Assembly: GCA_017561665.1 (NCBI GenBank)
Contig: JAFZBQ010000126.1
Span: 1 to 51,002, forward strand
Length of the DNA stretch: 51,002 nucleotides
Direction of reading: 5' to 3'
From: Bacteroidales bacterium
GTDB taxonomy: Bacteria > Bacteroidota > Bacteroidia > Bacteroidales > UBA932
Under the pieces are notes generated by a model. The model was not told the DNA's origin. It did no database searches and saw only the letters and a list, made by a program, of their open reading frames with translations. How positions within the stretch are numbered: the first letter of the stretch is position 1; each line of letters starts with the position of its first letter. This document shows, piece after piece, positions 1 through 51,002 of this stretch. Position numbers and translations under genes: made by a program.

Positions 1-109
1 AAAAAATTCGGGGACACTGGGGGGACAAACGTGAAAAGGTCAAAAAGTTAAAGTATTTATTTACAATTAGTTATAGACTTTCTTTATTTCCTGCATCGGC
101 AAGTAGCCG

Positions 110-583
110 CTACAAGAACCTTCCCGTACGCTTCTTATAGTCCAGGTACTCCTGGCCGAAATCGGCTTCCAGACGCTTTTCTTCTGAGCGGACCTGAAGC
201 ATCATCAAGGCCGCAACGATTGAAAAAATAAGCAGCGGCCACCAGCTCCAGAGGGCAATCATAACGCTGATGTAGTATATGAAGGTGCCAGACAGCATAG
301 GATTGCGGCTAAGCTTGTACGGGCCGTCGGTCATAAGGTGTTTGGTTCTGGGCGCTACCTCGTGGCCCATGGCATCGAAGGGATTGCCCTTCCCCACCCG
401 TTTCATATAGACGATGCTCCAGATGCTCAGGGCGAGGCCGGCCAGCGCAAAGACGGCGGCAAGACACAGCCTGACCGCTGGAATATCAGCAAAAGACGGC
501 GTTCCGGCCACCCACCACATAAGCGCGGGAATTCCGACAATAAAGATGGCGAAACCCAGAAAGTATCCGAGGATTTGTTTCAT
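110..583 (-). CDS. Isoprenylcysteine carboxyl methyltransferase-like / phospholipid methyltransferase-like membrane protein
   Basis: Integral-membrane protein of 157 residues with four or so hydrophobic segments. The C-terminal half has the methyltransferase signature of the ICMT/PEMT-like families: GPYKLSRNPM followed by a hydrophobic stretch and then EEKRLEADFGQEYLDYKKR, the usual E-x(n)-Y-x-x-Y-x-x-R SAM-binding end. Such proteins move a methyl group from SAM to a lipid or prenylated substrate at the inner membrane; the substrate is not predictable here. The ATG at 583 was chosen because it follows the stop of the upstream gene (585-587) by one base and leads straight into the first membrane segment. 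A longer start at 628 would overlap that gene by 44 bases. It is the last gene of a four-gene minus-strand operon. Confidence 0.75.
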   Translation of the reverse strand: MKQILGYFLGFAIFIVGIPALMWWVAGTPSFADIPAVRLCLAAVFALAGLALSIWSIVYMKRVGKGNPFDAMGHEVAPRTKHLMTDGPYKLSRNPMLSGTFIYYISVMIALWSWWPLLIFSIVAALMMLQVRSEEKRLEADFGQEYLDYKKRTGRFL

Positions 584-584
584 A

Positions 585-1256
585 TTATTCCATACGAAGA
601 ATCTTCTTGCATTCTTCCAGTTCTTCAATCATCAGACCCTTGCCCTCTTTCAAGGGAGGTCTTACTTTCTGCAAACGGGTATAGAACACGTTGAATTCAG
701 GTATTTCAAAAATGTAACGCACAAAGTCCCACTCTGTTACAGGTTCTTTTGATTCGAAAAAGTGTGAATAAACCCGGTCTGACACAATCCTTTTTTGGTC
801 GATTACCTGCTGGGATACTTTGGCACATTGCCTGGTTATGTTGTAAAACTGGTCAATATGCCCGACCAGTTCAACATTGCCGATGGTGTTGAGTATTTCG
901 GAAGTGTATGAGTCCAGCCCGTAGCCGATATCAGACTGAACGTATTCTGCCAGTGAATTGATCAGGAAACTACCGACAACACCGCTATCTACTCTCTCCA
1001 GCGTATCCGCCCGTTGGGCAAGCAGAAGGCACAAATATGTAGAGTCCAGTGAGTCGTAGATATCCAAATACTCCTGGAGTTCCTCACAGGTGCGGTCCAT
1101 CTTTTCTACTACTTGTTTGGCCAGTAATTTGGCGGTGCGGGTCCGTTTGCAGGAATTAATGAGCCCCTGGACACCGAATGTCAACACTATGCCGAGCACC
1201 GTTGCCAGAAATCCGGCCAGAAAGGCCGACAACCATTTTTTGGTTTCCTCTTTCAT
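585..1256 (-). CDS. Hypothetical membrane-anchored protein
   Basis: 223 residues, not recognised. A single N-terminal transmembrane segment (about residues 10-33) follows a short charged start, then comes a mainly helical soluble domain rich in charged residues. The organisation (one N-terminal anchor plus helical domain of about 190 residues) resembles several Bacteroidota DUF families such as DUF6090, but I see no diagnostic motif and do not assign it. Its start overlaps the end of the AlkD-like gene by 4 bases (1253-1256), so the two are probably translationally coupled. Confidence 0.65.
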   Translation of the reverse strand: MKEETKKWLSAFLAGFLATVLGIVLTFGVQGLINSCKRTRTAKLLAKQVVEKMDRTCEELQEYLDIYDSLDSTYLCLLLAQRADTLERVDSGVVGSFLINSLAEYVQSDIGYGLDSYTSEILNTIGNVELVGHIDQFYNITRQCAKVSQQVIDQKRIVSDRVYSHFFESKEPVTEWDFVRYIFEIPEFNVFYTRLQKVRPPLKEGKGLMIEELEECKKILRME

Positions 1257-1966
1257 TTCTTAATGTTGTTTAAATACTCTCTGCGTTCTGCCTCCGGGAA
1301 CTTTTCTATGGCGTAGCGGAGCATTGTGCGGGGCATTGTGCTGTACCGAGGCGCCAGGTATGCAACCAGCGCCGCCTTGTCTCTTTTGCCCCCCTCGCGC
1401 AGCAGCCACCCGACCGCCTTGTGGATAAGGTCGTGCTTATGATGAAGCAGGATGTCGGCGATGGCGAAAGTGTCGCCGATCTGGCCATGGCGGATGAATG
1501 TCATTGTGCTGACGATGCCGATGCGCTGCTCCCAGATGGTCTTGCCATTTCGCGCCAGGTCGTACAGCAGGCTGCGGTCTTTGTCAAGCAGCCATACGCC
1601 AAGCAGCGGATAGCAAGATAAATCTACAAGATCCCAGTTGTTGATGCGGTCGGTATGAGCCAGATAGAAATCGACGCAACGCTGCTGCATCGAAACATCT
1701 TTCTTTGAATGCGAGAATATTTGAACCAGCGTCAGCAGCGCAGCCAGCCGAACTTCGTGGTATTCACTGGCGATGCTTTCTTCCAATTCGTCAAATGTAA
1801 CTGAAGACCAGTAGCGCCTGACAACCCCGCGCGTCACCGGCACCTTGATGCCGAGGAACATGTCCCCCTCGCCATACTGGCCGGGCCCGGTCTTGAAAAA
1901 CCGCGACAGTCCCGCCACCTGCGACGGGTCGGCATTTGCCGTCATTTCTGATATCAGCCGGTTCAT
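1253..1966 (-). CDS. DNA alkylation repair protein (AlkD-like HEAT-repeat glycosylase family)
   Basis: 237 residues, close to the usual length of the family. The whole protein reads as helical HEAT-like repeats. Recognisable motifs are the conserved NNWDLVD segment (about residue 109) and WEQRIGIVSTMTFIRHGQ (about 144), which hold the conserved Trp/Asp and Trp/Arg of the DNA-binding concave surface of AlkD proteins. AlkD enzymes excise bulky or cationic alkylated bases such as N7-alkylguanine without base flipping. Its start overlaps the SGNH hydrolase stop by 4 bases and its stop overlaps the next gene by 4 bases, so it lies in a tightly coupled operon. Confidence 0.88.
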   Translation of the reverse strand: MNRLISEMTANADPSQVAGLSRFFKTGPGQYGEGDMFLGIKVPVTRGVVRRYWSSVTFDELEESIASEYHEVRLAALLTLVQIFSHSKKDVSMQQRCVDFYLAHTDRINNWDLVDLSCYPLLGVWLLDKDRSLLYDLARNGKTIWEQRIGIVSTMTFIRHGQIGDTFAIADILLHHKHDLIHKAVGWLLREGGKRDKAALVAYLAPRYSTMPRTMLRYAIEKFPEAERREYLNNIKK

Positions 1967-2550
1967 TTCTGCCAGTCAATTGAAGAATATATGGCCTCGG
2001 CCAGCATCTTTGCGCCGGTGGCCTGGGGATGAATCCCGTCCATGCAATAGGTAGAATCGGGAAAAAGGTCCACCAGGTCTACCAGTTCCAGACCTTTTTC
2101 CGCGGCGATTTCCCTGATAGCGGGGCGCACCCCCTCCTCCATCGTCTCGGGATAAAGCCCCATCAGCGGCCTGCCCATAAGCAGATGGACCCTGATTGGA
2201 GCTATCAGGATAACACGGGGATTTGACGGCAATTGAAGGTATGAATCCACAATCCGGCTGTAGTCGCGCCGGAAGATTTCAGGATCCCAGTTGCGACGCT
2301 TGGTGTCGTTGCTCCCAAGCATTATCAGCACGATGTCGGGATTCCACGCCAGACTGTTGCGATACACCCGCTTCTTTACATACGGAGTATCGGCGTCGAA
2401 CCGGGCCGATGCGTCGTTATATCCAAAATTGCGGACTTGAAAGTCTGCTCCCAGCTTTTCTTGAAGCAGAGCGGGATAACTTTGTTTCCAAGGTTTGAGA
2501 AGGGTAAAACCCCAGGTGATACTGTCTCCGATACAGGCGATGCGTTTCAT
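1963..2550 (-). CDS. SGNH/GDSL-family hydrolase (esterase/lipase-like)
   Basis: 195 residues, a minimal single-domain SGNH hydrolase. Block I is CIGDSITWG at the N-terminus with the catalytic Ser at residue 10. The block III Asn lies in MLGSNDT, and block V is MDGIHPQ with the Asp-x-x-His pair near the C-terminus. No signal peptide is visible, so it is probably cytoplasmic. Members hydrolyse ester or thioester bonds of diverse substrates and the substrate is not inferable here. It is the first gene of the minus-strand operon running to position 110 and is divergent from the acyltransferase gene at 2614. Confidence 0.88.
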   Translation of the reverse strand: MKRIACIGDSITWGFTLLKPWKQSYPALLQEKLGADFQVRNFGYNDASARFDADTPYVKKRVYRNSLAWNPDIVLIMLGSNDTKRRNWDPEIFRRDYSRIVDSYLQLPSNPRVILIAPIRVHLLMGRPLMGLYPETMEEGVRPAIREIAAEKGLELVDLVDLFPDSTYCMDGIHPQATGAKMLAEAIYSSIDWQK

Positions 2551-2599
2551 CCAAATCCAATTTGAGCGTAAAGATAGTGTTTTGTCGGGGTATTATGAC

Positions 2600-2607
2600 T
2601 ATATTTG
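2600..2607 (+). promoter_or_regulatory. Candidate -7 element upstream of the fused acyltransferase
   Basis: TATATTTG fits the Bacteroidota -7 consensus TAnnTTTG exactly. It is only 6 bases from the ATG at 2614, which implies a leaderless or nearly leaderless mRNA. The nearest TTTG (2581-2584) is only 15 bases upstream, shorter than the usual spacing of about 20, so the -33 element is poor. Confidence 0.4.
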
Positions 2608-2613
2608 CAGGAT

Positions 2614-4449
2614 ATGAAGGAAAAGTTCAAGACCACCATAATGAGCGTGAGCGACCTGCAGAGTTCGCTCGGGCTCAAGGGCGCAGTCGGCAAAGTAATT
2701 GCCAAAGCGGCTTACGACATTCTTGGTCTTGACGGAATAAACCGCGTCCAGGACAACAGCAGCGAGTATTTTGGGGCCGAATTCGCAGAACACGCCCTCA
2801 AGGATCTGGGCGTGGATTACAGCATTCCGCAGGAACAGTTGGAGAGGATTCCGAAAGAAGGCGGTTTCATAATTGTGGCAAACCACCACTTCGGCAGCAT
2901 CGATGGCCTGATTATGGCGGCGTCGGTTGGAACCATCCGCCCCGATTTCAAACTGATGACCACATTCCTGCTCAGCAGAATTCCCAGCCTGAAGGATATC
3001 TTCATTCCGGTGGACAATTTCTCTTCCGGCAAGGCCCGCAGCCTTAACGGCATCCGTACGGCGATGGCGCATATCGCGGCCGGAAACTGCCTGGGTCTCT
3101 TCCCCGCCGGAGAAGTCGCCACCTGGCAGCACGGCAAAAACCGCACGTCGCTTGGCAAGAAGCGCGTTGTGGAGGACATCCCCTGGGCGCACAGCGTCAT
3201 CAAACTTGTCCAGCGCAGCGGCCTTCCGGTGATTCCGATGTATTTCGACGGTGAGAATTCCAAACTGTTCCACAGGCTCGGCCGGATACACCCCCGCCTG
3301 AGAACCGCCAGGCTGATGCGGGAGGCCCTCAACAAGCAGGGTACCCACGTTGAGGTCAGGATCGGCCAGGCAATTCAGCCGGAAGAAATTGCCGGTCTGG
3401 ATACCAATGCCCTGGCAACATACCTCAGGAGCCGTTGCTATGCGCTTGAGCAGCAGACTCTTCCCAATCTGCAACCCGCCTCGCACGAATGGCCTGCCTC
3501 CGTGGCCGAAGCTACCGATGCGGAACTGGTTGCCGGAGAAATGGAGAATCTTCCCACAGACAAGATACTGTTCGAAAACGGCGACTACCGCGTCTGCCTG
3601 ATAAGGAAAGAAGATGCGCCCAACGCCCTGCGGGAACTTTACCGCCTTCGCGAAGTCACCTTCAGGGCTGTCGGGGAAGGTACCGGAAAGCCACTTGATA
3701 CCGACAGTTACGACGACTATTTCTATCAGCTGATTGTTTGGAACATACCTAACCGGGAGATTGTCGGGGCATACCGCATAGGAGACGGAAAGGAGATAAT
3801 GGAGCAGCACGGCGGCATCGGCGGATTCTATACCGCCAGCCTTGTGAATTACAAGGATGCTGCGGCACCGATACTGTCAAAGTCAATAGAGTTGGGACGC
3901 TCTTTTGTCGTGGAAAAGTATAAAAAGGAGTTCAGTCCGTTGAAACTTCTGCTTGGAGGTATCGCCGCATCCACTCTCAAAATACCCCACGCAGAGTATC
4001 TGCTTGGCCCCGTGAGCATCAGCAACGACTTCCCCGTTTTCTACAAGAGTCTGACCACGCACTATATCAAGCGGGAGTTCCCGCTGCCCGATGCCGATCG
4101 ACTGGTGACCGCACCCCACCCCTTCGTTCCCGATTATCTCAGGGTGAATCCAGACGACCTGCTGCAGGCAGTGCCCAAGGGCGACATCGCCGGTTTCGAC
4201 AGCCTGCTGTCGGCTATTTCGGATGGCGAATGCCATCTGCCGGTGCTGGTTCGCAGATATTTCAGCTGCTCCGCCCGCCTGGCCTGCTTCAACGTCGATC
4301 CCGATTTTGCAGACAGCCTGGACGGACTGATACTGCTGCGCCTGAGCGAATACCCGGTACAGGCACTCAAGGCTATAACACGTGGAATGCCCGACGAACT
4401 GCGCGACGGCATCTTCGAGCATCTTTACGGAACAATAGATCCACAGTAA
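2614..4449 (+). CDS. Bifunctional acyltransferase: PlsC-like O-acyltransferase fused to OlsB-like N-acyltransferase (aminolipid synthesis)
   Basis: 611 residues with two acyltransferase halves. Residues ~80-290 form a PlsC/lysophospholipid acyltransferase domain: VANHHFGSIDG contains the HX4D catalytic motif (His92, Asp97), and LFPAGEVATW is the block III-like motif. Residues ~310-510 match the OlsB/GNAT-type acyl-ACP-dependent N-acyltransferase domain (EIVGAYRIGDGKEI, then IELGRSFV). This order is that of OlsF-type bifunctional enzymes, which N-acylate ornithine or glycine with a 3-hydroxy fatty acid and then O-acylate it; in Bacteroides the two steps are split between GlsB and GlsA. The inferred product is therefore a glycine or ornithine lipid. 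The ATG at 2614 is preferred over an in-frame TTG at 2605. Its stop abuts the convergent hutI stop with no terminator visible. Confidence 0.78.
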   Translation: MKEKFKTTIMSVSDLQSSLGLKGAVGKVIAKAAYDILGLDGINRVQDNSSEYFGAEFAEHALKDLGVDYSIPQEQLERIPKEGGFIIVANHHFGSIDGLIMAASVGTIRPDFKLMTTFLLSRIPSLKDIFIPVDNFSSGKARSLNGIRTAMAHIAAGNCLGLFPAGEVATWQHGKNRTSLGKKRVVEDIPWAHSVIKLVQRSGLPVIPMYFDGENSKLFHRLGRIHPRLRTARLMREALNKQGTHVEVRIGQAIQPEEIAGLDTNALATYLRSRCYALEQQTLPNLQPASHEWPASVAEATDAELVAGEMENLPTDKILFENGDYRVCLIRKEDAPNALRELYRLREVTFRAVGEGTGKPLDTDSYDDYFYQLIVWNIPNREIVGAYRIGDGKEIMEQHGGIGGFYTASLVNYKDAAAPILSKSIELGRSFVVEKYKKEFSPLKLLLGGIAASTLKIPHAEYLLGPVSISNDFPVFYKSLTTHYIKREFPLPDADRLVTAPHPFVPDYLRVNPDDLLQAVPKGDIAGFDSLLSAISDGECHLPVLVRRYFSCSARLACFNVDPDFADSLDGLILLRLSEYPVQALKAITRGMPDELRDGIFEHLYGTIDPQ

Positions 4450-5667
4450 TCAAATAGGCTCTCCAGAGAGATAGACCTGCCGGATGTACGGAGTCTGGTG
4501 CAGGTAAACCATCTTTGTCAGGTTCCAGCCTGGACGGGTCAGGATGAGGTCGGCCCTTTTGCCAGCCGTGACGCTGCCGGCGATATCGCTGATGCCCATT
4601 GCGTAGGCGCCGTTGATGGTGACGGCGTTGAAGGCGCGCTCCGGAGTGAGTTTCATCTTGATGCAGCCCAGCGCCATCACGAACCGCATATCGCCGGAGG
4701 GGGCGCTGCCTGGATTGAAGTCCGATGCCAGAGCCACACCCAGGCCGGCCTCGATAAAGTCGCGGGCGCGGCCGTACGGCAGACCCAGGAAAAATGACGA
4801 GCCGGGAAGCATAGTCGGCATAGTGTCGCTGCCCCGCAGCGCCTCAATCTCTTCCGGCCCGGTCTGTTCCAGATGATCTACGCTCAGGGCGCCGAACTTG
4901 ATGCCTACCTGTACCCCGCCGCTTACGGCCAGCTGGTTGGCGTGGATTTTAGGCCTTAAACCGTGCTTAATTCCCGCTTCCAGTATCCGAGCGGTATCTT
5001 CTACCGTAAAGAACCCTTTCTCGCAAAATACGTCCACAAAATCGGCGTAGCGGGCCGCCTCCGTCATCATCTCGCATACGGCGTCGACATATCCCTCGTG
5101 AGTATAACCGCGGCCGACGGCGTGTGCGCCCAGAAATGTCGTTCTGATGATTCCGGGCGAATGCTGCTTGATGCGGTCTATTACCCGCAGCATCCTGATT
5201 TCGTCTTCCGGATTGAGGCCGTAGCCGCTCTTGATTTCCACCGAGCCGGTGCCCTGATAGTTCATCTCAATCAGGCGTTCTACTGCCTGAGAATAGAGCA
5301 CCTCCTCCGGCGTTTCGTGCAGACGGTCGGCGGAGTTGAGGATGCCGCCGCCGCGGGCCGCGATCTGCTCGTAGCTGAGGCCGTTTATCTTGTCTATGAA
5401 CTCGTCTTCGCGGCTGCCGGCATAAACTATATGGGTGTGGCTGTCGCAGAAGGCGGGCATAAGCATACCGCCTTCGCAGTCAATGGTTTCATCGGCTTCG
5501 GGACAGGGCTGACCGGCATCGCCGAAGGCGGCGATCCTGTCGCCGTCGGTAAGCAGCCAGGCATCGGTTTTGAGGCCGGCGTCGTCCATCTCCGCGCCCT
5601 GCTTTCGAAGGATGCCTGATGGCACTACACCCGCCAGTATGCCAATGTTTTTGAAAAGACGCTTCAT
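4450..5667 (-). CDS. hutI: Imidazolonepropionase
   Basis: 405 residues, the usual length. It hydrolyses 4-imidazolone-5-propionate to N-formimino-L-glutamate, step 3 of histidine degradation. It is an amidohydrolase with the metal-binding HxH in CDSHTHIVYAGSRE, the conserved SGYGL segment, and further metal/substrate motifs FLGAHAVG, IHANQLA and SVDHLE. DFNPGS near residue 315 holds the conserved Asp. It is the last gene of ftcD-hutU-hutH-hutI; its start codon shares one base with the hutH stop. Confidence 0.96.
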   Translation of the reverse strand: MKRLFKNIGILAGVVPSGILRKQGAEMDDAGLKTDAWLLTDGDRIAAFGDAGQPCPEADETIDCEGGMLMPAFCDSHTHIVYAGSREDEFIDKINGLSYEQIAARGGGILNSADRLHETPEEVLYSQAVERLIEMNYQGTGSVEIKSGYGLNPEDEIRMLRVIDRIKQHSPGIIRTTFLGAHAVGRGYTHEGYVDAVCEMMTEAARYADFVDVFCEKGFFTVEDTARILEAGIKHGLRPKIHANQLAVSGGVQVGIKFGALSVDHLEQTGPEEIEALRGSDTMPTMLPGSSFFLGLPYGRARDFIEAGLGVALASDFNPGSAPSGDMRFVMALGCIKMKLTPERAFNAVTINGAYAMGISDIAGSVTAGKRADLILTRPGWNLTKMVYLHQTPYIRQVYLSGEPI

Positions 5668-7157
5668 TATTCTACTGGCGGCAGATTATCGCGGATATAT
5701 GCCACGGAATTCATAATCAGCGGGCGCATATAAGTGTCCTCGTCAATGAACGGAACGGTTTTGCGCAGTTCCTTAACCACCTTCTCGAGTACTGGGGATG
5801 ATTTGGCTGGACGGCGGAACTCGATGGCCTGGGCGGCGTTGAACAGCTCTATGGCCAGCACGGTCTGTACGTTGTCTATCACCCGCACCAGCTTGGTGGC
5901 GGAATTTGCCCCCATGCTGACGTGGTCTTCCTGTCCGTTGGACGAAGGCACAGAGTCGCACGAAGCGGGCCAGCAGTGCCCCTTGTTCTGGCTTACGATA
6001 GATGCGGCGGTGTACTGCGGAATCATAAATCCGCTGTTCAGGCCAGGCTTTGCCACAAGGTATTTGGGCAGGTCGCGGTAGCCGTGGATCAGAAGGTATG
6101 TACGGCGCTCGGAAATGCTGGCCAGCTCAGAAAGTGCTACGGCCATGGCGTCCATCGGAATCGCTATCGGCTCGCCGTGGAAGTTACCGGCCGATATTAC
6201 CATATCCTCGTCGGGGAAGATGTTGGGGTTGTCGGTGGTGGAGTTGATCTCATTCTCTATTACCGATGTCACGTAGTGCAGGTTGTCCTTGACGGCGCCG
6301 TGAACCTGAGGAATGCAGCGGAACGAGTAAGGGTCCTGAACGTGCTCTTTTGGCCTGTTAATAAGTTCACTGCCCTCCAGAAGCCTCATAAACCTGTCGC
6401 CTGTCTCTATCTGGCCGACGTGCGGACGGATGCGGTGGGTAAGCGGCAGGAACGGCTCTATGCGGCCGTCGTAGGCATCCAGCGAGAGGGCGCCGATAAC
6501 ATCGGCCCACTTTGAAAGCCTGATGGCGCGTATAAGCGACCAGATGGCGTGGGCGCTCATAAACTGGGTGCCGTTGAGCAGCGCCAGACCCTCTTTGGAC
6601 TGAAGCTTTATCGGCTCCCAACCCATCTCTTTCCAGACCTCGGCTGCGGGACGGACCTCGCCCTTATAGAGCACCTCCCCCATTCCGATGAGCGGCAGGC
6701 AGAGGTGTGCCAGCGGCGCCAGGTCGCCCGAAGCGCCCAGGGAACCCTGCTGATAGACTATCGGAAGGATATCGTTGTTGAACATGTCGGCCAGGCGCTG
6801 CACGGTGATAAGTTGTGCGCCGGAATGGCCGTATGAGAGGCACTGCACCTTGAGCAGCAGCATCAGCTTGACTATCTCCGGACGGACTGTCTCGCCGGTG
6901 CCGCAGGCGTGGCTCATAACCAGGTTATGCTGCAGCTGTGACAGGTCCTCCGCCGGAATGGAGACGTTGTAGAGCGAGCCGAAACCCGTAGTGATACCGT
7001 ACAGAGGCCGGTCCAGCTCATCCATCTTGACATCGAGATAGCGGCGGCATTTTTCGATGGCGGCCACCGCCTGGCCGCTGAGGGCGATTTTCTCGCCGCT
7101 GTCCATAATCTGCTCCAGCCTTTCAAGGGAGAGATGCTTGTGTGAGATATAGTACAT
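5667..7157 (-). CDS. hutH: Histidine ammonia-lyase
   Basis: 496 residues. It deaminates L-histidine to trans-urocanate, the first step of the pathway. GSLGASGDLAPLAHL carries the Ala142-Ser143-Gly144 triad that cyclises to the MIO electrophile. YGITTGFGSLYNV holds the catalytic Tyr loop, and LLNGTQFMSA, TTDNPNIF and SAGNFHGEP are further family signatures. It lies 3 bases downstream of hutU and is coupled to hutI. It appears intact. Confidence 0.97.
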   Translation of the reverse strand: MYYISHKHLSLERLEQIMDSGEKIALSGQAVAAIEKCRRYLDVKMDELDRPLYGITTGFGSLYNVSIPAEDLSQLQHNLVMSHACGTGETVRPEIVKLMLLLKVQCLSYGHSGAQLITVQRLADMFNNDILPIVYQQGSLGASGDLAPLAHLCLPLIGMGEVLYKGEVRPAAEVWKEMGWEPIKLQSKEGLALLNGTQFMSAHAIWSLIRAIRLSKWADVIGALSLDAYDGRIEPFLPLTHRIRPHVGQIETGDRFMRLLEGSELINRPKEHVQDPYSFRCIPQVHGAVKDNLHYVTSVIENEINSTTDNPNIFPDEDMVISAGNFHGEPIAIPMDAMAVALSELASISERRTYLLIHGYRDLPKYLVAKPGLNSGFMIPQYTAASIVSQNKGHCWPASCDSVPSSNGQEDHVSMGANSATKLVRVIDNVQTVLAIELFNAAQAIEFRRPAKSSPVLEKVVKELRKTVPFIDEDTYMRPLIMNSVAYIRDNLPPVE

Positions 7158-7160
7158 TGT

Positions 7161-9305
7161 TTATTTAATTACCGAATCGATAAGTGTTTCGTCTGCAATA
7201 TTGGGTATGGTGACCTTGAGGCCGGGGGTGCGGTCCATTTCGCGCCGGATGGCCTCCATAGAGCCGCCGTTGCGTGCCCAGCTGCGGCGGGCGATGCCGT
7301 TGTTCACATCCCAGAAAAGCATTTGGCGGATGTGACGCGCGGAATCTTCGCCGCCGTCTATCACCATTCCGAAGCCGCCGTTTATGACCTCGCCCCAGCC
7401 TACGCCGCCGCCGTTGTGAATGGATACCCAGGTGGCGCCACGGAAGCCGTCGCCAATCACGTTCTGGATTGCCATGTCGGCGGTGAACTGGCTGCCGTCA
7501 TAGATATTGCTGGTTTCGCGGAACGGGGAGTCGGTGCCGGAAACGTCGTGGTGGTCGCGGCCCAGCACTATAGGGGCTTTGATTTCTCCGCGGCGGATGG
7601 CCTCGTTGAAAGCCAGCGCAATCTTGGTGCGGCCCTCGCAGTCGGCATACAGGATGCGGGCCTGCGAACCCACCACCAGATGGTTGCGCCCCGCCTCCTC
7701 TATCCAGCGGATGTTGTCCAGCATCTGGCCGCGGATACTCTCCGGAGCACCGGCGGCGCATTCGCGAAGCACCTTCACCGCCAGGGCGTCGGTCTTGGCC
7801 AGATCCTCGGGATCCTGGCTCATACATACCCAGCGGAACGGGCCGAATCCGTAGTCGAAATAGAAAGGACCCATGATATCCTGGACATAAGACGGATAGC
7901 GGAATTTGCCATCCTTCATTATATCTGCGCCGGCACGGGATGCCTGCAGCAGGAAGGCGTTGCCGTAGTCAAAGAAATACATTCCTTTGGCGGCCAGGGT
8001 GTTGATGGCGTCGACCTGACGGCGCAGCGATGCCTCCACCGCCTCCTTGAACCTTTCCGGATCGGCGGCCATCATCCTCTTGGACTCTTCAAAACTGTAT
8101 CCGACCGGATAGTAACCGCCCGCCCAGGGGTTGTGCAGCGAGGTCTGGTCTGAACCCAGGTCGACGTGCATATCCTCTGCGGCAAGCCTTTCCCATAGAT
8201 CTACCACATTGCCCACATAGGCCAGCGAAACGACCTCCTTGGCGGCCACAGCCTTGCGGATGCGGGAAATGAGTTCTTCCAGGTCGGGATGGAGCTCATC
8301 TACCCAGCCCTGGTCAAAGCGCTTCTGCGCCGCGGCTGGATTGATTTCCGCAGTGACGCTAGCCACGCCGGCGATGTTGCCCGCCTTGGGCTGTGCGCCC
8401 GACATACCGCCCAGGCCAGCCGTTACGAACAGCACTCGTCTCTCGTCACCCCCGGCTTGACCGTCGTCACCCCCGGCTTGACCGTCGTCACCCCCGGCTT
8501 GACCGGGGGTCTGAGATGGCCGGTCGTAGCCGGCCATGACGTCTTCTTTCGTCATCCCGGAAATGACGTCTTCTTTCGTCATCCCGGGCTTGACCCGGGA
8601 TCTCATCACCCTACGCGCGGCGTTCATCACCGTGATGGTGGTGCCGTGCACGATGCCCTGAGGGCCAATGTACATATAACTGCCGGCAGTCATCTGGCCG
8701 TACTGCGACACGCCCAGGGCGTTGAAGCGCTCCCAGTCGTCGGGCTTGGAATAGTTGGGGATGACCATACCATTGGTAACCACCACCCGCGGCGCATCCT
8801 TGTGGGACGGGAAAAGCCCCATCGGCAGGCCGGAATACATCGCCAACGTCTGATCCTCCGTCATATTGGCCAGATACTGCATCGTGAGCAGGTACTGGGC
8901 CCAGTTCTGGAACACGGCGCCGTTGCCGCCGTAGGTGATAAGCTCGTGCGGATGCTGCGCCACGCGCGGGTCCAGATTATTCTGGATCATCGCCATAATA
9001 GCGGCAGCCTGCCGACACTTTGCAGGATAGGCGTTGATGGGCCGGGCGTACATCTCGTATTTTGGCCGGAACCGGTACATATAGATGCGGCCGTACTCTT
9101 CCAGTTCCCGGGCAAATTCGGGCGCCAGATGGGCGTGATGACGCGGTTCAAAATAGCGCAGGGCGTTCTTGAGCGCCAGGCGCTTCTCTTCTTTTGTCAG
9201 GATGTCCTTGCGCCTGGGCGCGTGGTTTACAGTGTTGTCGTATGGCCTGGGCTCGGGAAGAATCTCCGGAATGCCCGCCAGTATTTCTTTCTGGAACTGA
9301 TCCAT
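7161..9305 (-). CDS. hutU: Urocanate hydratase with an in-frame palindromic-repeat insertion
   Basis: 714 residues; without the insertion about 657, close to the usual Bacteroidota length. It converts urocanate to imidazolonepropionate using NAD+ as electrophile. Conserved blocks are ITYGGNGAVFQNWAQ (about 123), TAGSYMYIGPQGIVHGTT (about 207), FVTAGLGGMSGAQPKAGN (about 293), SDQTSLHNPWAGGYYPVG and GATWVSIHNGGGVGWGE. Residues ~234-290, between NAARRV and the LFVTAGLGG strand, are foreign: two 9-residue repeats (GMTKEDVxx) and three 7-residue repeats (GQAGGDD), encoded by palindromes. The frame stays open and all conserved blocks remain, so the enzyme may still work with an enlarged loop. It starts one base after the ftcD stop. 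Confidence 0.95.
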   Translation of the reverse strand: MDQFQKEILAGIPEILPEPRPYDNTVNHAPRRKDILTKEEKRLALKNALRYFEPRHHAHLAPEFARELEEYGRIYMYRFRPKYEMYARPINAYPAKCRQAAAIMAMIQNNLDPRVAQHPHELITYGGNGAVFQNWAQYLLTMQYLANMTEDQTLAMYSGLPMGLFPSHKDAPRVVVTNGMVIPNYSKPDDWERFNALGVSQYGQMTAGSYMYIGPQGIVHGTTITVMNAARRVMRSRVKPGMTKEDVISGMTKEDVMAGYDRPSQTPGQAGGDDGQAGGDDGQAGGDERRVLFVTAGLGGMSGAQPKAGNIAGVASVTAEINPAAAQKRFDQGWVDELHPDLEELISRIRKAVAAKEVVSLAYVGNVVDLWERLAAEDMHVDLGSDQTSLHNPWAGGYYPVGYSFEESKRMMAADPERFKEAVEASLRRQVDAINTLAAKGMYFFDYGNAFLLQASRAGADIMKDGKFRYPSYVQDIMGPFYFDYGFGPFRWVCMSQDPEDLAKTDALAVKVLRECAAGAPESIRGQMLDNIRWIEEAGRNHLVVGSQARILYADCEGRTKIALAFNEAIRRGEIKAPIVLGRDHHDVSGTDSPFRETSNIYDGSQFTADMAIQNVIGDGFRGATWVSIHNGGGVGWGEVINGGFGMVIDGGEDSARHIRQMLFWDVNNGIARRSWARNGGSMEAIRREMDRTPGLKVTIPNIADETLIDSVIK
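8436..8606. repeat. Palindromic repeat cluster inserted in frame in hutU
   Basis: About 171 bp (57 codons). It holds three hairpin units: ACCCCCGG-CTTGA-CCGGGGGT (8490-8510), ATGGCCGG-6 nt-CCGGCCAT (8516-8537) and ATCCCGGG-CTTGA-CCCGGGAT (8581-8601). Each has a perfect 8-bp stem and a 5-6 nt loop, with GTC before and TC after. Around them are three tandem 21-bp units (8441-8503) and two 25-bp near-perfect copies (8536-8560 and 8563-8587, period 27). All periods are multiples of three. A related cluster lies at 34108-34283. Confidence 0.9.
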
Positions 9306-9306
9306 A

Positions 9307-11016
9307 TTATTTGTCGATATTCTGATTGACGGCTTTGAGTACCTCCGCTTCCAGCTGCTGCGCCTGTTTCACAATTTCCGCGGCGCGGGCAATCAGCGGC
9401 ATTGCGGCCGATTTGTCTTGCAGTCCAGCAGCGTTTATGCGGACATTGAGTTCGGCACCCCTGACGGCAGCGGTTGCGGCCAGGGCAGCGACTCCGGCGT
9501 CGGATGCCGAAGCGGGATTGCCCTTAAGCGCCATTTCAAGTGCCAGCGGCAGTGCCTGCAGCGAAGTCTCCATAGTACGCAGAGGAACCTGTGCGGCATA
9601 TAGCGTGGCATCTTCCAAAGCGGCTGCCCGGGCAGACTTTTCCTCTTCAGTGCCTTTCGGCATGGAGAAGCAGGCCATAATGCGGTCGAAGGCGGCAGTG
9701 TCCTCGTCCACAAGATCCAGCAGCTGCTGCATTATGGACTGTCCTTTCTCGGCCACGTCGGAGAATTCTTTCCACCGGCTGTCCCAGCCACGCTTGTGGG
9801 ATGACAGATTGGCGACCATAGTGCCCAGGGCGGCTCCCAGCGCACCCATATAGGCCGATACGCTGCCGCCGCCGGGAGCGGGTGACTCGCTGGCGGTCTC
9901 GCTGGCGAAGCCGTCTGCCGTAAGACGCACCAGGCGGTGTTTTATAGCCTCTTCTGCCTCATCCTGCATCAGGAATTCAATCACCTTTTCTTTAGGGTCG
10001 AAGGGCTTTAGATCGTCCAGGGACATACTCTTTACGGCGATCTTCATTATTTCGTCGTCGGATATGCCTAGCGAGCGCTGCTGTTTCTCCAGATAGAAAC
10101 GGCCTGCCTCCATCAGTACCCGTTTGGGCACGAGGCCGACTATCTCGGTGCCGGTTACCTTGAGGCCGCGGGCTGCGGCGGCGCGGCACACCTCTTCATA
10201 TGCTATGTGCAGCGGAGTGACATCTATGTCGGTGATGTTCATCGACACCTGTGCGATGCCGTATTCGTCTATATACCAGCCGATGGCCTTGCATCCCTTA
10301 AGGGTGCCGGGAATCCATATCTGCTCTCCGTTCTCGTCCTTGAGCAGTTTGCCGGTAAGTGAACCTCCCTCGCGCGCCTTGCGGCCCTTTTCGCGTACGT
10401 CAAAGGCCACCGCCATCGCGCGACGGGTGGATGTTGTATTCAAATTGAAATTGACCGCCACCAGAAAGTTGCGGGCCCCAACGTTGCTGGCGCCGCTGCG
10501 GGCAACCACATCGTTGTAGGAATCTGGGCCGAAGTCCGGTTTGCGGGCTGGGTCCGCCATCTTTTCCGGCAGAGCCTCGTATTCGCCTGCGCGGCATACC
10601 GCCAGGTTCTTGCGTTCCGGCTTGAAGGCCGCTGCCTCGTAGCAGTAACACGGGATGCCCAGCTCGGTGGCCATCCTTTCTGCCAGCTTGCGTGCCAGGG
10701 CGGCGCACTCTTCCAGCGTTATTCCCGAAACCGGGATGAGCGGCAGTACGTCGGTGGCTCCTGAACGGGGATGGGCGCCGTGATGCTGGCGCATATCTAT
10801 CAGTTCCTGTGCCTTCGCAGCACCGCGAAAAGCCGCCTCGCAAACTTCTGCCGGTTCACCAACGAAAGTGACCACCGTGCGGTTGGTGGCCTCTCCGGGA
10901 TCTACGTCCAACACTTTAACCCCTTTTACAGCAGCTATTGCCGCAACTATGCGGTCTATCACCGACCTGTCCCTCCCCTCGCTGTAATTGGGGACGCATT
11001 CTATTATCTGCTTCAT
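9307..11016 (-). CDS. ftcD: Glutamate formimidoyltransferase / formimidoyl-THF cyclodeaminase
   Basis: 569 residues and bifunctional. The N-terminal part (about 1-330; IIECVPNYSEGRD, then HHGAHPRSGATDVLPLIP) is the formiminotransferase that moves the formimino group from formiminoglutamate to THF, releasing glutamate. The C-terminal part (about 360-569; SPAPGGGSVSAYMGALGAAL) is the cyclodeaminase that yields methenyl-THF and ammonia. Channelled action of the two is known in the mammalian fusion. The ATG at 11016 was chosen: the frame is open 14 codons further upstream, but those codons run through the terminator hairpin at 11032-11054. It is the first gene of the hut operon. Confidence 0.94.
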   Translation of the reverse strand: MKQIIECVPNYSEGRDRSVIDRIVAAIAAVKGVKVLDVDPGEATNRTVVTFVGEPAEVCEAAFRGAAKAQELIDMRQHHGAHPRSGATDVLPLIPVSGITLEECAALARKLAERMATELGIPCYCYEAAAFKPERKNLAVCRAGEYEALPEKMADPARKPDFGPDSYNDVVARSGASNVGARNFLVAVNFNLNTTSTRRAMAVAFDVREKGRKAREGGSLTGKLLKDENGEQIWIPGTLKGCKAIGWYIDEYGIAQVSMNITDIDVTPLHIAYEEVCRAAAARGLKVTGTEIVGLVPKRVLMEAGRFYLEKQQRSLGISDDEIMKIAVKSMSLDDLKPFDPKEKVIEFLMQDEAEEAIKHRLVRLTADGFASETASESPAPGGGSVSAYMGALGAALGTMVANLSSHKRGWDSRWKEFSDVAEKGQSIMQQLLDLVDEDTAAFDRIMACFSMPKGTEEEKSARAAALEDATLYAAQVPLRTMETSLQALPLALEMALKGNPASASDAGVAALAATAAVRGAELNVRINAAGLQDKSAAMPLIARAAEIVKQAQQLEAEVLKAVNQNIDK

Positions 11017-11031
11017 CTGTTTTAGAAAAGA

Positions 11032-11054
11032 AGACGCCCGGATGCCGGGCGTCT
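11032..11054 (-). terminator. Intrinsic terminator between the EF-hand gene and ftcD
   Basis: Perfect 10-bp GC-rich stem (AGACGCCCGG / CCGGGCGTCT) with loop ATG on the plus strand. Read on the minus strand it is followed by a T-rich tract (TTCTTTTCT). It lies 20 bases downstream of the small EF-hand gene and only 15 bases upstream of the ftcD start. Confidence 0.75.
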
Positions 11055-11074
11055 CCATTTAAGCTTTGAAATGA

Positions 11075-11533
11075 TTATTTTTTCTTGCCGAGCAGGCCGC
11101 CGAGGATGCTGGTTGCAGCTCCCAGAATGCCGCTGGATTTGCCTCCCTTGAGGGTCAGCAGGATGTCATTAAGGTCAACATCGCCGTCGCCGTCCTGGTC
11201 CTTGATGATGTTGGACAGGCCGCCCAGAACTGTGGGGATGAGGGCGGTGAGCTTGCCGTTGAGCAGGCTGCCCAGGTTGAGTTTGGAGAGGATGTTGCTG
11301 GTGAACAGCTTGCCTGCCAGTGCGGTTACGGGGCTGGAGGCAGCGCTCTCCTGACCGGTGAGGAGCTTCTTGATGAGGTCGATACCGCCGGCTTTGGTAG
11401 CTGTCTGGGTAAGACTGCCAAGAATGGACTCTGAAAGGCCGTTGAGGACGGTGTTCTGAACGTTAGCGGGGATTTCTACATTGCCTGCAGCTTTCTTTAC
11501 CTGCTGCAGAATAAGGTCACTGATGTTTGCCAT
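11075..11533 (-). CDS. Small protein with an EF-hand-like calcium-binding loop
   Basis: 152 residues, not firmly recognised. The N-terminal ~110 residues are Leu/Ala/Gly-rich with helical periodicity, somewhat like YidB/DUF937-type proteins. Residues ~110-124 form a textbook EF-hand/dockerin-type loop, DQDGDGDVDLND, followed by a Gly-rich tail ending GGLLGKKK. No signal peptide is visible. It is followed by a strong terminator. A second small protein with an EF-hand-like loop lies at 17955-18272, on the other side of the redox operon. Confidence 0.7.
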   Translation of the reverse strand: MANISDLILQQVKKAAGNVEIPANVQNTVLNGLSESILGSLTQTATKAGGIDLIKKLLTGQESAASSPVTALAGKLFTSNILSKLNLGSLLNGKLTALIPTVLGGLSNIIKDQDGDGDVDLNDILLTLKGGKSSGILGAATSILGGLLGKKK

Positions 11534-11577
11534 AATATTGTCGTTTAAAGATTATTGTCAAGCAAACACGAATGTAA

Positions 11578-11596
11578 GAATTATTTTAGATAATTC
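11578..11596 (-). terminator. Weak AT-rich hairpin after the AspT-like transporter
   Basis: GAATTAT / ATAATTC, a 7-bp stem with a 5-nt loop, begins directly after the transporter stop codon (11597-11599). It is AT-rich and has no clear T tract, so it is only a weak terminator candidate. Confidence 0.3.
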
Positions 11597-13282
11597 CTAC
11601 AAATAGATCATAATCATAATCTGGGCGGCGACTACTCTTAAAAACATCGTCAAGGGATATACTGTGGCGTAGTTGACGGCGATGCGGCTGGAACCGTATG
11701 TCTGCTCTGTGAACGAGAGCAGGACTACGTCGGTGGTGCCGCCCGCCAGCAGGCCGCATATGCGCAGAAAGTCCATCTTAAGGGCATATTTGGCTATGAG
11801 GGCCGCTATCAGCATAGGAATCGTGACAATCAGGAATGCGTACAGAATCCAGATGTATCCGCCGCCGACCAGGCTGCTTACGAATGTCTCCCCCGCTCCG
11901 ACTCCGACGGCCGCCATAAACAGCGACAGGCCAATCTCGCGAATCATAAGGTTGGCACTGAGGGCGGTGTAGGTGGTAATGCGGAGCTTTGGACCGAAAT
12001 GTCCCAGGAGGATGGCCACAATAAGTGCACCGCCGGCCAGACCCAGCCTGAGCGGCTGCGGCATCGACGGGAAACGGATGGGCAACGTACCCACCAGAAC
12101 TCCAAGGGCGATGCCGAAGAATATCGGTACCAGATTGGGTTTGGAAAGGGTTTCGGGCTTGTTGCCGATGAGTTTGGAAAGGCCTTTGATGCCCTCTTCC
12201 GTACCCACTACCTGTATGCTGTCGCCCACCTGGAGAATTACGTCGGGTTCTGCCTGCAGTTCGATGCCGGCGCGCAGGATACGGGTCACGGTGACTCCGT
12301 ATTTATGACGGATATCGAGCTTGCGAAGGCTCTTGCCGGTGATGTCGGATTTGGTGATGGAGAGTCGGCGGCTCATCAGCTTGCTGCCGGGCTTCTGCCA
12401 GTCGCGCATATCGGCGGTGAATTCTTCTCCGAATATGATACGCACCAGGTCCCGATGTCCGGCGTCGGTGACAATCAGAAGCTTGTCACCTTCTGCCAGG
12501 ATCCAGTCAGGGTCGGCTACGGATACTTCGCTGCCACGCATGACCCTGGAGACCACAAAATGCTCACCCATCTTCTCTTCAGAAATGGAGGCCAGCCGCT
12601 TGCCGAAGATGGCGGGGTTCTCTACCTTGCAGGCGATGCGCAGCACATTGTTCTCTTCGTCGCCCTTATGCTCTGAGATAGCCTTCTCCTTTTCTATGTC
12701 GATCCTGAAAAGACCTTTCAGGCACATTACAAGCAGCATTGCACCAAGCACGCCAATAGGATATGCCACCGCATAGGCCGATGCAATGGTTGACGACTCC
12801 TCTTCTGCCGCCTTCAGGCTGCTGCCGAGCGCTACGGCGGAATCGGTGAGCGCCTGCTGTGCGGCACCCATTCCCGGGGTGTTGGTTATGGCACCCGACA
12901 TCACGCCCGTCATCGTAGCCAGGTTTTCACCCGAAACCAGATGGATGACGTAAGTTGTGACCATCGTGAGCACTACCATCAAAACGGCCATCAAATTCAT
13001 TGGAAGGCCCTCCTTGCGGAAGGAGCTGAAAAAGCCGGGACCTACCTGGAGGCCTATGGCGAACACGAACAGTATCAGTCCGAAATCTTTGATAAAGGAG
13101 AGCATCGTGGGGTTGATGCGCAGTCCGAAATGGCTCAGTATGATACCTACGAAAAGAATCCAGACCATTCCGAAAGAGATGCCCCACACTTTGAAGCGCC
13201 CCAGCCAGAGGCCGATGGCGATTACCAAAGCCAATATGAGTATGGCACCGGCGGTGCCGCCTTGTGAAATCAGATTCATCAT
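11597..13282 (-). CDS. AspT/YidE-family putative transporter (Asp-Al_Ex and TrkA-C domains)
   Basis: 561 residues from the ATG at 13282 (a second ATG follows at once). Its architecture is that of the aspartate:alanine exchanger family: about five N-terminal membrane segments (GGTAGAILILALVIAIG, then FGLILFVFAIGLQVGPGFF), two cytoplasmic TrkA-C-like domains (about 195-375) and a second membrane block ending in MIMIYL. GAITNTPGMGAAQ and GGTTDVVLLSF are the paired re-entrant-like motifs of the family. The substrate is unknown. It follows the redox operon on the same strand after 34 bases, so it may be its last gene. A longer frame to 13420 overlaps the SDR gene and was rejected. Confidence 0.85.
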   Translation of the reverse strand: MMNLISQGGTAGAILILALVIAIGLWLGRFKVWGISFGMVWILFVGIILSHFGLRINPTMLSFIKDFGLILFVFAIGLQVGPGFFSSFRKEGLPMNLMAVLMVVLTMVTTYVIHLVSGENLATMTGVMSGAITNTPGMGAAQQALTDSAVALGSSLKAAEEESSTIASAYAVAYPIGVLGAMLLVMCLKGLFRIDIEKEKAISEHKGDEENNVLRIACKVENPAIFGKRLASISEEKMGEHFVVSRVMRGSEVSVADPDWILAEGDKLLIVTDAGHRDLVRIIFGEEFTADMRDWQKPGSKLMSRRLSITKSDITGKSLRKLDIRHKYGVTVTRILRAGIELQAEPDVILQVGDSIQVVGTEEGIKGLSKLIGNKPETLSKPNLVPIFFGIALGVLVGTLPIRFPSMPQPLRLGLAGGALIVAILLGHFGPKLRITTYTALSANLMIREIGLSLFMAAVGVGAGETFVSSLVGGGYIWILYAFLIVTIPMLIAALIAKYALKMDFLRICGLLAGGTTDVVLLSFTEQTYGSSRIAVNYATVYPLTMFLRVVAAQIMIMIYL

Positions 13283-13316
13283 TTCGGCGGCAAATGTATA
13301 AAAAACTGCAAAATAG

Positions 13317-14129
13317 TTACAGATAATTCTCCAGAAGGTGCTCTGTGGCATCCCAAATGGATGAATCCAATGCGGAATCCAGATATCGTTTGTCCATCTC
13401 GTGGCTTCCCTTCCCCACAAAATATCTCACACCCTGTTCCGATTCGAGTGCGTGAAGTGCCGGTTTGACGCCGTTCTCCGGCTTTTTGCATAGGGGCTTG
13501 AAGATGGCGTCGGCAATTGAATCGTACCAGTGGCCAAGGTCAATCATGCCGGTTCCCACAACCCCCGGATCGGCCACGTTGACTACGAATTGCGGATAGC
13601 GGCGGGCAAACTCAAGCGAGAACGAGAGCAGGGCGCGCTTGCTGGCGGCGTAGGTCTTCAGTTGGCGGAAGTCTTTCCGGGAAGGCTGAAGCCTGTCTAC
13701 TGATATATCGGCATAGCGGCAGGTCAGGGAGATCATATTGACTATATGGGCCCCGTCGGCAAGTTTGTCGGCAAGCAGGCGGGTCAGCAGCCACGGCGCG
13801 AAATAGTTCACCGCAAAGGTCTTTTCAAAACCGTCGGCGGTAAGGCAATAATCCCTGGAGATGATGCCGGCGTTGTTGAACAGCCCGGTAACTGTGCCTT
13901 GCCGGACGCTGTCGGCCAAGGATTTGACCGAATCCAGGGAAGAAAGATCGACCTCGCTTATCTCTATTTCGGCCTTCGGATGATGTGACAGCGCGTTGCT
14001 GCGGGCCACCTCCGCCTTTGCCCGGTTGCGGCACGCCATTATCACGGAACAACCTTTGGCTGCAAGGGCATCTACGGCTGCAAATCCCATCCCGCCGGTG
14101 GCGCCGGTAACTATTACAGTCTCTTTCAT
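13317..14129 (-). CDS. Short-chain dehydrogenase/reductase (candidate hydroxysteroid dehydrogenase)
   Basis: 270 residues, a classical SDR. TGATGGMG at the N-terminus is the NAD(P)-binding TGxxxGxG motif, CRN after beta-2 suggests NADP preference, NNAG is present, and the catalytic Tyr-x3-Lys is in YAASK with a Ser in NMIS upstream. The closest pattern is the retinol-dehydrogenase/WWOX-like group. The ATG at 14129 overlaps the Old Yellow Enzyme stop as ATGA; an upstream in-frame TTG was rejected. It sits in an operon with a steroid 5-alpha-reductase, so oxidation or reduction of a steroid hydroxyl/keto group is a reasonable inference, but position and stereospecificity cannot be read from the sequence. 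Confidence 0.88.
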   Translation of the reverse strand: MKETVIVTGATGGMGFAAVDALAAKGCSVIMACRNRAKAEVARSNALSHHPKAEIEISEVDLSSLDSVKSLADSVRQGTVTGLFNNAGIISRDYCLTADGFEKTFAVNYFAPWLLTRLLADKLADGAHIVNMISLTCRYADISVDRLQPSRKDFRQLKTYAASKRALLSFSLEFARRYPQFVVNVADPGVVGTGMIDLGHWYDSIADAIFKPLCKKPENGVKPALHALESEQGVRYFVGKGSHEMDKRYLDSALDSSIWDATEHLLENYL

Positions 14130-15373
14130 TTCCAACGTTTTTCTGCCGATTCAACCTCTTTTTCCAGCCGCTTCGGGAGGTTCTCCACGCAACTGTGGCA
14201 CTTCATCTCCAAGGTATACATACGTCCGATGCAGTAATTGGAGTGGCCACATGCGCTGCAGGTCATCTGGCCGGTGTGCAGTTTGTTTACGAAGTCGGTG
14301 TCGCGCACCAGTGCGCGGGCTACCTGCAGTCCCTGGAATCCGGCCTCGAGCACCTCCTCCATCTTTGCCAGGGAGGTCAGGCCGCCGACGTATATCAGAG
14401 GCAGTTTTACCGCCTCGCGGAACTGTTTGGCGTCTTCCAGGAAATAGCCGTCCTTATAGGGGACGGTGGGCACCATAATCCGGCCGAAGATGCGCACCAT
14501 GGCCCTCAGCCACCAGAACTTGCGCATATCCATGTAGTGGGTCATTGTCTTGAGCGGCATCGCCCCGCGCATAACCTCCATGGGCGCCTTGCTCACGAAT
14601 CCGGCAGAGAGCACGATTGCGTGAACTCCCAGACGCTCCAGTTCGCGGGCCACTTCCAGGCACTCTTCGCGCTGCATTCCGCCCTTGAAACCATCGTGCA
14701 TATTCATCTTGACAATCACACCCATATCGCTGCCGGCGTGCTTCATAACTTTGGCGATGACGCGTCGCATCAGGCGCATCCGGTTGTCCAGGCTGCCGCC
14801 GTATTCGTCGCGGCGGTGATTGGTATATGGAGAAAGGAACTGGCTGATGAGATAGCCGTGGCCGGCATGAATCTCCACACAGTCGAAGCCGGCCTCCCGT
14901 GCCAGATCCACCGCGTGGCCGAAATCCTCTACAAGGGAGTCTATTTCCGATACTTTGAGCCTACGCACGAAAGTCGGAGAGTAAAGATTGAAGCCGCTGG
15001 AAGCACCCACCGGGGTGCAGCCGCAAGTGGCACGGTGGGTCATATTGCCGCAGTGTCCCAGTTGTATGGAGCATTTTGCCCCCGCCTCGTGTACCGCGTC
15101 GGTAATGCGTTTCAAACCCGGGACAATCTCTTCCCTCATCCACAACTGGCCGTCGAAAGAGAGGCCGCTGCGGTTCACGGATGCATATGCCAGGGTAGTC
15201 ATCCCCACTCCGCCACGGGCCACAGCCGTGTGGTAGTTATACAAATCGTCGGAAGGCGAATTGCCGTAGGCCATATTTTCGAAGGCGGCGCTTCGGATCA
15301 CCCGGTTGCGAAGGGTCACCGGCCCTATCGTCACTGGGGTAAAGACGGGAGAATCTATATACTTTTCTGCCAT
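14126..15373 (-). CDS. Old Yellow Enzyme-family NADH:flavin oxidoreductase (candidate ene-reductase, 5-beta-reductase-like)
   Basis: 415 residues: an FMN-binding TIM barrel without the C-terminal FAD domain of the longer 2,4-dienoyl-CoA reductase/BaiCD type. Motifs are LRNRVIRSA, QLGHCGNMTH, HAGHGYLISQFLSPYTNHR then DEYGGSLDNRMR, and PLIYVGG. The C-terminus has a cysteine cluster (TCSACGHSNYC, then KCHSC) that could bind an Fe-S cluster, though the spacing differs from the usual C-x2-C-x3-C-x11-C. Family members reduce activated C=C bonds. Next to a 5-alpha-reductase, reduction of a 4-ene-3-keto steroid, or dehydrogenation in reverse, is plausible. It starts one base after the 5-alpha-reductase stop. 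Confidence 0.85.
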   Translation of the reverse strand: MAEKYIDSPVFTPVTIGPVTLRNRVIRSAAFENMAYGNSPSDDLYNYHTAVARGGVGMTTLAYASVNRSGLSFDGQLWMREEIVPGLKRITDAVHEAGAKCSIQLGHCGNMTHRATCGCTPVGASSGFNLYSPTFVRRLKVSEIDSLVEDFGHAVDLAREAGFDCVEIHAGHGYLISQFLSPYTNHRRDEYGGSLDNRMRLMRRVIAKVMKHAGSDMGVIVKMNMHDGFKGGMQREECLEVARELERLGVHAIVLSAGFVSKAPMEVMRGAMPLKTMTHYMDMRKFWWLRAMVRIFGRIMVPTVPYKDGYFLEDAKQFREAVKLPLIYVGGLTSLAKMEEVLEAGFQGLQVARALVRDTDFVNKLHTGQMTCSACGHSNYCIGRMYTLEMKCHSCVENLPKRLEKEVESAEKRWK

Positions 15374-15374
15374 A

Positions 15375-16145
15375 TCAATATATGAAAGGAAGAATTCGTT
15401 TTACTTTGCTTGTATCAAGCTGGTCGGGGAATTCCTTGCAATAGAGGTCGTAAATACGTGCCGCGCGCGGTGCCAGGTTGGCGAATGTCCAGAGTGCGAA
15501 CACCGCCCCGGCCCACGACCAGGTGAGTATCGCAAATCCTGTCCACTCCATGAATTCGCCAAAATAGTTGGCGCTGGTTACATAGCGGAACATTCCGCCT
15601 TGCGGCAGGTAGTGGGCGGTGTCGCCCGGCTTGCGCAGGTTGCGGATGATGCCGTCCGACTGGATGTTGATGAACATTCCGGTAATGAATATGAGGGTCC
15701 CGGCCAGGAACGGCAGGCTGCCAAGCCAGTTTGACGAATAGTAGTCCGAGGGCGAAACATAGAATATCCACCCGCCCTGCATGAAGGCATTCAGGGTATT
15801 GAACACCGCTCCCATCAGGATAATTGCCAACGGCATACGGTTGTGGCCGCGCAGCTGGTTGGGAAAGATGAAAGAGCGGTGGAAATAATGCGCCTCGAAG
15901 AGCAACAGGAATACCAGCCGCGCCAGGTCGGTCCGGCGGTCGGAATACCACCACAGCAGGAGCATAGTGATGAACACCGGTACCTCCATCAAAAACCAGC
16001 CGAAATGGTTGTCCAGCGACGGCCCCCACTTAGGTTTGTAGAACTTACCGTAGCCGGCATCTACAAAAAACAGGGCTATGAATACCACTACGGCAATCGC
16101 CGCCATCACTATCAGGAATGTATTGAAAAATGGTTGTGTAAACAT
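15375..16145 (-). CDS. Steroid 5-alpha-reductase family protein (3-oxo-5-alpha-steroid 4-dehydrogenase)
   Basis: 256 residues, seven or so membrane segments, nearly the length of human SRD5A2 (254). Similarity runs end to end: GYGKFYKPKW, WFLMEVPVF with Glu54 (human Glu57), HYFHRSFIFP with Tyr87 (human Tyr91), GMFINIQSDGIIRNLRKPGD, and PQGGMFRYVTSANYFGEF with Asn193 and Glu197 at the same numbers as the human NADPH/active-site residues; the C-terminus ILPFIY matches the human ALIPFIF end. It is expected to reduce the 4,5 double bond of 3-keto-4-ene steroids or bile acids to the 5-alpha form with NADPH. The neighbouring OYE and two SDRs fit a steroid A-ring pathway. All contact residues seem present. 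Confidence 0.9.
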   Translation of the reverse strand: MFTQPFFNTFLIVMAAIAVVVFIALFFVDAGYGKFYKPKWGPSLDNHFGWFLMEVPVFITMLLLWWYSDRRTDLARLVFLLLFEAHYFHRSFIFPNQLRGHNRMPLAIILMGAVFNTLNAFMQGGWIFYVSPSDYYSSNWLGSLPFLAGTLIFITGMFINIQSDGIIRNLRKPGDTAHYLPQGGMFRYVTSANYFGEFMEWTGFAILTWSWAGAVFALWTFANLAPRAARIYDLYCKEFPDQLDTSKVKRILPFIY

Positions 16146-16157
16146 CGTTTTAAAGGT

Positions 16158-17114
16158 CTACTGAGGATATTCCAGCCGGATATTGTCCAGCCACAGGGTG
16201 TTGCCAAGTTCGCCGATGAAGGCGCCGCGGCTGCCGGCGGTGATCTGGAGCACGGCGTGTGTCGGGGCTTCGTCTGCATCGGCCCACCCCTCCTCCATTA
16301 TCGGTTTTTTCTGGCCGCGGCTGTTCAGGGCGTAGAGCGTCAGGCGGCCCGTCAGAAGCCCCATATAGTCGCGGAAACGGCTGTCGGTGGTAGCATTGCC
16401 GTAAATCATCTCCACCCGCATATTCTTTACCCAGCCGTCGCTGCTTTTCGAAATCCGCTTGAAGGCGGTGCCCACGCGCAGGGCGTGGATGTTGCCGTCG
16501 GCATCCTCCCAGCGTTTCTGCAGTATCAGCATTATCTGACAGGGATCCTTGCCGGGAAATTCCTTCTGGCTAAAGGTGGTGCCGCGGGTCAGGGTGCCGG
16601 TGTTGGGAAGATATGCCTTGCAGTCCAGAACCAGCGCCGACGGCCGCTTGGTGAACGGAATGCCCCAGTCCATAAAGGCGTAAGGATTCTTGACGCCGGT
16701 GATGGGTTCCAGCATTTTGCCCCAGTATAGGGCGCCACTGGCCAGCACTTTTATGTCGACCAGGCCGGCCACCTTGCAGCTGGCAAAACGGGTCGTGAGG
16801 CGGGCGCACTTGCCGCTGGGGCCGTCGTCCGGTTCCACCGTCAGGCTGGTCTTGGTGACGCCGGAGACGCGGGCGTATGCATTTGAAGAGGCCCAGATAG
16901 TGCGGGAATAGTCGTAGGCGCTGTTGCCGTTTATGGTCTCGTTCGGCCCCACGACGTATATGGTTTTCTCCTCCCCGCCTATTATGGCCGATTCCTTGAT
17001 ATGGCGCACAGTCCAACTTTCGAATTCGCCGTAGGGCACCTTCTCCAGCCGCTGGGCGCGGGCAGGAACCACCATCATCAGCAGGGCAAGTATGGTTATT
17101 TGAACTTTTCCCAT
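16158..17114 (-). CDS. Secreted protein with PCMD-like (putative carbohydrate metabolism) domain
   Basis: 318 residues. The start at 17114 gives a good SPI signal peptide (MGKVQITILALLMMVVPARA, then Q). The mature part is beta-rich: TIWASSNAYARVSG, DDGPSGKCARLTTR, YWGKMLEPITGVKNPYAFM and the end LGNTLWLDNIRLEY, a pattern I associate with the PCMD family (PF13201), common in Bacteroidota surface proteins with a C-terminal jelly-roll-like fold. Its function is unknown. It overlaps the upstream SDR by 19 bases and is 12 bases from the 5-alpha-reductase. Inferred role: periplasmic or surface capture of the operon's substrate. An ORF start at 17237 inside the SDR was rejected. Confidence 0.62.
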   Translation of the reverse strand: MGKVQITILALLMMVVPARAQRLEKVPYGEFESWTVRHIKESAIIGGEEKTIYVVGPNETINGNSAYDYSRTIWASSNAYARVSGVTKTSLTVEPDDGPSGKCARLTTRFASCKVAGLVDIKVLASGALYWGKMLEPITGVKNPYAFMDWGIPFTKRPSALVLDCKAYLPNTGTLTRGTTFSQKEFPGKDPCQIMLILQKRWEDADGNIHALRVGTAFKRISKSSDGWVKNMRVEMIYGNATTDSRFRDYMGLLTGRLTLYALNSRGQKKPIMEEGWADADEAPTHAVLQITAGSRGAFIGELGNTLWLDNIRLEYPQ

Positions 17115-17863
17115 AACGATGCTACAAGTTTTGACGGAAGGGCAGCAATCAGCGGCGGCAGCCAGAAATTCATGGGTGCGGGAGATATCACCCGGCGTCC
17201 GCGGAACATCGCCTTCAGGGCCCGTTTTACCAACCATTGCGGAGTGCGGATAAATCCGGTGCGGACACCCAGTTTCATCTTCTTCTCATCGAGACGATAC
17301 AGCGGCGTGGCGATGGCTGCCGGACATACTGTGGTCACTGTGACGCCGTAGGGCTTCATTTCGTATGAAAGCGAACGCCCGAAACTCTTCAGATAGGCCT
17401 TGGTGGCGGAATATACGGTGATGCCGGGCGCCGGGATGCGGGCGGCCATGGATGACATTATCAGCAGGCGGCCGCTACCGCGCTGTTTCATGGCATTGCC
17501 AAACAGCAGGCAGGTGCGGGTGACGGTTGTCATATGCAGGTTCATCATCGCCTGAACCCGCGGCAGATCTTCTGTAAAAAGTTCCTTAAAAAAGAACATC
17601 CCGGCATTGTTTATCACTATGTCGGGGAGGATTCCGGACTGCGAGGTGCACCATTCAAAAAGATTGTCGGCGGCATCAGCCGTGGCCATGTCCTGATAAC
17701 GGACGGTAACGGAGACGGGCCACTCGCCTTCGATGGCGGTTTTGGCGGTCGACAGCTCCTCTTCCCGGTTGCTGACCAGTAAAAGGTCATAGCCGCGGGC
17801 GGCCAGTTGCCGCGCGTATTCCAGCCCCATGCCCGAGCTGCCTCCTGTAATAAGCGCAATCAC
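17096..17863 (-). CDS. Short-chain dehydrogenase/reductase (HSD17B3/B12-like)
   Basis: 255 residues, starting at a GTG codon. Cofactor motif TGGSSGMG, NNAG in the middle, Ser in IMSSMAARI and the catalytic YSATK (Tyr-x3-Lys). The long C-terminal amphipathic tail (WLPPLIAALPSKLVASLWEKF) is typical of the 17-beta-HSD type 3/12 and DltE-like group, which are membrane-associated. It is the first gene of the steroid-type operon and is divergent from the gene at 17955. A TAnnTTTG -7 element on the minus strand (17884-17891) sits about 20 bases upstream of the start. Its substrate is inferred from context only. Confidence 0.87.
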   Translation of the reverse strand: MIALITGGSSGMGLEYARQLAARGYDLLLVSNREEELSTAKTAIEGEWPVSVTVRYQDMATADAADNLFEWCTSQSGILPDIVINNAGMFFFKELFTEDLPRVQAMMNLHMTTVTRTCLLFGNAMKQRGSGRLLIMSSMAARIPAPGITVYSATKAYLKSFGRSLSYEMKPYGVTVTTVCPAAIATPLYRLDEKKMKLGVRTGFIRTPQWLVKRALKAMFRGRRVISPAPMNFWLPPLIAALPSKLVASLWEKFK

Positions 17864-17883
17864 TTTTCCTACGATAGTAGTTA

Positions 17884-17891
17884 CAAAAATA
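17884..17891 (-). promoter_or_regulatory. Candidate -7 element of the steroid redox operon
   Basis: On the minus strand the bases read TATTTTTG, a full match to TAnnTTTG, giving a leader of about 15 bases before the GTG at 17863. No clear TTTG lies at -33. On the plus strand, TATCTTTA at 17904-17911 is a one-mismatch -7 element for the divergent gene at 17955. Confidence 0.4.
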
Positions 17892-17954
17892 CTAAAGATT
17901 CTTTATCTTTACGGAACATAATCAAGAATCGTACAACAATAAAACAATACCACT

Positions 17955-18272
17955 ATGAGCGAAGAAAATGTAAAGAACCCCATGGACCTCAATGGTGACG
18001 GCAAAGTCACTCTGGGAGAAAAGGCGCAGTATTATGCAGGCAAGGCTTCCGAGAAAATAGAGAAAGCCATTGACGACTACAAGGAATCCGCAAAGGAGAG
18101 CCTTAAGGACGCAAAGGAATTTGCAGACAAAGCAAAAGGTAAGGCGAAGGAGGAGTTTGAAAAGGTTTCCGAGAAGGCCAAAGAAGAATTTGCCGAGGCA
18201 AAAGGCAAAGCCAAGGAGGCTTTCGACGGTGCCAAGGAAAAAGTTAAGGATTTTACCACGAAGAAGGCATAG
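17955..18272 (+). CDS. Small EF-hand-loop protein with a long Lys/Glu/Ala helical repeat
   Basis: 105 residues, highly charged, with no signal peptide. Residues 10-21 (DLNGDGKVTLGE) form an EF-hand-type loop. The rest (about 30-105) is one continuous amphipathic helix with loose 11-residue periodicity (KAKGKAKEEFEKVSEKAKE), like YtxH/LEA-type stress proteins. It is probably a small cytoplasmic or membrane-peripheral stress or structural protein; I do not assign a family. It is followed by a strong terminator. Confidence 0.75.
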   Translation: MSEENVKNPMDLNGDGKVTLGEKAQYYAGKASEKIEKAIDDYKESAKESLKDAKEFADKAKGKAKEEFEKVSEKAKEEFAEAKGKAKEAFDGAKEKVKDFTTKKA

Positions 18273-18278
18273 GCTCTC

Positions 18279-18309
18279 TTGCATCTTTAAGTAAAATTCG
18301 ATATGTTTG
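18279..18309 (+). promoter_or_regulatory. Bacteroidota promoter of the PRTase-codB operon
   Basis: TTG (18279-18281), 20 bases, then TATGTTTG (18302-18309), a full match to TAnnTTTG with ideal spacing. The predicted start point is near 18315, inside or at the base of the hairpin that follows. Confidence 0.65.
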
Positions 18310-18310
18310 T

Positions 18311-18341
18311 ATCCCGATTACGTCTAATCGGGATTTTTTTT
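18311..18341 (+). terminator. Terminator hairpin at the 5' end of the PRTase gene (possible attenuator)
   Basis: ATCCCGATTA / TAATCGGGAT: a perfect 10-bp stem, loop CGTC, followed by eight T. The start codon of the PRTase gene (18342) follows the T tract directly. It is placed to end transcription from the upstream EF-hand gene. Because the promoter at 18279-18309 points into it, it may also act as a leader attenuator of the next operon. Confidence 0.8.
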
Positions 18342-19424
18342 ATGTCTGCATCTCTACACGGTTCTTCGCTGCGCAAGGAGTTCCTGCGCGGCCAAACCGT
18401 CATCTACAGGCTTGATAAGCAGGGTCTTACCAATAGATATTTCTTGATTGACAATTCGGATACCAGACCCCTGCTGGCCTTCCCGGAGGTTATCGGGTTT
18501 GACTGTTATACCGCTTTGCTCCAAGCCACCGCCGACACTCTCCCAGCCCTTCTGCCCGAGACCGGCAGCGGCGGAATCGACATCTTCACAATTCTCCGCG
18601 GTGGGTTGAACTATCCTCTGGAAGAGGCGGCGCAAAAGAGCGGCATCCCTGTCAGATATATGCACTTCGTCTCCTGCGAAAGGATTATCCAGAACAAGGA
18701 GATCCTTGGCCTGGATGTCCGGTACCAGAAAATAACCCCTTCCGAAGACCGCATCATCGCCATTGGCGACATCCTGGCCACCGGAGATACCCTGCGCCGC
18801 TGCCTGGAGCACCTGGTGATGGAGTTTGAAACCTTCGGCGGCAGTATCCGCCGGATTATCCTCTTTACGATTGGCGGCACCAGAGCGATAGATCTAATGG
18901 AAGAACTCACCCCTCAGATTAGGGAGCGATTCCCCGAATTCGAAGGGTTCGACTGCTGCTTTTATGAAGGCATCTTCACGGTTTATACCGATAAGGGAGT
19001 AACCGGCATCAATACTCCCGACATAGACTTCGGTTGGAAAGGCGGAGTCGTGACACCGGAGTTCCGTTCCTTTATTTGTGAACATCCAGACGCACTGCTG
19101 GAAAAGTGCATCATATACGACGGCGGGGCGCGCCGCTACGAGATACCTCTTCATATAGAAGAAGTCCTGGAGTATTGGAACGGCATACTGGAGCGTGCCG
19201 AGACAATAGACCGCGACGCATTGATCCGGGAAAAACTGGGCTACGAAGCGCCTGTCGATTATGAGAAATGGCAGCAGATAACCGCCCTCTCGGGGCTTGG
19301 TGACCTGCACGCCCTCTGGTACCTTGAGCATAATATGTTCCAGCGCCTCCCCGATTTGAAGACTCTTGCGGAGCGACGCATAAACAGCATCAATCAACTT
19401 AAAATACAATATGAAGACAAATGA
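18342..19424 (+). CDS. Phosphoribosyltransferase-like protein (type I PRTase fold)
   Basis: 360 residues. The N-terminal half looks like a type I PRTase fold: ILRGGLNYPLEEAAQ resembles the region after the PPi loop, and IIAIGDILATGDTLRRC matches the PRPP-binding loop (two acidic residues then TGxT; here only one acid, Asp, precedes). The C-terminal ~150 residues are of unknown fold. It overlaps codB by 14 bases, so a role in pyrimidine salvage or its control is inferred; a PyrR-like regulatory role is possible but unproven. The ATG at 18342 was chosen because the frame upstream to 18303 is occupied by the promoter and terminator stem. Confidence 0.7.
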   Translation: MSASLHGSSLRKEFLRGQTVIYRLDKQGLTNRYFLIDNSDTRPLLAFPEVIGFDCYTALLQATADTLPALLPETGSGGIDIFTILRGGLNYPLEEAAQKSGIPVRYMHFVSCERIIQNKEILGLDVRYQKITPSEDRIIAIGDILATGDTLRRCLEHLVMEFETFGGSIRRIILFTIGGTRAIDLMEELTPQIRERFPEFEGFDCCFYEGIFTVYTDKGVTGINTPDIDFGWKGGVVTPEFRSFICEHPDALLEKCIIYDGGARRYEIPLHIEEVLEYWNGILERAETIDRDALIREKLGYEAPVDYEKWQQITALSGLGDLHALWYLEHNMFQRLPDLKTLAERRINSINQLKIQYEDK

Positions 19425-20658
19425 CGTAGACTACACCGGCAAAGTCGTTGACGCTGCCGGCAGAAAAAAGAATCTGAGCATGTTCATGATCATGCTCGGC
19501 TTCACATTCTTCTCTGCAAGTATGTGGGTTGGCCAGCAGCTGGCTGCCGGTCTCAACTGGTGGGGCTTTATCTGGGCATTGCTCATAGGCGGCGTTATCC
19601 TGGCCGCATATACCGGCTCCCTTGGATTTATCGGCGCAGAAAGCGGCATGTCCCTGGATATGCTGGCACAGCGCAGCTTTGGCAGCAAGGGCAGCTGGCT
19701 CCCGAGCGCAATGATCAGTTTCACACAGATAGGCTGGTTCGGGGTTGGTCTGGCCATGTTCGCAATACCTGTTGCAAAACAGTTGCTGGGTCTTGAAGTT
19801 ACCCCCGACCATATGCCCTGGCAGGGATATCTGCTGGTTGCCATCGCCGGTATCCTTATGACCGCCAGTGCCTATTTCGGCATCAAGAGTCTTACGGTGA
19901 TCAGCTATATAGCCGTTCCCTTGGTTGCAATACTGGGTACCGTCGCTATGATCATGGCCGTCCGTCAGGGTGACAAAGGCCTCATAGAGCAGTTTGCACA
20001 GGGTACAAAAGACCTCGGCATAATTGCCGGCGCAGGTCTGGTAGTCGGCAGTTTTGTATCGGGAGGTACGGCTACTCCCAACTTTACCCGTTTCGCAAAG
20101 AGTTCCAAGGTGGGCCTCTGGACAACCGTGGTGGCATTCTTCATAGGCAACAGCTTGATGTTTCTCTTTGGTGCTGTCTCCAGCATCTACGTCGGCGGTA
20201 ACGATATCTTTGACGTAATGCTCAACCTGAACCTCTTCTACATAGCAGTTCTGGTTCTGGGCCTGAACATTTGGACAACCAACGACAACGCCCTGTACAC
20301 TGGCGGCCTTGGCCTTTCCAACATCTTTGGCAAGAGCAAGAAGGCCATGGTGCTCATCTCCGGTATCATCGGCACAATTGCCGCCGTATGGCTCTACTGG
20401 AACTTCTGCGGCTGGCTCAACGTGCTCAACTGCACCCTGCCTCCCATCGGCATCATACTGATACTCAGCTACTTCATGAATCGTAAGAAATATCTGGACG
20501 ACACCATGCCCATCAAGAAGGTCAACTGGTGGGCTGTGCTTGGCGTCGTTGCCGGAGCAGTGGTTGCCAACCTTGTCAAGTGGGGCTTCCCCGCCATCAA
20601 CGGTATGGTTGTCGCCGCCGTCATTTTCCTGATTCCCGAAGTGTTCAAAAAGAAATAA
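19411..20658 (+). CDS. codB: Cytosine permease (NCS1 family)
   Basis: 415 residues, about 12 membrane segments. NCS1 hallmarks are FSASMWVGQQLAAGLNWW near the start, GMSLDMLAQRSFGSKGSWLP (substrate-site segment), FTQIGWFGVGLAMFA, and the helix with NIWTTNDNALYTGGLGLSN, as in E. coli CodB. It is a proton- or sodium-linked importer of cytosine or a related base. It overlaps the PRTase-like gene and is followed after 7 bases by a GntP permease, all on one strand. Confidence 0.88.
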   Translation: MKTNDVDYTGKVVDAAGRKKNLSMFMIMLGFTFFSASMWVGQQLAAGLNWWGFIWALLIGGVILAAYTGSLGFIGAESGMSLDMLAQRSFGSKGSWLPSAMISFTQIGWFGVGLAMFAIPVAKQLLGLEVTPDHMPWQGYLLVAIAGILMTASAYFGIKSLTVISYIAVPLVAILGTVAMIMAVRQGDKGLIEQFAQGTKDLGIIAGAGLVVGSFVSGGTATPNFTRFAKSSKVGLWTTVVAFFIGNSLMFLFGAVSSIYVGGNDIFDVMLNLNLFYIAVLVLGLNIWTTNDNALYTGGLGLSNIFGKSKKAMVLISGIIGTIAAVWLYWNFCGWLNVLNCTLPPIGIILILSYFMNRKKYLDDTMPIKKVNWWAVLGVVAGAVVANLVKWGFPAINGMVVAAVIFLIPEVFKKK

Positions 20659-20665
20659 TTATCGG

Positions 20666-21916
20666 ATGAACAGTGCAATAGCAGCACTTATCGGACTGGC
20701 ACTGGCCATTGTCCTCATAATCCGCAAAGTACCGCCGGTATTCGCTCTTTTTCTTGGGGCGCTCACCGGCGGCCTGCTTGCGGGATGGGGAATGCAGACC
20801 ACTGTGGCCGATATGGTCTCCGGCGTCAAGGACATCACCCCCGCCATCGTGCGTATTCTTGCGGCGGGTGTGCTTACCGGTGCTCTGGTGGTGACAGGCG
20901 CCGCCGAATCCATAGCTGTCGCCATACTTAAGAAGCTGGGCGCCAAGCGGATATATCTGGCCCTGGCGCTCTCGGCAATGCTGCTTTGCGCCACCGGCGT
21001 CTTCATTGACGTGGCGGTTATAACCATCGCCCCTATCGCTCTGATGATAGGCAGCCGTGCCGGGGCTCCGCTACCAAAGTTGATGATTGCAATGATCGGT
21101 GGCGGCAAATGCGGCAATATCATCTCCCCCAACCCTAACACCATTGTTGCGGCAGAGAATTTCGGTACACAACTGCAAAGCGTGATGCTGGCCAACGTTA
21201 TCCCGGCACTGATAGGCCTGGCGGTGACGGTGTGGCTCATTATTCCGCTCGTTCCGGCGGGCAAGGCGGCGCTTGAGGCCGTTAATTCTGAAAACGGTAA
21301 CGAAAAGAATCTCCCCTCTTTCTGGGCTTCCGTCGCGGGTCCGCTGCTGGCGGTGGTACTGCTGGCCCTTCGGCCTGTTTTCGGCATCGTTATAGACCCG
21401 CTGGTGGCACTGCCCGCCGGCGGCCTGTTCTGCCTGCTTGTCACCGGCCGCTGGAAACAGACTCTGGAAAGTTTGAAATACGGCCTGGAGAAAATGTCGC
21501 CTGTGGCCGTGCTTCTTATCGGTACTGGAGCGATAGCCGGCATCATTAACGCATCTGCAATCAAGGATGTGCTTGTGGCAGCCCTTTCCGGCTGGGGTGC
21601 CGGCGGACAGTTGCTGGCACCGATTTCCGGCATCCTGATGTGCGCCGCAACCGCCTCCACCACCGCCGGTGCAACCATCGCATCTGCATCGTTCTCCGGT
21701 GCAATTCTGGGTGCAGGCGTATCTCCGGTGGCGGGTGCAGCCCTGCTCAACGCCTCCTGCACCGTGCTGGACCATCTCCCCCACGGCTCGTTCTTCAACG
21801 CCACCGGCGGCTGTGTCGGGATGTCCGTCGCCCAGCGTATGAAACTCATCCCCTACGAGACGCTGGTGGGCCTTACCTTGACTATATTCAGTTTCCTTAT
21901 TCAATATTTGTTCTAA
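20666..21916 (+). CDS. GntP-family permease (gluconate/glycerate-type)
   Basis: 416 residues, 10-12 membrane segments. Family signatures are the N-terminal ALFLGALTGGLLAGWG, the middle GGGKCGNIISPNPNTIVAA, and the C-terminal DHLPHGSFFNATGG. GntP members take up sugar acids such as gluconate or glycerate by proton symport. No sugar-acid kinase is nearby, and the link to codB is only positional. The next gene follows after 10 bases. Confidence 0.85.
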   Translation: MNSAIAALIGLALAIVLIIRKVPPVFALFLGALTGGLLAGWGMQTTVADMVSGVKDITPAIVRILAAGVLTGALVVTGAAESIAVAILKKLGAKRIYLALALSAMLLCATGVFIDVAVITIAPIALMIGSRAGAPLPKLMIAMIGGGKCGNIISPNPNTIVAAENFGTQLQSVMLANVIPALIGLAVTVWLIIPLVPAGKAALEAVNSENGNEKNLPSFWASVAGPLLAVVLLALRPVFGIVIDPLVALPAGGLFCLLVTGRWKQTLESLKYGLEKMSPVAVLLIGTGAIAGIINASAIKDVLVAALSGWGAGGQLLAPISGILMCAATASTTAGATIASASFSGAILGAGVSPVAGAALLNASCTVLDHLPHGSFFNATGGCVGMSVAQRMKLIPYETLVGLTLTIFSFLIQYLF

Positions 21917-21926
21917 TTAACTCTCT

Positions 21927-22295
21927 ATGCAAGGATTATGGACGGTTTTGATGCTTATCTGTTCGAACATATTCATGACGTTCGCCTGGTATGGGCATCT
22001 TAAGCTGCAGGAGATGAAAATCTCCTCCGGCTGGCCGCTGATTCTGATTATTCTTTTTTCCTGGGGCATCGCCTTTTTTGAATACTGCCTCACCGTCCCC
22101 GCCAACCGCATCGGTTTCTCCGGCAACGGAGGCCCTTTCAATCTGCTGCAGCTGAAGGTAATCCAGGAGGTGATATCCCTTATGGTTTTCACCATTATAG
22201 TTTATTTCTTTTTCAAGGGACAGCCGTTGCAGTGGAACCATTTCGCCGCCTTCGTATGCCTGGTTCTGGCAGTTTTCTTCGTATTCTTGAAATAA
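21927..22295 (+). CDS. DUF486 / DMT-superfamily small membrane protein
   Basis: 122 residues with four predicted membrane helices. The pattern FMTFAWYGHLKL, WGIAFFEYCLTVPANRIG, LQLKVIQEVISL, FFFKGQPLQWNH is the DUF486 (PF04342) family, distant relatives of EmrE-type drug/metabolite transporters. Its function is unknown. It is the last gene of the PRTase-codB-GntP run, followed by a weak hairpin. Confidence 0.88.
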   Translation: MQGLWTVLMLICSNIFMTFAWYGHLKLQEMKISSGWPLILIILFSWGIAFFEYCLTVPANRIGFSGNGGPFNLLQLKVIQEVISLMVFTIIVYFFFKGQPLQWNHFAAFVCLVLAVFFVFLK

Positions 22296-22311
22296 CGTAT
22301 TCAAGACTCAG

Positions 22312-22332
22312 GTTTCAATTTGAAACTTTTTT
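22312..22332 (+). terminator. Weak intrinsic terminator
   Basis: GTTTCA / TGAAAC stem of 6 bp with a 3-base loop (22312-22326), followed by six T. It lies 16 bases after the DUF486 stop and upstream of the tryptophanase-like gene. Confidence 0.5.
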
Positions 22333-22369
22333 ACTACTTTAGCGCATTCATACACTAAAAACGATTACA

Positions 22370-23818
22370 ATGTCCAACGTCAAATTCTACCGTGAGGAGC
22401 ATCAGGTGCCCCTTGAGATGCACAAAGTACGCATAGTTCAAAAATTATATCTGCTTCCTGTCGAGGAGCGTCAGAAGAAAATGGAGGAGGCAGGCAACAA
22501 CACTTTCCTGCTGCACAACAAGGACATTTATATGGATATGCTCACCGACTCCGGCGTGAATGCGATGAGCGACAACCAGCAGGCTGCGATGTTCCAGGCA
22601 GATGACGCTTATGCCGGCAGCGAGACATTCTACCGCCTTAAAAAGGCCATCAAGGAGACAATGGGTCTCAACGATATGCTCCCTGCCCACCAGGGCCGTG
22701 CCTGCGAGAATATCATTGCCGAGGCATTCTGCCGCCCGGGCGATCTGGTGCCTATGAACTTTCACTTTACAACCGCCAAGGCCCATATCACCCGTGTGGG
22801 TGCCGACGTTGTAGAATTAGTGGCAGCTAAGGGACTGGATGCCAATAATCTTGATCCTTTCAAAGGCGACTTTGATATTCCCCGCCTGAAACAGTTTATA
22901 AAAGATCACCGCGACCAGATCCAGTGGCTCCGTATCGAGACCGGTACCAACCTTATCGGCGGTCAGCCAATCAGCGCCAAGAATATCCATCAGGTGGCCG
23001 AGATCTGCCGTCAGGAAGGCATCATAAGTGTGCTGGATGCATCCCTGCTCCAGGATAACCTGCATTTTATCAAAACTCGCGAACCGGAGTATAAGGACAA
23101 GACCATCAAGGAGATAATGCACGAGATATGCGGTGATGTAGATATAGTTTACTTCTCCGCCCGCAAGCTCGGCTTTGCCCGCGGCGGCTGCATCTGCTCC
23201 AACAACGAGAAGCTTATGCTCCGCATGAAGGAGTACGTGCCTCTCTACGAGGGCTTCCTCACCTACGGCGGTATGGAAGTCCGTTCCATGGAGGCTATTG
23301 CGGTAGGTCTGTATGAGACTCTGGACGAAGAATACATCAATCAGGGCCCTATGTTCATCGAGCATATGGTCAATGAACTCCACGCTTACGGAGTGCCCGT
23401 TGTACGTCCTGCCGGCGGTCTGGGTGTCCACCTGAATGCAAGCGAATTCTTCCCCGACATGCCTCACGGCCAGTATCCCGCTGGCGCCCTTGGCGCAGCT
23501 ATGTATATTGCCGGCGGTATCCGCGGTATGGAGCGCGGTACCATCAGCGAGCAGCGCGAACGTGACGGAAGCGAGCGTTATGCCGCCTTGGAGCTTCTCC
23601 GCCTGGCAGTTCCCCGCCGTGTGTTCACACTCTCCCAGTTGGAGTATGTTGCCGACCGCGTCAAGTGGGTTTGGGATAACCGCGAACTCATCGGTGGTCT
23701 CCGTTTCGTAGAGGAACCTTCGGTACTCCGCTTCTTCTTCGGCCGTCTGGAGCCCGTAAGCGACTGGCAGCAGAAACTCGTCAAGAAGTTCCGCGCAGAT
23801 TTCGGCGACAGCCTGTAG
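22370..23818 (+). CDS. Tryptophanase-family beta-eliminating lyase (divergent)
   Basis: 482 residues. PLP enzyme of the tryptophanase/tyrosine phenol-lyase group: LLTDSG is seen as MLTDSG at 57, PAHQGRACEN at 105 (phosphate-binding loop), GGQPIS at 198, Asp223 (pyridine-N partner) and the Schiff-base Lys at 266 in FSARKLG. Compared with the E. coli enzyme, Arg226, which contacts the PLP O3', is Leu, and the motif around the lysine (SxKKDxxVxMGG in true tryptophanases) is SARKLGFARGG. It may therefore be a lyase of different specificity. Indole production cannot be assumed. A DUF554 gene follows after one base. Confidence 0.75.
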   Translation: MSNVKFYREEHQVPLEMHKVRIVQKLYLLPVEERQKKMEEAGNNTFLLHNKDIYMDMLTDSGVNAMSDNQQAAMFQADDAYAGSETFYRLKKAIKETMGLNDMLPAHQGRACENIIAEAFCRPGDLVPMNFHFTTAKAHITRVGADVVELVAAKGLDANNLDPFKGDFDIPRLKQFIKDHRDQIQWLRIETGTNLIGGQPISAKNIHQVAEICRQEGIISVLDASLLQDNLHFIKTREPEYKDKTIKEIMHEICGDVDIVYFSARKLGFARGGCICSNNEKLMLRMKEYVPLYEGFLTYGGMEVRSMEAIAVGLYETLDEEYINQGPMFIEHMVNELHAYGVPVVRPAGGLGVHLNASEFFPDMPHGQYPAGALGAAMYIAGGIRGMERGTISEQRERDGSERYAALELLRLAVPRRVFTLSQLEYVADRVKWVWDNRELIGGLRFVEEPSVLRFFFGRLEPVSDWQQKLVKKFRADFGDSL

Positions 23819-23819
23819 T

Positions 23820-24572
23820 ATGATAGGAACCATCGTCAATACCGGCACCATCATCCTGGGTGCCATCCTGGGGTCGCTGCTTCACCGCGGCGTCAAGGAA
23901 AAATACAAGGAGGCGATATACACCGCCTTGGGTCTCGCCTGCCTCGCCATCGGTCTCAACGCCTCAATCAGCAATATGCCTAAGAGCGAATATCCGGTGC
24001 TGTTTGTGGTGGCGATAGCCCTCGGCGCTGTAATAGGCACGGCCCTGGACATTGACGGACGGTTCCATCGTCTTGTAGATAAGTTTCAGAATCGCAGCAG
24101 CAAAGATGTTCAGGCATCGTCTGACGGGGTTTCGGAAACAGCGCCGCCAGTGCGCCCCTCTTCCCGCCTGGCCGACGGCCTTGCCACCGCCTGCCTGCTC
24201 TACTGCATCGGCCCGCTGTCTATGCTTGGGCCGGTCGTAAGCGCCCTGAAAGGCGACCATACACTGCTGTTTACCAACGCCACTCTTGATCTGGTGTCGT
24301 CGTTCATCTTTGCCAGCACCTACGGAATCGGGATGATTCTGGCAGCGCCGGTGCTCTTCTGCTGGCAGGGCCTCTTCTGGCTTGTGGCAAAGATTTCAAG
24401 CACCGCCATCAGCGACGCCCTTATGAGCGAATTGCTGATAGTCGGCGGCCTGCTGATTGTTTCGTCAGGTCTTTCTCTTTTGAAGATTACCGACAAGAAG
24501 ACGCTGAATATGCTCCCTGCCCTGCTGGTTCCTATCCTCTGGTTCCTGCTGAAAGCACTGTTCAAGTTCTAG
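23820..24572 (+). CDS. DUF554 family membrane protein (YdfK/YqgA-like)
   Basis: 250 residues, six or so membrane segments. The start MIGTIVNTGTIILGAILGSLL, the middle CLLYCIGPLSMLGPV, and DLVSSFIFASTYGIGM are hallmarks of DUF554. There is a polar linker at about residues 90-120. Its transport substrate is unknown. It begins one base after the lyase stop, so it is co-transcribed and may serve that enzyme's substrate or product (inference). Confidence 0.9.
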   Translation: MIGTIVNTGTIILGAILGSLLHRGVKEKYKEAIYTALGLACLAIGLNASISNMPKSEYPVLFVVAIALGAVIGTALDIDGRFHRLVDKFQNRSSKDVQASSDGVSETAPPVRPSSRLADGLATACLLYCIGPLSMLGPVVSALKGDHTLLFTNATLDLVSSFIFASTYGIGMILAAPVLFCWQGLFWLVAKISSTAISDALMSELLIVGGLLIVSSGLSLLKITDKKTLNMLPALLVPILWFLLKALFKF

Positions 24573-24578
24573 CATAAA

Positions 24579-24605
24579 AAAGCGCTTGGTAGAACCAGGC
24601 GCTTT
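24579..24605. terminator. Bidirectional terminator between DUF554 gene and GDPD gene
   Basis: 12-bp stem with one G-U (AAAGCGCTTGGT / ACCAGGCGCTTT), loop AGA. An A tract precedes and a T run ends the right arm, so it can serve both convergent genes. Confidence 0.75.
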
Positions 24606-24625
24606 GTATGTAGCATTATTATATG

Positions 24626-25429
24626 CTATTTCTTGAGCTCGCGCTTGCCGAGAACCTCGCGGGCCAGGAGCGGCTCGTTGGTAGTGATGCAGTCCACTCC
24701 GAGGTCAATCATATCGCGCATGATCTGCTCGTCGTCAACTGTCCAGACATTCACGCTCATACCAAGCTTGTGAGCCTGCTCTACCCATTCGGGGTGGGCC
24801 TGGAACTTGCTGAAGTGATAGTCGATACCGTTGATGCCCATATCGTGGATCTCCTGCGGACCAAGGTCGCGCTCGGCACCCTCCAGGAACTGGTTGGTGA
24901 ATTCGGGGCAGAGCTCTGCGACTCTCTTTGCCATATTGAGGCTGAATGTAATGAACATAACACGCTCGGGGTCATACATATCGTGTGCCTTGAGAGCCTC
25001 GATGGTTTTGTCGACAAGCAGGTTCTCCCTCTCGGGATCCTCGTGCGGCTTGAGTTCGTACACCAGCATTATGGGTGACTTGGCAGCCTGGTCGAGATAA
25101 GCATCGATGTCGGAGGGATGCTCGCCGTTTTTATATGTGACTGTCTGGAAAGTATCTATCGCATTGTTGTGGATGGATATTCCCAGAATATTGTCGTCGT
25201 GATTTACAAGCAGCTTGTCGTCTGCAGCGATATGAACATCGCATTCGCTGCCCCAGAAACCGTTCTCCTGGGCCTGTGCAAGAGAGGCGATGGAATTCTC
25301 GCTGTAGCCGGCCGCTTCACAATTCCAGAAGCCCCGGTGAGCGGTTATGGCAATCTTGTTTTCCTTGGGTGCGCATCCGCAAACGATGGCAACCAATGCA
25401 AAAGTCAGTAAAAGATTAATTTTTTTCAT
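24626..25429 (-). CDS. Glycerophosphodiester phosphodiesterase family lipoprotein
   Basis: 267 residues. The N-terminus is a lipoprotein signal with lipobox-like VCGC (Cys18). It has the GDPD catalytic set: AHRGFWN (HRG), ENSIASLAQAQENGFWGSE, then CDVHIAADDKLLVNHDD with the Glu-x-Asp and second His; the C-terminal VNVWTVDD contains the conserved Trp. It hydrolyses glycerophosphodiesters to glycerol-3-phosphate and an alcohol in the periplasm. The start at 25429 was chosen because it gives the signal peptide, and TATATTTG lies just upstream. Confidence 0.9.
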   Translation of the reverse strand: MKKINLLLTFALVAIVCGCAPKENKIAITAHRGFWNCEAAGYSENSIASLAQAQENGFWGSECDVHIAADDKLLVNHDDNILGISIHNNAIDTFQTVTYKNGEHPSDIDAYLDQAAKSPIMLVYELKPHEDPERENLLVDKTIEALKAHDMYDPERVMFITFSLNMAKRVAELCPEFTNQFLEGAERDLGPQEIHDMGINGIDYHFSKFQAHPEWVEQAHKLGMSVNVWTVDDEQIMRDMIDLGVDCITTNEPLLAREVLGKRELKK

Positions 25430-25444
25430 GATTTCTTGTTTTCG

Positions 25445-25452
25445 CAAATATA
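25445..25452 (-). promoter_or_regulatory. Candidate -7 element of the GDPD gene
   Basis: The minus strand reads TATATTTG, a full TAnnTTTG match 15 bases upstream of the start at 25429. No clear -33 element is seen in the AT-rich stretch upstream. Confidence 0.45.
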
Positions 25453-25491
25453 AATCATTTATTTTAATGTTGATTATTCGAAAATGAAGGA

Positions 25492-26532
25492 ATGATACAC
25501 TTCGACTCCGACTATATGGAAGGCGCCCACCCCAGAATAATGGAGCGCCTCTGCGAGACAAACCTGACACAGAATTCCGGCTACGGCACCGACCCTTATA
25601 CAGAAAACGCAAAGAAGCTGATCCGCTCCCTGCTGGGCAACGACTCGGCCGACATACACTTTCTGGTAGGCGGCACACAGACTAATGCAACCGTTATAGG
25701 AGCGGTGCTGCACGGTGCCGACGCGGTAATCGCCGCCGACACGGCACACATCAACGTGCACGAGGCGGGCGCCATAGAGGCCACCGGACACAAGGTCATT
25801 ACCCTGCCGGGCAGGGACGGAAAGTTGGACGCAGGTGACATCGAGACCTATATGCAGGCCTTTCGCGGCGACGAGAACTGGATCCATATGTCGAATCCGG
25901 CGCTGGTGTACATCTCCTTCCCCACCGAATACGGAACACTTTATTCACTGAAGGAACTGGAGGCCATAGGCGACGTCTGCCGGCGATATGACCTGAAACT
26001 GTATATGGATGGCGCCCGGCTTGGCTACGGCCTTGTGGCCGAGGGCAACGACGTCTCCCTGGCCGATATCGTCCGCATATGCGATGCCTTCTACATCGGC
26101 GGCACCAAGATCGGCACCTTGCTTGGCGAGGCGGTGGTGCTGCGCAACAGCAAGCTTATTCCCCACTTCTTCAGTTATGTCAAGCGGATCGGCGCGATGC
26201 TGGCAAAAGGGCGGCTGCTGGGCATCCAGTTCGAGACGCTCTTTACCGACAACCTATATTTTGAAATAAGCCGTCACGGAGTTGAGATGGCTATGAAATT
26301 GAAGGAGGTCTTCTTGTCAAAGGGCTACAAGCCGGCTGTGGACTCCCCCACCAACCAGCAGTTCTTCATACTGCCCAACCGGGTAATCGACCACCTTCAG
26401 CAATACGCCACATTTGAATTGTGGGGCGCCCGCGGCGAAACATCTTCTGTGGTCCGCTTTGTAACAAGTTGGGCCACCAAGGCAGAGGATATCTCCGCCC
26501 TGGCGGCCGTCCTTCCGGCTATGCCGGCTTAA
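25492..26532 (+). CDS. Low-specificity L-threonine aldolase family
   Basis: 346 residues, PLP-dependent beta-eliminating aldolase. FDSDYMEGAHPRIM is the N-terminal motif; GGTQTNA binds the PLP phosphate; MDGARLGYG has the PLP Asp and Arg; YIGGTKIG carries the Schiff-base lysine. It cleaves L-threonine/allo-threonine to glycine and acetaldehyde. It is divergent from the GDPD gene, and its stop abuts the convergent MFS gene without a terminator. Confidence 0.92.
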   Translation: MIHFDSDYMEGAHPRIMERLCETNLTQNSGYGTDPYTENAKKLIRSLLGNDSADIHFLVGGTQTNATVIGAVLHGADAVIAADTAHINVHEAGAIEATGHKVITLPGRDGKLDAGDIETYMQAFRGDENWIHMSNPALVYISFPTEYGTLYSLKELEAIGDVCRRYDLKLYMDGARLGYGLVAEGNDVSLADIVRICDAFYIGGTKIGTLLGEAVVLRNSKLIPHFFSYVKRIGAMLAKGRLLGIQFETLFTDNLYFEISRHGVEMAMKLKEVFLSKGYKPAVDSPTNQQFFILPNRVIDHLQQYATFELWGARGETSSVVRFVTSWATKAEDISALAAVLPAMPA

Positions 26533-27708
26533 TTATTCTTTTACTTCTTCTTTTTTACCGGCCATTGCCAGCAGACGTACCGCGCAGAATACGAGGTATG
26601 CCATACAGATGCCGATGATAATCAGCGAGCCGGCCTGGCTGCCGATCTTGTCGGTTGCAATACCCATCAGCGGCGGAATGATGGCGCCTCCCACGATACC
26701 GGTAATCATAAGGCCTGAAATCTCGTTGGTCTTTTCCGGACGCGACTGGATGGCTGCGGAGAAGATGATCGTGAAGATGCAGGAGCAGGTAAAGCCGATG
26801 GCTGCCAGAAGCGCCACGATGCCCCACTGGCTCTTGACGAAGAACAGCGCTACCAGCGCGGCTACTGCAAACAATATATTATAGAAGAAATACTTGCGGT
26901 CGTTGAGCTTGAGCAGCAGGAAGGTACCCAGCAGGGCTCCTACGGTACGGCCCAGGAAGTATGCGCTGCTGCCAAGTCCGGCCTTCTCTACGGGGAGGCC
27001 TACCCTTTCCATAAGCAGCTTGGGAGCTACGGTGTTGGATCCGACATCCACACCAACTACGAAGATAATGCCCAGGAAGAGCATCAGGATCATCGGGTCG
27101 CCCAGAAGCTTGAATGTCTCCTTTGCACCGGCGGGGGCGTTCAAATCGCGCTCTTCCTTAGGAATTTCGGTAAGCATCAGCCATACGGCGCTGAGCAGGG
27201 TCAGTCCGGCGAAGATCGGGAATATATACTGCCATCCGCCCAGGATGTTGGTGGCGAACAGGGCGATGTACGGCGATGTAAGCGAGCAGACAGCCTTGAT
27301 CAGCTGGCCGGCGGTCATGCTGCTGGTTAGTTTGTCACCCTTGATCACATTGCTCAGCAGCGGGTTCAGAGACACCTGGAGTATGGTGTTGCCGATACCA
27401 AGCAGCGCGAAGGCTATCAGGCAGGTGGGCAGCGTATAGCTGATAAAGGGAATGATCATTCCCAGGAACGTGACGGCGTTGCTCAGCTGCACGGTCTTCT
27501 TGCGGCCTATTTTATTCATAAGGAGCGCCGTCGGTATGCTCAGCAGCAGGAACCAGATGAATACGGCGCTGGGTATGAAACCGGCCAGCGATTCGCTCAA
27601 ATTGAAATCAGTTTTGACGTATGCGGTGGCCGCGCCGACCACATCGCAGAAGCCCATTACGAAAAAAGTGTAAAGAATCGCAACGGCAGGTGATAATTTT
27701 TTGCTCAT
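26533..27708 (-). CDS. MFS transporter (FucP/sugar-type)
   Basis: 391 residues, 12 membrane segments in two halves separated by a charged loop (about 190-205). MNKIGRKKTVQLSN after the second helix is the MFS motif A-like loop. The pattern FFVMGFCDVVGAATAYVKTDFNLS at the start fits the FucP/glucose-galactose porter branch common in Bacteroidales. The substrate is unknown. A clear promoter lies upstream at 27737-27767. Confidence 0.85.
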   Translation of the reverse strand: MSKKLSPAVAILYTFFVMGFCDVVGAATAYVKTDFNLSESLAGFIPSAVFIWFLLLSIPTALLMNKIGRKKTVQLSNAVTFLGMIIPFISYTLPTCLIAFALLGIGNTILQVSLNPLLSNVIKGDKLTSSMTAGQLIKAVCSLTSPYIALFATNILGGWQYIFPIFAGLTLLSAVWLMLTEIPKEERDLNAPAGAKETFKLLGDPMILMLFLGIIFVVGVDVGSNTVAPKLLMERVGLPVEKAGLGSSAYFLGRTVGALLGTFLLLKLNDRKYFFYNILFAVAALVALFFVKSQWGIVALLAAIGFTCSCIFTIIFSAAIQSRPEKTNEISGLMITGIVGGAIIPPLMGIATDKIGSQAGSLIIIGICMAYLVFCAVRLLAMAGKKEEVKE

Positions 27709-27736
27709 TTTGGTTAATCGGTTTATTTCTTTTTCT

Positions 27737-27767
27737 CAAAGGTAAACAATTGAAGTCAATCGTGCAA
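27737..27767 (-). promoter_or_regulatory. Bacteroidota promoter of the MFS gene
   Basis: On the minus strand: TTG (27767-27765), 20 bases, TACCTTTG (27744-27737). Full -7 match with ideal spacing; predicted start near 27730, a leader of about 20 bases. Confidence 0.65.
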
Positions 27768-27832
27768 CCTTGCATTAAAACGAAATATACCGAAACGGAC
27801 TGGAGATAGCTGTGGCAGCGATTTTGAATTTT

Positions 27833-27848
27833 TGGCACGCTACTTGGA
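27833..27848 (+). promoter_or_regulatory. Sigma-54-like promoter candidate upstream of the repeat protein
   Basis: TGGCACG, four bases, TTGGA. The sigma-54 consensus is TGGCACG-N4-TTGCW, so only the C of the -12 GC is changed. It lies 48 bases before the ATG at 27897. The -12 GC is usually essential, which lowers confidence. Confidence 0.35.
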
Positions 27849-27896
27849 ATACACTAAAGCGAGAGTTGAATGTTAAACCTTTAAAAACCTTACGCC

Positions 27897-28739
27897 ATGA
27901 AAAAGTTTATTATTGCAGTTGTCGCAATCGCCGTAGGTTTTGTACAGGCGAATGCAATGAGCCACACAAGAGCACAGGCAGAAGCGCTCTTCCTCACCGA
28001 CAAGATGGCTTATGAGCTCAATCTCACCAACGCACAGTACGATGCGGTATATGAGATCAATTACGATTATTTCGTAAGCCTGGTGGGTACTACCGACATT
28101 CTCGGCATCTTCTGGAATCGCCGTGAGCGCGAGCTCGAATGGGTACTTACCGATTGGCAGTACAGAGCTTATCTGACATCCAGCTACTTCTATCGTCCGG
28201 TTGCGGTATATAACAATACCTTCCGCTTCGCGATCTACGACCGCTACGCACACAACCGGTACTACAAACCCGTCCGTAAGATATACAAACACTATCGCGG
28301 CGGACACAACTACGGGGCACCCGGTCACGGACTGGCAGCCAACCATCCCGGCAAGGTAGGACCCAACCACGGCCCTGCTGACAAGCCCGGCAAAGTGGCA
28401 CCCAACAACGGTCCTTCAAACAAGCCCGGCAAGGTAGCTCCCAACAACGGTGGCAACAAGCCCGGCAAGGTAGCTCCCAACAACGGTGGCAACAAGCCCG
28501 GCAAGGTCGCACCCAACAACGGTGGCAACAAGCCGAACAAGGTGGCTCCCACCACTGGTGCAAACAAGCCCGCAGCAAGCGGCAACCGCAACGCAAATGT
28601 TGCAAAACCCCGCACTAACGCAGGCACTGCTACCACCCGCTCCACTGTAACTTCAAGCGCGCCTCGTGCTTCCAGGAATGCACCCGCCGCTCGTCAGAGC
28701 TCCAACGCAGTTCGCGCAAGCAGCGCAGGCCGCAGGTAA
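27897..28739 (+). CDS. Secreted protein with a compact N-terminal domain and a tandem-repeat basic tail
   Basis: 280 residues. Signal peptide MKKFIIAVVAIAVGFVQANA. Residues 21-135 form a domain with FLTDKMAYELNLTNAQYDAVYEINYDYF, a type I have seen in Bacteroidota periplasmic proteins and reminiscent of Spy/CpxP helices; it is rich in Tyr/Arg. Residues ~149-222 are tandem 12-residue units of the form NKPGKVAPNNGG, then a Ser/Ala/Arg/Asn-rich basic tail ending SSAGRR. Its function is unknown. The basic disordered tail suggests binding to cell wall, LPS or nucleic acid. It is monocistronic, with its own terminator. Confidence 0.8.
   Translation: MKKFIIAVVAIAVGFVQANAMSHTRAQAEALFLTDKMAYELNLTNAQYDAVYEINYDYFVSLVGTTDILGIFWNRRERELEWVLTDWQYRAYLTSSYFYRPVAVYNNTFRFAIYDRYAHNRYYKPVRKIYKHYRGGHNYGAPGHGLAANHPGKVGPNHGPADKPGKVAPNNGPSNKPGKVAPNNGGNKPGKVAPNNGGNKPGKVAPNNGGNKPNKVAPTTGANKPAASGNRNANVAKPRTNAGTATTRSTVTSSAPRASRNAPAARQSSNAVRASSAGRR
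28339..28566 (+). repeat. 36-bp in-frame tandem repeats
   Basis: About five to six units of 36 bp encoding NKPGKVAPNNGG-type 12-mers. The central units are almost identical at DNA level, implying recent expansion; the outer ones are diverged. Confidence 0.85.
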
Positions 28740-28760
28740 GTCTGAGCTTAATATATGATC

Positions 28761-28787
28761 GAAAGCGCCTCCGGGCGCTTTCTTTTT
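28761..28787 (+). terminator. Intrinsic terminator
   Basis: GAAAGCGCC / GGCGCTTTC, a 9-bp stem with loop TCCG, then five T, 21 bases after the repeat-protein stop. Confidence 0.88.
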
Positions 28788-28800
28788 ATGAGATTATTAG

Positions 28801-28808
28801 TACTTTTG
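28801..28808 (+). promoter_or_regulatory. Candidate -7 element upstream of the flippase-like gene
   Basis: TACTTTTG, a full TAnnTTTG match, 16 bases before the ATG at 28825. The -33 region falls in the T tract of the preceding terminator and is not clear. Confidence 0.45.
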
Positions 28809-28824
28809 TACAATTTAGTTAAGA

Positions 28825-29814
28825 ATGGCATCCGCAAAGAAAATACTGCTTAATATTCTTAAGTACATTCTGCTGTTCGGCCTGGCCGGACTGCTTGTCT
28901 TTCTGGCGTTTCGCAAGGTCGACTGGAAGGCTTTCTATGAAGGCCTGCTGCAGACCCGATGGTTCTGGGTGGTAATCTTTTGCATTGTATCCATCCTGGC
29001 GCTGGTTGGACGTACGATCCGCTGGAAGGCGCTTCTGGATCCTTTTGACAAGGATATCAGTATGCTCAGGGTTTGGGATGCCGTCAATGTAGGCAACATC
29101 GCCAGCATAGCCATCCCTACTTCCGGCGAATTGCTGCGTTGCGGCTATGTCACCACCAAAAAGTTGCAGTACGACAAGGCGCTGGGGACTATGTTCGCAG
29201 AGCGTGTATGGGATGCCGGGGCCATAATAATCCTGATGGTGCTTGCCCTGGCTCTTGAATGGGACAAAGTCGGAGGTTTCTTTAACGAGAATATAATCCA
29301 GCCATTGGTATCATTCGGTTTCTGGTGGATACTTGCCCTGGTGGTTCTGGCGGCCGTTGTGTTCATTGTGCTGGTATTCCGGTTCAGGGACCGCAGCGTT
29401 TTCTGCGAGAAGGTGGCCGGTTCCATCGCCCGTCTGTGGGACGGTTTCAAAGCCTTCGGAAAGAGCGAAAACAAGCTGCTCATTCTGCTCTCTACCGTAT
29501 TTATCTGGGCGATGTATGTGCTGATGAGTTATTTCATAGTAAAGGCTATGCCGCTGCTGGACGGTCTGACCTTTGCCGATGCGCTGTTTTTGGCCGCGGT
29601 GGGTAATGTGGCCTCCATCATTCCGGTTCCAGGCGGTATCGGCGCATATCACTATATGATTGCCGCCACTCTTGGAGTATACGGTTACAGCTGGGACATC
29701 GGCATATTGTATGCGACCCTCAACCACGAGATTCACGCCGTGGCGGTATTGATTGTGGGTATTATCGCATACTTCCACCTGGTCCGTGAGATTGGCCGCA
29801 AATCAACGATGTAA
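28825..29814 (+). CDS. Lysylphosphatidylglycerol-synthase-TM-region / UPF0104 family membrane protein
   Basis: 329 residues, 7-8 membrane segments, matching PF03706. Motifs are GRTIRWKALL, VGNIASIAIPTSGELLRCGYVT, ERVWDAG, and NVASIIPVPGGIGAYHY near the C-terminus. The synthase catalytic domain is absent, so it is a stand-alone flippase-like domain whose lipid substrate is unknown. It is 27 bases from the BtuC-like gene on the same strand. Confidence 0.88.
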   Translation: MASAKKILLNILKYILLFGLAGLLVFLAFRKVDWKAFYEGLLQTRWFWVVIFCIVSILALVGRTIRWKALLDPFDKDISMLRVWDAVNVGNIASIAIPTSGELLRCGYVTTKKLQYDKALGTMFAERVWDAGAIIILMVLALALEWDKVGGFFNENIIQPLVSFGFWWILALVVLAAVVFIVLVFRFRDRSVFCEKVAGSIARLWDGFKAFGKSENKLLILLSTVFIWAMYVLMSYFIVKAMPLLDGLTFADALFLAAVGNVASIIPVPGGIGAYHYMIAATLGVYGYSWDIGILYATLNHEIHAVAVLIVGIIAYFHLVREIGRKSTM

Positions 29815-29841
29815 ACGTATTTCGGGCGATTATTTACAAAT

Positions 29842-30864
29842 ATGAAGCAGGGCGGCAAAAACAAAGGTAACTATTCAGCAGCTTATATTGCAGTGTGTTT
29901 AACACTTCTGTTGCTGTTCTTTGCCAATATTGTAGCAGGTCCGGTCAAGGTTCCGCTGGGTGATGCACTCAGAATTCTCTTTGGAAAGTTGTCAACACAG
30001 GCGAGCTGGAATCAGATTGTGCTCGGATCACGCCTGCCGCAGGCAGTGACGGCGCTCCTTGGGGGTGCAGCCCTGGCGGTGAGCGGTCTCCAGCTTCAGA
30101 CCTTGTTCAAGAATCCCCTCGCCGGTCCGTCGATACTGGGTATCAGCGACGGCGCTAACCTTGGCGTCGCACTGGCAATGTTGTATATATCCACTACAAG
30201 CTATTTAACCACCATTTTTGCGGCATTTGCCGGTGCGGCAATAGTTCTTACCATCATCATATGGTTCTCCCGCAAAGTGCGCAATAACGTGATGCTGCTC
30301 ATCATCGGTATTATGGTGGGTTACCTGGCATCCTCGGTTATCTCGATACTGAACTTTAATGCCTCGGCCGATAAGGTGCACCAGTATGTGATGTGGGGAA
30401 TGGGCGATTTTGGGAGTGTATCCATGGATAAACTCCCCTGGTTCGTATCGTTTACTGTAGTCGGTTTACTTGGAGCTTTACTTATGGTAAAGCCTCTTAA
30501 TGCATTACTGCTTGGCGATTCATATGCTATTAATCTTGGCATTAATGTCCGCCGTGCGCGGCTGGCGATACTGGTCATAACCGGCATTCTCACGGCCACA
30601 GTCACGGCCTTTTGCGGCCCGATATCCTTTATAGGACTGGCCGTGCCGCATATTGCGCGCCTGGTTTTGGGCAGCAGCAACCACCGTCATCTGGTGCCGG
30701 TGACCATTTTGGCCGGCAGTGTGGTGGCACTGCTCTGCAATCTGCTTACCAACTTGAGTTCTACCGGAGGGCCGCTTCCGTTGAATGCGGTCACATCTAT
30801 CGTGGGGGCTCCAATCATTATCTATGTGATAATGAACCGCAAAAACTTGCACTATTTCAACTAA
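29842..30864 (+). CDS. btuC: FecCD-family ABC transporter permease (BtuC-like)
   Basis: 340 residues, about 10 membrane segments, the FecCD fold. Signatures are LGSRLPQAVTALLGGAALAVSGLQLQ then FKNPLAGPSILGISDGANLG, and the coupling region FCGPISFIGLAVPHIARL near the C-terminus. It faces the btuF-btuB-btuG operon tail to tail, its stop overlapping the btuF stop by 4 bases, so cobalamin is the likely substrate. No ATPase partner is present in the window. Confidence 0.85.
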   Translation: MKQGGKNKGNYSAAYIAVCLTLLLLFFANIVAGPVKVPLGDALRILFGKLSTQASWNQIVLGSRLPQAVTALLGGAALAVSGLQLQTLFKNPLAGPSILGISDGANLGVALAMLYISTTSYLTTIFAAFAGAAIVLTIIIWFSRKVRNNVMLLIIGIMVGYLASSVISILNFNASADKVHQYVMWGMGDFGSVSMDKLPWFVSFTVVGLLGALLMVKPLNALLLGDSYAINLGINVRRARLAILVITGILTATVTAFCGPISFIGLAVPHIARLVLGSSNHRHLVPVTILAGSVVALLCNLLTNLSSTGGPLPLNAVTSIVGAPIIIYVIMNRKNLHYFN

Positions 30865-32027
30865 TCCTCTAACTGGAAATAGTATTTTGGTTCATACCCG
30901 GGCAGCAGCTCGGGGTGATAAATGTGTATAAGGTCTGCCAATATCTGGTCGGGATGGAGGGTAATGTCGTCGTAATAAGTGCTAACAAGGGTGTTACAAC
31001 CGTAGATATTGTGCGTTTTATATGCTTTGAAATTTGTGTATGGCAAATACTCCTTCTTAAGGTCTTCATAGCTCATTTTGCGGCCCGAACTGTATTTCAT
31101 CAGCCAATAGTCGGCTTCCCCGCCCCGGTCGAACACCTGCTCAAAGCTCATATGCACACTGTTGGTGCCGGTGATGTCGCGGTATACATACTCTGCACCT
31201 GCATCTTGATGGAGGCATCCGACATAGCTGCCCGCTGCCGGTACTGCCCAGGTTTGTCCCCACTTACGCTCCAAAACTACAGTAGGGCGATCAGAAATGC
31301 CCTCACACGTCTTTTTGAGATCATTGTAACGGCGGCAGGTGGCAGTAAATTGTTCTTCTGCAACATCGCTGCAGCCAAACAGCAACCCATAGAATTTGAC
31401 CCATTCGGTGCGCCCCAGCGGGTGTCTTTCCATATAGTCGGCGGCCTCTACTATGGGGATTCCGAGTTTTTCGGCTGCACCGTAGCCGCTGTTCTCGAAT
31501 GGAGATGCTATTATTACATCGCACCCCAGGTCGATTATCTTTTCTACATTTGGTGAAGTGGATTGTCCGAGGTCTGCAATCTGTTGGTTTGCAATTCTTT
31601 CAAGCACCTCACTTGAAGTAATGTATTCAGGTTCGCACACGCCACATACCTGATTCAATATATCCAGCTGAGCTGCCATTGCGGCGTGAACGGAAGTATA
31701 TATCACTGCCTTTTCTACAGGTGTGCCTATAAGGATACCGATCCTGGATAGGCTGTCCTTGAGTTCCGGTCTCTCTTTCAGGGTTGTTTTGGAGGCGAGG
31801 ATATATACTTTTCGAGTCTTTACTGTATCCCAAGGGTCTCTTAAAGTAACACGTGTAAAATCGTTGAAATGAGCTATTTTAAGTCCTTCGGCATATTGTA
31901 GTGTATCGATGGATAAAGCCTCGGTGGGGCTATCTTGGTGTCTCTGCCGGCACGACGGGGCCATAATCAGTCCTGCAATCAAGACAACAATCATCCAATA
32001 CGATTTTCTGTACTTATTGTAACTCAT
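30861..32027 (-). CDS. btuF: ABC transporter substrate-binding lipoprotein (BtuF-like)
   Basis: 388 residues. Lipoprotein signal with lipobox in LIMAPSC. It has the Peripla_BP_2 fold of class III binding proteins: VCGVCEPEYITS, the segment NVEKIIDLGCDVIIASPFENS, and RTEWVKFYGLLFG. It should pass the corrinoid from BtuB to BtuC(D). It is the last gene of the riboswitch-led minus-strand operon, 4 bases after btuB. Confidence 0.83.
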   Translation of the reverse strand: MSYNKYRKSYWMIVVLIAGLIMAPSCRQRHQDSPTEALSIDTLQYAEGLKIAHFNDFTRVTLRDPWDTVKTRKVYILASKTTLKERPELKDSLSRIGILIGTPVEKAVIYTSVHAAMAAQLDILNQVCGVCEPEYITSSEVLERIANQQIADLGQSTSPNVEKIIDLGCDVIIASPFENSGYGAAEKLGIPIVEAADYMERHPLGRTEWVKFYGLLFGCSDVAEEQFTATCRRYNDLKKTCEGISDRPTVVLERKWGQTWAVPAAGSYVGCLHQDAGAEYVYRDITGTNSVHMSFEQVFDRGGEADYWLMKYSSGRKMSYEDLKKEYLPYTNFKAYKTHNIYGCNTLVSTYYDDITLHPDQILADLIHIYHPELLPGYEPKYYFQLED

Positions 32028-32031
32028 TGTA

Positions 32032-34302
32032 TTACTTGTTAAAATGAGGTGTTATTTCAATAAAGAATTCAAAATTGCGACCGGGCATAGGATGGTTCAG
32101 TACCGACTCATACTCCTCGTTGAATAGGTTGTTGACCGCAAGTTTAAGGGAGAGTCCTGCATCACGCAGTGCAAAACGCTTTTCCAGCACGATGTCGTTC
32201 ATAATATATGGCAAAACCCTGCCTATCCGGGTGGCAATATCATTGTCGCTGGTAGTGTACCGCTCGCTGTACCAGCACCACTTGTAGCTTAAGCGCCAAT
32301 TCCGGTAAGCGAGTGCAACGCGCGATGATGCAGAGAATTGTGGAATATATACAAGCTGCTTCCCGATGGCTTCGTCTGCCCAGTCGGCAGGATCGCCGTG
32401 GTTAATGGAGGGTGTCCAAGCGAAGCAGCCGTTTCCGCTTAGCTGCCAGTCCCTTCCCATCTGAAGTTTACCCTCTGCTCTGGTTTCTATGCCGTATGCG
32501 TGCACCTGTTTTACATTTCTGGGAGTCCAATAACCCTTGAAAGTGGGTATCCACACTATCCAGTTGTCGATATATGAGTCAAACCACGTAGCAGAAGCGT
32601 TAATGGCGTATCTTCCATCCCGGGCAGAGTCGTAATTGAGCCCGGCATCATAGCCGTAACCGCTCTCAGGCAACAGGTCGGGGTTGCCTCCGGGCAGGAA
32701 ATACAAGTCGTTCAGGGTCGGATATCTGAAGTTTCTGCTGGCGGATGCCTTTGCAGTTAAATTATTGGTAATAAGGTAATCAATATTGATTACCGGAATA
32801 ATTGGTGAAAGAGATTCGCCATACAGTTCCTCGCGCACGGCGGCAGAAATGCCCAGTCTGGAGGTGGCGTTCCACTTTGCAGAAATGTATGCGCTGGTCT
32901 CGAAACGTCCTTCGTCGTAGCCTATGGCCGTCTTACCGGGTGCGGCTGAAGTTCCAGTACCCGTGCCAAGACTTAAAGCATTACGGTCGGTACTTTTTAC
33001 AAAATGTTGATATAACGATAGTTGCGCTGTAAGTAAAAGATGCTCAGCTGCCAGCCACTTCCCCTCTGCCTGGCCATGTATGGTATTGATCAGGCTGCGG
33101 CTGGTTATCATAGCCGCCATAACCCCGTTGCCCTTGTCGCGGGCAAAATCGTATCCCTGGCGGGTGTGAAGCCACCCGGCCTTTGCAGAAAGGATGAGTC
33201 TTTCGGTTGAATGATTCCATCCGGTAACAAGTCGTAATGTGTTTTCACTCTGCTGGTTTATATAACCCAATCCATTCCTGTAATCGACGCTGAGCAAAGG
33301 CACCCCGCGCACCGAGTTCATCCACCAGGCGTTAATGCTCAGCCGGTCTCCGCCGTCGGTGGTGTAGTATATATCCTGCATCAGGTGCAGGTCCCTGATG
33401 CTACCGCACCGGTTGGTTTCTATCGGATAATAGCTGCCGTTGGGTATGCCTGCAGCGTCGTAGGTATACTCCTTCTTGTTGTAGTTGCGGTAGGTAAAAT
33501 CGTTCCTGCTCAGGGTGGCTGCCACGCGTGTCGAGGTCTTCAGCCGTCGTCCGCCATAGTTCACCTTCAGGAAGCCGTCCCAAGTACTGAAGGATCCGGC
33601 GCCCAGCACGGCATCTATATTGACACCTTGCAATGCGTCGGGGGCTGTTTCGAGCAGCACTGCCCCACCCAGCCCGCCGCCGGTCGCCGCAAGTGACGAA
33701 CTGCCGTGCAGCAGTGTCGCCCTGTCGGTAAAATAGGACGGAATCAGGCTGAAATCGGTCATACCCAGCATCGGCGAGTTTATCTTCATACCGTTCCAGG
33801 TCACCTGGGTATGGGAGGCGGCGGTACCCCTGAAAGAGACGGTGGCCAGGCTGCCGCGGCCGTATTGCTTTACGAAGATGGAACTGTTGTAGGTGAGGAT
33901 GTCGGCCATCGACTGCGAAACCGTCAGTTTAAGGGCCGCCGAGTCCAGGCGGCTCTTCTGTTGCCCGATTTCGCTCAGCGACCGGTCGGCAATTACCGCC
34001 GACTCTTCTATCGGAGTGACATAAGAAGGGTCGTCGTTCCACCAGTCGTTCTGTGCGGATGCGTTCAGGGGTATGAATAGCGTGAAGAGGGCTATGAGGA
34101 TTGCGAGACCCCCGGTCAAGCCGGGGGTGACGGTTGCCACCAAACGGTGAGTGACGGTTGCCGTCGAATGGTGGGTAAGGCCCCCGGTCAAGCCGGGGGT
34201 GACGGTTGTCACAAAACGGTGAGTGACGGTTGTCGCCAAACGGTGGGTGACGGTTGTCGTCATGCCCGGCAGCGACCGGGCATCTGTCCTTCTCCGCATC
34301 AT
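32032..34302 (-). CDS. btuB: TonB-dependent outer-membrane receptor (BtuB-like) with palindromic-repeat-extended signal region
   Basis: 756 residues from the ATG at 34302, which overlaps the btuG stop as ATGA. The plug domain starts near residue 85 (SVSQSMADILTYN-like: TVSQSMADILTYNSSIFVKQ; then GTAASHTQVTWNGM), followed by a 22-strand-type barrel ending GRNFEFFIEITPHFNK. The hydrophobic signal core LAILIALFTLFIPLNASA is preceded by about 65 residues instead of the usual 5-10; residues ~9-65 are encoded by palindromic repeats (TVTPGLTGG, TVTHRL units). No start other than GTG/TTG exists nearer to the core. Placement behind a cobalamin riboswitch with btuG supports corrinoid uptake. Confidence 0.85.
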   Translation of the reverse strand: MMRRRTDARSLPGMTTTVTHRLATTVTHRFVTTVTPGLTGGLTHHSTATVTHRLVATVTPGLTGGLAILIALFTLFIPLNASAQNDWWNDDPSYVTPIEESAVIADRSLSEIGQQKSRLDSAALKLTVSQSMADILTYNSSIFVKQYGRGSLATVSFRGTAASHTQVTWNGMKINSPMLGMTDFSLIPSYFTDRATLLHGSSSLAATGGGLGGAVLLETAPDALQGVNIDAVLGAGSFSTWDGFLKVNYGGRRLKTSTRVAATLSRNDFTYRNYNKKEYTYDAAGIPNGSYYPIETNRCGSIRDLHLMQDIYYTTDGGDRLSINAWWMNSVRGVPLLSVDYRNGLGYINQQSENTLRLVTGWNHSTERLILSAKAGWLHTRQGYDFARDKGNGVMAAMITSRSLINTIHGQAEGKWLAAEHLLLTAQLSLYQHFVKSTDRNALSLGTGTGTSAAPGKTAIGYDEGRFETSAYISAKWNATSRLGISAAVREELYGESLSPIIPVINIDYLITNNLTAKASASRNFRYPTLNDLYFLPGGNPDLLPESGYGYDAGLNYDSARDGRYAINASATWFDSYIDNWIVWIPTFKGYWTPRNVKQVHAYGIETRAEGKLQMGRDWQLSGNGCFAWTPSINHGDPADWADEAIGKQLVYIPQFSASSRVALAYRNWRLSYKWCWYSERYTTSDNDIATRIGRVLPYIMNDIVLEKRFALRDAGLSLKLAVNNLFNEEYESVLNHPMPGRNFEFFIEITPHFNK
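34106..34286. repeat. Palindromic repeat cluster in the signal-peptide region of btuB
   Basis: Three palindromes: ACCCCCGG-TCAAG-CCGGGGGT (34108-34128), CCCCCGG-TCAAG-CCGGGGG with a following T (34181-34200), and ATGCCCGG-6 nt-CCGGGCAT (34262-34283). Between them are several diverged 22-bp units built on AAACGGTGAGTGACGGTTG. The first two are the same hairpin as the one in hutU at 8490-8510, in the opposite orientation relative to the gene. Confidence 0.88.
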
Positions 34303-35366
34303 AACGCTTCCCTCCAACAGAAATTGCCGGGATTGATGCCGACGGAGAATGTGTCCAGAAGATCGCCGTCGGCGGAATAACGCATCACCACTCCGTTCTG
34401 GGTATAGTCGATGGCGTCACCGACGTAAATATCGCCGTTTTCCGGGCTTATCGTCAGCGAGTAGTAGATTGTACCCCCGGAGGCGATTATTGGCTCAGAC
34501 GGCGGATTTTTGGCCTCTACGGGCATTGTATAGACGCCGTCGTTAATCCAGTACAGCCACCTGCCGTCGCTGCTGATTGTAAGGGCCCGTGGCGACTGGC
34601 CGAATTCAAAGGTAAAGGTCTTTTCTATAACAAAGTTGTCGGCATCGATTCTGGCCAGCGTAGCCCTCTCATGTCCATAAGGGCTCCCCTCGTAGCCGCC
34701 GTCGGTTATGGTCCAGAGTTTATCGTTGCAGTCCTTTACAAGCGCCGAAGGCTGGATGCCGACAACCAGTTCTTTTGTTATAGCGTCAGTATCTGTATCT
34801 ATCATCAGGATGCGGTTCTGATAGGACCAGCAGTTGATGTAGACGTATTTCCCTATTTGAACCATCATTTCCGTGGAACCGGTCTCGAAGTCCATACCGG
34901 TTTCTATATAGCCTGTGATGGTGCAGGCGGTTGGATCCACAATATAGATGCGCGGATCCCAGATCTGGGTCACATAGGCTTTGTGCGGCCCAAGAAAGTG
35001 TATATATCGCGGGCTGGTGAAGCCGGTGATGCGGCGCACCTCCCTGAATGTTGCTGGGTCTAATGCAAATATTACCCCGGAATTGTTGACCACGACCCAC
35101 AACAGGCCGTCGTGCATCACGGCCGATTGTGCCACATCGCCCAGCGGAAAGGCGTTGCTGCGGGCGAATACCTCGTTCTCTGCCTTCTTTGAAACCGGAT
35201 CGTAGTAAGACAGCGAAGCGTTGCCATACATATAGTTTCCCTCGCAAAGCACGAACAGCCCCGGACGGGACAGGTCAATGCTGAATGATTCCTCCTCACG
35301 CGGACCGTACTTCATGCACGATATTGCGGAGAGGACCAGAAACAGTATAAGTAAACGTGATTTCAA
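34299..35366 (-). CDS. btuG: BtuG-like surface lipoprotein, YncE/DUF5074-type beta-propeller
   Basis: 355 residues. Lipoprotein signal with Cys17 (LVLSAISC). The mature part is a beta-propeller: LFVLCEGNYMYGNASLSYYD is the hallmark start of DUF5074, followed by repeated strands such as LWVVVNNSGVIFALD, YIHFLGPHKAYVTQ, IYIVDPTACTITGYI. BtuG proteins of Bacteroides bind cobalamin very tightly at the cell surface and sit on BtuB. It is translationally coupled to btuB by an ATGA overlap and lies 3 bases after the preceding lipoprotein gene. Confidence 0.88.
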   Translation of the reverse strand: MKSRLLILFLVLSAISCMKYGPREEESFSIDLSRPGLFVLCEGNYMYGNASLSYYDPVSKKAENEVFARSNAFPLGDVAQSAVMHDGLLWVVVNNSGVIFALDPATFREVRRITGFTSPRYIHFLGPHKAYVTQIWDPRIYIVDPTACTITGYIETGMDFETGSTEMMVQIGKYVYINCWSYQNRILMIDTDTDAITKELVVGIQPSALVKDCNDKLWTITDGGYEGSPYGHERATLARIDADNFVIEKTFTFEFGQSPRALTISSDGRWLYWINDGVYTMPVEAKNPPSEPIIASGGTIYYSLTISPENGDIYVGDAIDYTQNGVVMRYSADGDLLDTFSVGINPGNFCWREAL

Positions 35367-35369
35367 CGT

Positions 35370-36284
35370 TTATCGGGGGGATGTGTACATTGAGAGATCT
35401 TCGAACCCGAGAACTTCGGTCGAGAGTTCCCCAAGCTGGCCGCTTTTTGCATTGACAGCGGTCTGGACCTTTATGAAATCGATGTATTTGAGATTGACGG
35501 CCTTGCCTTCGGCATCCATGGCATCGCCGATGCGGAACCTGTCGCCGCCGAAATTGTCGGCATAACCCCAGTCGTAGTCGGGATTGATCCACATACCGTT
35601 GCTGGACTGGTAGTAGTTATTGGCCTTAAGGCGGGTGCCTGTCAGGGTATATTGTTCGGCGGCAATCCATTGCGGATAATAACTGTCCTGGGTGTGGAAT
35701 GTCGCCATATAGTCTATGGTTCCCTCCTGCCCTTCGCTGTCACTCCAGCGGACATCCTGACCGGGGCCGTCGGGTTTGTAGTAGGTTACGCTGTAGTTGC
35801 GAAGTGTATACTCATTTGAATATTCGCTGCCGCGAAGTTCGTACCAGGTGTCGTCTGGGATGCCGTTGCCATTGTCATCCACAGCCACCCATACGATGCC
35901 GGGTTCGCTGCTGCCGGTGAAGGCGTTGCCGTAGACTGCGAAACTGTAGCCGCCGATGTTGACGATGCTGTGATCGAAACCGACCACTATAAAACCGCCG
36001 AAGGCGCCCAGGCTAACGAATTTTTTAGCGTCGAGACGTTCCTTGGCCCAGGCGCAGGCGGCTTCAGGTGTCAGGATCAGTGCCGGAGTGATGTTGGGCT
36101 CTCCGATAAACTGACCCGGCGCCGGTGTGTATTCAAAGACCTTGCTGGCGTAGGGGCTGCTGGATGCATCTGCCGGGCGGTAGTACTCTCCAAGCGGATC
36201 TCCTTCAATGATATTGCCGTAGTTGCAGCCGGCGACGGTTATCGCCAGCGCAACTACGAACATTATCTTGCAAAGTCTTTTCAT
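35370..36284 (-). CDS. Surface lipoprotein of the cobalamin locus, unknown fold
   Basis: 304 residues. Lipoprotein signal with lipobox TVAGC. The mature protein has GGFIVVGFDHSIVN and WVAVDDNGNGIPDDTWYELRG, the latter a Ca-binding-like Asp/Asn loop. This type of 'cell surface protein' is typical of Bacteroides B12-transport loci beside BtuG. It is probably exposed and assists corrinoid capture (inference from context). Tightly packed: 3 bases before btuG and 6 after the first gene. Confidence 0.75.
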   Translation of the reverse strand: MKRLCKIMFVVALAITVAGCNYGNIIEGDPLGEYYRPADASSSPYASKVFEYTPAPGQFIGEPNITPALILTPEAACAWAKERLDAKKFVSLGAFGGFIVVGFDHSIVNIGGYSFAVYGNAFTGSSEPGIVWVAVDDNGNGIPDDTWYELRGSEYSNEYTLRNYSVTYYKPDGPGQDVRWSDSEGQEGTIDYMATFHTQDSYYPQWIAAEQYTLTGTRLKANNYYQSSNGMWINPDYDWGYADNFGGDRFRIGDAMDAEGKAVNLKYIDFIKVQTAVNAKSGQLGELSTEVLGFEDLSMYTSPR

Positions 36285-36290
36285 TGAATC

Positions 36291-37133
36291 TTACTCTTCG
36301 GGCATTTCTACAACGATGTTGTCGTATGCGAAGTATGCGGGGGCATTGAAGCCATAGTCACCATAGCAGTCGTCGGTGCCGTAAACGCAGAAGATGATGC
36401 CGTTGACTTCTCCAAGTGCGCTCAGATCCCAGGTGGCCCAGGCGGGTTTCTTGGTACCTGCCTTGAAAGCAGCCGCATCGCTGCCGTCGATTATTTTCAC
36501 GGAAGACATCTTGGTGGCTGCACCGCTTGCATTGAAACCGATAGCTTTGATATAAAGGGCTGTGGACTCACCCATAGGGCCGAAGTACCCGTCACCGTTT
36601 ATGCAGGAGTTGAGCACATAGTTGGTCAGACAGACGTCAATGCTCTTGATGACGCGCTCCTTTCCATCGGAGAATTTGAGTGTAGGATATATAGGGGCTG
36701 TTTCTACTGCTTTTGAAACTGCCGTAGGATCGGCGCTGCCGTAGTGGACGGCGAAGTTCTTGCCGCTCTTAGGCGCAACAGGGACCTCAAGCTGGCGGGC
36801 AGAGCCGGCACCCGTATAATCAGCTACCACATAATTGGAAATGGCCTCTCCGCCGCAGTAATAAGCCAGCGAACCCCAGCTCTCGGGGAAACCTGTGAAC
36901 TCGAGCATAGTATTGCCATCGGACCAGGTATAGTTCTGGGCAACTTTCCAAGTGTAGCTGGCTTCGTCATAAGTACCGTAGAGCAGCGGACCGCCATACT
37001 GTGGATTGTCGATAAGCGCGTCCCATTTGCTGCCTTCGAAGTCGAGGGTAACGGTCTTGGGGGCTTTTGAGCAGGCGGCAAGAGCGAGTGCCATCACTGC
37101 CACAAATGCAAAAATTCTTAATGATTTTTTCAT
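36291..37133 (-). CDS. Surface lipoprotein, DUF4465-like (possible B12-binding accessory)
   Basis: 280 residues from the ATG at 37133, which gives a clean lipoprotein signal (ALALAACSK). The mature part is beta-rich: TLDFEGSKWDALIDN, FTGFPESWGSLAYYCGG, NFAVHYGSADP, SIDVCLTNYVLNSCINGDGYFG, and ends FAYDNIVVEM. This resembles the DUF4465 jelly-roll family found in Bacteroidota cobalamin loci; a surface B12-binding family called BtuH is known from such loci, but I cannot say this is one. It is the first gene after the cobalamin riboswitch. Confidence 0.7.
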   Translation of the reverse strand: MKKSLRIFAFVAVMALALAACSKAPKTVTLDFEGSKWDALIDNPQYGGPLLYGTYDEASYTWKVAQNYTWSDGNTMLEFTGFPESWGSLAYYCGGEAISNYVVADYTGAGSARQLEVPVAPKSGKNFAVHYGSADPTAVSKAVETAPIYPTLKFSDGKERVIKSIDVCLTNYVLNSCINGDGYFGPMGESTALYIKAIGFNASGAATKMSSVKIIDGSDAAAFKAGTKKPAWATWDLSALGEVNGIIFCVYGTDDCYGDYGFNAPAYFAYDNIVVEMPEE

Positions 37134-37184
37134 GATGTTATGTTTAAAAAATTGTAAGTGTCCCGTACAATATTTAAAAGGCAT

Positions 37185-37347
37185 AACGCGGGAGGTCTTC
37201 TGGCTCGTCTCCGGGACTTCGGCGCCTTCCCAGCCTTAACGGCCAGTGGCGAGATTGCCGAATCCCTTCTGGACCCTGATCCGGGGCGGAGGCTTACAGC
37301 AGCGGGAACTGCGCAGGACTTTCACCTGCTTCCCTTTTCCGCTTATG
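37185..37347 (-). ncRNA. Cobalamin (B12) riboswitch
   Basis: On the minus strand the core elements appear in order: AAAGGGAAGCAGGTGAAA, TCCTGC, CCCGCTGCTGTAAGC, CGCCACTGG, GGGAAGG and the B12 box GAGCCAGAAGACCTCCC (about 37191-37207). This is the classical AdoCbl-type aptamer. It lies in the leader of the surface-lipoprotein-btuG-btuB-btuF operon, with the first start codon about 60 bases downstream. No terminator is visible after it, so translational control is more likely. Confidence 0.93.
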
Positions 37348-37353
37348 CGCTGG

Positions 37354-37385
37354 CAAAAGTAGCAATTATTATTGAATATCGGCAA
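37354..37385 (-). promoter_or_regulatory. Promoter of the cobalamin operon
   Basis: On the minus strand: TTG (37385-37383), 21 bases, TACTTTTG (37361-37354). The predicted transcript start (about 37348) coincides with the 5' edge of the riboswitch. Confidence 0.65.
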
Positions 37386-37396
37386 TAAACCGGATA

Positions 37397-39799
37397 CTAT
37401 TTGATGGTATCGGTGGCAGCGGCGGCCTGTTCGGCTGCGGCTGGAATGGAATCCATCAGGGCGGGTCCGCCTCCACGTACCCTTTCCCGGAAGATGGACC
37501 TGCGGAGGTGTATCTCGTTGATGGGATACTGCTGCTGGAAGAGATCCAAGGCCTGCCAGGAATAAGAGTCGTTGATTACGGCGGCCACCTCGCTGCGGAT
37601 GTCGTTGCAGGAAGCGCCTACCTTGAGGATATAGGCGCCGGCATCGATAGTCCAGGCGGAGGAAGCACTATTGAACGATGCCAACGCCCTGAAAGGCACC
37701 GTGAACGACACCGTGCAGGATGCACCCGGCTCAAGAAGCGGAGTCTTGGCAAATCCCGCCAGGATGAGCAGCGGCTTGTCCAGGCTGCTCTCCGGAGTGA
37801 CGGCATATAACTGAACCACTTCCCTGCCCGCGTATGTGCCGGTATTGGTAATCTTGACGAATACCTTCATCGAATTGCGGCGGAGTATTACTTCCGGCTC
37901 GTCATATTCGAAAGTAGTATAGCTCAGGCCGTGGCCGAAAGGATAAGAAACAGGGCGCTCGAATGATGTATAATACCGATAACCCAGGAAAATTCCCTCT
38001 TGATAAAGAGTATAATCGACGTTGCGTTCGCCGCGGGAAGCGATTACCGTAGAATCGACCTTCACCATATAGTCAGAGCGGGTGCGGCGCGGCATACGGC
38101 CGGCCTGTGAAGTATCTGGCATCTGGCCGGGACGCATTCCGGGCCCCGGCATACCCGGCCGTTGACCTGGCATTCCGCCCGGCCTTATCGCACCGGGACG
38201 TGAAGGTCCGAATCCCCGCTTTGAGTCGGAAGAACCGGCGGCGGCACGGACTCTCTCGAACAGTGCGGTATCGGGCCTAGCCGGGAAATTGCGGGACGAG
38301 GGCGAGAACATATAGTGCTCGGGGAATGTCACAGTGAGTTTGCCGGATGGATTCACGGCACCGGTTATGACGTCTGCCAGGGCGGCGGCCCCCTCTCCTC
38401 CCGGAGCAAAGGCCAGCAGTATCGCGTCGGGCTGATCCTTCCAGCTGGAAGTCTCAATGACGGCGTCGATATTGAGCACAACGATTACATATCTGTCATC
38501 TGCGTGGTATTCGGCGCAGGTGCTGTTAATCAGCTGTTCCTCTTCCGGAGTCAGAAGGAAATCAATGATTGCCCTGTCACCGTGACCGCTCTGACGTGTA
38601 ATGACCACGATGGCCACGTCGCTGCTGTCGGCATCGTTGCAAATGCGGCAACCGGCTTCTGTCAAAGCAGCTTCAAGGGCAGGCTTTATAGCGTACAGCG
38701 AATCGTTTGCGGCCTCGAACACACTCACGAATCCGGTCAGGGAATCTGTCAGCGGCAGTGCAGAATAACGGTTTTCCAGAAGAATGATGCCGTCGGCAGC
38801 CGCTTTGCGTGCGGCGGCGGCGAAATCGGGCTCATTATGATCTTCTTCACCATCGTCACCGTTGTGAAAACCGGGAGTGGAAACTATCAGTTTCAGAACG
38901 CCTTTGGCGCTGGCGTTCAAAGCCTCTTCGCTCAGACGTCCGTCAGCTACGAATGCAGCGATGGAATCGCTCTGGGCACCGAATGTGGGTGCAAGCAGGT
39001 CGCAGCCAGCTGCAATCTTTTCTGCAGCTACTGTGTCGGCAGAGAAACCGCCAATCACGGTGCCATTATACTTCCACTCCTCCCGCAACAAGTGCTGGAG
39101 CAGGTCTTTGTTTGCAGAGGCCCAGGTGCCGTTGATCTTGTTGCCGGCGGCCATCACCGCTGCGGGGTTGCTTTCTGCAAGAGCAATTTCGAAACCGCGA
39201 AGATACATCTCCCGAAGTGTCCTGGGAGAAACGCAGGCGTCGTATTTATCGCTGTATGAGGCCTGATTGGCTGCAGTCAGATACTTTAATGCCGATACGG
39301 CACCGGTGCGGTTGATGCCCCTTACCATAGCGGCAGCAGCCTCACCGATTACCAGTGGATCTTCAGAAAAATCGCTGCTGGCGTCACCCGCCAGAATGTT
39401 GCGCATCAGATTCAGCGACGGTGCCAGAAGGACGTCGACTCCCGCATCCACGGCCTGGTGTGCCTGCATCTTTGCAGTCTCTTCCATCAGTTCGGCATCC
39501 CAACTGGAAGCCAGCATCAGAGGAGAAGGGAAGCGTGCCTCAAGAGGCATTAAAGTGTCGGTGGCGGCCAGTCTTATTGAAGGTATGCCCAGCCTCTCTA
39601 TGGGGCAGGTACGTATCACCACCGTGCTGTCTTCTCCCATAAAATCGAAGAAACTTACCACAAGTGCGGCCTTTTCTTCCAGCGTCATTGCCTTGACAAC
39701 TTCATCAATGTTGGCTGAGTTCAGCTGGGGTGTACTCTTGCAGGAAGTAAGGATTATTATCAGCGCCGACAGGGTCAGCAGGATGGTGCGAATGTTCAT
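37397..39799 (-). CDS. GH3-fold lipoprotein lacking catalytic residues (pseudo-glycosidase)
   Basis: 800 residues. Lipoprotein signal with Cys20 (ILTSC). The order of GH3 domains is intact: N-terminal barrel (about 30-310), alpha/beta sandwich (335-510), Fn3-like domain (about 640-745; FGHGLSYTTFEY at its start). But key residues differ: in the nucleophile motif (usually V-M-S-D-W) the sequence is VIGGF, so Asp is Gly251; the sugar-binding DGP near residue 79 is AAT; KH of the second motif is Lys172-Tyr173 and NNQE is ANQA. Residues ~528-575 are a Gly/Pro/Met/Arg-rich low-complexity insertion. It probably binds carbohydrate or is structural rather than hydrolytic. A TAATTTTG -7 element lies at 39818-39825. 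Confidence 0.82.
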   Translation of the reverse strand: MNIRTILLTLSALIIILTSCKSTPQLNSANIDEVVKAMTLEEKAALVVSFFDFMGEDSTVVIRTCPIERLGIPSIRLAATDTLMPLEARFPSPLMLASSWDAELMEETAKMQAHQAVDAGVDVLLAPSLNLMRNILAGDASSDFSEDPLVIGEAAAAMVRGINRTGAVSALKYLTAANQASYSDKYDACVSPRTLREMYLRGFEIALAESNPAAVMAAGNKINGTWASANKDLLQHLLREEWKYNGTVIGGFSADTVAAEKIAAGCDLLAPTFGAQSDSIAAFVADGRLSEEALNASAKGVLKLIVSTPGFHNGDDGEEDHNEPDFAAAARKAAADGIILLENRYSALPLTDSLTGFVSVFEAANDSLYAIKPALEAALTEAGCRICNDADSSDVAIVVITRQSGHGDRAIIDFLLTPEEEQLINSTCAEYHADDRYVIVVLNIDAVIETSSWKDQPDAILLAFAPGGEGAAALADVITGAVNPSGKLTVTFPEHYMFSPSSRNFPARPDTALFERVRAAAGSSDSKRGFGPSRPGAIRPGGMPGQRPGMPGPGMRPGQMPDTSQAGRMPRRTRSDYMVKVDSTVIASRGERNVDYTLYQEGIFLGYRYYTSFERPVSYPFGHGLSYTTFEYDEPEVILRRNSMKVFVKITNTGTYAGREVVQLYAVTPESSLDKPLLILAGFAKTPLLEPGASCTVSFTVPFRALASFNSASSAWTIDAGAYILKVGASCNDIRSEVAAVINDSYSWQALDLFQQQYPINEIHLRRSIFRERVRGGGPALMDSIPAAAEQAAAATDTIK

Positions 39800-39863
39800 A
39801 AGAGTCTATTTAACCCTCAAAATTAGCAATTTTTATTATCTTCGCACGTTTAGCAAACCATTT

Positions 39864-42191
39864 ATGCCGATGAAAAGGATTGTTTCGGTTATTCTGATGG
39901 CGATAGCTCTCGCCCTCCCCGCCAAGGCGGTCGTCAAGGAGAAGAACATGGACCTTACCGTAAAGGAGCTCCACGACGATCTGCAGGCCTACAGGACCAA
40001 CCTGGAATACAATATTTCACAGTACGAGAAGCAGCGCGCCGACTATTGGGCGCAGATGAACAAGTGCATGCACGAATGCCAGGAGTACACAATCGTGCTC
40101 TACACCCAGCAGGAGAACCGCTTGTTCGGTCTGTCCCAGGCCTGCCAGAATCTGGAAGACCTGATGGAGGACTTTCAGAAAAACCAGCATCCCTTCGAGA
40201 AATGGAAAGGCAATTTTGATTCTGAAATTGAACGTTACAACCGCCTGGAAGACCTTCTTGGCCGCATCGACACCCGCACCCTCACCACAAAGGGCGATGA
40301 GGCACGCAAGGCGTGCGTTGAGATTTGTGGCGAGATCAAGGAGCGCCTCACGGAGCTGCAGCAACAGATCATTACAAACCAGGAACTCTACGAAACCGCA
40401 GCCAACCGTATGGCCGAAATGGCGGAATACAACGCCAACCGCTTCGAAAACATCCGCCACAACGTTTTCATGTCGGGCGGCGAGTCATATTTCCAGACTC
40501 TCGGCAATATCGGTAAGCGCATCAAGGCGGTAATAGAGGATATCAAAGCCGGCGGCGGCACATCCACCAACAAGACCACCCGCCGTGAAAACTGGATAAT
40601 GCTGCTCACCCTGGGATTGATTGCGGCTGCGGCCATTTTCCTGGCTATCCTGACAATGACGGTATTCCTGCCGAAGAGATACCGCAAGGAGCGGATCATC
40701 AACAAGAAGGGCTTTATCATTGCCGCCATCGCCTGCACCCTCTTCGTGCTGCTGGCATACATCGTCTGCCACACTTTTATGTCGGGCTTCAACATTCTGC
40801 CCTCGGTAGACCTTTTCCTCTATCTGATGATAATTATCGACGTCTTTCTGGTGAGTGTTGCTCTGCGCTGCAATGCCGACGAAGCGATGGGTGTGTTCCG
40901 CTGCTACCTTCCGGTACTGTTCACCGCCATCGTGTTCATATTCGAGCGTCTGACACTGGCCAGCAACAACATAATCAATCTGACTATTCCGCCGGTGCTG
41001 CTGATATCCTTCATCTGGCAGCTTACCGCAATGGTGAAGCACGGCCACTGGCGCGAACGCTTCGCTTCGGTGATGATGTGGCTCACCTGCATAATCACCG
41101 GCGCGATGTGCCTGCTGGCCTGGTTCGGATTCACCTTCCTGGCTCTGATGCTCGAAATCTACTGGATTGTCCAGCTGACCTGCCTGCAGGCCGTAACCTG
41201 CCTTACCTATGTCGTAAAGCGTGACGAACTCAAGCACGCCAAGGAGCACGGCGCCCGCGAGATTTGGCTCAATCCTACAGTGGAGAAACTCATTCTCCCG
41301 GTATTTACCGTAGCCACTTTCGCCATCAGCTTCCGCTGGGCATCCCAGATGTTCAGTATGCGCAGCTGGGCGGAGAATATCCTCCACACCAATCTTGTAA
41401 GCGCAATTACCGGCACAGTTACCGTTACGCTGTCCAAGATATTGATACTGGTGGCACTCGCATTCGCCATCATCTGGGCCATCTATATGATCAAGACCGC
41501 CCTGCAGCAGATTTATAAAGAGAACTACACTACGGGAGCGATTCCACTATACATCACTCTCGGCAGCATCTTCATCTGGTTCCTCTATGCAGTGGTTGTC
41601 GTAAAGCTCTTCAATATCGACAGCAAGGGCCTCATCGCCGCCGTCGGTGGTTTGGGAGTCGGCCTCGGCTTTGCCCTCAAGGACACCATAAACGACCTCC
41701 TGTGCGGCCTAACGCTGCTTATGGGACGCGTCCATCTTAACGATTACATCGAGTGTGACGGCATCCGCGGCCGTATTCTGGACGTCGGTATCCGCAGCAC
41801 TACAGTGGATACTTTGGACGGCAGCACGATGTCCTTCCTGAACAGTCAGCTTTTTGCCAAGAACTTCAAGAACATCACCAAGAGCCACAGCTACGAACTG
41901 TGCAAGATCCCCGTCAGCGTCAGCTACGGCACCGATATGGATAAGGCCCGCGAGGTTATACTCAAGTCTCTGGAGCCGATGGAAAAGAAGTTCGCCCACA
42001 GGGATCCTGTGGTTATGGTCTCCAACTTTGCCGACAGCGGCGTGGACCTGGAGGTGCGCGTATGGCTCACACCCAAAGAGAAGATATCCCTCATGGCGGA
42101 CATCCGCGAAAGGATATACAATGCATTCAATGCCGAGGGCATAGAAATACCGTTCCCTCAGCGCGATATCAGAATCATTAACCAAGAATAA
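39864..42191 (+). CDS. MscS-family mechanosensitive channel with large periplasmic domain
   Basis: 775 residues. Signal peptide (ILMAIALALPAKA), a charged coiled-coil periplasmic domain (about 30-230; NLEYNISQYEKQRADYW), a run of about 10 membrane helices (245-595), then the MscS core: the pore helix GLIAAVGGLGVGLGFALKDT (about 595-615), the beta domain (VHLNDYIECDGIRGRILDVG) and the C-terminal alpha/beta domain ending PFPQRDIRIINQ. It resembles MscK/MscM-type large channels. It protects against hypo-osmotic shock. A second ATG six bases later is also possible. The ORF upstream to 39267 overlaps the GH3 gene and was rejected. Confidence 0.92.
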   Translation: MPMKRIVSVILMAIALALPAKAVVKEKNMDLTVKELHDDLQAYRTNLEYNISQYEKQRADYWAQMNKCMHECQEYTIVLYTQQENRLFGLSQACQNLEDLMEDFQKNQHPFEKWKGNFDSEIERYNRLEDLLGRIDTRTLTTKGDEARKACVEICGEIKERLTELQQQIITNQELYETAANRMAEMAEYNANRFENIRHNVFMSGGESYFQTLGNIGKRIKAVIEDIKAGGGTSTNKTTRRENWIMLLTLGLIAAAAIFLAILTMTVFLPKRYRKERIINKKGFIIAAIACTLFVLLAYIVCHTFMSGFNILPSVDLFLYLMIIIDVFLVSVALRCNADEAMGVFRCYLPVLFTAIVFIFERLTLASNNIINLTIPPVLLISFIWQLTAMVKHGHWRERFASVMMWLTCIITGAMCLLAWFGFTFLALMLEIYWIVQLTCLQAVTCLTYVVKRDELKHAKEHGAREIWLNPTVEKLILPVFTVATFAISFRWASQMFSMRSWAENILHTNLVSAITGTVTVTLSKILILVALAFAIIWAIYMIKTALQQIYKENYTTGAIPLYITLGSIFIWFLYAVVVVKLFNIDSKGLIAAVGGLGVGLGFALKDTINDLLCGLTLLMGRVHLNDYIECDGIRGRILDVGIRSTTVDTLDGSTMSFLNSQLFAKNFKNITKSHSYELCKIPVSVSYGTDMDKAREVILKSLEPMEKKFAHRDPVVMVSNFADSGVDLEVRVWLTPKEKISLMADIRERIYNAFNAEGIEIPFPQRDIRIINQE

Positions 42192-42193
42192 AG

Positions 42194-43486
42194 ATGGCTG
42201 AGAAGAAACTTTCTCCCGAAACCCTGTGCGTAAAGGCGGGTTGGGAGCCCAAGAAAGGTGAACCGCGTCAGGTGCCCATTTATCAGAGCACCACTTTCAA
42301 ATACGAAACCAGCGAGCAGATGGCCGACCTGTTCGACCTCAAGGCGGCCGGCTATTTCTACACCCGTCTGCAGAATCCGACCAATGACTGCGTAGCGGCA
42401 AAGATAGCCGCTTTGGAGGGTGGTTCGTCGGCAATGCTGACCTCCAGCGGCCAGGCGGCGTCGTTTTTCGCTGTTATCAACCTTTGCGAGTGCGGAGACC
42501 ATTTCGTTAGCGCCAGCACCATATACGGCGGTACATTCAACCTGTTTGCGGTCACACTCAAGAAGATGGGCATCGAATGCACCTTTGTTGATGCCGATGC
42601 ATCGGAGGAGGAGATATCAAATGCTTTCCGTCCCAACACAAAACTGCTGTTCGGCGAGACCCTCACCAACCCCGGCGTCAACGTGCTTGACATAGAGAAG
42701 TTTGCCCGCATCGCCCACAGTCACGGTGTGCCGCTGATTGTGGACAATACCTTCCCCACTCCCATCAACTGCCGTCCGTTTGAGTTCGGCGCCGATATCG
42801 TGACACACGCCACCACCAAATACATGGACGGTCATTCCACCAGCGTCGGCGGCGCAATAGTGGACAGCGGCAACTTTGACTGGGCAGCACACGCTGACAA
42901 GTTCCCCTGTATGAACGAGCCCGACGAGAGCTATCACGGCCTGGCATACGCCCAGGCATTCGGACGCAACGCCTTCATTACAAAGGCCACCGTGCAGCTG
43001 ATGCGCGACCTGGGCAGCATCCCTTCTCCCTTTAATGCATATCTGCTTAATGTCGGCCTGGAGTCGCTCCAGGCGCGTGTAGAGCGCCACTGTGCCAATG
43101 CCCAAATAATGGCAGAATATCTGGCTTCAAAAGACGAAGTTGCATGGATCAAGTTCCCCGGCCTGCCCGGCGACAAGTATCACGACCTTGCCCAGAAACA
43201 ATTCAAAGGCGGCCGAAGCAGCGGCGTTATGTGCTTCGGAATCAAGGGCGGCCGCGATCGCAGCATCAAGTTTATGGATTCCCTAAAGCTGATAAACATC
43301 GTGACCCACGTGGCCGATGCTGCCAGTTGCGTGCTGCACCCCGCCAGCCATACCCACCGCCAGCTTACCGACGAGCAGCTTCTGGCCGCAGGCGTCCAGC
43401 CCGACCTGATTCGTTTCTCCGTAGGTTTGGAAAATACCGACGATTTGATTGCCGATATGGAACAGGCCTTCGCCGCTATCAAGTAA
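42194..43486 (+). CDS. metY: O-acetylhomoserine (thiol)-lyase / aminocarboxypropyltransferase
   Basis: 430 residues, the usual MetY length. PLP-dependent Cys/Met metabolism family: VPIYQSTTFKY, YFYTRLQNPTNDCVAAKIAALEGG, TSSGQAA, ETLTNPGVNVLDI, VDNTFPTP, and the Schiff-base Lys in HATTKYMDGHST. The C-terminal RFSVGLENTDDLI is typical. It makes homocysteine from O-acetylhomoserine and sulfide. It is two bases after the MscS gene; convergent with pncB. Confidence 0.93.
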   Translation: MAEKKLSPETLCVKAGWEPKKGEPRQVPIYQSTTFKYETSEQMADLFDLKAAGYFYTRLQNPTNDCVAAKIAALEGGSSAMLTSSGQAASFFAVINLCECGDHFVSASTIYGGTFNLFAVTLKKMGIECTFVDADASEEEISNAFRPNTKLLFGETLTNPGVNVLDIEKFARIAHSHGVPLIVDNTFPTPINCRPFEFGADIVTHATTKYMDGHSTSVGGAIVDSGNFDWAAHADKFPCMNEPDESYHGLAYAQAFGRNAFITKATVQLMRDLGSIPSPFNAYLLNVGLESLQARVERHCANAQIMAEYLASKDEVAWIKFPGLPGDKYHDLAQKQFKGGRSSGVMCFGIKGGRDRSIKFMDSLKLINIVTHVADAASCVLHPASHTHRQLTDEQLLAAGVQPDLIRFSVGLENTDDLIADMEQAFAAIK

Positions 43487-43492
43487 GGGATA

Positions 43493-44686
43493 CTACCCTA
43501 TCTGACTTAAGATAAACTTGCACTTCTCCTGGTTGCCAAGGGTCTTGCCCTTGTCGCAGGAGAGTTTGATGCAGTCGTGCCACTCGCGAAGCTCGGTTAT
43601 GCGGCCGCGGGTGAGTTTGATAACGATGTTGGACGGCTTGCAGCCGGTGACGTCGCAGGTCAGGAAGGTGCCCACGCCGTATGAGTCCTGCACGCGGCCG
43701 TTCACATACTTGTGAATTTCTATCGCACGGTCTATATTGAGGCCGTTGCTGTAGACAACCTGCTTGCTTGCGGGGTCGATGCCCAGCTGTTTGTATTTGT
43801 CGATAATGAGTTCGGTCTGCTCCTCCTCGTTTCCGCTGTCCACACGGAGGCCCTTGTACATCATCGCCATACGTTTGGAAAGGTTGCTGAAGAAGACTTT
43901 GTCGCCAAAGCAGTCATAGAGATATATGCCGTTATCTCCGTCGAAAACGTCGGAGAACTTCTTCATTACGTTGAAGTTGCATTCGAACACGCCGCTGACG
44001 TTTTCTTCGAATGAAATGAGCTGATGGGACATAGTTCCCAGGCACGGCAGGCCGTACTTCATAGCCAGCCATACGTTTGATGTGCCGGTGAATTTGCCCG
44101 GCCATTCCTTTGAATTGTAAACCTCCGCCATTACCCGTACCACCATCTCCTGATGGTCGAAGCTCAGGCGGCGGCGGGTGCCCATGTCACCCAGTACCAG
44201 ACCGGCGCCGAAAATCTGCTCCGATTTTGCCCTGGCACGTTTCTCTTCCAGAGCCGGATCGTATCGGTCAATGTCACCGTTCAGGGTGTGCATCAGTTCG
44301 GAGATGCAGCTGAGCAGCGGCATCTCCCACATTATTGTAGAGAACCATTTGCCGCTTACGGTGATGTGCAGGTGCCCCTCTTCGTCCTGGGAAATATGGA
44401 CTTCGCGGGGTTTGAAGCGGTAGCCGCGCAGATATGTAAAGAACCACAGCGGCAGCCAGTAGCATTTTACCTTCATATATTCGATTTCCTCGTCGGTGAT
44501 GACCACATTGGTCATATAGTTTACCTGCTCCTGCAGCAGATCTGCAAAACCCTTGGGGTAAACCGTATTGTTGCGGTCTATGAACGAGTATTCAACCTCT
44601 GCACGGGGATACTGGCGCAGCACGTAGTACTGGCAGGTGAATGTATAGAGGTCGTTGTCGGTAAAATGGGTGATAAGCTGTTTCAT
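43493..44686 (-). CDS. pncB: Nicotinate phosphoribosyltransferase
   Basis: 397 residues. NAD salvage enzyme joining nicotinate and PRPP with ATP hydrolysis. Motifs are TDNDLYTFTCQYYVL at the N-terminus, DMGTRRRLSFDHQE, the catalytic His loop GTSNVWLAMKYGLPCLGTMSHQ (phospho-His in SH), GLRVDSGN and GCKPSNIVIKL. Complete. It is the last gene of the GNAT-small protein-TerB/DnaJ-pncB run, 12 bases after the DnaJ gene. Confidence 0.95.
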   Translation of the reverse strand: MKQLITHFTDNDLYTFTCQYYVLRQYPRAEVEYSFIDRNNTVYPKGFADLLQEQVNYMTNVVITDEEIEYMKVKCYWLPLWFFTYLRGYRFKPREVHISQDEEGHLHITVSGKWFSTIMWEMPLLSCISELMHTLNGDIDRYDPALEEKRARAKSEQIFGAGLVLGDMGTRRRLSFDHQEMVVRVMAEVYNSKEWPGKFTGTSNVWLAMKYGLPCLGTMSHQLISFEENVSGVFECNFNVMKKFSDVFDGDNGIYLYDCFGDKVFFSNLSKRMAMMYKGLRVDSGNEEEQTELIIDKYKQLGIDPASKQVVYSNGLNIDRAIEIHKYVNGRVQDSYGVGTFLTCDVTGCKPSNIVIKLTRGRITELREWHDCIKLSCDKGKTLGNQEKCKFILSQIG

Positions 44687-44698
44687 ATCGCTTTGGTA

Positions 44699-45487
44699 TT
44701 ACATTCCACGTTCTTTCTTGATGGTTTCGTAGGCTTCCTGTACTTTCTTGAACTTCTCTTCCGCCGCCTTCTGGACATCTTCTCCGAGGGTAGCGACTTT
44801 GTCGGGATGGTATTTCAGCGCCATCCGCTTGTAGGCCTTGCGGACCTCGTCGTCCGTAGCTGTAGGTTCTATTCCAAGTATTTTGTAGGCCGATTCCTTC
44901 TCCTGACGATACATGTTCAGCAGCGAGTCGCGGTCGGTATTGCTAAGGCCGATTGCAGATGCTATGGAGTCCAGCACGTCCAACTCTGCCTGGACCATTC
45001 CGTCGCACTGGGCCAGCTGCACCAGATACTGGAACAGCTGCAGCCGCTGCGAATAGTTCATATACATCTTTATCTGGGCTCCGACCTCGAAGATATTGAT
45101 ATCCTTGGCCATCAGCTGCCTGACGATGCTTTCTGCCTGGGCAGCGGCGTCATCGCCAAAGTTGGTACGGATAAAGTTCCTGACGTTCTGGAGCTCTGCG
45201 CTGCTGAGGCGGCCGTCAGCCTTGATAACTGCGGTGGCGAGCACCAGCAGGCTCATCATGAAACTGTTGCGCTGCCCTGTGCGGTACTGTTCGCTGGTAG
45301 TGCTGCCGCCTGTGGTATACCCACCGCCGGAAGTACGGCGCCAGGTAGTTTCGTCAAAGTCGCCGCCGGTAATCTGGGTGCCGCCGAATAGGTCGAACAC
45401 GGTGCCGGCAAGGAAGCCGATAAGGGCACCCATAGGACCGAGTATGGCCCATCCCAGAATACCGTATAGCCACTTTCTAGATCCCAT
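44699..45487 (-). CDS. TerB-DnaJ membrane-anchored co-chaperone-like protein (DjlA-like)
   Basis: 262 residues. An N-terminal membrane/Gly-rich segment (GWAILGPMGALIGFLAGTVFDL) is followed by a TerB-like helical domain (about 75-180; VIKADGRLSSAELQNVRNF) and a C-terminal J domain (about 195-262; AYKILGIEPTATDDEVRKAY with HPD in KYHPDK). The layout is that of DjlA, which stimulates DnaK at the membrane. It overlaps the small upstream gene by 11 bases. Confidence 0.92.
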   Translation of the reverse strand: MGSRKWLYGILGWAILGPMGALIGFLAGTVFDLFGGTQITGGDFDETTWRRTSGGGYTTGGSTTSEQYRTGQRNSFMMSLLVLATAVIKADGRLSSAELQNVRNFIRTNFGDDAAAQAESIVRQLMAKDINIFEVGAQIKMYMNYSQRLQLFQYLVQLAQCDGMVQAELDVLDSIASAIGLSNTDRDSLLNMYRQEKESAYKILGIEPTATDDEVRKAYKRMALKYHPDKVATLGEDVQKAAEEKFKKVQEAYETIKKERGM

Positions 45488-45779
45488 CTATCTCGTCTTT
45501 GTCAAGCTTTTTGAGTTTCTTGCCGTAGTCACTGTCGCGGTCAAAGTCAAAGGTATCCGAATCCTTCTGCTCTTCCTGCTGCTGGTTGAAGATGGTGCCA
45601 CCGCCGGGCAGGTTTATTGTGGGAATACTGCCGCCCATATACTTGAAAAGGTAGCTGCCGACCAACAGCAGTAGGATGATTGCTATCAAGCAGCCGCATC
45701 CGGGACGACGACACCCCATCTGCTGGGAAGCGTTGTTGCGGTTCTTGAGGATGTCAAATGGGTTGAGATTGTTTGCCAT
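45477..45779 (-). CDS. Small single-pass membrane protein
   Basis: 100 residues, not recognised. A short N-terminal part has a Cys-rich motif (MGCRRPGCGC), then one membrane helix (LIAIILLLLVGSYLFKYM), then a Gly/Pro/Gln region and an acidic charged tail (DSDTFDFDRDSDYGKKLKKLDKDE). It overlaps the TerB-DnaJ gene by 11 bases, which suggests a shared membrane complex (inference). Confidence 0.7.
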   Translation of the reverse strand: MANNLNPFDILKNRNNASQQMGCRRPGCGCLIAIILLLLVGSYLFKYMGGSIPTINLPGGGTIFNQQQEEQKDSDTFDFDRDSDYGKKLKKLDKDEIDGI

Positions 45780-45780
45780 A

Positions 45781-46911
45781 CTATATGTCCTTTATAAACG
45801 CACGGCGCTTTTTATGCACTTCGTGCGGGAGGTTATTCCAGAAGTTGAGCATCTTGTGGTTGTCTTCCAGTTCGCAGTTAGTCTCGGCGTATTTATAACC
45901 CTTCTCCTTAAAGACCTTTTCTAATGCCGATACGATGAGTGAATTGACACCCTTGGCCTGATAGTCTGGCCTGATTGCAATCAGAAGGAATTCTATCGTG
46001 TCATCGTGTTTGAGATAGAGCGACTTTACCAGATGCCACCACCCGAACGGGAAAAGTTTGCCGCGGGTCTTAACCAGAGCCTTTACAAGCGACGGTATCA
46101 TCAAGGCGCAGCCTACCATTTCGTTCTGCTCGTTAAAAACAAGCGGCAACAGGTCCATATCCGCAAAAGTGATGTAGTCATTCACATATTTATCTATCTG
46201 TTTGTCAGACAGCTTTGCAAAGCCATAAAGGTCGGCATAGCAAGTATTCAGCAAATCGAATATAGGCTTGGCATGGTACTTTTTCAGTTCGCGGGCATTC
46301 TTGGCAAAATGAACTCTAAGACCGTAGCGCTCCTTGACGATGTCTGTAAGCCTGGCAAACTTTTCCGGCAGATCCACAGTGAGAGTCACCAGCATCTCTT
46401 TCCACTCAGCACCTTTCACAAGGCCGTATCGCTCGTAGAAATCAATGTAGTACGGGTAGTTGTAAGTAGTTGCCATAGTGGCGATGCGATCGTATCCATA
46501 AGTCAGTGCTCCTTCGCGGTCAAAATCGGTAAAACCCATCGGTCCCTGAAGGGTTGACATGCCACGCTCTTTACCCCACGCCACTACAGTATCCAACAAT
46601 GCCTTGCAGACGTCATAATCTTCAATGAAGTCTATCCAGCTGAAACGGACAATCTTCTGCTCCCATTTCTCGTTGACGTGTTCGTTCATCAGCGCCACAA
46701 CCCTGCCCGCAACTTTGCCGTCTTTGAATGCCAGATAAGGCTGTGCCTGACAGAATTCATAGGCGGGGTTCTTCCTTGGATCGAGGGTGGCCATTACGTC
46801 AAAAGCCAGTTCAGGCACATAGTAAGGGCAATTTCGGTAGAGGTCAAGCGTAAAGTTGATGAATTGCTTCATCTGACGCTTGCTCTCTACCGGAACTATA
46901 TCGATATTCAT
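45781..46911 (-). CDS. GNAT-fold family protein (YghO-like N-acetyltransferase)
   Basis: 376 residues. The pattern FINFTLDLYRNCPYYVPEL at the start and PYLAFKDGKVAGRVVALMN (strand-helix of a GNAT core) with a C-terminal second GNAT-like part (IRPDYQAKGVNSLIVSAL, the acetyl-CoA-loop region; NCELEDNHKMLNFWNN) matches a family annotated as GNAT N-acetyltransferase in Bacteroidota. The substrate is unknown. It is first in the operon to pncB. A perfect 12-bp dyad brackets its -7 element. Confidence 0.78.
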   Translation of the reverse strand: MNIDIVPVESKRQMKQFINFTLDLYRNCPYYVPELAFDVMATLDPRKNPAYEFCQAQPYLAFKDGKVAGRVVALMNEHVNEKWEQKIVRFSWIDFIEDYDVCKALLDTVVAWGKERGMSTLQGPMGFTDFDREGALTYGYDRIATMATTYNYPYYIDFYERYGLVKGAEWKEMLVTLTVDLPEKFARLTDIVKERYGLRVHFAKNARELKKYHAKPIFDLLNTCYADLYGFAKLSDKQIDKYVNDYITFADMDLLPLVFNEQNEMVGCALMIPSLVKALVKTRGKLFPFGWWHLVKSLYLKHDDTIEFLLIAIRPDYQAKGVNSLIVSALEKVFKEKGYKYAETNCELEDNHKMLNFWNNLPHEVHKKRRAFIKDI

Positions 46912-46914
46912 AGC

Positions 46915-46957
46915 TTTTCAGGTTATAATAAGCAAATATAACAAAATAACCTGAAAA
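46915..46957 (-). promoter_or_regulatory. Perfect 12-bp inverted repeat around a -7 element (possible operator)
   Basis: TTTTCAGGTTAT (46915-46926) and ATAACCTGAAAA (46946-46957) are perfect inverted repeats separated by 19 bases. The loop contains, on the minus strand, TATATTTG (46940-46933), a full -7 element for the GNAT gene. It also lies just after the htpG stop and could instead be its terminator stem, but it lacks a T tract. Confidence 0.55.
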
Positions 46958-46961
46958 TTGA

Positions 46962-48866
46962 CTACTTAAGAAGTGACGCGCTGCGGCGGATGAAGTCGGA
47001 AAGGCTCTTGCCTTTCAGAAGGCCGGCGGCGAGCAGGGCCAGGTCGGTGACCTGTTTGAGCAGTTCGTTGTCGGCGCTGATGCCGCCTTCGCTCTCGCGG
47101 ATCTTCTTGATCAGGGCATTGTCGGCGTTCACGGTGACATTGAAGTATGCCGGCATCTCGCCCATCATATTCATTCCGCCGCCGCTGACGACAGCCATGT
47201 CGCGGTAACGCCGCATGAATTCGTTCTGATTGATGGAGACGGCGTCGGCCTCTTCGCCCAGGTTCTGCATCACGACTTCGTATTTATTGCCCTCCGGCAG
47301 AATCTTCTCGAACTCTTCCTGAAGGTGTTTCTTCTCGTCGTCGGTCATCTCCACCGCCTTGACCTCTTCCTTCTCTATGAGTTTCTCAAGGATATCGGCG
47401 TCTACACGTGTAAAGACGCTGTCGTGGATGTGCTGTTCCAGCAGGCCGACGTAGTGGGCATCCAACTGGCAGTCCATCAGCAGCACGTCATAGCCCTTGT
47501 TCTTGGCGTTTTCGATATACTGATACTGTGCCAGTTTATCTGTGGCGTAGAGATATACGACCTTCTTGTCCTTGTTGGTCTGGTTGGCTTCGATAGCCTT
47601 GCGGTAGTCGGCCATCTTGAAGTATTTGCCGTCGGTGTTCTTGAACAGGGCGAACTCCATCGCTTTCTCGCAGAACTTGGCGTCGGTGAGCATGCCGTAT
47701 TCGATGAATATCTTTAGGTCGTCCCACTTCTCTTCAAATTCCTTGGCGTTGTTCTTAGAGATTTCTTCCAGCTTGTCAGCCACCTTGCGGGTGATGTAGT
47801 GGCTTATCTTCTTCACGTTGTTGTCGTTCTGGAGATAGCTCCTGGATACGTTCAGAGGAATATCCGGCGAGTCAATCACGCCGTGCAGCACGGTCATGAA
47901 TTCCGGCAGGATGTTCTCCACGGAGTCGGTAACGAACATCTGGTTGCAATAGAGCTGGACCTTGTTGCGCGCGAGGTCCATACGGTCCTTGATCTTGGGG
48001 AAGTAGAGAATACCTGTCAGGTTGAACGGATAGTCCACATTCAGGTGGATATGGAACAAAGGGTCGTCCTGCATCGGATAGAGTTCCTTGTAGAACTTGT
48101 CGTAGTCTTCGTCCTTGAGATCGGCGGGCTTCTTTGTCCAAATGGGCTCGCAGTTGTTAATTATATTGTCCTTCTCGCCGTCGACATACTTGCCGTCCTT
48201 CCACTCCTGCTCCTTGCCGAAACGGATTGTGACAGGCATGAACTTGCAGTATTTCTTCAGAAGGGTTTCCAGTTTCCAGCGGTCGGCGAAGCCTTCGTTT
48301 TCGGCGTCCAGATACAGTGTGACTGTGGTGCCGCGCTCCTTGCGGTCGCTGCGCTCCATCGTATACTCCGGATTGCCCTGGCAGCTCCACTTGACGGCCT
48401 TGGCGTTTGCACGCCATGAGAGGGTGTCTATCTCGACTTTGCGGGAGACCATGAACGAAGAGTAGAAGCCGAGGCCGAAATGGCCGATTATATTCTGGTC
48501 CTTGTACTTAGCCAGAAACTCGCCGGCAGAACTGAAGGCGATCTGGTTGATGTATTTGTCGACCTCCTCCTCTGTCATGCCGATACCGCGGTCGGTTACG
48601 GAGATGGTCTTGCAGGTTATCTCCTCCCCTTCTTTCTCGCCCGGCAGTTTGGCTTCGCCCACGGCGATGTCGATTGTCAGGTCGCCGAGTTCGCGTTTAT
48701 AGGCGCCTTTGGAGGCCATGGCCTTCATCTTCTGGGTGGCATCCACGGCATTGGCTACGATCTCGCGGATGAATATGTCATTGTCCGAATAAAGGAACTG
48801 TTTAATTACCGGAAAGATGTTTTCGGTGGTTACGCCGATCTTTCCCTGTGTTTTTTCCTGTGCCAT
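46962..48866 (-). CDS. htpG: Molecular chaperone HtpG (Hsp90)
   Basis: 634 residues. The N-terminal GHKL ATPase domain has FIREIVANAVDATQKM (N-box Asn), DRGIGMT and GHFGLGFYSSFMV (G-boxes). The middle domain has LYFPK-like IKDRMDLARNKVQLYCNQ and IPLNVSRSYLQND, including the conserved catalytic Arg. The C-terminal dimerisation domain ends FIRRSASLLK. Complete. It is divergent from the flavodoxin-like gene with about 100 bases between. Confidence 0.96.
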   Translation of the reverse strand: MAQEKTQGKIGVTTENIFPVIKQFLYSDNDIFIREIVANAVDATQKMKAMASKGAYKRELGDLTIDIAVGEAKLPGEKEGEEITCKTISVTDRGIGMTEEEVDKYINQIAFSSAGEFLAKYKDQNIIGHFGLGFYSSFMVSRKVEIDTLSWRANAKAVKWSCQGNPEYTMERSDRKERGTTVTLYLDAENEGFADRWKLETLLKKYCKFMPVTIRFGKEQEWKDGKYVDGEKDNIINNCEPIWTKKPADLKDEDYDKFYKELYPMQDDPLFHIHLNVDYPFNLTGILYFPKIKDRMDLARNKVQLYCNQMFVTDSVENILPEFMTVLHGVIDSPDIPLNVSRSYLQNDNNVKKISHYITRKVADKLEEISKNNAKEFEEKWDDLKIFIEYGMLTDAKFCEKAMEFALFKNTDGKYFKMADYRKAIEANQTNKDKKVVYLYATDKLAQYQYIENAKNKGYDVLLMDCQLDAHYVGLLEQHIHDSVFTRVDADILEKLIEKEEVKAVEMTDDEKKHLQEEFEKILPEGNKYEVVMQNLGEEADAVSINQNEFMRRYRDMAVVSGGGMNMMGEMPAYFNVTVNADNALIKKIRESEGGISADNELLKQVTDLALLAAGLLKGKSLSDFIRRSASLLK

Positions 48867-48967
48867 ATTATTTGATTATATTTGTTATCGTTGTTCGTGC
48901 CGTCAGTAAGGCAAAAAGAATACCAGCGGCCGAATGCTGACAAAATGGCAAATTGAATCCTAAGTCA

Positions 48968-50251
48968 ATGAATATTCTGGTTATTAACGGCAGTCCTAAA
49001 GGGAACAATTCGATAACGTTGCACACTTGTCTGTATCTTGAGAAGCACAATCCGCATCATAAGTTTGAATACATTTCCGCAGGGCAGAAGGCCAAGGCCC
49101 TGGAAAAGGATTTCCGCCCCGCGCTTGAGGCATTGCACCGTGCCGACCTTATTCTCTTCTGCTACCCTGTTTACACATTTCTGGTGCCATATCAGCTGCA
49201 TCGGTTCATCGAGTTGATGAAAGAGTCCGGGGAAGACTTTTCCGGCAAGATTTCAACCCAGGTGACTACTTCGAAGCATTTCTACGACGTCACCGCCCAC
49301 CGCTTTATACAGGATAACTGCGGCGATATGGGTATCCGCTGCCTTGAATGGCTGTCGGCCGATATGGATGATATCCTGAGCGAGAAAGGCCGCCGCCAGG
49401 CAACCGGCTGGTTCGATTACACAATGTGGCAGATAGAGGGTGGCTGCGACGCTTCCGCCGAAGGTAAAGTCGCTGGAAAGAAGGCGGTGATAGTGACCGA
49501 CCTGTTGCCGGAAGACATCAGGCTAAAATCTATGATCGACCGGTTTGTGGAGGTTTTCCCCTACGAATGTGACATTATCAATATTGAGGATTTTCCGTTT
49601 ATGGGCGGTTGCCTGAGCTGCTTTACCTGCGCAGCTGAGGGCAAGTGTGTATACAAGGACGGTTTTGACGAGTTCCTGAGAGGCACCATTCATAAGCACG
49701 ACGCCATAATGTATGCCTTTCGCATTAAGGACCACTCGATGGGTTCCCGCTTCAAGATGTACGATGACCGCCAGTTCTGCAACGGTCATCGCACGGTTAC
49801 GATGGGGACGCCGTTCGGCTATATTGTCGAAGGTGAATATAGTAAGGAGGAGAATCTAAGGCTGCTCCTTGAAGCGCGCGCTCAGGTCGGAGGTAACTTC
49901 CTGGCAGGAGTCGCCAGTGACGAAGGCGACATAGAGGCCAATATAAAGCGTCTTGCGGCCACGATGGCCTATGCTATGGAAAAGCAGTACACTCCGCCGC
50001 AGAATTTCTATGGTGTGGGAGGAATGAAGATTTTCCGTGACCTCATATACCAGATGCGCGGCCTGATGCGTGCCGACCACAAGTTTTTCAAGAGTCACGG
50101 GCAGTACGATTTCCCGCAGAAGAAGTGGAAACAGTCAATGATGATGTACCTGATCGGAGGTCTGATGCGCAGCAAGAAGATGAAGGCAAAGATGGGCACC
50201 AAATTCACCGAAGGCATGATCGCCCCCTACAAGAAGATCCTGGAAGAATAA
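48968..50251 (+). CDS. Tandem flavodoxin-like NAD(P)H-dependent oxidoreductase
   Basis: 427 residues from the ATG at 48968. Two flavodoxin-fold halves: residues 1-165 start with ILVINGSPKGNNS (FMN phosphate loop) and have FCYPVYTFLVPYQL; residues ~175-330 start KKAVIVTDLLPED and have GGCLSCFTCAAEGKC, the Cys-rich GCxxCxxC-type motif of NADPH-dependent FMN reductase/iron-sulfur flavoproteins. The C-terminal ~100 residues are basic and helical, with no predicted function. An in-frame TTG at 48953 is less likely as start. Confidence 0.8.
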   Translation: MNILVINGSPKGNNSITLHTCLYLEKHNPHHKFEYISAGQKAKALEKDFRPALEALHRADLILFCYPVYTFLVPYQLHRFIELMKESGEDFSGKISTQVTTSKHFYDVTAHRFIQDNCGDMGIRCLEWLSADMDDILSEKGRRQATGWFDYTMWQIEGGCDASAEGKVAGKKAVIVTDLLPEDIRLKSMIDRFVEVFPYECDIINIEDFPFMGGCLSCFTCAAEGKCVYKDGFDEFLRGTIHKHDAIMYAFRIKDHSMGSRFKMYDDRQFCNGHRTVTMGTPFGYIVEGEYSKEENLRLLLEARAQVGGNFLAGVASDEGDIEANIKRLAATMAYAMEKQYTPPQNFYGVGGMKIFRDLIYQMRGLMRADHKFFKSHGQYDFPQKKWKQSMMMYLIGGLMRSKKMKAKMGTKFTEGMIAPYKKILEE

Positions 50252-50261
50252 GCGTTATACC

Positions 50262-50469
50262 GGGCAGAAGCCTTCGCTTGTAAATGGTTTGTTGCTTCGT
50301 CTCGTTCGGCTCCCCTCCATTCAAAAACGCCTATGCTCGGGTAACTCGCTTCGCTCAGACATCCCTCGCATGGCCAGCGTTTTTTCGATGCGGGCTGCCA
50401 CGCTTCGCTCGGCAACGCCTCACTCCGACAACCGCACAAACCATTTCAAGCTTCGGACATTTTCTGCCC
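50262..50469. repeat. 208-bp inverted-repeat element of unknown nature
   Basis: The 400-base stretch between the flavodoxin gene and the CRISPR array holds no credible gene. Its left half is bounded by imperfect terminal inverted repeats: GGGCAGAA (50262-50269) with TTCTGCCC (50462-50469), and GCTTGTAAATGGTTTGT (50276-50292) with ACAAACCATTTCAAGC (50436-50451). Inside are nested inverted repeats (GTTGC/GCAAC; AAAAACGC/GCGTTTTT) and three copies of a GCTTCGctC motif. It could be a MITE-like element or a structured RNA. From 50470 to 50652 I see nothing further. Confidence 0.6.
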
Positions 50470-50652
50470 TTCCTTGATGATTTCCGTCAAACACAAGCGG
50501 GCTTACCCCCCTCAGAGATATCTACAGGACATATGAGTCCGCGCCAAGGGCCGAAGTCGGGCTGTGAAGCGGACGCACCCCGCTCAGAACGCCTTCGGAG
50601 GCCTTCCAATCCGCGCGTATTTGGCAGAATGATATCAATCACTTCCACATGA

Positions 50653-51002
50653 CTTGGTATGAAAGGCTTTTATTCCTATCTTTGACATCGTCACAACATC
50701 AAACTGCGCATCGAAATAACCCATCTTCCAGTTGTGAATGGCTTTCATTTTTCCTATCTTTGACATCGTCACAACATCGAACATTCGTTCCATCGGTTGT
50801 CATCAAAAGTTGTGAATGGCTTTCATTTTTCCTATCTTTGACATCGTCACAACATCTTATAATAAGTCATAGTACCGTTAGAGTCAGTTGTGAATGGCTT
50901 TCATTTTTCCTATCTTTGACATCGTCACAACATCGTCAGCGACACTATAGAGCTGGCGCCGCCGGTTGTGAATGGCTTTCATTTTTCCTATCTTTGACAT
51001 CG
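50653..51002 (+). CRISPR. CRISPR array (type II-C-like repeats), continuing beyond the window
   Basis: Five 48-base repeats at a strict 78-base period: 50653 (degenerate), 50731, 50809, 50887, 50965 (cut by the window end). They are separated by four different 30-base spacers (50701-50730, 50779-50808, 50857-50886, 50935-50964). Repeats begin GTTGTGA and end TCACAAC-ATC, forming a 7-bp terminal dyad; repeats of this length and start are typical of type II-C in Bacteroidota. The first repeat matches only in its last 28 bases, marking the old end, so the integration end lies to the right. Each repeat contains TTG-N20-TATCTTTG, a full promoter pointing right. No cas gene or tracrRNA is evident in the window. 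Confidence 0.97.

Follow-up and report, generated by a model that had tools for sequence, protein, structure and literature searches.

The 51,002-nucleotide stretch of Bacteroidales DNA analysed here (the window) carries five minus-strand genes (nt. 13317–17863) that are probably a single transcription unit remodelling ring A of 3-oxo steroids, either bile acids or sterols, an explanation that extends to a role for a secreted protein encoded in the set. All five ORFs of the operon proposed in the initial annotation were found, and the tight packing noted there was confirmed, with neighbouring genes overlapping or separated by 1–19 bases. In order of transcription, the genes encode a classical short-chain dehydrogenase/reductase (SDRa, nt. 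17096–17863, 255 aa, GTG start, PF00106), a PCMD-domain protein (nt. 16158–17114, 318 aa, PF13201), an SRD5A-family membrane reductase (5AR, nt. 15375–16145, 256 aa, PF02544), a short Old Yellow Enzyme family flavoprotein (OYE, nt. 14126–15373, 415 aa, PF00724), and a second classical SDR (SDRb, nt. 13317–14129, 270 aa, PF00106). The successive junctions are a 19-base overlap, a 12-base gap, a 1-base gap, and a 4-base overlap. The draft genome to which the window belongs has one match each to PF02544, PF00724, and PF13201, all at this locus.

A possible promoter element, TATTTTTG (nt. 17884–17891, minus strand), lies 20 bases 5′ of SDRa and is of the TAnnTTTG type, which we take to be the Bacteroidales -7 box; given that the motif occurs 32 times in the window against 19 expected, this match is weak alone. 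A similarly weak match (nt. 13291–13298, minus strand) may be a -7 box of its own for the AspT/YidE-type transporter gene that lies downstream (nt. 11597–13282), in which case it would mark the end of the five-gene unit. We considered this transporter as a sixth gene and rejected it, as among the loci searched only the window and L046 have it close to the cluster, L046 on the opposite strand. A divergent gene for a 105-aa amphipathic protein (nt. 17955–18272) was likewise rejected as an operon partner, having been met again only in L012.

The operon is of a kind already known in Bacteroidota, where a 5AR, a flavin oxidoreductase, and a predicted 3β-HSDH make allo bile acids. According to a review (PMC10382948), a Parabacteroides merdae 5AR clustered with an NADH:flavin oxidoreductase and a predicted 3β-HSDH is needed for allo-LCA derivatives, and a 5AR/5BR/3β-HSDH cluster for isoallolithocholic acid is described in P. 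merdae and other Bacteroidota (after Sato et al.). The window shares with this cluster an SRD5A-like gene adjoining a flavin oxidoreductase and an SDR, and the order Bacteroidales. It differs in its ruminant-type lineage, the second SDR, and the PCMD protein, although these may not be real differences, the comparison being with the gene content described; no named P. merdae locus was present among our 80 kept loci. What is new is the short OYE, which lacks an FAD domain and has three invariant cysteines, the relatives in ruminant stomachs, and the link of the PCMD protein to a sterol-sulfotransferase-type operon.

The assignment of 5AR to the SRD5A family was borne out, with a score of 141.6 bits against PF02544 (cut-off 22.6). 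The initial annotation had named grouping with non-steroid DUF1295 enzymes as the outcome that would count against it; on profile scores DUF1295 (23 bits) was rejected as the better family. 5AR matches PbSRD5A (PDB 7c83; 5.5e-50, 37.7% identity over the aligned stretch) and human SRD5A2 (7bw1; 2e-39, 36.2% identity over the aligned stretch) over nearly the whole length. As claimed, E54, Y87, N193, and E197 align with E57, Y91, N193, and E197 of SRD5A2, a change of E57 or Y91 being reported to cripple the human enzyme. The E54/Y87 pair, corresponding to the Glu/Tyr carbonyl pair of both solved enzymes, is kept in all 156 relatives. Within the 118 OYE-linked relatives, E54, Y87, N160, D164, R171, E197, and R227 are invariant, N193 is kept in 116, and Y235 in 117. 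The further claim of end-to-end motif agreement holds for the near whole-length match and for most NADPH residues, but overlooked two positions. The NADPH-contact residue H231 of SRD5A2 is Ile231 in 5AR, and Q56 of SRD5A2, the Gln in the QEY motif as published, is replaced by Met, at position 53 in 5AR and in 156/156 Bacteroidales relatives. This Gln is not family-defining in Pfam PF02544, and one Bacteroidales 5AR is reported as active (PMC10382948); a change of the Gln to Ala or Leu is nevertheless described as abolishing the activity of human SRD5A2, which counts against a steroid reading.

The loss of the QEY Gln in all 156 Bacteroidales relatives, together with the DUF1295 score and weak similarity to the very-long-chain enoyl-CoA reductase 22of (4.9e-7), is what would favour 5AR being a non-steroid enzyme, acting on a native lipid as a polyprenol reductase or enoyl reductase. 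We consider this improbable, given that the matches to SRD5A1/2-type enzymes are much stronger and that the gene is patchily distributed (11/26 genomes of the genus, several of them incomplete), which would be odd for a core lipid step. The tight linkage with OYE and SDRs, an operonic setting that sets 5AR apart from PbSRD5A and SRD5A2, likewise argues against it.

In 118/156 relatives an OYE gene is found no more than 4 kb from the 5AR gene, a linkage beyond chance, while the other three genes differ between loci in order and strand. The 38 relatives without a nearby OYE, which count against the main reading, comprise 24 distant and 14 nearer ones, most of the 14 having several kb of flank. 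None of the 24 fetched 5ARs of 36–43% identity has an OYE within 4 kb, and such distant 5ARs may do other work, a point for the non-steroid reading. Of 120 OYE-bearing loci, 89 extend no less than 3 kb upstream and no less than 6 kb downstream from 5AR; among these 89, SDRa is present in 70, SDRb in 64, and PCMD in 32, in varying orders. A single clade of all OYE-linked 5ARs was rejected by the AU test, although all 66 OYE-linked rows of the tested tree fall in one 79-row group and 25 of the 38 unlinked rows fall outside it.

The OYE resembles BaiCD and FadH in that a Cys cluster comes after a TIM-barrel flavin domain, and on sequence grounds it probably carries an Fe-S cluster. C375, C381, and C392 are kept in all 114 relatives with letters at those positions, and the first two of these align with Cys338 and Cys342 of FadH, which we take to be cluster cysteines, although the spacing differs and the third OYE Cys is unaligned with the FadH cluster Cys. 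Unlike BaiCD and FadH, the 415-aa OYE lacks the FAD/NAD(P) domain, which counts against a steroid reading, and it falls well outside the BaiCD equivalog NF041087 (200 bits against a cut-off of 825; best stretch, profile positions 4–257 of 642). This leaves room for a flavoprotein that reduces another steroid double bond (Δ1 or Δ6) or a drug-like enone rather than C4–C5. The OsrABC study reportedly describes a gut bacterial steroid reductase pathway with another bond choice, which we count in favour of such an enzyme. A gut bacterial Δ6 steroid reductase is also described in the abstract of PMC11722256. Against this stand the repeated pairing with a 4-ene 5α-reductase and the 5AR/5BR/3β-HSDH cluster described in PMC10382948, and we regard action on another bond as rather unlikely.

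Both SDRs have an intact Ser-Tyr-Lys set and cofactor motif, with S138, Y151, and K155 of SDRa kept in 93/93 relatives and S134, Y160, and K164 of SDRb in 86/86. No named HSDH family was present among the best 25 of 210 NCBIfam matches for SDRa or the best 25 of 192 for SDRb, all of these being below cut-off. The proposal of a steroid/bile-acid A-ring redox operon thus stands for its SRD5A family member and P. merdae-like core, while its SDRs match no named HSDH family among those best 25 matches each and its OYE is far below the BaiCD cut-off.

From this gene content we infer a substrate, HSDH roles, the direction of each step, and its stereochemistry, as follows. One SDR would oxidize the 3-hydroxyl to a ketone. 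The OYE would act at C4–C5, either forming the 3-oxo-4-ene by removal of hydrogens from a 5β ketone or reducing this 3-oxo-4-ene to the 5β form. The membrane 5AR, with NADPH, would convert the 3-oxo-4-ene to a flat 5α ketone, the C3 carbonyl being held by E54 and Y87. The other SDR would then reduce the ketone to a 3-hydroxy product, probably 3β, and the exported PCMD protein would handle the steroid or steroid conjugate in the cell envelope.

The bacterium is probably a gut organism, from the forestomach of a cow, sheep, or goat. Ruminant stomachs are the source of 18 of the 20 first-listed relatives, and ruminant-stomach titles or ids are attached to 42 of 80 named loci (we take 'RUG' in these ids to mean rumen). 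Bile enters the gut downstream of the stomachs, and in the latter the operon may usually act on something other than bile acids. In the forestomach, the same chemistry could instead serve plant sterols or ketones of the sitostenone type derived from sterols, giving 5α-stanols, a reading that also gains from the PCMD subfamily adjoining a cholesterol-sulfotransferase-type operon and to which we assign a little less than an even chance. Weighing against plant sterols, those relatives with experimental support use bile acids as substrates (PMC10382948), and 5α-epimerisation is reported in rumen contents given bile acids, with the appearance of alloCA and 3β epimers. The argument that a rumen lacking bile acids lacks bile-acid chemistry is weakened (PMC11193847). 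Coming from a forestomach lineage, the operon supplies candidate genes for the allo-cholic acid formation reported in the rumen. A true bile salt hydrolase was not evident in the genome, which has one weak CBAH match (32.7 bits), a point against the main reading.

The PCMD protein (69.6 bits against PF13201, cut-off 28) has a signal-peptide-like N-terminal segment, as judged by eye, with no lipobox. Its structure model is beta-rich, and the only Foldseek matches in the PDB at E ≤0.001 were four solved PCMD-type proteins in six chains (3hbz, 3s30, 4het, and 4jrl), followed by weak carbohydrate-binding modules. The subfamily is labelled only 'putative carbohydrate metabolism', the PF13201 and PDB labels carry no tested function, and a limited literature search on PCMD yielded no papers. 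Away from 5AR, in 11/60 regions, the subfamily gene immediately follows an operon of the sterol-sulfotransferase type, 3′ of sulfate permease-cysC-cysD-cysN-sulfotransferase. This order is similar to that of the Bacteroides cholesterol sulfotransferase cluster BT_0411–BT_0416, as given in PMC9417993, the likeness being one of gene order; the window genome has no PF13469 match. Near PCMD genes we also noted an ABC-type ATPase at 7 loci and, at 7 loci spanning four family codes, a dapA-like gene (named by eye).

We read the PCMD protein of the operon as a steroid-linked envelope protein, and the capture of substrate suggested for it in the initial annotation gains indirect support from the association with a second cluster of steroid type. 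Gut Bacteroidales modify bile acids and sterols with effects on host immunity and metabolism, and the literature we read named no protein moving such steroids through the bacterial envelope; a secreted protein that recurs next to a 5α-reductase and also next to a cluster of the sterol-sulfotransferase type is a direct candidate for this task. It may instead be an ordinary secreted carbohydrate-binding hitchhiker linked to steroid genes through shared gut ancestry, which we hold to be nearly as credible as not, given the fold matches, the other neighbours just noted, the 43/99 PCMD rows lacking any steroid-type neighbour, and the 13/53 5AR genomes lacking the subfamily. However, in one genus the subfamily occurs in 6/11 genomes with 5AR and 0/15 without, steroid-type genes were found in 0/20 regions around other PCMD subfamilies, and the 5AR label requires at least four changes on the PCMD tree, counted by starred branches. 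More tentatively, and with the odds somewhat against us, we propose that the subfamily is dedicated to steroids or their conjugates in the envelope and serves two separate Bacteroidales pathways, A-ring 5α reduction and sterol sulfonation, and that operons of the window type are the missing genetic basis of ruminant-forestomach 5α-epimerisation. Across genomes, 5AR and/or that sulfotransferase is found in 55/65 with the subfamily and 16/327 without.

The cluster comprises five genes encoded on the minus strand, namely a short-chain dehydrogenase/reductase (SDRa, 17863–17096), a secreted PCMD-domain protein (PCMD, 17114–16158), an SRD5A-like reductase (5AR, 16145–15375), a short Old Yellow Enzyme (OYE, 15373–14126), and a second short-chain dehydrogenase/reductase (SDRb, 14129–13317). 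SDRa overlaps PCMD by 19 bases and OYE overlaps SDRb by 4, with gaps of 12 bases between PCMD and 5AR and of 1 base between 5AR and OYE. The initial annotation had noted this cluster, and its anatomy, protein families, residues, and linkage bear the observation out. The window, the entire contig C41 of a draft genome (2.21 Mb, 127 contigs, 89.9% complete), holds 32 copies of the Bacteroidales −7 type box TAnnTTTG against 19 expected (32 was reached in 0 of 100 shuffles). Between 13291 and 17891, only two lie on the minus strand, one (17891–17884) directly ahead of SDRa and the other (13298–13291) directly ahead of the gene after SDRb, whose product is a transporter of the AspT/YidE type (595 bits against NCBIfam PRK03818); this placement would agree, if weakly, with a single five-gene unit. 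A divergent gene (17955–18272) encodes a 105 a.a. amphipathic Lys/Glu/Ala-rich protein with a weak apolipoprotein-like match below cut-off, and occurs a second time beside the cluster only in locus L012.

The 5AR scored 141.6 bits against Pfam PF02544 (cut-off 22.6) and 23 bits against DUF1295. Its PDB matches (phmmer) include PbSRD5A (7c83, 5.5e-50) and human SRD5A2 (7bw1, 2e-39), with 37.7% and 36.2% identity over the aligned stretches, and, distantly, an enoyl-CoA reductase (22of, 4.9e-7). In an alignment covering 156 relatives, of which 118 have an OYE no more than 4 kb away and 38 do not, E54, Y87, D164, R171, E197, and R227 are conserved in all 156, N160 and Y235 in 155 each, and N193 in 152. 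These positions correspond to the carbonyl pair and NADPH contacts of SRD5A2 named in sections of PMC7815742, the pair also being named in part of PMC7591894. The human enzyme differs at Gln56, the third member of its 'QEY' motif and required there; this position is Met (Met53) in the window and in 156/156 Bacteroidales relatives, OYE-linked or not, and the replacement of a residue essential in the human enzyme adds to the interest of the cluster. At the position of human H231 the window has Ile; in this column, Ile or Leu occupies 114 of 118 OYE-linked rows, whereas 20 of the 38 unlinked rows have His.

The OYE (415 a.a., without an FAD/NAD(P) domain) scored 189 bits against PF00724 and 200 bits against the BaiCD model (cut-off 825), and its best-scoring segments against this model and the mycofactocin OYE 2 model fall within residues 10–263. 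H169, H172, and Y174, the usual carbonyl-binding and proton-donor places, are conserved in 117/117 aligned relatives, as are Cys375, Cys381, and Cys392 in all 114 having letters there. When aligned automatically to Escherichia coli FadH, Cys375 and Cys381 match Cys338 and Cys342 of its cluster-ligand motif, whereas Cys392 is placed at Cys361 instead of the motif's Cys354. The OYE probably carries an Fe-S cluster that would receive electrons from a partner; Cys372/373 or Cys395 (among relatives, Cys in 68 and His in 26 at position 395) is a candidate for the fourth ligand. Relatives at E ≤1e-60 were found in 21 other genomes of 296 sampled from the phylum (few Bacteroidales), all of one family code and 33–38% identical. 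Both SDRs retain Ser-Tyr-Lys (93/93 relatives for SDRa, 86/86 for SDRb); no named HSDH appeared among the best 25 NCBIfam rows for either, nor among PDB relatives at E 1e-15 (SDRa) or 1e-10 (SDRb), and gene context suggests an HSDH role for both.

Scanning genome contigs identified 180 5AR relatives, and the top 80 were retained; among 392 sampled Bacteroidales genomes, 104 held a total of 108 matches, the window's own counted; 80 of the other 107 were fetched, those omitted being mostly weak. Merging identical copies left 157 distinct loci including the window, with an OYE match anywhere in the fetched stretch in 120 and, among the 156 relatives, within 4 kb of the 5AR in 118. Where the sequence extended ≥3 kb upstream and ≥6 kb downstream of the 5AR (89 OYE loci), SDRa was present in 70 cases, SDRb in 64, and PCMD in 32, in varying order (SDRa or PCMD upstream or downstream; PCMD divergent in Barnesiella-type loci). 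No OYE lay within 4 kb of the 24 fetched 5ARs of 36–43% identity (L179–L202), nor of 14 closer relatives, most with several kb of flank. A quick 5AR tree (106 rows, with one of every three named OYE loci retained) placed all 66 OYE rows with 13 unlinked rows inside a 79-row group (SH-aLRT 100), and PbSRD5A and human SRD5A2 outside it, with a long-branch warning. A single clade of the 66 OYE-linked rows was rejected (p-AU 1.0e-10), and OYE linkage has therefore been lost or gained more than once.

PCMD begins with a signal-peptide-like stretch without a lipobox, as judged by eye. Its AlphaFold2 model is good (pLDDT 89.2, pTM 0.86), and Foldseek at E ≤0.001 returned six chains of four solved PCMD-type proteins (3hbz, 3s30, 4het, 4jrl; TM by query 0.43–0.46), all titled 'putative glycoside hydrolase' and also recovered by a sequence profile, followed by weak matches to carbohydrate-binding modules. 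We found nothing on this protein in the literature, an absence only as strong as that limited search. An alignment of PCMD with 34 of 39 5AR-linked relatives (35 rows, 40 invariant columns) defines a subfamily, A1, present at E ≤1e-50 in 65/392 sampled Bacteroidales genomes, compared to 188/392 for PF13201 overall.

A1 occurred in 40 of the 53 genomes with a near 5AR (best match at least 266 bits, our own cut) versus 25 of the 339 others. Sixty further regions, covering 62 of the 67 A1 matches not adjoining a 5AR, contained no 5AR. In 11 of these (L229, L236, L239, L240, L245, L246, L247, L248, L249, L254, L255), a same-strand sulfotransferase (PF13469, 123 bits for L236) lies immediately upstream of the A1 gene, preceded, where recognised, by a sulfate-type permease, cysC, cysD, and cysN; genome G204 is a twelfth case by coordinates only. 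The Bacteroides cholesterol sulfonation cluster, described in PMC9417993 as BT_0412 (import), BT_0413-0415 (PAPS synthesis), and BT_0416 (sulfotransferase), has the same gene order, which makes the enzyme a putative 'sterol' sulfotransferase. Since the 5AR-linked PCMD rows were gathered via the 5AR, the sulfotransferase link alone is an unprompted finding. An SDRa-like gene adjoins A1 in five further regions of the 60, all of one family code. Close sulfotransferase relatives (identity at least 58%, our own cut) occurred in 30/392 genomes, 27 of them with A1. A 5AR and/or sulfotransferase was present in 55/65 A1 genomes versus 16/327 without A1 (by family codes, 17/18 versus 3/95, the 113 codes perhaps being a slight overcount), and in 6/123 PF13201-positive, A1-negative genomes.

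These counts could reflect gut life and shared descent, with PCMD only incidentally tied to steroid-type genes. Consistent with this, 43 of the 99 rows in the PCMD tree have none of these neighbours (the tree takes 59 rows from 57 regions of the 60, with L242, L263, and L276 below cut), A1 is missing from 13 of the 53 5AR genomes, and other genes named by eye also recur nearby, a dapA-like gene at seven loci (four family codes), with an ABC-type ATPase likewise at seven loci. Against it, within the window's genus, A1 was found in 6/11 5AR-bearing genomes versus 0/15 others (Fisher p 0.002), a comparison that partly removes shared descent and gut life, though many drafts are incomplete and genomes are not independent; all six A1 genes adjoin the 5AR by coordinates. 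Moreover, none of 20 regions around other PCMD genes had a sulfotransferase, 5AR, OYE, or SDR match at E 1e-20. Across the PCMD tree, the label '5AR' requires five changes (at least four by starred branches) and 'SULT' four (at least three). We infer that PCMD is an envelope protein handling steroids, and its tie to two steroid-type pathways raises the interest of the cluster.

The ruminant lineage of the cluster does so as well. By titles and ids, which include RUG, RUI, and SUG (presumably sample-source codes), the 80 named loci divide into ruminant stomach (42, including RUG/RUI), hindgut or faecal (12), reindeer (2), and other (24), with ruminant stomach accounting for 18 of the first 20 listed; the window's organism is thus probably of forestomach origin. 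The reading of the cluster as a steroid/bile-acid A-ring redox operon was broadly right, its substrates, reaction directions, and stereochemistry being predicted, but the core 5AR cluster is not new and was reportedly described in 2021. Parts of PMC10382948 and PMC9645264 describe a Bacteroidota 5AR, flavin oxidoreductase, and predicted 3beta-HSDH yielding allo bile acids. PMC11193847 reports alloCA and 3beta epimers in rumen contents given bile acids, interpreted by its authors as 5alpha- and 3beta-epimerisation; the sections examined emphasise baiN together with a bile acid symporter and name no gene for the 5alpha step, for which the window operon is a candidate. The usual forestomach substrate could be either bile acids or plant sterols. 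A 334 a.a. protein on contig 31 of the same genome (L306, 1141–2145) has a weak CBAH match (32.7 bits) and is not clearly a bile salt hydrolase.

Elsewhere in the window, a CRISPR-like array (50673–51002; ~47-base repeats, 78-base period) leaves the contig end, with five core copies by eye and 3.5 by TRF. A tandem repeat at 28338–28572 (36-base unit, a multiple of three; 6.4 copies) lies within an ORF (27897–28739) with no Pfam match at E 0.001, and short tandem repeats occur at 34109–34256 (24/72 bases) and 8443–8594 (21 and 27 bases).
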